A program made the translations under genes and the position numbers. 32,448 nt of DNA from Myxococcota bacterium. Lineage in GTDB: Bacteria > Myxococcota_A > UBA9160 > SZUA-336. Of the stretch, positions 1-32,448 are shown in pieces (positions within the stretch are counted from its first letter, which is position 1; every line of letters starts with the position of its first letter). The stretch lies in contig DATKAO010000128.1 in assembly GCA_035498015.1 (NCBI GenBank), positions 1 through 32,448 of the forward strand, in the 5' to 3' direction. The notes under the pieces are model-generated. The model saw nothing but the letters and a program-made list of their open reading frames with translations. It was not told the DNA's origin and searched no databases.

Positions 1-1
1 C

Positions 2-1035
<1,034 letters not shown>

Positions 1036-1039
<4 letters not shown>

Positions 1040-1488
1040 GTGACCTGCGCGACCTCTACCAGGAAGTGATTCTCGACCACACGAAGCACCCGCGGAACTT
1101 CGGCGCGCTCGAGCACCCCACGCACCGCGCCACCGGCTACAACCCGCTGTGCGGTGACCAGCTCGTGCTCATGCTCGACGTCGAGGGCGACCGGGTGCGC
1201 GACGCGCGCTTCGCCGGCAAGGGCTGCGCGATCTCGACCGCCTCGGCATCGCTGCTCACCGAGGCCGTGAAGGGCCACACCACCGCCGAGGCGCACGACC
1301 TGTTCGAGCGCTTCCACCACGTGGTGACCGCGCCCGCCGGCGGCGAGCCCGACCTCGCGGGCCTGGGCAAGCTGGCCGCGCTCGCGGGCGTGCGCGAGTT
1401 CCCCATGCGCGTGAAGTGCGCGAGCCTGGCGTGGCACACGCTGGAAGCGGCGCTCTCCGGCTCGGCCGAGCCGGTGTCGACGGAGTGA
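1036..1488 (+). CDS. sufU: SufU-type Fe-S assembly / sulfur-acceptor protein
   Basis: 150-residue member of the IscU/NifU-N fold family, SufU type. It accepts persulfide sulfur from SufS, usually in a zinc-dependent way. The ligand set is visible: Cys39 in NPLCGDQ, Asp41, Cys64 in GKGCAIS and Cys128 in VKCASL. The insertion typical of SufU between the second and third cysteines is present, and there is no IscU LPPVK motif. The frame is open much further upstream, but the ATG at 1036 gives a canonical N-terminus (SDLRDLYQEVILDHTKHPRN) and a 4-base overlap with sufS. The next gene begins 6 bases after the stop. That sufS-sufU order is typical of SUF operons. Confidence 0.95.
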
Positions 1489-1494
1489 CTCCTG

Positions 1495-1806
1495 ATGAGT
1501 GATCCAGCCGCCATCCGCGAAGCCGTGATCGAGGTGCTGCGCACCGTGTTCGATCCGGAGATCCCGGTCAACATCTACGAGCTCGGCCTGGTCTACGGGA
1601 TCGACGTGGACGACGAGAACCACGTGAAGATCCGCATGACCCTGACCTCGCCCATGTGTCCCGTGGCCGAGTCACTCCCGCCCGAGGTCGAGCAGAAGGT
1701 GCGCGCGGTGCCCGGAGTGGCGCACGCCGACGTCGACCTCACCTGGGAGCCGCCCTGGAACCCGTCGATGATGAGCGAGGCGGCGAAGCTCCAGCTCGGA
1801 TTCTGA
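1495..1806 (+). CDS. sufT: SufT-like DUF59 (MIP18 family) Fe-S maturation protein
   Basis: 103-residue single-domain DUF59/MIP18 protein. These proteins take part in late Fe-S cluster maturation or carrier steps. The signature DPEIPVNIYELGLVY (residues 20-34) is complete, and the conserved cysteine is Cys55 in TSPMCP. The C-terminal WEPPWNPSMMSEAAK block is typical of the SufT/PaaD-like group. The ATG at 1495 is preceded by GGAG at 1482-1485, inside the end of sufU. It is third in the sufS-sufU-sufT order, which supports a SUF role over the phenylacetate role of PaaD. The stop is one base from the stop of the convergent amidohydrolase gene. Confidence 0.9.
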   Translation: MSDPAAIREAVIEVLRTVFDPEIPVNIYELGLVYGIDVDDENHVKIRMTLTSPMCPVAESLPPEVEQKVRAVPGVAHADVDLTWEPPWNPSMMSEAAKLQLGF

Positions 1807-1807
1807 C

Positions 1808-2968
1808 TCAGGGCAGCGCGATCCGGTACAAGTCTCGCGCGTTGTCGCCCAGGAAGCGCTCCCGGTCGGGTGGCTTCAACAGCCCGGCCAGCTCCTCGAC
1901 CTCGCGCGCGTAGCTGGCGGTGTGGTCGGCGTGCGGGAAGTCACTGGCCCAGAAGAAGCGGTCCGCGCCCAGGCGGTCCACCAGCGCGGGGATGGTCCGT
2001 TCGTCGGGGTCGGCCGAGATGAAGCAGCGGGTCTTGAAGTAGTGACTGGGCTTCTCGGCCAGCGGCACGCGCTCGCCGATGAACGTCGCCTCGTACACCG
2101 CGTCGAGGCGATCGAGCCAGTAGCCGATCCAGCCGGCGCCGCTCTCGAGCACCACCACGTTCAAGCGCGGGAAGCGGTCGAAGACGCCGAAGTCGAACAG
2201 CGTCGTGAAGGCATGGCGCACGCCGTCGGCGGCGGTCACGCTCGCCAGCAGCCGGGTCTTTCGCTGCAAGGTGAAACGCGTGGGCGCGATCGCGGGCGGC
2301 TCGAACGACGGGTGGATCGCGAGCGGCACGCCCAGGTCCTGCGCCGCGGCGAAGACCGGGTCGTGGTCGGAGTGGCCGTGCGGCAGCCGGCTCCAGGTGA
2401 ACGGCACGACGAATGCACCCCGACAGCCATCGCGCACCGCGCGCTCGAGCTCGCGCGCGGCCCCCTTCGGGTCGCCGAGCGAAAGGTGTGCAATCGGCAC
2501 GAGGCGGCCTTGCGAGTCACGGCAGAAGTCGGCGATCCAGCGGTTGTAGGCCCGGCAGTAGGCGAGCGAGAGCTCGGCGTCGGGCAGCTCGGCTTCCCAC
2601 AGAATGCCGATCGTGGGGTACAGCACGGCGGCTTCGAGGTTCTCGGCGTCGAGTCTCTCGAGGCGCTCGCGCATGTCCATCGATCCGTGCGGCGCGCCGG
2701 CCAGGTAGGTGCGCTCGGGCGACGGCCGCACGTCTTCGACGTGCATCTTGCCCATGGCGCCGAGCGTGCCGGGAAAGCCCTTGCGCGCCAGCAGCGACGC
2801 CTGCCCGCCGATCTCGAGATACTCGAGGCCCTCCTCGTCGGTGCGAATGCGCAGCGCGCGGTCGCGATGACGCGGCTCGAGATAGCGCTCCCACAAGTCG
2901 GGCGGCTCCAGGATGTGGCCGTCGGCGTCGATCGCGCCGTCATAACGGATTCGGTAGATGTCGCGCAT
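1808..2968 (-). CDS. Amidohydrolase family 2 (TIM-barrel metal-dependent hydrolase)
   Basis: 386-residue cytoplasmic protein of the amidohydrolase-2 family (COG2159; relatives of aminocarboxymuconate-semialdehyde decarboxylase). The N-terminal metal motif DADGH gives Asp16 and His18. A mid-protein AIHPSFEPP supplies another histidine, and the C-terminal FWASDFPHADH supplies the conserved Asp. Substrate cannot be told from sequence; members decarboxylate or hydrolyse aromatic or cyclic acids. I chose the ATG at 2968, 10 codons before the metal motif. A TTG at 3004 is possible. A TAGAAT hexamer at 2979-2974 (minus strand) lies five bases before the ATG, with TTGGAA 19 bases further upstream, so the transcript may be leaderless. 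Its start codon shares CATG with the divergent lipoprotein gene. Confidence 0.85.
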   Translation of the reverse strand: MRDIYRIRYDGAIDADGHILEPPDLWERYLEPRHRDRALRIRTDEEGLEYLEIGGQASLLARKGFPGTLGAMGKMHVEDVRPSPERTYLAGAPHGSMDMRERLERLDAENLEAAVLYPTIGILWEAELPDAELSLAYCRAYNRWIADFCRDSQGRLVPIAHLSLGDPKGAARELERAVRDGCRGAFVVPFTWSRLPHGHSDHDPVFAAAQDLGVPLAIHPSFEPPAIAPTRFTLQRKTRLLASVTAADGVRHAFTTLFDFGVFDRFPRLNVVVLESGAGWIGYWLDRLDAVYEATFIGERVPLAEKPSHYFKTRCFISADPDERTIPALVDRLGADRFFWASDFPHADHTASYAREVEELAGLLKPPDRERFLGDNARDLYRIALP

Positions 2969-3458
2969 GGCGCATTCTAGGCTGCGGACGCGGGCGCTTT
3001 CCAAGGGCCGGCTGCCGGCCCTGTGGCTGGCCGCCGGCCTGGCCGGCTGCCTGGGCAGTTACGACCGCGCCGTCGACGAGACGCGCGCGGGGCTGATCGG
3101 CAAGAGCGAGAGCGAGCTGCGCCAGTGTCTCGGCGTGCCGACCGAGTTCGACCAGGAGGGCGGCGAGGAGTTCCTGACCTTCCGCTGGACCGTCAAGCCC
3201 GACGGCCGGCCGCGCCTCTCGCCCGGGGGCGGGGTGGTGGTGGGCATCGACCCGCGCGGGCCGCGCGACGCCCAGGGCTTCCCGATCGACCCCGAGCGCG
3301 GGCCGTTCTGCCAGCTCGACTTCGTGCTGGGCAAGGAGGGAGTCACCAAGGTGGTCGCCACCGGCCGCGACGACGTCGGCATGCGCATCGACGGCCAGTG
3401 CATGATGCGCGCGCGGCGCTGCCTCGACCGCAACTACGACGACGCCGACCCCGAGTGA
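2967..3458 (+). CDS. Small lipoprotein with BamE/SmpA-OmlA-like domain
   Basis: 163-residue predicted lipoprotein. A basic n-region and hydrophobic stretch (LPALWLAAGLAGC) end in an LAGC lipobox with Cys28. The mature part has LIGKSESELRQCLGVPTEF followed by an aromatic strand (FLTFRW). This matches the G-x(n)-hydrophobic-LG-x-P pattern of SmpA/OmlA (BamE) folds, which bind at the outer membrane. Assignment to BamE itself is not supported; many small lipoproteins share this fold. Extra cysteines (FCQLDF, QCMMRARRC) occur in the second half. The start is uncertain: ATG at 2958 is in the same frame, and ATG 2967 overlaps the divergent amidohydrolase start. The 3' end overlaps the convergent lipoate-ligase-like gene by 25 bases. 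Confidence 0.6.
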   Translation: MAHSRLRTRALSKGRLPALWLAAGLAGCLGSYDRAVDETRAGLIGKSESELRQCLGVPTEFDQEGGEEFLTFRWTVKPDGRPRLSPGGGVVVGIDPRGPRDAQGFPIDPERGPFCQLDFVLGKEGVTKVVATGRDDVGMRIDGQCMMRARRCLDRNYDDADPE

Positions 3459-4375
3459 GTCGCGGAGCGCGCGATCGCCTCGGCCAGCGTGCGCGCGTCG
3501 GTGACTCCCACGACGCTGGCGTCGGGCGCTGCCAGCCAGCGCCCTGCGAGCTCGCGCACGCGCGCCGCGCCGGGCTCGAGCCCGACCAGTGACTCCTCGA
3601 GCGCGCGCAGCGCGCCGGGCGCCGCCATGAAGTCGCCGCGCAGCCGCACCCGCTCGAGCGAGCCGCCTGCGGCGAGAGAGACGTGGGCCTCGAGCTCGCC
3701 GATCGGCGTGGCGACCGGTCCGGCGCTCGCGAGCCCCGCGAGCTCGGGGTCTGCCAGGGCCGGCGGCTCGGCCTCACCGGCCGGATGCGGCTCGAACGCG
3801 AGGCCGAAGCGGGCCGCGAACCCGGCCGCGAGCGCATCGGCGAGCGCTGCCGCCGGAACCCCGAGCGTGCCCGCGGGCGGCAGCGGCGGCAGGCCGGGAA
3901 AGGCCGGGTCGGCCTCGCCGCCGGCCACCGTCCGCTCGGCCGCGCACACCGCCTGGAAGAGCAGGCCGCCGCGCGCGTCGCGTCCCAGCGCGAGCTGTGC
4001 GATCCGGCGCCCGCCGCCGACGACGAAGTCACGGCCCGGGTAGCTCGCTCTTACACCGAATGGTGTCAGCCCGGCGAGCACGCCGCGCACCCAGCGGTTC
4101 AGGAGCCGCGGGCCCGACTGCACGGGCGTCGGCTCCGCCAGCCAGGCGGCGGGATCGGCCGCGCGCGCGCACAAGAGCACGCAGCCCGGGCCGATGCGCG
4201 CCGACCGGCCCCCGCAGCTCGCGCGCAGCTCGTGCGCTTCGCCCGACCGGCCGGGGCGCTGGAAGACGCCCAAGAGACCGGCCGGCGCGCCGGCCAGATC
4301 GGCCACCAGCAGCGCGTCGGCAGCGCACTCGCACGCCAGCCACGCCAAGGTCCTGACCGTACGTTCCGCAGACAC
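3434..4375 (-). CDS. Lipoate-protein ligase A-like protein with altered active-site motif
   Basis: 313 residues from the GTG at 4375. The N-terminal half follows the LplA/LipM fold: a start like ACECAADALLVADL, a GRSGEAHELRASCGG segment, then LLNRWVRGVLAGL and PGRDFVVGGGRRIAQLALGR. The C-terminal domain matches the LplA accessory domain (RLRGDFMAAPGALRALEESL). Family members join lipoate or octanoate to E2 and GcvH lysines through a conserved Lys in an RK(I/V)xGxA motif. Here the sequence is RRIAQLA: the Lys position (codon 4006-4004) is Arg and the following Gly-Ser is lost, so activity is doubtful. The frame stays open to a GTG at 4519, but the 4375 start puts the first strand where the family has it. 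Confidence 0.65.
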   Translation of the reverse strand: MSAERTVRTLAWLACECAADALLVADLAGAPAGLLGVFQRPGRSGEAHELRASCGGRSARIGPGCVLLCARAADPAAWLAEPTPVQSGPRLLNRWVRGVLAGLTPFGVRASYPGRDFVVGGGRRIAQLALGRDARGGLLFQAVCAAERTVAGGEADPAFPGLPPLPPAGTLGVPAAALADALAAGFAARFGLAFEPHPAGEAEPPALADPELAGLASAGPVATPIGELEAHVSLAAGGSLERVRLRGDFMAAPGALRALEESLVGLEPGAARVRELAGRWLAAPDASVVGVTDARTLAEAIARSATHSGSASS

Positions 4376-4608
4376 CCCCGCCAGACGAGTGAGTCGCACG
4401 GCCCGACGCGCATGTCCGCTTCCGGCGTGTGCATCTTCGGCTGGAACCAAGCGACTGACTCCCCTGCGAGGGCGAACTACCGCTGAGACTTCGCGCGCCT
4501 GGCTCGCGAACACGCGCACGCCCTGCGCACCCCCTTACTACGTCAACCCGGCGGAGCGTTCCACCGAAACACTGAGGTGCGGGGGGTTTGCCCCCGGGGG
4601 AGTGCTCG
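4376..4608. promoter_or_regulatory. Divergent intergenic region upstream of the DUF11 cluster
   Basis: This 233-base region lies between the lipoate-ligase-like gene and the first DUF11 gene and should hold both promoters. I found no convincing -35/-10 pair. Its end is notable: G6 (4581-4586), TTTG, C5 (4591-4595) and G5 (4596-4600) follow one another. The first two runs can form a 5-bp hairpin. The last run begins the likely ribosome-binding site GGGGGAG (4596-4602), eight bases before the TTG start at 4609 if counted from the G tract's end. A hairpin so close to the Shine-Dalgarno sequence could affect initiation. If the lipoate-ligase-like gene starts at 4519, much of this region is coding. 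Confidence 0.4.
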
Positions 4609-5610
4609 TTGCCGAGGATCTTTGCCGATCCACGGAGTCGCCTTGCGCGCGTCGCATGGCTCTTTGTGTTCCAGCTCACTGCGAGTCACGCGTGGGCCCT
4701 GGGCACTCCTGCGGGCACTCCGGTCCCGAATACCGCCACGGTGAATTGGTCCGTCGGGCCTGGAACGAGCTTCAGCGCTTCCAGCACCACGCAGTTCGTG
4801 GTGGACGAGCTCGTGAACGTGGTCGTCACGCTGCAGACCGTGAGCCCGGTCGGTGTCCTCTCCCCCGACACCAACCGGCAGCTCACGTTCCTGATCAGCA
4901 ACACCGGCAACGGAACTGACTCGTACACGCTGCTGCTCGACCCGGTGCAGGGCGGCGACCAGTTCGACCCGACCAACGCGCGGCTGTATCTCGACAGCAA
5001 CGGGTCGACGGCCTACGAGCCGGGCGTCGACGCGCTCTACCAGCCGGGCGTGAACGACCCGACCATCGCCGCCGACGGCTCGCGCCTGGTGTTCGCCCTG
5101 CTCGACATCCCGGCGGGCCGGGTGAACGGCGACGTGGGCAACGTGATCGTGCGCGCCACGTCGAAGACCGGCACCGGCGCGGGCACGATCGTGATCGGCG
5201 GCGGCGACGCCGGCTCCGACGCCGTGATCGGCGCCGGCGCGGGCATGTCGACCGTGCTGGGCGGCTTCCTGGTCAGCGACCTCGCGGTCTCGATCGTGAA
5301 GACCGCGGTCGTGCTCGACCTGGGCGGCGGCACCACGCCCGCGCCCGGCTCGAGAATCACCTACACGCTGCAGGTCTCGGTCACCGGCACGGGCTCGGTC
5401 GCGAACCTGGTCGTGACCGACCCGCTGCCGCCGTTCACGAGTTACGTCGGGAGCTCGCTCCTGCTCAACGGCGGCGCGCTCAGCGACGCCGCGGACGCAG
5501 ACGCCGGCGACTTCGGCGGCACCACGGCGAATCAAGTCACCGTGCGACTCGGCACCGTCGCCGGCGGCTCAGTTCCGCAAACGATCCGCTTCGCGGTCAC
5601 GATCAACTAG
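4609..5610 (+). CDS. Secreted DUF11-repeat protein A (first gene of surface cluster)
   Basis: 333 residues from the TTG at 4609, which follows GGGGGAG; a TTG at 4588 is in frame. The signal peptide (RLARVAWLFVFQLTASHAWA) is probably cut after Ala30. The mature protein starts GTPAGTPVPNTATVNWSV. A middle module has a calcium-loop-like LDSNGSTAYEPGVDA. A C-terminal DUF11/TIGR01451 domain (SIVKTAVVLDL, then PAPGSRITYTLQVSVTG and VVTDPLPPFTSYV) ends in IRFAVTIN. DUF11 domains are Ig-like beta-sandwiches of cell-surface proteins. The gene is a diverged paralog of the one at 6195 and shares its PNTA-type start with the giant gene at 7446. No catalytic motif, sortase signal or membrane anchor is visible. 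Protein B starts 12 bases after the stop. Function unknown. Confidence 0.8.
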   Translation: MPRIFADPRSRLARVAWLFVFQLTASHAWALGTPAGTPVPNTATVNWSVGPGTSFSASSTTQFVVDELVNVVVTLQTVSPVGVLSPDTNRQLTFLISNTGNGTDSYTLLLDPVQGGDQFDPTNARLYLDSNGSTAYEPGVDALYQPGVNDPTIAADGSRLVFALLDIPAGRVNGDVGNVIVRATSKTGTGAGTIVIGGGDAGSDAVIGAGAGMSTVLGGFLVSDLAVSIVKTAVVLDLGGGTTPAPGSRITYTLQVSVTGTGSVANLVVTDPLPPFTSYVGSSLLLNGGALSDAADADAGDFGGTTANQVTVRLGTVAGGSVPQTIRFAVTIN

Positions 5611-5615
5611 GAGGG
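5609..5615 (+). promoter_or_regulatory. Ribosome-binding site of protein B
   Basis: AGGAGGG, a near-perfect Shine-Dalgarno sequence seven bases before the ATG at 5623. It overlaps the TAG stop of the preceding gene, which fixes the start of protein B and suggests coupled translation. Confidence 0.8.
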
Positions 5616-5622
5616 TACACCA

Positions 5623-6111
5623 ATGCGCAAGTCAGTCAGTCTCGCTCTCGCACTCACGCTGTTCGCGTGGGGCGCGCGCGCGGGCGCCGAGGCGACGGGG
5701 GTCGAGATCAAGGCCACCGCCGAGGTCGAAGTCAAGATCAAGGGCGACGACGGCAACGAGACCGTGCAGCGCCAGCCGGCCAAGAAGGTCCCGCCGGGCG
5801 GCTCGGTGATCTACACGCTGCGCGCCGAGAACAAGGGCTCGAAGCCCGCGGCCGACGTGGTCGTGACCGACCCGATCCCGGAGCACATGGACTACGTCGA
5901 TGGCTCCGCCAGCAGCGACGGCGCCCAGGTCACGTTCTCGACGGACGGCGGCAAGACGTTCCTGGCCAAGGAAAAGCTCGTGGTCAAGACGAAGGACGGC
6001 ACCAGCCGCGCCGCGCTGGCCTCGGAGCTGACGCACATCCGTTGGCGTTTCGAAAAACCCCTCGCCCCCGGTGAGTCGCGCTCGGTCGAGTTCCGCGCGC
6101 GCGTGGAGTGA
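5623..6111 (+). CDS. Secreted single-DUF11-domain protein B
   Basis: 162 residues. A clear signal peptide (RKSVSLALALTLFAWGARA) is followed by a short charged stretch rich in Lys and Glu (EIKATAEVEVKIKGDDGNE) and one DUF11 domain: VPPGGSVIYTLRAENKGSKP, VVTDPIPEHMDYVDGSAS, and an ending RSVEFRARVE. The central segment STDGGKTFLAKEKL is common in this family. There are no cysteines or membrane anchor, so it is probably periplasmic, secreted or surface-assembled. It sits between the paralogs A and C but lacks their NTA-type N-terminus and middle module, so it may be an adaptor or terminal subunit; that is inference. It is expressed from a strong Shine-Dalgarno site directly after gene A. Confidence 0.8.
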   Translation: MRKSVSLALALTLFAWGARAGAEATGVEIKATAEVEVKIKGDDGNETVQRQPAKKVPPGGSVIYTLRAENKGSKPAADVVVTDPIPEHMDYVDGSASSDGAQVTFSTDGGKTFLAKEKLVVKTKDGTSRAALASELTHIRWRFEKPLAPGESRSVEFRARVE

Positions 6112-6194
6112 GTCAAAAGAGTTCCCCCCCAAAGGAGGAAGCGCGCAGCACGCGCATCAAGTGCTGAGTCCGTAATACAGCAAGGAGTAGGTCA
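6112..6194 (+). promoter_or_regulatory. Leader between proteins B and C with C7 tract and an orphan Shine-Dalgarno
   Basis: 83 bases without a gene. It contains a C7 run (6124-6130) directly followed by AAAGGAGGA (6131-6139), a strong Shine-Dalgarno-like sequence with no start codon at normal spacing. GCGCG-CAGCA-CGCGC and AGCAC-GTGCT can form small, mutually exclusive stems. The working Shine-Dalgarno for protein C is AAGGAG at 6182-6187, seven bases before the ATG. The only reading frame after the orphan site is a four-codon GTG-TAA frame, which I do not call a gene. Confidence 0.4.
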
Positions 6195-7259
6195 ATGTTG
6201 AGGCACATGCAGACACGGATGGCAAGAACGCTTGCCATCGCTGCGCTCGTCGTGGGCGCAGCGAACGTGACGAAGGCGGCCGGAACGGCTGCCGGAGTCA
6301 CGATTTCCAACACGGCGAGCGTCAACTACAGCGTCAACGCGGTGGCCCAGCCGGCCATCACCTCGAACGCCGCCGACTTCGTGGTCGACCGGCGCGTCGA
6401 TCTGACGCTCACCGCCCCGGTCACGTACGTGAACGTGACTCCGGGCACCGCGGGGAACGCAATCCCCTTCACCCTGACCAATACCAGCAACGCGCCGTTG
6501 AACTTCACGCTGGCAGCGGCGAACAACGCGACCGACCCGTACGGCGGAACGGACAACTTCAATCCGACCGCACTGACGGTGTTCGTCGACGGCAACGGCA
6601 ACGGCACGTATCAGGCCGGTACCGATACCGCGACCACGGTCGATACCCTGGCGGCCGACGCGTCGATCACGGTGTTCATCGTCGGCACCATCCCGGGCGG
6701 CCAGGCCAACGCGAGCATCGCGGCGGTCACGATGACCGCGACCGGTCGTGAGACGACCGCCAACGGTGGCGGCGCGCTCACCAACGACTCCGGCGTTGCC
6801 GACACGGCCGCGACGGTGCAGACGGTGTTCGCGGACGGTGCGGGTGCAACCGACGCCGCCAACGACGCCGCGTTCTCCAGGACGGGCGCCTACTTCGTGC
6901 AGGGCGCCAACGTCTCGGTCGTGAAGTCCGAGGCGATCATCAGCGACCCCATCAACAACACCACCAACCCCAAGCACATTCCGGGTGCGATCGTCGAGTA
7001 CACGGTGACGGTGACCAACGCTGCGGCCTCGGCCGTTGCGGCGACCTCGATCAGCGTGACCGACGTGCTACCCGCCACCGTGGCGTTCCAGACCGGAACG
7101 TACGGCGCCGGCAACGGCATCCAGGTGGACGGCGTCGCGAAGACGAACGCCGCCGACGGCGACAATGGCTCGTTCGCTGCGGGAACGGTGACGGTGACCA
7201 TACCGTCGCTCGCGCCCAACACGTCGTCGGTGATCAAGTTCCGGGTAGCCGTGAACTGA
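6195..7259 (+). CDS. Secreted DUF11-repeat protein C (paralog of A)
   Basis: 354 residues starting at the ATG at 6195, supported by AAGGAG seven bases upstream. A signal peptide (RTLAIAALVVGAANVTKA) is followed by a mature start with ISNTASVNYSVN. Next come FVVDRRVDLTLTAP, an ISNTGN-like strand (FTLTNTSNAPLNF), a calcium-loop-like VDGNGNGTYQAGTD, and a C-terminal DUF11 domain (VSVVKSEAIISDP, IPGAIVEYTVTVTN, SVTDVLPATVAFQ) ending in IKFRVAVN. The order and several motifs match protein A along the whole length, so the two arose by duplication. The protein is rich in Thr, Ala and Asn and has no cysteine, as expected for an exported beta-rich surface protein. Function unknown; a structural or adhesive subunit is the simplest reading. 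Confidence 0.8.
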   Translation: MLRHMQTRMARTLAIAALVVGAANVTKAAGTAAGVTISNTASVNYSVNAVAQPAITSNAADFVVDRRVDLTLTAPVTYVNVTPGTAGNAIPFTLTNTSNAPLNFTLAAANNATDPYGGTDNFNPTALTVFVDGNGNGTYQAGTDTATTVDTLAADASITVFIVGTIPGGQANASIAAVTMTATGRETTANGGGALTNDSGVADTAATVQTVFADGAGATDAANDAAFSRTGAYFVQGANVSVVKSEAIISDPINNTTNPKHIPGAIVEYTVTVTNAAASAVAATSISVTDVLPATVAFQTGTYGAGNGIQVDGVAKTNAADGDNGSFAAGTVTVTIPSLAPNTSSVIKFRVAVN

Positions 7260-7322
7260 GTCACTGACCGAGCCCCCACAGTGAGTCCCCCCCTTCCCGC
7301 GCGGCGGCGCATGCTCCGCTCG

Positions 7323-7346
7323 CGCGCCGGCCTCCTGGCCGGTGCG
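7323..7346 (+). repeat. 10-bp hairpin in leader of giant gene
   Basis: Arms 7323-7332 and 7337-7346 pair over ten positions with one G-U at 7326/7343, around a TCCT loop (7333-7336). It is purely GC-rich and lacks a T tract. Confidence 0.7.
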
Positions 7347-7389
7347 ACGCGAGAGCTCTGCGCGCGCGCAGATGAGACGGGGAGCTCAC

Positions 7390-7411
7390 CGGACCGCGAC
7401 CGCGTGGTCCG
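7390..7411 (+). repeat. 9-bp hairpin in leader of giant gene
   Basis: Arms 7390-7398 and 7403-7411 pair over nine positions, with one G-U, around an ACCG tetraloop (7399-7402). It lies 16 bases before the start-codon hairpin. Confidence 0.65.
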
Positions 7412-7427
7412 CACGTTGTGCCTCAAC

Positions 7428-7466
7428 GAACCGGCTGCGGCGGGAATGACCCGTCGCAGCCGGTTC
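7428..7466 (+). promoter_or_regulatory. 17-bp hairpin with the ATG start codon in its loop
   Basis: The left arm 7428-7444 pairs with the right arm 7450-7466 over 17 positions. Sixteen are Watson-Crick and one is G-U (7440/7454). The five-base loop is AATGA (7445-7449), and the ATG at 7446-7448 is the best start of the giant beta-barrel protein. The weak Shine-Dalgarno-like GGCGGG is buried in the left arm, and the right arm encodes TRRSRF, the basic start of the signal peptide. The structure should restrict translation initiation unless something opens it. Possible openers are ribosomes arriving from upstream, a protein or RNA ligand, or temperature; which one is not visible. Confidence 0.75.
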
Positions 7467-10400
7467 CGCGAGGCGCTGGCGTTCCTGCTGCTCGCAGCCC
7501 TGACTCTGTCGGGGGCCGCGGGCGCGCAGACCCCGGTGGGAACGCCCATTCCGAATACGGCCTCCGCCACCTACGACGTCGGAGCGACCACGGGCATCGT
7601 TCGGCCTTCGAACACGCTCGTGATCACCACCGCCGCGTTCGGCACGGCCTCGAGCCTCGTGTTCATGCGCTATGCGCCGGGAGCGCCGGGGGCGACGACG
7701 TTCGCAGTCACGCCCACCCAGTGTTTCAATGGATCAGCGTTCAATCCGCTGCCGCCGCCCAACGCCTATGGCGGCGGAGCCATCGCGCTCGGCGCGGTCG
7801 ACCTGGTGACCACGCCCAGCTACCACCCGGGCGAGCCCGTGTTCGTGCGGCTGAACGACGCCAACCGGAACACCAATCCGGCGGCGATCGACAACGTGGT
7901 CGTGAACCTGGCGGCCGCGGGGGTGGGTGACGCCGAGCAGCTCGAGCTGCAGGAGACCGGGATCAACACCGGCGTCTTCGTGGGCTACATCCCGACCTCC
8001 GCGCCGCCGGCGCCCGCCAACAACTGCGTGCTGGCCGCGCCCGCGGGCCAGAACGTGACTGCCAGCTACGTCGACGCGACCAACGCCACGGACACCTCCT
8101 CCGCGTCGGCGCTGATCGATCCGGTGAGCCGCGTGTTCGATGCCACCAACGGCCACGCCGTGAACGGCGCGCAGGTGATCCTGATCGACGACGCCACGGG
8201 CCTGCCGGCCGCCGGCATCCGCGGCGACGACGGCGTGAGCAGCTTCCCGGCGACCCTGGTCACAGGCTCGCCGGTCACCGACGGCGGCGGCACCGCCTAC
8301 AACTTCGGCCCGGGCGGCTATCGCTACCCGGTGGTCCCGGCCGGCACCTACCACATCGTGGTGACTGCGCCGACGGGCTTCTTCTTCCCCTCGGTGACTC
8401 CGGACGCGACGCTGAACGCGCTGCCCGGCGGCCCCTTCCAGCTGGCAGCGGGCTCGCGCGGCGTGGCGTTCACGATCGCGGGCCCGAGCTTCCTGCTCGA
8501 CCTGCCGCTCGACACCGCGGCCGCGGGCGCCGGCTTCATCTCGATCCGCGCCAGCCGCGACGTGGTCTCGGTCGGCGACCACCTGCAGTACGACGTGCAG
8601 GTCACCAACCCCGGCGCCACCAGCGCGCCCGGCGGCGTCTCCGTCGTGATCAACCTGCCCGCTGGCTTCCGCTACACCCAGGGCAGCTCGCACATCGACG
8701 ACAAGTCGGTGCCCGACCCGGTGATCTCGAGCGACGGCCGCACGCTGACCTGGACGCTCCCGGTCGAGGCGCTGCCCATCGTGAGTCACATCCGCTTCAC
8801 CGCGGCCGTGGTCACCGGCGCCAAGGTCGGCGCGAACCGCACCAAGGCCACGGCCGTGGAGATCGGCGGCTCGCGCACGGCCAGCTCGTTCGCCGTGGTG
8901 CGCGTGCAGCAGGAGCTCCTGGGCACCAAGTCCTTCATCATGGGCCGGGTCTCGAAGGGCGCGTGCGACACGGCCGACTTCGGCGGCGAGCCGATGATCG
9001 GCGCGCGCGTCTTCCTCGAGGACGGCACTTACTCGGTCACGGACGAGAACGGCTTCTATCACTTCGAGGGCGTGCGCCCCGGCACTCACGTGGTGCAGCT
9101 CGACCTCGACAGCCTGCCCGCCTACGTGGAGCCGCTGCCCTGCCCCGACGCCGAGGGTCACGCCTTCGCCGGCCGGCCGTTCTCGCAGTTCGTCGACTTG
9201 CAGGGCGGCACCCTGTGGCGCAACGACTTCCGCGTGCAGCCGCGCCCGCAGAAGCACGGCGGCATCAACCAGCGCCTCGAGGCCCAGCGCGACGGCAACG
9301 TGATCCACTACCAGCTCGCGGTCGCGGGTCAGGGCGTGCCGGTGCGCAACCCGCGCGCGCTGGTCATGTTGCCCGACGGCGTGGAGTACGTGCCCGGCAG
9401 CGCCAAGAACCAGGGCGTCGCGCTCGAGCCGCAGGCCGACGGGAACGCACTCACCTTCCGGCTCGACGACGAGACCAACGCCGAGTGGACCGCCGACCTG
9501 ACGCTCGACGCCAAGGTCACCGCGGACAAGTCGGCGACGCTCGACACCAAGTCGGTGATCCTGTTCGAGACCCCGGCCGAGCCGGCCTCGAAGACGCCGG
9601 TCGCGACCAACCAGCTGATCGGTGACTCGAGCGCGGGCAGCGGACTGATCTCGGCCGACACACTCGGCCTGCGCCAGGGCGAGGTCTGGGACGAGCCGAA
9701 CGCGCCCGAGCCGGAGCCGCCCAAGCCGCAGGTCTACGGCAAGGACTGGATCGAGGCCGCGACGCCGGGCTTCGAGTGGCTCTCGCCCGAGGAAGGCTAC
9801 GCGCCGCCGATCGCGAGCGTGCACATCGCCATCAAGCACGTGCCGGGCACCTCGATCCGCCTGCTGCAGAACGGGGAGGAGGTCTCGAAGTTCAACTACG
9901 AGGGCACGTTCAAGAACCAGGCGCAGAGCGTCGCGCTGTCACGCTGGCGCGGCGTCGATCTCAAGGACGGCGACAACACCTTCGTGGCGATGGAGATCGA
10001 CGCGAACGGCGAAGTCGTGGACAAGATCGAGCGTCTCATCCACTACTCGGGCCCGCCGTTCCAGGCCGAGCTCGTGCCCGAGCAGTGTGTGCTCGCCGCC
10101 GACGGCCGCACCGTGCCGATCATCGCGGTGCGCTTCACCGACGAGGACGACAAGCCGGTGCGCGAAGGCGCGACCGGCAACTTCACGATCGACCCGCCGT
10201 ACGAGACCAAGCTCGACCCGAGCGTGAAGGAGCTGCGCCGCCAGGCCGGCCTCGCGCCCGAGAGCCCCTCCTACCGCATCGGCCCCGACGGCATCGCGCG
10301 CATCCCGCTCGCGCCGACCACCGTCTCGGGCAAGGCCACGCTGCACTTCATGCTCGCGGGCCGGCACGACAAGGAGCTGCACCCGTGGCTCGAGGCGCAG

Positions 10401-12977
10401 GCGCGTGACTGGATCGTGGTCGGCCTGACCGGCGGCACGCTCGCTCACCAGGACGTGGCGGACCACATGGAAGGCTTCACGGGTGCGCCCGACAACGGCT
10501 TCCAGCTCGACAACGGCACCGCCCTGTTCGCCAAGGGCCGCATCAAGGGCGACTGGCTGCTCACGGCTTCCTACGACTCACAGCGCGAGCACAGCGAGTC
10601 GGACGACCTGTTCCGCAAGGCGCTCGACGGCGGCATCGACCCGAACCAGTACTACACGCTGTACGGAGACACGAGCACGCAGGGCTTCGAGGCCCCGAGC
10701 CAGCGGCCGCTGTATCTCAAGCTCGAGCGCAAGCAGTTCTTCGCGCTGTTCGGCGACTACACCACCGGGCTCACCGCCACCGAGCTCGGACGCTACAACC
10801 GCAGCCTGAACGGCCTGCACAGCGAGTTCGAGAGCGATCACTTCAGCTTCTCGGCCTTCGGCACCGACACCAACCAGGCGTTCGTGCGCGACGAGATCCG
10901 CGGCGACGGCACCTCGGGCCTGTACCAGCTGTCGCGCCGCTCGATCGTGGTGAACAGCGAGAAGGTGCGCATCGAGACGCGCGACCGCTTCCGCTCCGAG
11001 ATGGTGCTCACCACGGCGCCGCAGGCCCGCTACGTCGACTACAACATCGACTACCAGATGGGCACGATCTTCTTCAAGCAGCCCATCCCGAGTCACGGCG
11101 AAGGCTTCAACCCGCTGTTCATCGTGGTCGAGTACGAGTCCGACGATTCGACCGACCAGCGTTTCTCCGGCGGCGGCCGCGGCGCGGTGAAGCTGCTCGA
11201 CGACAAGGTCGAGGTCGGCTCGACCATGATCCACGAGGGCACCGAGGGCCGGACCTCGAGCCTGTACGGCGGCGACGTGCGCGTCGACCTCGACCCCTCG
11301 ACGCGCTTCCGCGGCGAATATGCGGCGACTCACTCGGCGCTGCTCGACCCCAACCAGGACGGCCAGGGCGGCGCGTGGCTCGCCGAGCTGACCCGCCGCG
11401 ACGCGAGCCTCGACACGCGCGCCTACTTCCGCGAGCAGCAGTCGGGCTTCGGCGTCGGCCAGCAGGCCGCGAGCGAGACCGCCACGCGCAAGTACGGGCT
11501 CGACGCGCGCTACCTGTTCGACCCGCAGTGGAACCTGCTCGGCCAGGCGTTCCGCGAGACCGACCTGAACTCACCCGCGACGCGCGACGTGTTCGAGAGC
11601 CGCGTCGAGCACCACGACGGTCCGCTCGGCGCCTACGGCGGCTTCCGCTGGGCGCATGACCAGCTGATCGACGGCACCAGCGCGACCGCTCCACAGCTGC
11701 TTGGCGGCGCGAGCTACATGTTCCTCGACAACCGCCTGAAGCTGCGCGGAGACACCGAGCTCTCGCTGGGCGGGAGTGACAGCCTCGAGTTCCCGACGCG
11801 GCTGCTGGTCGGCGCCGACTACGAGCTCCTGCCGCAGCTCACCGTGTTCGGCGAGGAAGAGCTCGCGCTCGCCTCCGACCGCAGCGTGACCTCTACGCGC
11901 GTCGGGCTCAAGACCAGCCCGTGGCAGGGCAGCCAGATGACCGCGGCGCTGGGCCAGCGGGCCGAGCAGGACGCGACCCGGCTGTTCACCACGCTGGGCG
12001 CCTTGCAGACCTTCCAGCTCACCGACGCGTGGAGCGTGGACTTCGCGGTCGACAACTCGATCACGTTGCACGGGCAGGACGTGCCCGCGGGCGAGATCTC
12101 GCCCTTCGCCGACAAGCAGCCGGTGGCGAACGGCCTGACCGGTGACCCGGGCGGCGACGACTTCACGTCGGTGTCGCTCGGCACCACCTATTCGCAGAAG
12201 CTCTGGGCCGCGAACCTGAAGATCGAGACACGCCAGGGCAGCGCGCAGGACAAGTGGGGCGTCACCGCGGGCGCGTACCGCCAGCTCGCCGACGGCGTGG
12301 GCATCGCTCTGCGCGCCGAGTTCTTCGACATGAGCGGCACGGCCTCGCCGATCGGCGGGGGCGCCACGCCGACCTACTCGACGTCGTTCGACTCCACCAC
12401 CACCAGCACGACCAGCTCGAGCCTGTCTTCCCTGTACGGCGTGCAGTCACTCGGCCGGCTGCGCTTCTCGGCGGTCTACCGCCCGGTGGGCAGCCGCTTC
12501 ATCCTGCTCGACTCGACCGAGTTCCGCCGCGAGCGCCTCGACGGCGACGTGTTCGGCAGCATGTCGAACCGCATCATCAACAACGTGAACCTGAACGTGA
12601 AGCTCGACCGCGCGACGCAGCTCTCGTTCCAGTACGGCGCCAAGTATCTGCTCGAGAACGTCGACAGCCAGAACCTGTCCGGCTACACCGACGTGGCGGG
12701 CGTCGAGCTGCGGCGCGACCTGTGGGGCGGCTTCGACATCGGCACGCGCGTCGGCCTGCGCCACTCGTACTCCGACGGCTCGGTGAACCAGCTGTACAGC
12801 GCGTCGCTGGGCTACGTGGTCATGAAGAACATGTGGGTCCAGGCCGGCTACAACTTCAGCGGCTACAAGGACTCGGACTTCTCGCGCCAGGACTGGACGG
12901 CGCAGGGCCCGTTCATCTCGTTCAAGTACAAGTTCGACCAGCAGACCGTGAAGGACCTGCTGAATTGGGGCGAGTGA
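7446..12977 (+). CDS. Giant outer-membrane beta-barrel protein with DUF11 and SdrD-B-like domains
   Basis: 1843 residues from the ATG at 7446. Signal peptide about 1-28 (FREALAFLLLAALTLSGAAG), then TPVGTPIPNTASATYDVG, matching the mature starts of proteins A and C. A DUF11 domain lies near residues 363-450 (SVGDHLQYDVQVTNPG). An SdrD-B/carboxypeptidase-regulatory-like module lies near 497-545 (GEPMIGARVFLEDGTYSVTD). A second DUF11-like region lies near 605-690. A Pro/Glu-rich linker near 755 (EPNAPEPEPPKPQ) and Ig-like strands follow. From about residue 1005 alternating amphipathic strands with aromatic girdles run to the end (LYLKLERKQFFALFGDYTTG), with a Ser/Thr-rich loop near 1645. The last strand FISFKYKF resembles a BAM signal. 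A barrel of over 800 residues is far larger than autotransporter barrels. Substrate, partners and topology are unknown. Confidence 0.8.
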   Translation: MTRRSRFREALAFLLLAALTLSGAAGAQTPVGTPIPNTASATYDVGATTGIVRPSNTLVITTAAFGTASSLVFMRYAPGAPGATTFAVTPTQCFNGSAFNPLPPPNAYGGGAIALGAVDLVTTPSYHPGEPVFVRLNDANRNTNPAAIDNVVVNLAAAGVGDAEQLELQETGINTGVFVGYIPTSAPPAPANNCVLAAPAGQNVTASYVDATNATDTSSASALIDPVSRVFDATNGHAVNGAQVILIDDATGLPAAGIRGDDGVSSFPATLVTGSPVTDGGGTAYNFGPGGYRYPVVPAGTYHIVVTAPTGFFFPSVTPDATLNALPGGPFQLAAGSRGVAFTIAGPSFLLDLPLDTAAAGAGFISIRASRDVVSVGDHLQYDVQVTNPGATSAPGGVSVVINLPAGFRYTQGSSHIDDKSVPDPVISSDGRTLTWTLPVEALPIVSHIRFTAAVVTGAKVGANRTKATAVEIGGSRTASSFAVVRVQQELLGTKSFIMGRVSKGACDTADFGGEPMIGARVFLEDGTYSVTDENGFYHFEGVRPGTHVVQLDLDSLPAYVEPLPCPDAEGHAFAGRPFSQFVDLQGGTLWRNDFRVQPRPQKHGGINQRLEAQRDGNVIHYQLAVAGQGVPVRNPRALVMLPDGVEYVPGSAKNQGVALEPQADGNALTFRLDDETNAEWTADLTLDAKVTADKSATLDTKSVILFETPAEPASKTPVATNQLIGDSSAGSGLISADTLGLRQGEVWDEPNAPEPEPPKPQVYGKDWIEAATPGFEWLSPEEGYAPPIASVHIAIKHVPGTSIRLLQNGEEVSKFNYEGTFKNQAQSVALSRWRGVDLKDGDNTFVAMEIDANGEVVDKIERLIHYSGPPFQAELVPEQCVLAADGRTVPIIAVRFTDEDDKPVREGATGNFTIDPPYETKLDPSVKELRRQAGLAPESPSYRIGPDGIARIPLAPTTVSGKATLHFMLAGRHDKELHPWLEAQARDWIVVGLTGGTLAHQDVADHMEGFTGAPDNGFQLDNGTALFAKGRIKGDWLLTASYDSQREHSESDDLFRKALDGGIDPNQYYTLYGDTSTQGFEAPSQRPLYLKLERKQFFALFGDYTTGLTATELGRYNRSLNGLHSEFESDHFSFSAFGTDTNQAFVRDEIRGDGTSGLYQLSRRSIVVNSEKVRIETRDRFRSEMVLTTAPQARYVDYNIDYQMGTIFFKQPIPSHGEGFNPLFIVVEYESDDSTDQRFSGGGRGAVKLLDDKVEVGSTMIHEGTEGRTSSLYGGDVRVDLDPSTRFRGEYAATHSALLDPNQDGQGGAWLAELTRRDASLDTRAYFREQQSGFGVGQQAASETATRKYGLDARYLFDPQWNLLGQAFRETDLNSPATRDVFESRVEHHDGPLGAYGGFRWAHDQLIDGTSATAPQLLGGASYMFLDNRLKLRGDTELSLGGSDSLEFPTRLLVGADYELLPQLTVFGEEELALASDRSVTSTRVGLKTSPWQGSQMTAALGQRAEQDATRLFTTLGALQTFQLTDAWSVDFAVDNSITLHGQDVPAGEISPFADKQPVANGLTGDPGGDDFTSVSLGTTYSQKLWAANLKIETRQGSAQDKWGVTAGAYRQLADGVGIALRAEFFDMSGTASPIGGGATPTYSTSFDSTTTSTTSSSLSSLYGVQSLGRLRFSAVYRPVGSRFILLDSTEFRRERLDGDVFGSMSNRIINNVNLNVKLDRATQLSFQYGAKYLLENVDSQNLSGYTDVAGVELRRDLWGGFDIGTRVGLRHSYSDGSVNQLYSASLGYVVMKNMWVQAGYNFSGYKDSDFSRQDWTAQGPFISFKYKFDQQTVKDLLNWGE

Positions 12978-12984
12978 CCGGGAG

Positions 12985-13902
12985 TCATTGACCGGGCCCG
13001 CGGTCGACGTCGGGCTCGAGGAAGATCAGCCGCGCCGACGGCGTGGCCGCGCGCATGCGGCGCTCGGTCTCGTCGATGGCCTTGGCGAGCGAGGCGAAGT
13101 CGAGCTTCGGGTCGAACGCCACTTTGCTCGCCACGAGCAGGTCGTCGGGCCCGAGGTGCAGCGTGCGCAGGTGGATCACCCGCGCGACGTGCGGCGCAGA
13201 CTCCATGGCGGCGCGGATCTTGGCCACGTCGGAGGGCGAGGCCGCCTCGCCGATCAAGAGACTCTTCATCTCCGCCGCCAGCACGAAGGCGATGACGCCC
13301 AAGAGGACGCCGATCGCGATCGAGCCCGCGGCGTCGAAGCGCGGGTCACCGGTAAAGACCGCGAGCCCGACGCCCAGAGACGCGACCGCCAGCCCGACCA
13401 GCGCGCCCAGGTCCTCGAGCAGCACGACGGGCAGCTCCGGGTTCTTGGTGTGGCGGATGAACGCGAGCCATGACTCACCGCGCCGGATGCGGTTCGCCTC
13501 GTTCTGCGCGGTGATGAGCGAGAAGGTCTCGAGCACGATCGAGACAGCCAGCACGCCCAGCGCCCAGACCGGGCTCTCGAGCCGGTGTGGCGTGCGCAGC
13601 TTCTCGATGCCCTCGCCGATCGCGAACAGTGACCCGAGCGAGAACAGCACGAGCGCCACCACGAACGCCCAGAAGTAGCGCTCGCGCCCGAAGCCGAAGG
13701 GGTGCTCCTCGGTCGGGGCGCGCCGGGAGCGCGCGCCGCCCAGGAAGAGCAGCGCCTGGTTGCCGGTGTCGGCCACCGAGTGGACCGACTCGGCCAGCAT
13801 CGAGGCCGCGCCCGTGAAGAAGAACGCCACGAACTTGGCCGCCGCGATCCCCATGTTCGCCGCGAACGCCGCGATCACCGCGCGGCGGCTTCCCTCGTGC
13901 AT
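12985..13902 (-). CDS. Cation diffusion facilitator (CDF) metal transporter
   Basis: 305-residue inner-membrane CDF protein, expected to export Zn2+ or a similar divalent ion by proton antiport. Membrane segments appear near residues 8-30, 36-54, 78-98, 112-132, 160-182 and 190-212, six as usual. The binding site shows as SVHSVAD (His41, Asp45) in the second segment and LLEDLGALVGL in the fifth, closer to the SLC30A9/YdfM-like branch than to FieF. HPFGFGRERYFWAF is a CDF signature. A cytoplasmic C-terminal domain (ARVIHLRTLHLGPDDLLVASKVAF) follows. The gene lies 28 bases downstream of a GNAT gene; TAGAGT at 13914-13909 (minus strand) is six bases before the ATG. Its stop is 7 bases from the giant gene's stop. 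Confidence 0.9.
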   Translation of the reverse strand: MHEGSRRAVIAAFAANMGIAAAKFVAFFFTGAASMLAESVHSVADTGNQALLFLGGARSRRAPTEEHPFGFGRERYFWAFVVALVLFSLGSLFAIGEGIEKLRTPHRLESPVWALGVLAVSIVLETFSLITAQNEANRIRRGESWLAFIRHTKNPELPVVLLEDLGALVGLAVASLGVGLAVFTGDPRFDAAGSIAIGVLLGVIAFVLAAEMKSLLIGEAASPSDVAKIRAAMESAPHVARVIHLRTLHLGPDDLLVASKVAFDPKLDFASLAKAIDETERRMRAATPSARLIFLEPDVDRGPGQ

Positions 13903-13930
13903 GCGCCGACTCTACCGAAGTCGGCGAAAG

Positions 13931-14698
13931 TCAGCGCGCGAAGACGGCAAACTCGTGCGCACCGCGGAAGCCGAGCCGGGTGAGCAGGTGCTCGGCGGGG
14001 CGCGCGTGGTCACGCACGTGCGCCACCACGCGCCGCTCGCGCGTCTCGAGCGCACAGGCCAGCGTGGCGGCCAGCGCGCGGGCGAAGCCCTGCCGGCGGC
14101 AGTCCTCGCGGGTCACGAGCTGCCCGAAGAGCGCGATCCGGTCGGTGAGCAGCCGCCCGCCCGCCACGGCCGCGAGCTCGCCGAAGGCGTCGCGGATGCC
14201 GAAGAACGGCGCGAGCTCGAGCTCGAGCGGCGCGAACGACGGCCCGCAGAAGCGCGCGAGCTCGCGCGCGTCGGACAGGCGCTCCACGTGCGGGTCGAGC
14301 GCGGGCCGCACGCTGCACGGGTCGAAGCGCACGAGCTGGCGCTCGGTGTGAACGGGCCGCCCGCCGGCGTGCGCGATCTCGCGCGCCAGCCGCATGGGCA
14401 CCCGACATACGAACGGGGGCTCGAAGCGCGCGAGCAGCTGACTCGCCACGCCGGGCAGTGACCCGTCGAGGACCACGACGCGGAACGGGAAGAGCCCCGC
14501 GACCGTTGCACCCAGCCCGACCAGGCGGTCACCGTGGAATGCCGCCAGGGGCTCGGCGCGGGCGCGCAGCAGCGGAGTCTCGAGCACCGCGTGCAGCCAA
14601 ACCCGCTCGTAGATCGAGGCGCGGGCGAACGCGCGCGCCGCCGCCTCGGCAGCTTCGTCCGCTTCCTTCAATGGCCGGAAGGTGTACGCGCAGCCCAT
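13931..14698 (-). CDS. GNAT-family N-acetyltransferase
   Basis: 255-residue cytoplasmic protein. The C-terminal half carries the GNAT acetyl-CoA motif: LFGQLVTREDCRRQGFARAL, where RRQGFA is the Q/RxxGxG/A loop. It then has ALETRERRVVAHVRDHARPA and a closing LLTRLGFRGAHEFAVF, the usual final strands. The N-terminal half (LKEADEAAEAAARAFARAS, then AAFHGDRLVGLGATVAG) looks like a diverged first GNAT lobe, so the protein may have the tandem architecture. Substrate cannot be predicted. The ATG at 14698 faces the divergent glycosyltransferase gene across 85 bases. The CDF transporter gene follows on the same strand. Confidence 0.8.
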   Translation of the reverse strand: MGCAYTFRPLKEADEAAEAAARAFARASIYERVWLHAVLETPLLRARAEPLAAFHGDRLVGLGATVAGLFPFRVVVLDGSLPGVASQLLARFEPPFVCRVPMRLAREIAHAGGRPVHTERQLVRFDPCSVRPALDPHVERLSDARELARFCGPSFAPLELELAPFFGIRDAFGELAAVAGGRLLTDRIALFGQLVTREDCRRQGFARALAATLACALETRERRVVAHVRDHARPAEHLLTRLGFRGAHEFAVFAR

Positions 14699-14783
14699 TC
14701 CCCGGTACCCGCCCGATCGTATCCAATCCTGCCTGGGCCCAGTCTATTTTCTGTGACGCCGGTCCACTAATCTGCGCTTCGAG
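14699..14783. promoter_or_regulatory. Divergent promoter region between GNAT and GT-C genes
   Basis: 85 bases, AT-richer than the surroundings near 14740-14752. On the plus strand TAATCT (14768-14773) is ten bases before the TTG start at 14784 and could be a -10 element; no good -35 is visible. On the minus strand TACGAT lies 17 bases before the GNAT start. Confidence 0.35.
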
Positions 14784-16331
14784 TTGGCCCGCCCGAACGC
14801 CCGCGAGTGGGGAATCCCGGCCGCGCTCGCGCTCGTGGCCCTGGTGGCGCGCTGCATCCGCTGGGGTCAGACCGCAGCCATGATGAACGACGGTCCGGAG
14901 TTCATCCGCCTGGCCCAGGCGTTCGCGGCCGGCGACTGGCGCACGCCCCTGAGTCACCCGTATCACCCGCTCTACCCGGCGGCGGTCAGCGTGGCGCATG
15001 GCCTCATTCCGGACTGGGAGCGCGCGGCGGTGGCGGTGTCGGTGTTGGCCGGCGCGGCCGCGGTCTGGGCGGTGTGGGCGCTGGTGCGCCAGGGCTTCCC
15101 CGGCCGCTGGGAGGCCGCGATCGCGGCGTTCCTGCTCGCGGTGCAGCCGGTCGCCATCGAGCTGGCCGACGTACAGAGCGACGCGCTGTATCTCTGCCTG
15201 TTCGTGGCGAGCGCGGCGGCGCTGCTGCGCGGGTATCTGCGCGAGAGCTCCCGGGCTGCCGCCTGGGCGGGGCTGTTCGCGGGGCTGGCCTACCTGACCC
15301 GGCCCGAGGGCGTCGGCACGGTGCTGGTGGGGCTGGGTCTCGCCGGCTTCCACGCGCTGCGGGGTGAGTGGCCGGTTGCGAGAGCCGTGCGCCTGGCCGC
15401 GCCGCTGTGTGTGGTGGCCGGGCTCGTGATGGCGCCCTACGTGGCGTACATCTCGCTGCAGGCCGGCCGGCCCACGCTCACCGCGAAGAAGTCGGTGACT
15501 CACATGCTCGGGGTGTCGAAGGAAGGCGCGCGCCCCGCCCCGGCGATCGATGCGCTGCTCGCGGCACATCCGGAGCTCACGCCGCTGCCGCCCGGGGTGC
15601 ACCCGTTCCGAGACACTGCGCCGCCGCAGGGCGCGGCGACGCTCTCGTTCGCGACCAAACAGGTGGTGTCCGAGACGAGCAAGGCGTTGCGACCCGAGGG
15701 CATGTTGCTGCTGGCCCTGGGTATCTGGCTCGCGTGGGGACCGCTCTCGCGCCGCGGCTGGTTCTTCGCCGCGTACTCTGCCCTGTATCTCGTGGTGGTG
15801 TTCGCGCTGGCTGCGACCTCGGACTATCTGAGCCGCCGGCACGTGCTGCCGCCGGTGACCCTGCTGCTCGGGTACGAGGCGCTGGGCGTACAGGCCGCGG
15901 CGGGCTGGCTGCGCCGGGCGCCGCCGCTCGCGCGCCCGCTGGCGCGCGCACCGGCTGCGCTGCTGCTCGCGGTCGCGGCGCTGGGGCTCGGGAAGTCACT
16001 CCGCCCGGACCGGCTCGACGCCCTGCCCGAGCGGCGCGCAGCCGAGTGGGTGCGCCTGGAAGGCGGCCTGGGCGCGGACCAGGCGGTGGCGTCGATCAAG
16101 CGCCGCGTCGGCTACTACGCGGGCGCGCGCTTCGTCGACCTGCGCCAGGCGCCCCACCCCGCGCTCGTGCTCGAGTATCTGCGGCGCGAGCGCGTGCGCT
16201 ACGTGATCGTCGACGCCCGCGAGCGCGAAGAGCTCTTGCAGATGACCCACGCCGAGCCCGACGCGTTCGCGCTGCGCCACCACGAGGCGCTCCACAAAGA
16301 CGAGGCGTTCGTGCTCGAGCTGCGCAGCTAG
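14784..16331 (+). CDS. GT-C membrane glycosyltransferase (GT39/ArnT-like)
   Basis: 515-residue polytopic inner-membrane protein with about ten hydrophobic segments. The first loop has NDGPEFIRLAQAF, in the place where GT-C enzymes carry a catalytic Asp. It is followed by HPYHPLYPAAV, QPVAIELADVQSDALYLCLF and YLTRPEG, a block typical of dolichyl-phosphate-mannose/ArnT-type transferases that use polyprenyl-phosphate sugars at the periplasmic face. A soluble C-terminal tail begins near residue 415. The start is TTG at 14784 with only a weak GAG before it. It lies convergent to a sulfotransferase-glycosyltransferase-flippase operon, which suggests shared work on a surface glycan or lipid; that link is inference. 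Confidence 0.8.
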   Translation: MARPNAREWGIPAALALVALVARCIRWGQTAAMMNDGPEFIRLAQAFAAGDWRTPLSHPYHPLYPAAVSVAHGLIPDWERAAVAVSVLAGAAAVWAVWALVRQGFPGRWEAAIAAFLLAVQPVAIELADVQSDALYLCLFVASAAALLRGYLRESSRAAAWAGLFAGLAYLTRPEGVGTVLVGLGLAGFHALRGEWPVARAVRLAAPLCVVAGLVMAPYVAYISLQAGRPTLTAKKSVTHMLGVSKEGARPAPAIDALLAAHPELTPLPPGVHPFRDTAPPQGAATLSFATKQVVSETSKALRPEGMLLLALGIWLAWGPLSRRGWFFAAYSALYLVVVFALAATSDYLSRRHVLPPVTLLLGYEALGVQAAAGWLRRAPPLARPLARAPAALLLAVAALGLGKSLRPDRLDALPERRAAEWVRLEGGLGADQAVASIKRRVGYYAGARFVDLRQAPHPALVLEYLRRERVRYVIVDAREREELLQMTHAEPDAFALRHHEALHKDEAFVLELRS

Positions 16332-17377
16332 CCCCCGAAGCGCTGGAACAGGGCTTCGCGCAGGCGCGCGCCCGCCAGTCCGGGGTCGCGGAACAGGAGC
16401 TTCGCCAGGATCCCGGCGCGCCACGCGTAGTGACGCGCAGTGATTCCGGCGTGCGCGAGCTCGGCGCGCGCGCGGGCCGCTGCGATCGTGGCGGCGCCCT
16501 GGCCCCGCAGGAAGTACGGCTCGTAGCCGCAGCGCGCGAGCCAGTCTTTCGCGATGGACTCGACGGCGATCCCGTTCGCGCGGCCGAGCTCGACCTGCCA
16601 GCCCTCGGTGCGCGCCTCGACGGGCGCGCCCGTCACCAGCCGGTGTAGCCCGCGCTCGCGCTCGGGCACCACGAAGCCGGCGTCTCCGGCCGCGGCGCGC
16701 AGGGGTACGCCGCTCTTCGCCGACAGCTCGGCCATGAGCCGGGCCAGCGTCTCTTCGGGCGCGCGGATCAGCGACTCGTAGGCGACCTCGATCACGCGCC
16801 CCGGTTCGCGGCGCGCGAGCGCGGCCACCGAGTCGAGCTGGCGCACCCACATGCGCGCGGCGTGCACGGGATCGCCGCGCCCCAGCTGCACGCCCGGGTC
16901 GTAGACGCTCTCGGTGTGGATGAGCGAGTTCACGACCGCGCGCGCGTCGCGGCGCACGTGGATGAAGACCACTTCGGGAAAGACCGCCTCGAGCTTCCCG
17001 GCCGCGAGCTGCGCGACGGACTTCTTGATCACCACGATGCGCGGCTCGCGGCCGCGCTTCTGCGCGTGCGCGCGCACGAGTGTCTCGCACAGCGCTCGCA
17101 CGCCCTGCCCCGCGCAGCCGCGCACCAGCGCGTCGAGCTGGTCGTCGGGCAGGTCGAGATTGGCGATCTGCAGGTCGTGGCGCACGAAGCGCACAAGCGC
17201 CTCGGGCGCGAGCGCGCGCACGGCGGCGTCGCCCGCGAGCGCGGCGCTCACGGCGAAATTCAGCTCGGGAGTCACGAGCACGTCCTGCGACGCGCCGTCG
17301 AGCTGGCGGGACAGATAGGTCGAGCCGGACCGGCCCAGATACACCAGGAACGCGAAGCGCAGGGGCGGCGCGCTCAC
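16328..17377 (-). CDS. Sulfotransferase family protein
   Basis: 349 residues from the GTG at 17377, which overlaps the upstream glycosyltransferase stop by four bases (GTGA). Longer open frames upstream lie inside that gene and are rejected. The PAPS 5'-phosphosulfate loop is FLVYLGRSGSTYLSRQLD (GRSGST at residues 15-20). The 3'-phosphate motif is FIHVRRDARAVVNSLIHT (Arg142 to Ser151). Both are standard for sulfotransferases that move sulfate from PAPS to a hydroxyl or amine. The acceptor is unknown; the flippase and glycosyltransferase upstream point to a glycan or glycolipid. Its TAG stop shares the palindrome CTAG (16328-16331) with the stop of the convergent GT-C gene. Confidence 0.87.
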   Translation of the reverse strand: MSAPPLRFAFLVYLGRSGSTYLSRQLDGASQDVLVTPELNFAVSAALAGDAAVRALAPEALVRFVRHDLQIANLDLPDDQLDALVRGCAGQGVRALCETLVRAHAQKRGREPRIVVIKKSVAQLAAGKLEAVFPEVVFIHVRRDARAVVNSLIHTESVYDPGVQLGRGDPVHAARMWVRQLDSVAALARREPGRVIEVAYESLIRAPEETLARLMAELSAKSGVPLRAAAGDAGFVVPERERGLHRLVTGAPVEARTEGWQVELGRANGIAVESIAKDWLARCGYEPYFLRGQGAATIAAARARAELAHAGITARHYAWRAGILAKLLFRDPGLAGARLREALFQRFGG

Positions 17378-18576
17378 GCCAGTGACTCCGCCAGGCGCGC
17401 GCGGATCTCGGCGATGCGCGCCGGCCAGCCGTGCGTCTGCGCGGCCTTCAGCCGCTCGGCGCGGCCGCGGCCGGCGTCCTCGAGCGCCTTCGCGAGCGCG
17501 GGCACGAAGCCGGCCGGATCGGCGTACAGGCGGATCGCGCGCTCGTCGAGCAGCCCGCGCAGGTTGGGCAGGTCGCGCGCCACCACGGGCAGACCGGCGG
17601 CGAGATACTCCCAGAGCTTGAGCGGCATGCACGACAGGGTGTGCGCGTTCTCGAGCAGCGGCAACAGCGCCACGTCGCAGTGCGCGAGCAGCGCGGGCAG
17701 GTCGGGCTGGGGCCGCGGGCCCAGGAACGCCACGTTGGGCTCGGCGGCGAGCGCCGCCGCGGGCCCGGCCGGGTCGCGCTCGCCCAGGCCGATCGGACCG
17801 ATCAGCACGAGCTCCACCCCGGGCAGCGCCCGCGCCGCCGCCCGCAGCAGCTCGAAGTCGAGCCGGTAGGCCGCGAGGTTGCCCACGTACACCGCGCGCG
17901 GCCGCCGCAGCCGCGCGAGCTCGGGCGGCTCGGCGTGACTCGTGCTGACCGCCCGCGAGAACAGCTCCACGTCGGCCACGTTGGCGAGCAGCTCCACGTC
18001 AGGCCGCTGGGCGCGCAGGCGCTCGGTCAGGCTCGGGCTGGCCGCGAACACCAGATCGGCCGCGGCCACCATCTCGTGCTCGCGCGCGCGCACCCACGCC
18101 GCATCCACGCCGGGGTTCGCCGCGTAGTCGTCCACGGCGTGATACACGAGCTTGCGCGGCGCGAGCGCGCGCGCGGCGCCGAGCTGGTTGGGCAGCATGG
18201 CCCACACGACCGGGCGCTCGAAGCCCAGCCGGCGCGCCGCGCGCCGCACCGCCCAGGCGTACAGTGACTGCGACAGCGAGCGCAGCGGCTCCGGCCAGCC
18301 CGCCGGCAGGGTCAGCGGCGAGCGCACCCACAGGTTGGGCGCCACGGCGCGCGCCCCGCCCAGCCCGCGCGAGAGCCGCGCCAGCACGCGCCGCCGGTCG
18401 TGCGCCGAGGCCAGGAGCGCCGGCGCGCGCAGCCCGCTCGAGTCCACGAACAGCACGCGGTGACCCGCAGCCGCGAGCCGGCGCGCGATCTGGTGCGCGT
18501 TCACCGGGTTGGTCGTGTCCCACACGGCGCTCGCGAGCACCACGAACGGCACGTCGGGCGACAGCTCGGCCGCCAC
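17374..18576 (-). CDS. GT-B fold glycosyltransferase (GT4-like)
   Basis: 400-residue cytoplasmic glycosyltransferase. The N-terminal domain has NPVNAHQIARRLAAAGHRVL, where family members contact the acceptor. The C-terminal domain has YVGNLAAYRLDFELLRAAA, VELVLIGPIG, NVAFLGPRPQPDLPALLAHCD and PLKLWEYLAAGLPVVA, with the conserved E of the KxxEYxAxGxPV motif that binds the nucleotide sugar. This fits GT4-type retaining enzymes. The start is GTG at 18576, directly after the flippase stop (TGA then GTG, no gap). The sulfotransferase overlaps its 3' end by four bases, so the three genes form one tight operon. The sugar donor cannot be read from sequence. Confidence 0.87.
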   Translation of the reverse strand: MAAELSPDVPFVVLASAVWDTTNPVNAHQIARRLAAAGHRVLFVDSSGLRAPALLASAHDRRRVLARLSRGLGGARAVAPNLWVRSPLTLPAGWPEPLRSLSQSLYAWAVRRAARRLGFERPVVWAMLPNQLGAARALAPRKLVYHAVDDYAANPGVDAAWVRAREHEMVAAADLVFAASPSLTERLRAQRPDVELLANVADVELFSRAVSTSHAEPPELARLRRPRAVYVGNLAAYRLDFELLRAAARALPGVELVLIGPIGLGERDPAGPAAALAAEPNVAFLGPRPQPDLPALLAHCDVALLPLLENAHTLSCMPLKLWEYLAAGLPVVARDLPNLRGLLDERAIRLYADPAGFVPALAKALEDAGRGRAERLKAAQTHGWPARIAEIRARLAESLA

Positions 18577-19932
18577 TCACGCGCCCCCGAGTCTCTCGCG
18601 CAGCCGGCGCATGCGGCCCAGATACGGCCGCAGGTCCGCGCGCCGCGCCAGCACGATCTCGCCCAGGCCGCAGCCGGTGACGCGCCGGAACACGAGCACC
18701 GTGGCGATCGCCTCGACGCTGTACGAGAGCAGGCTGGCGAACGCCGCGCCCACGATGCCGTGGCGCGGGATCGCCCACAGGTTCGCCGCCACGTTCACCG
18801 CCACGGAGCCCGCCTGCACCCAGGCGTTGAAGCCCGGCCGACCCGCCGCGATGAAGTAGCTCCCGACCATGCCCCGCACCGAGAGCATGACCGTCGCCGG
18901 CAGCAACACGTAGAGCGGCAGCACCGAGGCCGCGTACGGCCGCCCGAACAGCAAGGGCACCAGGAACGGCGCCAGGAGCCCCAGCGCGAGCCCCGACAGA
19001 CACACCCAGAAGATCAGGTGCCGCGTGATGCGCGCGGCGTATGTGCCCATCTCGGCCGGGCCGAGCGTGGCGAGCTTGGGCAGGAGCGCCGAGCTCACCG
19101 AGTCCGGCACGACCCGCAAGCGGTCGATCACGTTCACCGCGACCGCGTACACCGCGATCTGCGCGGGGTCGACCGCGAACAGCGCCATCAGCATCACGTC
19201 GACGCGCTGGTGCAGCCAGGCCAGGAGTGTCTGCGGGTGGCCGCGCACGCCGAAGGAGAGTGACTCGCCGAGCTCGTGCGCGTCCGGCGTCAGGTCGATG
19301 CCGCTGCGCCGCAAGGTGAGCGCGGAGAACAAGAGCAGCACCGCCCCGCGCGCGACCGCGGTCGCGGCCAGCGTGCCGAGCAGACCCCACTCGAACACCA
19401 CCAGCGCCAGCCAGGTCGCGAGCAGAGTCACTGCCGCGATCGAGATCTGGTCGGCATTGCGCAGGTCGAAGCGGTCGATGCCCCGCGCCACCGCGTCGAC
19501 CAGTCCCGTGAACAGGTCCGCCGCCGCGAGCGCCAGCGCGAGCCACAGGAACACCGGCTCGGCGCCCAGCAGGAAGCGCGCGCGCAGCGGGTCGCGGAAG
19601 ACCAGCGCCAGCCCGGCCAGCAGCGCGAACGTGACGAGCGTCCAGGCGAACGCCGCCCCCACCGCCCGCGCGCGCGACGCGCCCGGCAGCGACATGCGGT
19701 AGATCACCGCGTAGCGCATGCCCAGCTGACTGACCTGGTCGCCGAACATCGCGGCCGTGGCGACCACGGCGTAGATGCCCCGGTCCGCCTCGCTCAGCCA
19801 GCGCGCCAGCAGGATGGCCAGCCCCAGCCCGAAGAACGTGCGCGCCACCTGGGTCAGCGCGGTCGAGGACGCGTTGCGCGCGAAGTTCATCGCGCCCGCG
19901 CCCGCCCGAGCCTCGGCCCCGTCCCCCGGCAT
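18577..19932 (-). CDS. Polysaccharide/oligosaccharide flippase (Wzx/MATE-like)
   Basis: 451 residues from the ATG at 19932. It is almost entirely hydrophobic, with about 12-14 predicted segments, and has the MOP-superfamily start NFARNASSTALTQVARTFFG, then ILLARWLSEADRGIYAVVAT. Such proteins flip undecaprenyl-linked oligosaccharides across the inner membrane. The frame is open to 20043, but the longer start would run through the terminator hairpin at 19970-20003 and is rejected; ATG 19890 (MNFARN) is a shorter alternative. TACCCT at 19945-19940 (minus strand) lies seven bases before the ATG, so the message may be leaderless. It is the first gene of the flippase-glycosyltransferase-sulfotransferase operon. 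Confidence 0.85.
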   Translation of the reverse strand: MPGDGAEARAGAGAMNFARNASSTALTQVARTFFGLGLAILLARWLSEADRGIYAVVATAAMFGDQVSQLGMRYAVIYRMSLPGASRARAVGAAFAWTLVTFALLAGLALVFRDPLRARFLLGAEPVFLWLALALAAADLFTGLVDAVARGIDRFDLRNADQISIAAVTLLATWLALVVFEWGLLGTLAATAVARGAVLLLFSALTLRRSGIDLTPDAHELGESLSFGVRGHPQTLLAWLHQRVDVMLMALFAVDPAQIAVYAVAVNVIDRLRVVPDSVSSALLPKLATLGPAEMGTYAARITRHLIFWVCLSGLALGLLAPFLVPLLFGRPYAASVLPLYVLLPATVMLSVRGMVGSYFIAAGRPGFNAWVQAGSVAVNVAANLWAIPRHGIVGAAFASLLSYSVEAIATVLVFRRVTGCGLGEIVLARRADLRPYLGRMRRLRERLGGA

Positions 19933-19969
19933 GGCGCGTAGGGTAGCCGCGCGGATCCGCAGACACGAA

Positions 19970-20003
19970 GCCCCTCGGCCGACGATGCGATCGGCCGAGG
20001 GGC
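19970..20003 (-). terminator. Terminator-like hairpin, 13-bp perfect stem
   Basis: Arms 19970-19982 and 19991-20003 are perfect inverted repeats of 13 bases around an 8-base loop. Read on the minus strand the stem is followed by TTCGTGT, only slightly T-rich, so this is a candidate rather than a textbook intrinsic terminator. Its position after the AhpD-like gene and before the flippase gene suits separation of two minus-strand operons. Confidence 0.65.
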
Positions 20004-20141
20004 CCCTGCTGCGAGGCGCGGACGGCGGCCTCATTCCCTCCAAGAAAGCGCGAGCTGGGCGTTCCGAATGCTACGCGGCGCGTCTTCCGGCACGGTGAGG
20101 CGCCGGTTTCACGCTCGAGACGTTTTGGTCGGAGCGCCGAC

Positions 20142-20612
20142 TCACACGGCCGCGGCGCGCGCGCGCGGGTGGTAGCTCCCGGCGGGCACGCGGAAGCCGA
20201 TCATCAGCCGGTTCCAGGCGTTGATCGCCACGATCGCGAGCGTGAGGTCGAGGAGCTCCTCGTCGCTGAACTGCTTGCGCACCTCTTCGAAGACCTTGTC
20301 GGCCACGTGGCCCTCCTCGAGGCAGGTCACCGCCTCGGTCCACGCCAGCGCGGCGCGCTCGCGCGCGTCGTAGTACGGCGCCTCGCGCCAGGCATCGAGG
20401 CCGTAGAGCCGCTGCTCCGACTCACCTGCGGCGCGGGCATCCTTGCTGTGCATGTCGAGGCAATATGCACATCCGTTGATCTGCGAGGCGCGCATTTCCA
20501 CAAGCCCGAGCAGCTTCGCGCCGAGCCCCGAGCCGTGAACCTGCGCCTGCAGGGTCAGGAGCGGCTGCACGCGCCTCATGCCGAGCTTCTGCCAGTCGAT
20601 TCGAGCGTCCAT
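20142..20612 (-). CDS. AhpD-like carboxymuconolactone decarboxylase family protein
   Basis: 156 residues of the alkylhydroperoxidase AhpD core fold. The signature EMRASQINGCAYCLDMHSKD is complete, with the redox pair Cys48-x-x-Cys51 and His55. The following LYGLDAWREAP and a late NAWNRLMIGF also match the family. Members with this motif act in peroxide defence, with reduction probably coupled to thiol partners; single-domain forms of this length are common. The start is ATG at 20612. It lies 39 bases downstream of the second small lipoprotein gene and may be the last gene of the speA operon; a terminator-like hairpin follows 139 bases after its stop. Physiological substrate unknown. Confidence 0.9.
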   Translation of the reverse strand: MDARIDWQKLGMRRVQPLLTLQAQVHGSGLGAKLLGLVEMRASQINGCAYCLDMHSKDARAAGESEQRLYGLDAWREAPYYDARERAALAWTEAVTCLEEGHVADKVFEEVRKQFSDEELLDLTLAIVAINAWNRLMIGFRVPAGSYHPRARAAAV

Positions 20613-20651
20613 GCCGCACAGCCCTGCATCGGCCGGGCCGAGGACGCCCGC

Positions 20652-21008
20652 TCAGCGACTCACTTCCTTCGCCGGCCCGCACACGGGGCCGCCGAGCTCC
20701 GCGAGCCGGCCCTTCGCCTGGGCACCGCCCGGGCTGTCCCCCGCGACGTGCGCCAGGTACTCGTACAGGCCCGCCGCCTCGCGCTTGCGGCCGTAGTGCT
20801 CGAGGATGACCGCCTTCGCGAAGTAGGCGTCGAGCTGCGCCTGGGGGTCGATCGGACCCGACGCGATCACGTGCTCGGCGAGCACCAGCGCGCCGGCCCA
20901 GTCACCGTCTTCGATGTGGCCGTGCACGCGGGCGACGTTCCCGCGCTGCGCGACGCCGGTTGCGCACGCCGTGAGGAGCAACACGCCCAACGCCGCTACG
21001 GAGCGCAC
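20652..21008 (-). CDS. Small TPR-like lipoprotein 2 (tandem paralog)
   Basis: 118 residues from the GTG at 21008. The signal is [14 protein letters not shown], an LTAC lipobox with Cys15. The mature part is helical and TPR-like (DWAGALVLAEHVIAS, then AYFAKAVILEHYGRKREAAG), ending in AKGRLAELGGPVCGP. It aligns along its length with the gene just upstream: GRKREAAGLYEYL against [13 protein letters not shown], and AKGRLAELGGPVC against [12 protein letters not shown]. It therefore arose by tandem duplication. Its start overlaps the end of the upstream gene by 13 bases. It is probably attached to a membrane facing the periplasm. Function unknown; such short repeats usually bind a partner protein. 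Confidence 0.75.
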   Translation of the reverse strand: MRSVAALGVLLLTACATGVAQRGNVARVHGHIEDGDWAGALVLAEHVIASGPIDPQAQLDAYFAKAVILEHYGRKREAAGLYEYLAHVAGDSPGGAQAKGRLAELGGPVCGPAKEVSR

Positions 21009-21334
21009 GGCTCACCCAGGTCGACCAGCCGCCCGCGCGCCTGATAGGCCGCAGCACGGCCGGAGTGACTTCGGACGAGCAGGTGGTACAGCTCGATCGC
21101 CTCGCTCTTGCGCCCCAGGCCCTCGAGCGCCTGGCCGCGCAGGAGATAGAGCTCCTCCAGCGCGTCCGGGGTGCCCTCGTCGTCGTAGATGAACTCCTGG
21201 GTGGCCGACAACGCCTCGGCATAGCTCGCGTCGTTCAGCAGCTCCTGCGCGTGCATCGCGGCGCCGCGCTGGATGGTGGACGCGCAGGCCGCCAGCGCGA
21301 GACACAGCGCCGCCGCGGCGAGCTTCCGAATCAT
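20996..21334 (-). CDS. Small TPR-like lipoprotein 1 (tandem paralog)
   Basis: 112 residues from the ATG at 21334, which overlaps the SDR stop (ATGA). The frame is open far upstream through the SDR gene, but that part is antisense-frame shadow. The signal is [16 protein letters not shown], an LAAC lipobox with Cys17. The mature protein is helical and TPR-like ([19 protein letters not shown], then [20 protein letters not shown]) and ends in [14 protein letters not shown], keeping a C-terminal cysteine shared with its downstream paralog. It is coupled to both neighbours by overlap. No specific function can be assigned. Confidence 0.75.
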
Positions 21335-22101
21335 CCCTTCGGGGGCATGCGGATCGCGCCGTCGAGGCGGATCACTTCTCCGTTCAGCATGCCGTTCTCG
21401 ATGATCGAGCGCGCCAGGTGCGCGTACTCGATCGGCCGCCCGAGGCGGCGCGGAAACGGGATGTTCGCAGCCAGCGCCTGGCGTGCGGGCTCCGGCAGGC
21501 CGGCCAGAAGCGGCGTGTCGAACAGGCCCGGGGCAATGGTCACCACGCGGATCCCGAGCGACGCCAGGTCGCGCGCGATCGGCAGGGTCATGCCCACCAC
21601 GGCGCCCTTCGACGCGGAGTACGCGGCCTGGCCGATCTGGCCGTCGTAGGCGGCGACCGAGGCCGTATTCACGATCACGCCCCGCTCGCCGTCGGCGTCG
21701 GGGTCGTTCTTGCTCATGCGGTCCGCCTCGAAGCGGATCGCGTTGAAGGTGCCGATCACGTTCACCTCGAGCACCTTCATGAAGGGCTCGATCGGGTGCG
21801 GGCCTTCCTTGGTGACCGTGCGCTGCGCCCAGCCGATGCCGGCACAGTTCACCGCCATGCGGATCGGGCCGACCTCCTTCACCGCGCGGTCGACCGCGGC
21901 CTCGACCTCGGCGGCCTTGGTCACGTCGCACGGGCAGAAGATCGCGCCGCGGCCCAAGGTGCGCGCGACGTCTTCGCCCTTCGAGCGCGGCAGGTCGAGG
22001 ATCGCCACGCGCGCGCCCGCGGCGAGCAGCTCGCGCACGGTCGCGCCGCCCAGGCCCGACGCGCCGCCGGTCACGACGGCCCCGGCGCCCTGGATCTGCA
22101 C
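21331..22101 (-). CDS. SDR oxidoreductase, 3-hydroxyacyl-CoA dehydrogenase type II-like
   Basis: 256-residue classical short-chain dehydrogenase. The cofactor loop TGGASGLG is at residues 11-18, with Asp36 after the second strand favouring NAD+. NCAG is at 85-88, and the catalytic Ser148, Tyr161 and Lys165 (YSASK) are present. The long insertion around [20 protein letters not shown] and the [15 protein letters not shown] loop are typical of the HSD17B10/type II 3-hydroxyacyl-CoA dehydrogenase branch, which oxidises 3-hydroxyacyl-CoAs in fatty-acid or branched-chain degradation. The start is GTG at 22101, two bases after the speA stop. The small lipoprotein gene overlaps its 3' end. Substrate within the branch is not certain. 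Confidence 0.88.
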
Positions 22102-22103
22102 CT

Positions 22104-24005
22104 CTAGGTCTCCTGCTCGAGGTACGTGTAGCCGCTGATGCCCTGCTCGAAGCGGCGGCGCAGCAGCGCCGACTCTTCGATCGTGAGCCGCCCCTCGCGC
22201 ATGGCCGTCTCGGCGGCCAGCCGCACGGCCTCCGAGAGCTGGCGGCGGTCGTAGCCGAGATACTGCACGACCTGCTCGACCGAGTCGCCCTCGACCACCT
22301 GCTCGACCGTGTAGCCGCCGTCCTCGTACACGCGCACGTGCGCGGCGTCGGTGTCGCCGAACAGGTTGTGCATCTCGCCGAGCGTCTCCTGGTAGGCACC
22401 CACCAGGAACACGCCCACGTAGTACGGGCGGCCGTTGGGCGGGTGCAGCTCGAGCACCGTCTTCACGTCGCGCAGGTCGATGAACTGGTTGACCTTGCCG
22501 TCGGAGTCACAGGTCAGGTCGGCGAACGTGCCGCGCCGCGACGGCGCCTCGTCGAGGCGGTGGATCGGCACGACCGGGAAGAGCTGCTTCATGGCCCACG
22601 AGTCGGGCAGTGACTGGAAGACCGAGAAGTTGCCGTAGTAGGTGTCGGCGAGCTGGCGCTCCAGGCGCTGCAGGTCTTCGGGCACGTACTCGAGGTCGCG
22701 CACGATGCGCATGATCTTCTCGCAGCAGGCCCAGAACAGCTCCTCCATGCGCGCGCGGGTCTGCAGGTCGAGGTAGCCGAGCGAGAAGGCGGTGGTCGCC
22801 TCCTCCTTGAGCTGCAGCGCGTCGTTGTAGGACTCGAGCACGTTGCGCGCCGTGATCGAGCTCCACACCTCGTGGAGCTGCTGGATGACCTTGGGGTCGG
22901 CCTCGGTGGGTGCGGTCGGCTGGGTCGCCGAGCGCACGCCGTCCACGCCCAGCACGTCGAAGATCAAGACCGATGCGTGCGACACGAGCGCGCGGCCGGC
23001 CTCGGTGACGATGTCGGGGTGCGGCACGCCCTTCTCGTCGCAGATGTCGCGGATCGCGGAGACGACGTCGTAGGCGTACTCCTGCGTGGTGTAGTTCATC
23101 GAGGAGTGGAAGTTGGTCTGCGAGCCGTCGTAGTCGATGCCCAGACCGCCGCCCACGTCCATGAGCCGCATGGGCGCGCCGAGCGCGTGCAGCTCCGTGA
23201 AGATGTGGCTGGCCTCGCGGAAGGCGTCTTTGTGCGAGCGGATCGCCGTGATCTGCGAGCCGTTGTGGAAGTGGAGCATCTCGAGGCAGTCGAGCATGTC
23301 GTCGTGCCGCAGCCGGTTCACGACCGAGACCAGCTCCTCGGCCGAGAGACCGAACTTCGAGCGGTCACCCGACGACTCGGCCCACTTGCCCGCGCCGCGC
23401 GCGGCCAGGCGCGCGCGCACGCCGATGTGCGGGCGGATGCCCAGCTCGCGGCTGGCCTTGATCAGCGTGTCGAGCTCGTTGGGCCGATCGATCACGATCA
23501 CCACGTAGCGGCCGAGGCGCTGCGCGAGCAGCGCGAGCTCCATGTACGCGCGGTCCTTGTAGCCGTTGCAGATGATCAGCGCCTCGGGCGTGTTCAGGAG
23601 CGCCAGGCCGACCAGGAGCTCGGGCTTGGAGCCGACCTCGAGGCCCAGGTGGTAGGGGCGCCCGAAGTTCACGAGCTCCTCCACGACCTGCTTCTGCTGA
23701 TTCACCTTGATCGGGTACACGCCGCGGTAGCGGCCCTTGTACTCGTAGTCACGGACCGCGCGCGAGAACGCTTCCGAGATGTGCCGCACGCGGCTCGCGA
23801 GAATGTCACTGAAGCGGATCACCAGTGGGGTGCGCAGGCCGCGGCCGCGCAGCTCCTCGACGACGGCGCGCAGGTTCACCGTCGCGGTTCCCGGTCCGTT
23901 GGGATGGACGAGCATGTCGCCTTCGGCACTGACTGAGAAGTAGTCGCCGCCCCAGTACGGAATCCCGTAGAGCTCGGCAGCTTCACGGACGGTCCAGGCA
24001 CGCAT
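22104..24005 (-). CDS. speA: Biosynthetic arginine decarboxylase
   Basis: 633 residues from the ATG at 24005; TTG at 24008 is in frame but less likely. This PLP enzyme converts arginine to agmatine, the first step of the agmatine route to putrescine and spermidine. The N-terminal TIM barrel has [16 protein letters not shown] with the PLP Lys100. [18 protein letters not shown] and [15 protein letters not shown] bind the phosphate. [15 protein letters not shown] is also present, followed by the C-terminal beta-domain and helical extension of SpeA. Length matches family members (about 630-660). GGGAG-like sequence (GGGAGTGATC) precedes the start by about 12 bases. It is the first gene of a minus-strand run with the SDR and lipoprotein genes. 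No agmatinase gene is seen in the window. Confidence 0.95.
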
Positions 24006-24245
24006 CAATTTCGATCACTCCCAGTGAAATGCGGCGGTCGCGCGAACGCGCGAGTCGCGGCGCATGTTATCCCCGCTGCACATACAGGTCGAGCGGAACC
24101 GCGAAAAACTTGGGTCACTCGCGGCGCGGGGGGCGCGCTCGGGGACGAGCGAAGAGCGCAAAGCGCTGTTCACGGGCGCGGATCGTATCGCCGCGCCGCG
24201 CGCTGTCAAAGCCCCACGCGCGCTTTTCGATAGAATTCGAGCGAA
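24006..24245. promoter_or_regulatory. Divergent intergenic region between speA and the flavoprotein gene
   Basis: 240 bases, the largest intergenic stretch here. It has a near-perfect inverted repeat of seven bases on each side of AA (24038-24044 and 24047-24053), close to speA, and an AGCGC-AAA-GCGCT stem in the middle. On the plus strand TAGAAT (24231-24236) ends nine bases before the ATG at 24246 and fits a -10 element for a nearly leaderless transcript. CTGTCA at 24203-24208 is too far away (22 bases) to be an ordinary -35. Several short ATG frames here have GC-shadow composition and are not called. Confidence 0.45.
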
Positions 24246-25517
24246 ATGTCGGATGAGTCGTTCGCGGTAGCGGTCATCGGCGGCGCCACGGCGGGGGCCG
24301 AGGCCGCCGACATCTTTGCCAAGCAGGGCATCCTCACCGTGGTGTTCGAGCAGAACGCCCGGCCCTACGGGAAGGTCGAGGACGGCCTCCCGCGCTGGCA
24401 CGTCGGCCTGCGCGCGAAGGAGTACGCCACGATCGACCAGAAGCTCGGTCAGGCGCACGTCCACTTCGTGCCCAACACCCGAGTCGGTCGGGACGTGTCG
24501 CTGCGCGAGCTGTGCGAGGCCTGGGGCTTCCACACGGTGGTGCTGGCGAACGGCGCCTGGCGCGACCGGCCGCTCGCGGTGCCCGATGCCGAGAAGTACG
24601 TGGGCAAGGGCCTCGTGTACCAGAACCCATTCATTCAGTGGTTCAACCACCGACACGAAGCCGGGTATCAGGGACCGGTGTTCCAGGCACTCGACGACAC
24701 GATCGTGGTGGGCGGCGGGCTCGCGTCGATCGACGTGGTGAAGGCGATCAACCTGGAGCTCGCCTCCGAGGCGCTGCGCAGCAAGGGCGCGCACGTCGAG
24801 CTGGAGGAGCTCGAGGTCGAGGGCATCCCGAAGGCGCTGGCCGCGCACGGCATGACCTGGGAAGGGCTGGGCTACAAGGGAGCCACGCTCTTCTACCGGC
24901 GCCGCGTCGAAGACATGCCGCTCGTGTCGATGCCCGACGACGCCAACGAGAAGACGCGGGCCAAGATCGAGAAGACGCGCGCGCACATGCTCGAGAAGGC
25001 GGTGTCGAAGTATCTCTTCCACGTGCGCCCGCTGCGCGCCCCGCTCGCGCTCCTGATCGAGAACGAGCGCGTGGTCGGCATGCGCTTCGCGGTCACCAAG
25101 CTGGAGGGCGGGAAGCTCGTCACCACCGCAGAGACCGAAGAGGTGCGCGGCGCGCAGGTGATCAGCTCGATCGGCTCCATTCCCGAGCCGCTCGAAGGCG
25201 TGCCGCAGAAGGGCGAGCTCTACGCCTACAGTGACTGGGACCTGGGCCGGCTGCCCGACTTTCCGACGCTGTTCTCGGCGGGCAACGTGGTCACCGGCAA
25301 GGGCAACATCGTCGACTCGCGGCGCCACGCGCGCCAGGTCGGCCAGTACGTGCGCGACGAGTATCTGGCGATCGCCCGGGAGGTGAAGACCCACGTCCCG
25401 CTCAGCGCCGACCAGCGCCAGAAGCTGCTCGCGCGCGTGAAGGCGCGGCAGGAGAGGATCGGCTACCGCGGCTACGGCGAGTGGATCCAGGCCGCGCGCC
25501 CGCCGGAATTCATCTGA
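24246..25517 (+). CDS. FAD/NAD(P)-dependent oxidoreductase, ferredoxin-NADP reductase (FprA/adrenodoxin reductase)-like
   Basis: 423-residue cytoplasmic flavoprotein. The FAD dinucleotide loop is [15 protein letters not shown] (residues 10-24), a variant of GxGPAG. The next block [15 protein letters not shown] parallels the YGLVRYGVAPDH region of adrenodoxin/FprA reductases. The second Rossmann loop [16 protein letters not shown] begins near residue 152 for NAD(P). The C-terminal [19 protein letters not shown] closes the FAD site. These enzymes pass electrons between NADPH and ferredoxin; the partner is not visible. The start is ATG at 24246, with weak ribosome-binding sequence and a -10-like TAGAAT nine bases before it. 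The next gene starts within its stop codon (TGATG), so the two are coupled. Confidence 0.82.
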
Positions 25518-27526
25518 TGCCGAACAGGCTGGCCGGCGAGACCAGCGCCTACCTGCGCCAGCACGCGCACAACCCGGTGGACTGGTACCCGTGGGGCGAC
25601 GAGGCCTGGGAGCGCGCGCGCCGCGAGAACAAGCCGGTGCTGGTGTCGATCGGCTACTCGTCGTGCCACTGGTGTCACGTGATGGAGCGCGAGTCGTTCG
25701 AGGACCCGAACGTGGCGCGCCTTTTGAGTGAGTCGCTGGTCGCCATCAAGGTCGACCGCGAGGAGCGCCCCGACGTGGACCAGATCTACATGGAGGCGGT
25801 GCAGCGCATGACCGGCTCCGGCGGCTGGCCGCTCAACATGTTCTGCACGCCCGACGGACGGCCGTTCATGGGCGGCACCTACTTCCCGCCACGCCGCATG
25901 CACAACCGGCCGAGCTTCGCCGAGGTGGTGCTGGCGGTGGCGCGTGCCTGGCGCGACCAGCGCGAGGAGGTCGACAAGGCGGCAGCCGAGGTGCTGGCTG
26001 CACTGGGCGCGCGGCCCGAGGTCACGGCGCCCGATCCGGTCGGCAAGGAGTCACTGTCGATCCTGGTGCGCCAGATGATGGCGCGCGCGGACCGCCGGCA
26101 CGGGGGCTTCGGCGCGGCGCCGAAGTTCCCCACCGCCACCAACCTCGAGGCGGTGCTGGCCGCGGCGCACCTGGGCGTGGCGCGCGGCGACGCGCGCGAG
26201 CATCTGGTGTTCTCGCTCGAGCAGATGGCGCGCGGCGGCATCTTCGATCAGCTGGGCGGCGGCTTCCACCGCTACTCGACCGACGAGCGCTGGCTCGTGC
26301 CGCACTTCGAGAAGATGCTCTACGACAACGGGCAGCTCCTGCGCGTGTACGCCGAGGCCTACCGGCAGACCGGCGACGAGAAGCTGCGCTGGCCGGTCGA
26401 GGAGACCGTGAGCTGGCTCGAGCGCGAGATGCGCGACCCGGCCGGCGGCTTCTACGCGAGTCAGGACGCCGACAGCGAGGGCGAGGAGGGGCGCTTCTTC
26501 GTCTGGAGCCCCGAGGAGATCCGCGCGGTGCTCGGGAGCGAGCTCGGCGACGAGTTCTGCGCGGCCTACGGGGTCGAGCCGGGTGGGAATTTCGAGCACT
26601 CGGGGAAGAGCGTGCTGTCGCACGGCCTCGCGGGGGACCGGCCGCGCTTCGCCGAGGCGCGCGCCCGGCTGTTCGCGGCGCGCAGCGCGCGCGTGGCGCC
26701 CGCGACGGACAAGAAGAACGTGTGCTCGTGGATCGGCTACGCGATCTCGGGGCTCGCGCTCGCGGGGTCCAGCTTCGCCCGGCCCGAGTGGGTCGGCGCC
26801 GCGGCGCGCGCGGCCGACTTCGCGCTCAGCCGGCTGTCGGACGGCGGGCGCGGCCTCTTGCGCATCTACGAGGCGGGTGAGGCCAAGATCCCCGCCTTCC
26901 TCGACGATCACGCGGCGCTCTTGTGCGCGCTGCTCGACCTGTCTCGCGCGGGCGGGGGCGACCGGTACCTGGAGGCTGCGGCGGTCGTGGCCGACGAGCT
27001 GCGGGCGCGCTTCTTCGATCCGCGCACGCGCGAGCTGTTCTTCACGCCGGGCGGCGATGCCACGCTGGTGATGCGCCTGTCGAGTGACTCCGACGGGGCG
27101 ACGCCTGCGGCCTCGGGCCTCGCGGTGCTGGGTCTGGTGCGGCTCGGCTCACTCAGCGGGCGGTCGGACTTCAGCGAGATCGCCGAGGCGGTGCTCGAGC
27201 GCGAGGGCCCGGTCGCCTCGCGCGCGCCTTTGTATCTGCCGACGCTGACGCGCGCCGCCGCCCTGCGCGAGGCCGAGCCCGGCGTGGCGATCGTGCTCGG
27301 CGCGGCCGCCGACCCGCGCACGCAGGCGCTGGCCGCGCGCGCCCGGACGCTGCTCGGTCCCGAGGACGCCGTGGTCGTGGTGACTCCCGGCGCGCGGCCC
27401 GCCTGGCTCGCGCCGGAATGGCTGGCAGGCCGCGAGCCGAGAAACGGCGCGCCGACCGCCTACCTGTGCCGCGGCCGGGTGTGCTCCTTGCCCGCGAACG
27501 AGCCTTCGGAGCTATTCCTGCCGTAG
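25517..27526 (+). CDS. YyaL-like DUF255 protein (thioredoxin-like plus six-hairpin domain)
   Basis: 669 residues from the ATG at 25517, which overlaps the preceding stop by one base. A longer frame to 25481 is not needed. The N-terminal thioredoxin-like DUF255 domain holds [14 protein letters not shown] and [20 protein letters not shown] with the redox-type pair Cys50-x-x-Cys53. It continues with [10 protein letters not shown] and [16 protein letters not shown]. The rest is an alpha-toroid (six-hairpin glycosidase-like) domain with [54 protein letters not shown] and [20 protein letters not shown]. Homologs (YyaL, human SPATA20) have no settled function. The 3' end overlaps the convergent MFS/spermidine-synthase-like gene by 15 bases. 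Confidence 0.93.
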
Positions 27527-30500
27527 TGCCCGGATGAAGGGCCGGAACCAGGTGCGGCCGGGCTCCTGCGGGAAGTCGTCCATGAAGCGCAGTGTCTCGG
27601 CGCGGAGCTCGGGGCTGTGCTGCGCGGCCAGCGCCTGCAGGCGCAGGGCTCGCAGCGGCGGACGGTTCCACAGCGAGTTCTGCTTCGCGAGCAGGTCGGC
27701 GGTGGCGAGACAGCCGGCGTAGTCACCCGACAGGTACTGCGCGTGCGCGAGCGCCGTGCCCGCCAGCTCGTCCCACGGGTTCTTGTCGTAGAGCTTGTGC
27801 AGGATGTCGCTGGCCTGCGGCGCGCGCGGCGCCACGCTCGCCAGGAGCTCGAGCAGCGGCTCGCGCAGCGCGTAGTCGGACTTGCGCGGGCGCAGCGAGG
27901 CGAGCGCAGTGCCGACCGCCTCGATCACTCCCTGCGCGCCCTGCGGCGAGCGCGGGTCGGTGAGCTGCGCGCCCAGCAGCGCGTACTGCGGCTCGAGCGT
28001 CGCGTCGCTCTTGAGCGCGCCGGTCAGCAGCGCCGCCGCGGTCTGTGCGTCGCCCAGCGCAGCGCTGACCCGCGCCAGCTCGAGCGCGATCGGGCGGCTG
28101 TCGGGGAAGCGCTTGCGGCCCTCCTCGAGCACCGCGCGCGCCTGGGCCGGATCGTCGGCCAGCGCCCGGGCACGCAGCAGGAAGGCCTCGTCGCGGTCGA
28201 CGTTCCGGATCAGGTCGAGCTCGGGGCCGGCCTCGGCGCCGCGGAAGCGCACGGCGGCCAGGCGCAGCGGCGTGTCGTCGGGCGGCGCGGTCGTGAGCAC
28301 GGGCCAGAGCGTCGCCCGCGCCGCGCGCACGCGGCGCACGTCGTCGAGCAGCGCGTCGATGCCGGTCGGCTGGTAGCGGTTGCGCGAGGCGCGTGACTCG
28401 AGCCGCGGCAGCTTGTCGTGCAGTGTCTCGGCGCCCGCGAGCAGCGGCGTGAGCTCGTCCTTGTGCAAGAGGAAGCGCGCGAACAGGTCGTCGGGCGAGC
28501 GCGCGTACAGCACGGGCTCGAGGTCTTTGGCGAGGCCGGGGTTGACCGCGACGCGCCGCGTGACCAGGTTGCGGTCGTACACCAGCGGCCGCTGGGAGCC
28601 GAGCAGCAACAGGTCGTCGGGGCTCGACCACCAGAGGTCCACGTGCTCGAACGACTGCACGAAGGTCTGGATCATGGCGCGCACCATCCAGTCGCTCGAC
28701 GAGTAGGTCTGCACCCACTGCAGGTACACGCCGCCGGGCGCGAGCCGCGCGCGCGCGTTGGCGTAGTGCTCGGCGGTGAACAGGTTCGCGACGCCGGAAA
28801 TGAACGGGTTGGTCGGCTCGGAGATGATCACGTCGTAGCTGTCGGGGCTGGCCAGCAGGTGGGTGCGGCCGTCTTCGTAGATCACGCGCACGTTGTCGCG
28901 CCGGAACACGCCGTGGTTCTCGCCGTCGAAGTGGCGCGAGGCGGCCTCGACCATGGCCGGCTCGATCTCGACCACGTCGACGCGCTCGACCCCGGCGAAC
29001 TCGGCGGCGACGCGCGCCGTGACTCCCGAGCCCGCGCCGATCACCAGCACGCGGCCGATCTTCTCGGCCGAGATCATGGGCACCGCCGCGACCAGGATCT
29101 GGCTCGGCATGTCGGACGGCGTCGACGCGTCGGCCTTGCCGCCGATCATGAGGGCCTTGGTGGTGCCCGACTGTCTCACGGTGACCAGCGCGTTCAGCCC
29201 TTCGCGCGCGTAGACCTGGCTGACTCCGCCCAGCACCAGGGTGTCGGCGAGCTCTCCCGGTCCGCGCGGCAGCTGGTTGCGGATGCGCATGGGGTCGAGG
29301 TCGAGCCGGCGCATGTCCCAGCCGGGCAGCGCCAGCGCCACGAGCAAGAGCCCCCCCACCGGCAGCGCGATGCCGATGGCGCGCGCGCGGCTCCAGCCGC
29401 CGTAGCGCGCCGCGACGGCGCAGATCCCGCCGGCCGCCAGCGCGGAGCCGAGCGCGCACAGCCGCACCACGCCCTGACTCCCGAGCCAGGGCACGAGGGC
29501 GAAGCTGCCGGCGAGTGACCCGAGGATGGCGCCCGCGGTGTTCGCGAGGTACACGCGCCCCACGCTGCGCCCCGCCCGCTCGGCCGAGGCGGTCGCGAGC
29601 TGGACCGAGAGCGGGAACGCCACGCCCATGCTGAGCGTGGCCGGCAGCACCACCAGCGCCGACACGCCGAACAGCACCGACAGGAGCTGCTCGTAGGAGA
29701 GCGCGCGCGGCTGGACGATCAGGAAGAACAGCGCCGGCAGACGGTCGAAGCCGAGCAGGAAGACGCACGACGACGCGGCCAGCACCAGCAGCGCCAGCGC
29801 CAGCGGCAGGAGTGGCGCGCGCTCGTCCGCGGGCTCGCGCGCGACCCCGAGACTCCCGAGCCCGATGCCGAGCAGCGTCGCCGCCAGAACGATCGTGAAG
29901 CCGTGCGCCGTGGCGCCGAAGCCCGCGCCCAGCGCGCGCGTCCAGGCGACCTCGAGCGCGAGCGCGATCGCGCCCACGGCAAAGGTGGCCGCCAGCGCGG
30001 CTCGCAGTCGCCACAGCCGCGCGACCGGTGACTCGAGCGGAGTGACTCCGGCCAGCTCCGCCGGCTCGTCCTCGCCCGCGTCGGCCTCGATCGCCGGCGC
30101 GAAGCGCCGGCCCAGCGCGAACACCAGCCCCGCGAGCGCCAGGTTCACCACGCCCGTGAAGCGGCTCGTCGCGTCCATCCCCAGTGACTGCACGAGCAAC
30201 AGCCCCGCGAGCACCGAGCCCGCCATGCCGCCCAAGGTGTTCAGTCCGTACAGCACACCGACCGCCGACTGCGTGTCGTCGCGCGCGCGCACCAGGGCGC
30301 GCGACAGCACCGGCAGCGTGGCGCCCATCAGCACCGTGGGCGGGAGCAACGCCAACAGCCCGAGGACGGCCTTGGTGAACACGCCCCCGCGCCCGCCCAG
30401 CGCCACGAACCCCCACTCGATGCCGTCGAGCACGAACGGCGCGAGCAGCCCGTACACGCCGATGCCCGCTTCGAGCGCCGCGTAGCGCCGCGCCGGTGAG

Positions 30501-30784
30501 CCCGCGCGATCCGCCAGCCGCCCGAAGCGCCACGCGCCGAGCCCCATGCCCGCCATGTAGGCCGCCAGCACGACCCCGATCGAGTACTGGGTCGAGCCGA
30601 ACGACAGCTCGAGCCGCCGCGACCAGGTCACCTCGTACACGAGCCCCGTCGCACCAGAGACGAAGAAGCACGCCGCGGCGAACACCCACAGCGCCCAGCG
30701 AGTCACCGGCTCGGGCGCGAGCGGCGGCGCGAGCCCCATGTCGGGCACTGGCGCGCCCGGCGTCCGCCGGCGACGTTTGCTCAC
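27512..30784 (-). CDS. Fused MFS transporter / spermidine-synthase-like protein with TPR tail
   Basis: 1090 residues from the GTG at 30784, preceded by CAGGAG. About twelve to fourteen membrane segments fill residues 25-490 ([17 protein letters not shown] is the usual first one). A SpeE-like Rossmann domain follows, then a helical TPR-like tail from about residue 860. The AdoMet-site loop is [17 protein letters not shown] near 583, instead of GGGDG. The catalytic motif region is [20 protein letters not shown] near 653, instead of the DSTDP of aminopropyltransferases. Key acidic residues of true spermidine synthase are thus missing, so a different reaction or a regulatory role is likely. The family is known as fused MFS/spermidine synthase; function unproven. 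The M3 peptidase lies 35 bases upstream on the same strand. Confidence 0.88.
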
Positions 30785-30819
30785 GCTGGACTCCTGGCCC
30801 TCTGGAATTTCATGCGCGG

Positions 30820-32448
30820 CTAGGCGGCCCGCAATCCGTAGTGGCGCAGCAGGGCGTCCGTCTTCGGCTCGCGCCCGCGGAAGTCCTTGAACACCTCCAT
30901 CGCCGGCGCGCTGCCGCCCAGGCCCAGCACCGTGTCACGGTATCTGCGGCCGGTGACTCGCAGGGCGGCGGGGTTCTCGAGTCCGGCTTCCTCGAAGGCC
31001 GCGAAGGCGTCGGCCGAGAGCACCTCGGCCCACTTGTACGAGTAGTAGCCGGCCGCATAGCCGCCCGCGAAGATGTGGCCGAAGCTGCACAGGAAGCGGT
31101 CCTCGGGCAGCGGCGCCAGCACCGTCGCCAGCTTGGCCACGCGCTGCTGCACGTCGAACGGAGTGACTCGCCCGCCCGGGTCGTAGCCGTCGTGCAGGTC
31201 GAGGTCGAGCAGCGAGAAGAACAGCTGGCGCAACATGTCGGAGCCGGCGCGGTAGGTGCGCGCGGCGCACAGCTTCTCGAACAGCGCGTCGGGCAGGGCC
31301 TGGCCGGTCTCGAAGTGTCTCGCGAAGCCGAGCAACGTCTCGCGGTGGTAGCACCAGTTCTCCATGAACTGGCTCGGCAGCTCGACGGCGTCCCACTCCA
31401 CGTTGCGGATGCCCGAGGCCAGCCCGTAGTCCACCCGCGTCAGCATGTGCTGCAGCCCGTGGCCGAACTCGTGGAACAGGGTCTGCACCTCGTCGAAGCT
31501 CATGAGCGACGGCCGGTCGCCGACGGGCGGGGTCTGGTTGCAGACCAGGTACGCCACCGGCAGGCGCGTGCCTCCGCCGAAGACGCGCGTGCGGCCGACA
31601 CACTCGTCCATCCACGCGCCGCCGCGCTTCTCGGCGGGCCGCGAGTACGGGTCGAGATAGAACGCGGCGAGCGGCGCGCCCGACTCGTCGCTCACGCGGA
31701 AGAAGCGCACGTCGGGGTTCCAGATCGGCGCCTCGCCGTCGGCCGCGCGGATCGTGACTCCGAACAGCCGTTCAGCCAGCCCGAACAGACCCGAGAGCAC
31801 CGCGGGCAGCGGGAAGTACGGACGCAGCTCCTCCTCGGAGTAGGCATACTTCGCCTCGCGCTGACGCTCGGCCCAGTACGCGACGTCCCAGTGCATGAGC
31901 TCGCGCGTCTCGCCCTGGGCGCGCGCGAAGGCGCGCAGCTCGGCCAGCTCGCGCTCGGCCGCGGCGTAGGAGACCTTGCGCAGCTCCTCGAGCAGCTTGC
32001 GCACCGCCGCCACGTCGGGCGCCATCTTCGAGGCCAGGGACAGCTCGGCGTAGCTCGCGAAGCCGAGCAGCTTGGCCTCTTCGAGGCGCAGCGCCAGGAT
32101 CTTCGAGATGAGTCCCGTGTTGTCACTCGCGCCGGAGCTCGCGCGCGCGAGGTTGGCGCGGTAGAGCTGCTCGCGCAGCTCGCGGCGCTTCAGGTGCTGC
32201 AGCGCCGGCACGAGCACGGGCAGGTCGAGCGTGAGTCGCCACGGTCCGGCCTCGGCCGAAGCACTCGGCTCACCCGCCGCGCGCGCCGACTGCGCCGCCA
32301 CCTCGAGCGCGCTCTCGGGCAGGCCCTCGACCTCGGCCTTCTCGCGCAGCACGAGCGCGAACGCCTTGGTCGCGTCGAGCACGTGGTTCGAGAACGCGGT
32401 CTGGTGCTCGGCGAGCTCGGTCGCGATCGCCTGGAAGCGCTCGCGCGC
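30820..32448 (-). CDS. prlC: M3-family oligopeptidase A (5' end outside window)
   Basis: The last 542 residues of a thimet-oligopeptidase-family zinc peptidase that degrades short peptides, such as cleaved signal peptides, in the cytoplasm. The frame is open to the window edge, and the first residues (ARERFQAIATELAEHQTAFS) are normal M3 sequence, so about 130 residues are missing upstream. The zinc site HEFGH is at 31473-31459, within TLFHEFGHGLQHMLTRVD. Downstream are AVELPSQFMENWCYH (third ligand Glu), FGHIFAGGYAAGYYSYKWAE with its substrate-binding His and Tyr residues, and the C-terminal FKDFRGREPKTDALLRHYG. The match to OpdA/PrlC is close throughout. The membrane synthase-like gene follows 35 bases after the stop. 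Confidence 0.95.
   Translation of the reverse strand, partial: ARERFQAIATELAEHQTAFSNHVLDATKAFALVLREKAEVEGLPESALEVAAQSARAAGEPSASAEAGPWRLTLDLPVLVPALQHLKRRELREQLYRANLARASSGASDNTGLISKILALRLEEAKLLGFASYAELSLASKMAPDVAAVRKLLEELRKVSYAAAERELAELRAFARAQGETRELMHWDVAYWAERQREAKYAYSEEELRPYFPLPAVLSGLFGLAERLFGVTIRAADGEAPIWNPDVRFFRVSDESGAPLAAFYLDPYSRPAEKRGGAWMDECVGRTRVFGGGTRLPVAYLVCNQTPPVGDRPSLMSFDEVQTLFHEFGHGLQHMLTRVDYGLASGIRNVEWDAVELPSQFMENWCYHRETLLGFARHFETGQALPDALFEKLCAARTYRAGSDMLRQLFFSLLDLDLHDGYDPGGRVTPFDVQQRVAKLATVLAPLPEDRFLCSFGHIFAGGYAAGYYSYKWAEVLSADAFAAFEEAGLENPAALRVTGRRYRDTVLGLGGSAPAMEVFKDFRGREPKTDALLRHYGLRAA

Follow-up and report, generated by a model that had tools for sequence, protein, structure and literature searches.

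What might be built by four consecutive genes that all encode secreted proteins with DUF11 domains, the last of them 1843 aa long? The genes, here called A to D, lie on contig C128 of a Myxococcota genome that was probably assembled from a metagenome (4.5 Mb in 257 contigs, with a completeness of 95%); this contig of 32,448 nt is the window analysed here. The original prediction had seen in them a candidate surface system, in which a start motif shared by A, C and D could act as a docking strand and D as an outer-membrane platform. In the following, donor means the closing beta-hairpin of DUF11 when it is detached from the rest of the domain, and acceptor means a DUF11 domain that lacks it; both roles are proposed ones. 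The features of the locus are as follows.

4609..5610, plus strand: gene A, secreted subunit with putative donor and acceptor, paralog of C
4699..4830, plus strand: A, putative N-terminal donor segment with DUF11-tail hairpin (LGTPAGTPVPNTATVNWSV...VVVT)
5275..5607, plus strand: A, putative acceptor, C-terminal DUF11 without last hairpin, ends at profile state 88
5623..6111, plus strand: gene B, small secreted subunit, putative acceptor only, without donor hairpin
5779..6108, plus strand: B, C-terminal DUF11 without last hairpin, ends at profile state 90
6195..7259, plus strand: gene C, secreted subunit with putative donor and acceptor
6279..6413, plus strand: C, putative N-terminal donor segment with DUF11-tail hairpin (AGTAAGVTISNTASVNYSV...TLT)
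6903..7256, plus strand: C, putative acceptor, C-terminal DUF11 without last hairpin, ends at profile state 90
7446..12977, plus strand: gene D, 1843 aa, with putative N-terminal donor, passenger domains and C-terminal barrel-like region
7530..7631, plus strand: D, putative N-terminal donor hairpin (TPVGTPIPNTASATYDV...VITT)
8535..8915, plus strand: D, internal DUF11, complete, with its own tail
8982..9101, plus strand: D, CarboxypepD_reg module (SdrD_B-like; Pfam)
9753..10475, plus strand: D, conserved pre-barrel region from the alignment, two probable Ig-like domains (by eye)
10488..12974, plus strand: D, C-terminal region resembling a barrel; plug-like insertion near 10893-11141

The coordinates bear out the prediction of four consecutive plus-strand genes for secreted DUF11 proteins. 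A hydrophobic signal peptide, as judged by eye, is present at the N-terminus of all four proteins, and TIGR01451, the NCBIfam model of the DUF11 repeat, scores over its cut-off in each of them. The Pfam DUF11 model is above its cut-off in B (3.9e-9) and C (6.7e-6); A, at 22.8 bits, and D, at 23.8 bits, fall slightly short of the required 24.6 bits. A genome-wide search found DUF11 confined to A-D in the source genome. A and C are indeed paralogs along their length, with about 27-33% identity. The SdrD-B-like module claimed for D is present, and CarboxypepD_reg (32.4 bits against a cut-off of 32.3) is the more fitting name for it, as SdrD_B scores below its cut-off. A begins with a TTG codon at 4609, in a frame already open from a TTG at 4588; D begins with an ATG at 7446, in a frame likewise open from a GTG at 7281, 55 codons upstream. 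In relatives of D (loci L040-L044), 40-50 residues precede the signal-peptide core in the manner of an extended signal peptide, and MHGPRR is common to three of them. Immediately 5' of the A start codon lies a GC-rich inverted repeat (4577-4600, cggggggtttgcccccggggg), which has no Rfam match; neither the window as a whole nor the region 5' of A contained an Rfam element.

The existence of the start motif (P/S)NTA(S/T)xx(Y/W), described earlier as following directly on the signal peptides of A, C and D, was confirmed, and relatives conserve it: residue N39 of C is invariant in 10 of 10 A/C proteins, and D proteins start with the consensus GTxIxNTAxxTY. When C-terminal DUF11 domains were joined to the N-terminal hairpins and scored with the Pfam DUF11 model, shuffled ends scored equally well. 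After this concatenation had given no answer, a profile of 154 states (tail hairpin at 91-125), built from complete repeats of giant proteins, of protein X of relatives (see below) and of other multi-DUF11 proteins, was chosen as a second test. In single-sequence searches with this profile, the C-terminal DUF11 stops at state 86-95, no more than five residues from the C-terminus, in 29 of the 41 cluster subunits. The same truncation appears in the X/E group by profile-profile comparison (13-91 of 126), and the A/C alignment matches the complete DUF11 of D (E=4e-11) over 13-91 of 126, up to its own end. No clear truncated C-terminal DUF11 was seen in the first-gene proteins of the cyanobacterial loci.

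When the N-terminal segment common to A, C and D is moved stepwise over the whole DUF11 profile, it matches the tail only (states 93-128, P=8e-6, probability 84%); segments falling short of the tail strand have P values of at least 0.004. A matrix of 12 columns, made from 74 tails of complete DUF11 repeats, finds its best site at the N-terminal motif in 11 of 14 A/C proteins and 7 of 10 D proteins, and finds no donor site in B. Three proteins of either group score best elsewhere; in two of the three D proteins, the motif is outscored by the tail of the complete DUF11 within the same protein. A short HMM of the tail lacked the power to detect it in most individual sequences, and the direct profile-profile comparison of the hairpin with the DUF11 of D gave a weak match that was off register. 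In a control set of 11 DUF11 proteins, taken from class loci that lack a D barrel, neither a truncated DUF11 end (0/11) nor the N-terminal strand (0/11) was found. Taken together, these comparisons support the view that the start motif of A, C and D represents the detached last beta-hairpin of DUF11.

Natural fusions bear on the same point. In two genomes (G009 and G054), the D protein opens with a C-like unit whose DUF11 continues straight into the D hairpin, the junction reading FDVRV-LSLASG-PITNTGEIRFDDG...ISNSVTLIV. The fused chain aligns nearly gap-free to the end of C and the start of D of the window, with a nearly equal spacing of 10-11 residues. In addition, subunits of 880 residues in G054 and Pacificitalea consist of tandem units, in which the last DUF11 alone is truncated; the hairpin of the next unit, following in the same chain, makes the inner DUF11 complete. 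Both the C-D and the unit-unit fusions display in cis the pairing that we propose in trans.

If the start motif is the tail of DUF11 and the DUF11 of the subunits ends just before it, then A and C would each be donor and acceptor, B an acceptor and D a donor. Our main reading is that A, B, C and D form a surface fibre that is anchored in the outer membrane and joined by split DUF11 domains. The hairpin directly after the signal peptide of A, C and D would be the donor; A, B and C (in relatives also X and E) would provide the acceptor, their C-terminal DUF11 being without its last beta-hairpin; and this C-terminal domain would be filled by the hairpin of another protein. The shaft would consist of A and C; B, or X or E in relatives, as acceptor only, would form the chain end, tip or cap; and D, as donor only, would be the base, held by its C-terminal barrel. 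Since the source genome has three donors (A, C and D) and three acceptors (A, B and C), every DUF11 fold would be closed in a linear arrangement D-(C,A)-B. We assign a probability of roughly 0.55 to a head-to-tail fibre formed by split-DUF11 complementation and anchored by D. The conserved operon, the sequence identity of the hairpin, the truncation point and the C-D and unit-unit fusions are observed directly. The docking role foreseen for the start motif is supported as far as sequence reaches, by the hairpin match, the truncated acceptors and the fusions; from these, we infer the contact between hairpin and DUF11 and the polymerisation. An AlphaFold model of C from three input sequences had a pLDDT of 54 (34-43 at the N-terminus) and carries no statement on docking, and a Foldseek search with it returned generic beta-sandwich matches only.

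The C-terminal region of D, about 830 residues, belongs to a single alignable beta-rich family, which extends into Proteobacteria, cyanobacteria and, weakly, Deinococcus. We read it as a putative barrel because of its strand pattern and its C-terminal endings of the OMP type: short forms end in ...FFNMAAKF or ...FVNLIAKF, and have F, Y or L at the close of the last strand. Of the C-terminal barrel of over 800 residues in the original prediction, the length and the beta-rich nature were recovered, and the strands and endings suggest the fold; an AlphaFold model of the region from two input sequences had a pLDDT of 30, too poor to show a barrel. D is likely to be an outer-membrane platform; its N-terminus would face outward, the fibre would lie at the surface, and D may also pass subunits across the membrane as their export route. 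The plug-like insertion prompted the idea that the barrel of D is an usher, which was rejected at a probability of 0.3% in hhalign comparisons of the D barrel family with five ushers of E. coli K-12, namely FimD, HtrE, YehB, ElfC and SfmD. A PDB sequence search with D returned nothing relevant, and phage records held no match to D. Barrels of the D type that accompany giant DUF11/SdrD proteins are annotated 'TonB-dependent receptor' in Devosia, Roseovarius, Nitratireductor and Pelagibacterium (including loci L081 and L123).

Among 91 genomes of the class, 13 encode a full-type D protein. The A-B-C-D order, whose recurrence in relatives had been named as a check on the system, is found in seven of the class genomes (G000, G001, G006, G019, G034, G040 and G074; a contig edge cuts A in G001, and D runs onto another contig in G006). 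B at full strength occurs in 9 of the 13 D-carrying and none of the 78 D-less genomes (p=9e-10), and A/C proteins in 8 of the 13 and none of the 78 (p=1.5e-8), both p values ignoring relatedness. A DUF11 subunit partner adjoins D or is fused to it at all 11 D loci with readable flanks, a count that leaves out G064 and G075, where the contig ends right at D. Relatives may add a protein X upstream or a protein E downstream, the latter of up to 2157 aa with beta-helix and GEVED. In two members of the class examined in detail, passenger and barrel are fused, as single ORFs with DUF11 repeats and a C-terminal D-type barrel (L117, 4841-16126, 3761 aa; L118, 3290-18727, 5145 aa). Similarly long frames with barrel matches were observed in G023, G047, G077 and G078. 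Beyond the class, the genomes of the phylum that were sampled yielded no B. These distributions support A-D as a conserved system, which is seemingly undescribed.

Related loci outside the class vary in their subunits. Ponticaulis has B-C-D-E, Novosphingobium has A-B-C-D with an E-like gene and frameshifts, Pacificitalea has B, the 880-aa tandem subunit and D, and plasmid p4 of Acinetobacter haemolyticus has small DUF11 genes, D, an OmpA-type protein and another DUF11 protein. The E protein of Ponticaulis (L030, 15166-21639; 2157 aa), with right-handed beta-helix parts, a GEVED domain and a DUF11-type end, is a candidate tip adhesin. On the THN1 plasmid of Novosphingobium (L078, 10550-16657), C and D are split into several frames, by sequencing error or decay. 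In Synechococcus NIES-970 and Kovacikia, a first-gene protein and B are followed by a D that is split into passenger and barrel, and by a large last protein. In Sinorhizobium, Devosia, Roseovarius and Eleftheria, a giant DUF11/SdrD passenger precedes a separate barrel protein. The passengers of the split forms stop shortly past the DUF11-CarboxypepD module, and D would therefore be passenger and barrel in one chain. D homologs standing alone, without A-C, had been named as evidence that would speak against the system; distant D-type barrels without A-C do exist, but a giant DUF11/SdrD passenger is then adjacent or fused. On a plasmid of Deinococcus radiodurans (L124, 3923-12226), DUF11 genes whose products start like A/C precede the gene of a 1111-aa protein with a weak D-barrel match (7.5e-14), and this may be a divergent form of the A-D system. 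In Eleftheria terrae (L122, 1-3031), the passenger-barrel pair lies directly 3' of genes for FecR-domain and CHASE2-domain proteins, a possible regulatory link. One set of Devosia and Campylobacterales loci was rejected as relatives of D, having no barrel match.

The halves of the DUF11 fold could be joined in another way. Both are present in A and in C, and the N-terminal hairpin might fold onto the C-terminal DUF11 of its own protein, giving a permuted domain and closed monomers that associate with D by other means. TasA has been described as a self-completing monomer, and the subunit of archaeal threads is predicted to form one (PMC9715654); self-completion of A and C could count against the fibre reading. 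However, B and E have an acceptor without a donor and D a donor without a truncated acceptor, and in the fusions the D hairpin completes the DUF11 of C while C retains its own N-terminal hairpin. Closed monomers as the whole explanation thus look quite improbable; the self-completed state may still serve to store these subunits.

No fibre is needed if D acts as a translocon for A, B, C, X and E, with their truncated C-terminal DUF11 as the export signal, in the manner of the C-terminal domains of type IX secretion. Such a system would suit the common C-terminal end of these diverse neighbours, the plug-like insertion of the barrel, and the fusion or adjacency of passenger and barrel, but it leaves the start hairpin of A, C and D and the tandem and C-D fusions unexplained, and we consider it unlikely; export by D is compatible with fibre formation. 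Alternatively, A-D might be ordinary co-expressed envelope proteins, with the start motif and the C-terminal ends as mere domain edges, considering that envelope proteins often contain DUF11 (PMC5749712), that the domain is present in 41 of the 91 class genomes, and that the contact is argued from sequence. Against this stand the strict gene order and co-occurrence, the equal truncation point in many subunits, the natural fusions, and the absence of both features from the 11 control proteins, which leave this explanation very little probability.

A fibre of split DUF11 domains would resemble the chaperone-usher pili (type 1, P and archaic) in that an incomplete Ig-like fold is completed by the N-terminal extension of the next subunit, with an outer-membrane barrel at the base and a donor-less subunit at the tip. 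In contrast to these pili, in which the pilin lacks one strand, DUF11 lacks its last hairpin, and the anchor D itself bears a donor. The original prediction had noted the absence of chaperone, usher and sortase, and this holds genome-wide: the source genome has neither the usher family PF00577 nor the PapD-type chaperone family PF00345, both of which matched in the E. coli positive control, nor the sortase family PF04203, which matched in positive controls from three Gram-positives. The two marks of a donor-strand fibre, an incomplete acceptor and an N-terminal donor, are both recognisable here at the level of sequence (truncation near state 90, hairpin match and fusions). Archaeal threads (Saci_0406/0405) are head-to-tail donor-strand fibres without a known chaperone, capped by a donor-only protein (PMC9715654). 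The subunits of F-ENA spore appendages dock through N-terminal hooks (PMC11952670). Like these threads, TasA and F-ENA, the A-D chain would run head-to-tail without a PapD/usher pair, each subunit being docked to the adjacent one by an N-terminal strand or hook; unlike A-D, they have other folds and no outer-membrane barrel anchor. The DUF11 of spore-appendage proteins has been reported merely as a repeat domain (PMC11952670, PMC5749712).

With type V secretion, D shares a large passenger and a C-terminal barrel in one protein or in neighbouring genes, as seen in the fused (L117, L118) and split (L079, L081, L122, L123) forms. It differs in its barrel region of about 830 residues, its plug-like insertion and its extra DUF11 subunits, and no autotransporter or TpsB/FhaC barrel families were among its Pfam/NCBIfam hits at E<=1. 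Type IX secretion likewise combines a barrel with a plug-like module and cargo with a common C-terminal Ig-like domain. The plug-like DYxIDYxxGxIxF module of D may resemble the type IX (SprA) module, which we take as a lead only, and the barrel region is far smaller than SprA. No type IX C-terminal domain models were among the NCBIfam hits of A-D, and SprA_N gave no match in a search in which no positive control matched either. The giant DUF11/SdrD_B proteins with a barrel partner in Devosia, Sinorhizobium and Roseovarius share with D the barrel family and the DUF11-CarboxypepD junction; they have one giant passenger, whereas A-D has small split-domain subunits. No characterisation of these giant systems was found, and their barrel is often annotated as a TonB-dependent receptor. 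A link to T11SS was rejected, having arisen because the name DUF1194 begins with DUF11.

No description of the A-D cluster was found in the literature covered, which mostly excludes subscription journals and bioRxiv. We suggest tentatively, at somewhat short of even odds, that A-D represents a new class of bacterial surface fibre in several phyla, which would be chaperone-free, assembled head to tail by swapping of the last DUF11 hairpin, ordered along the chain as along the genes, and based on D, with its N-terminus as the first donor and its dedicated barrel as anchor and possible exporter. DUF11 is a very common prokaryotic envelope domain of unknown function, and the A-D locus offers it a testable role as a splittable fold that joins subunits. 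If this reading is true, Gram-negative bacteria would possess donor-strand fibres without PapD chaperones or ushers and with a barrel protein as base, and such fibres would range across Alpha- and Gammaproteobacteria to cyanobacteria. Meanwhile, the D barrel family, often labelled as TonB-dependent receptors, would be the anchor or exporter of giant surface proteins.
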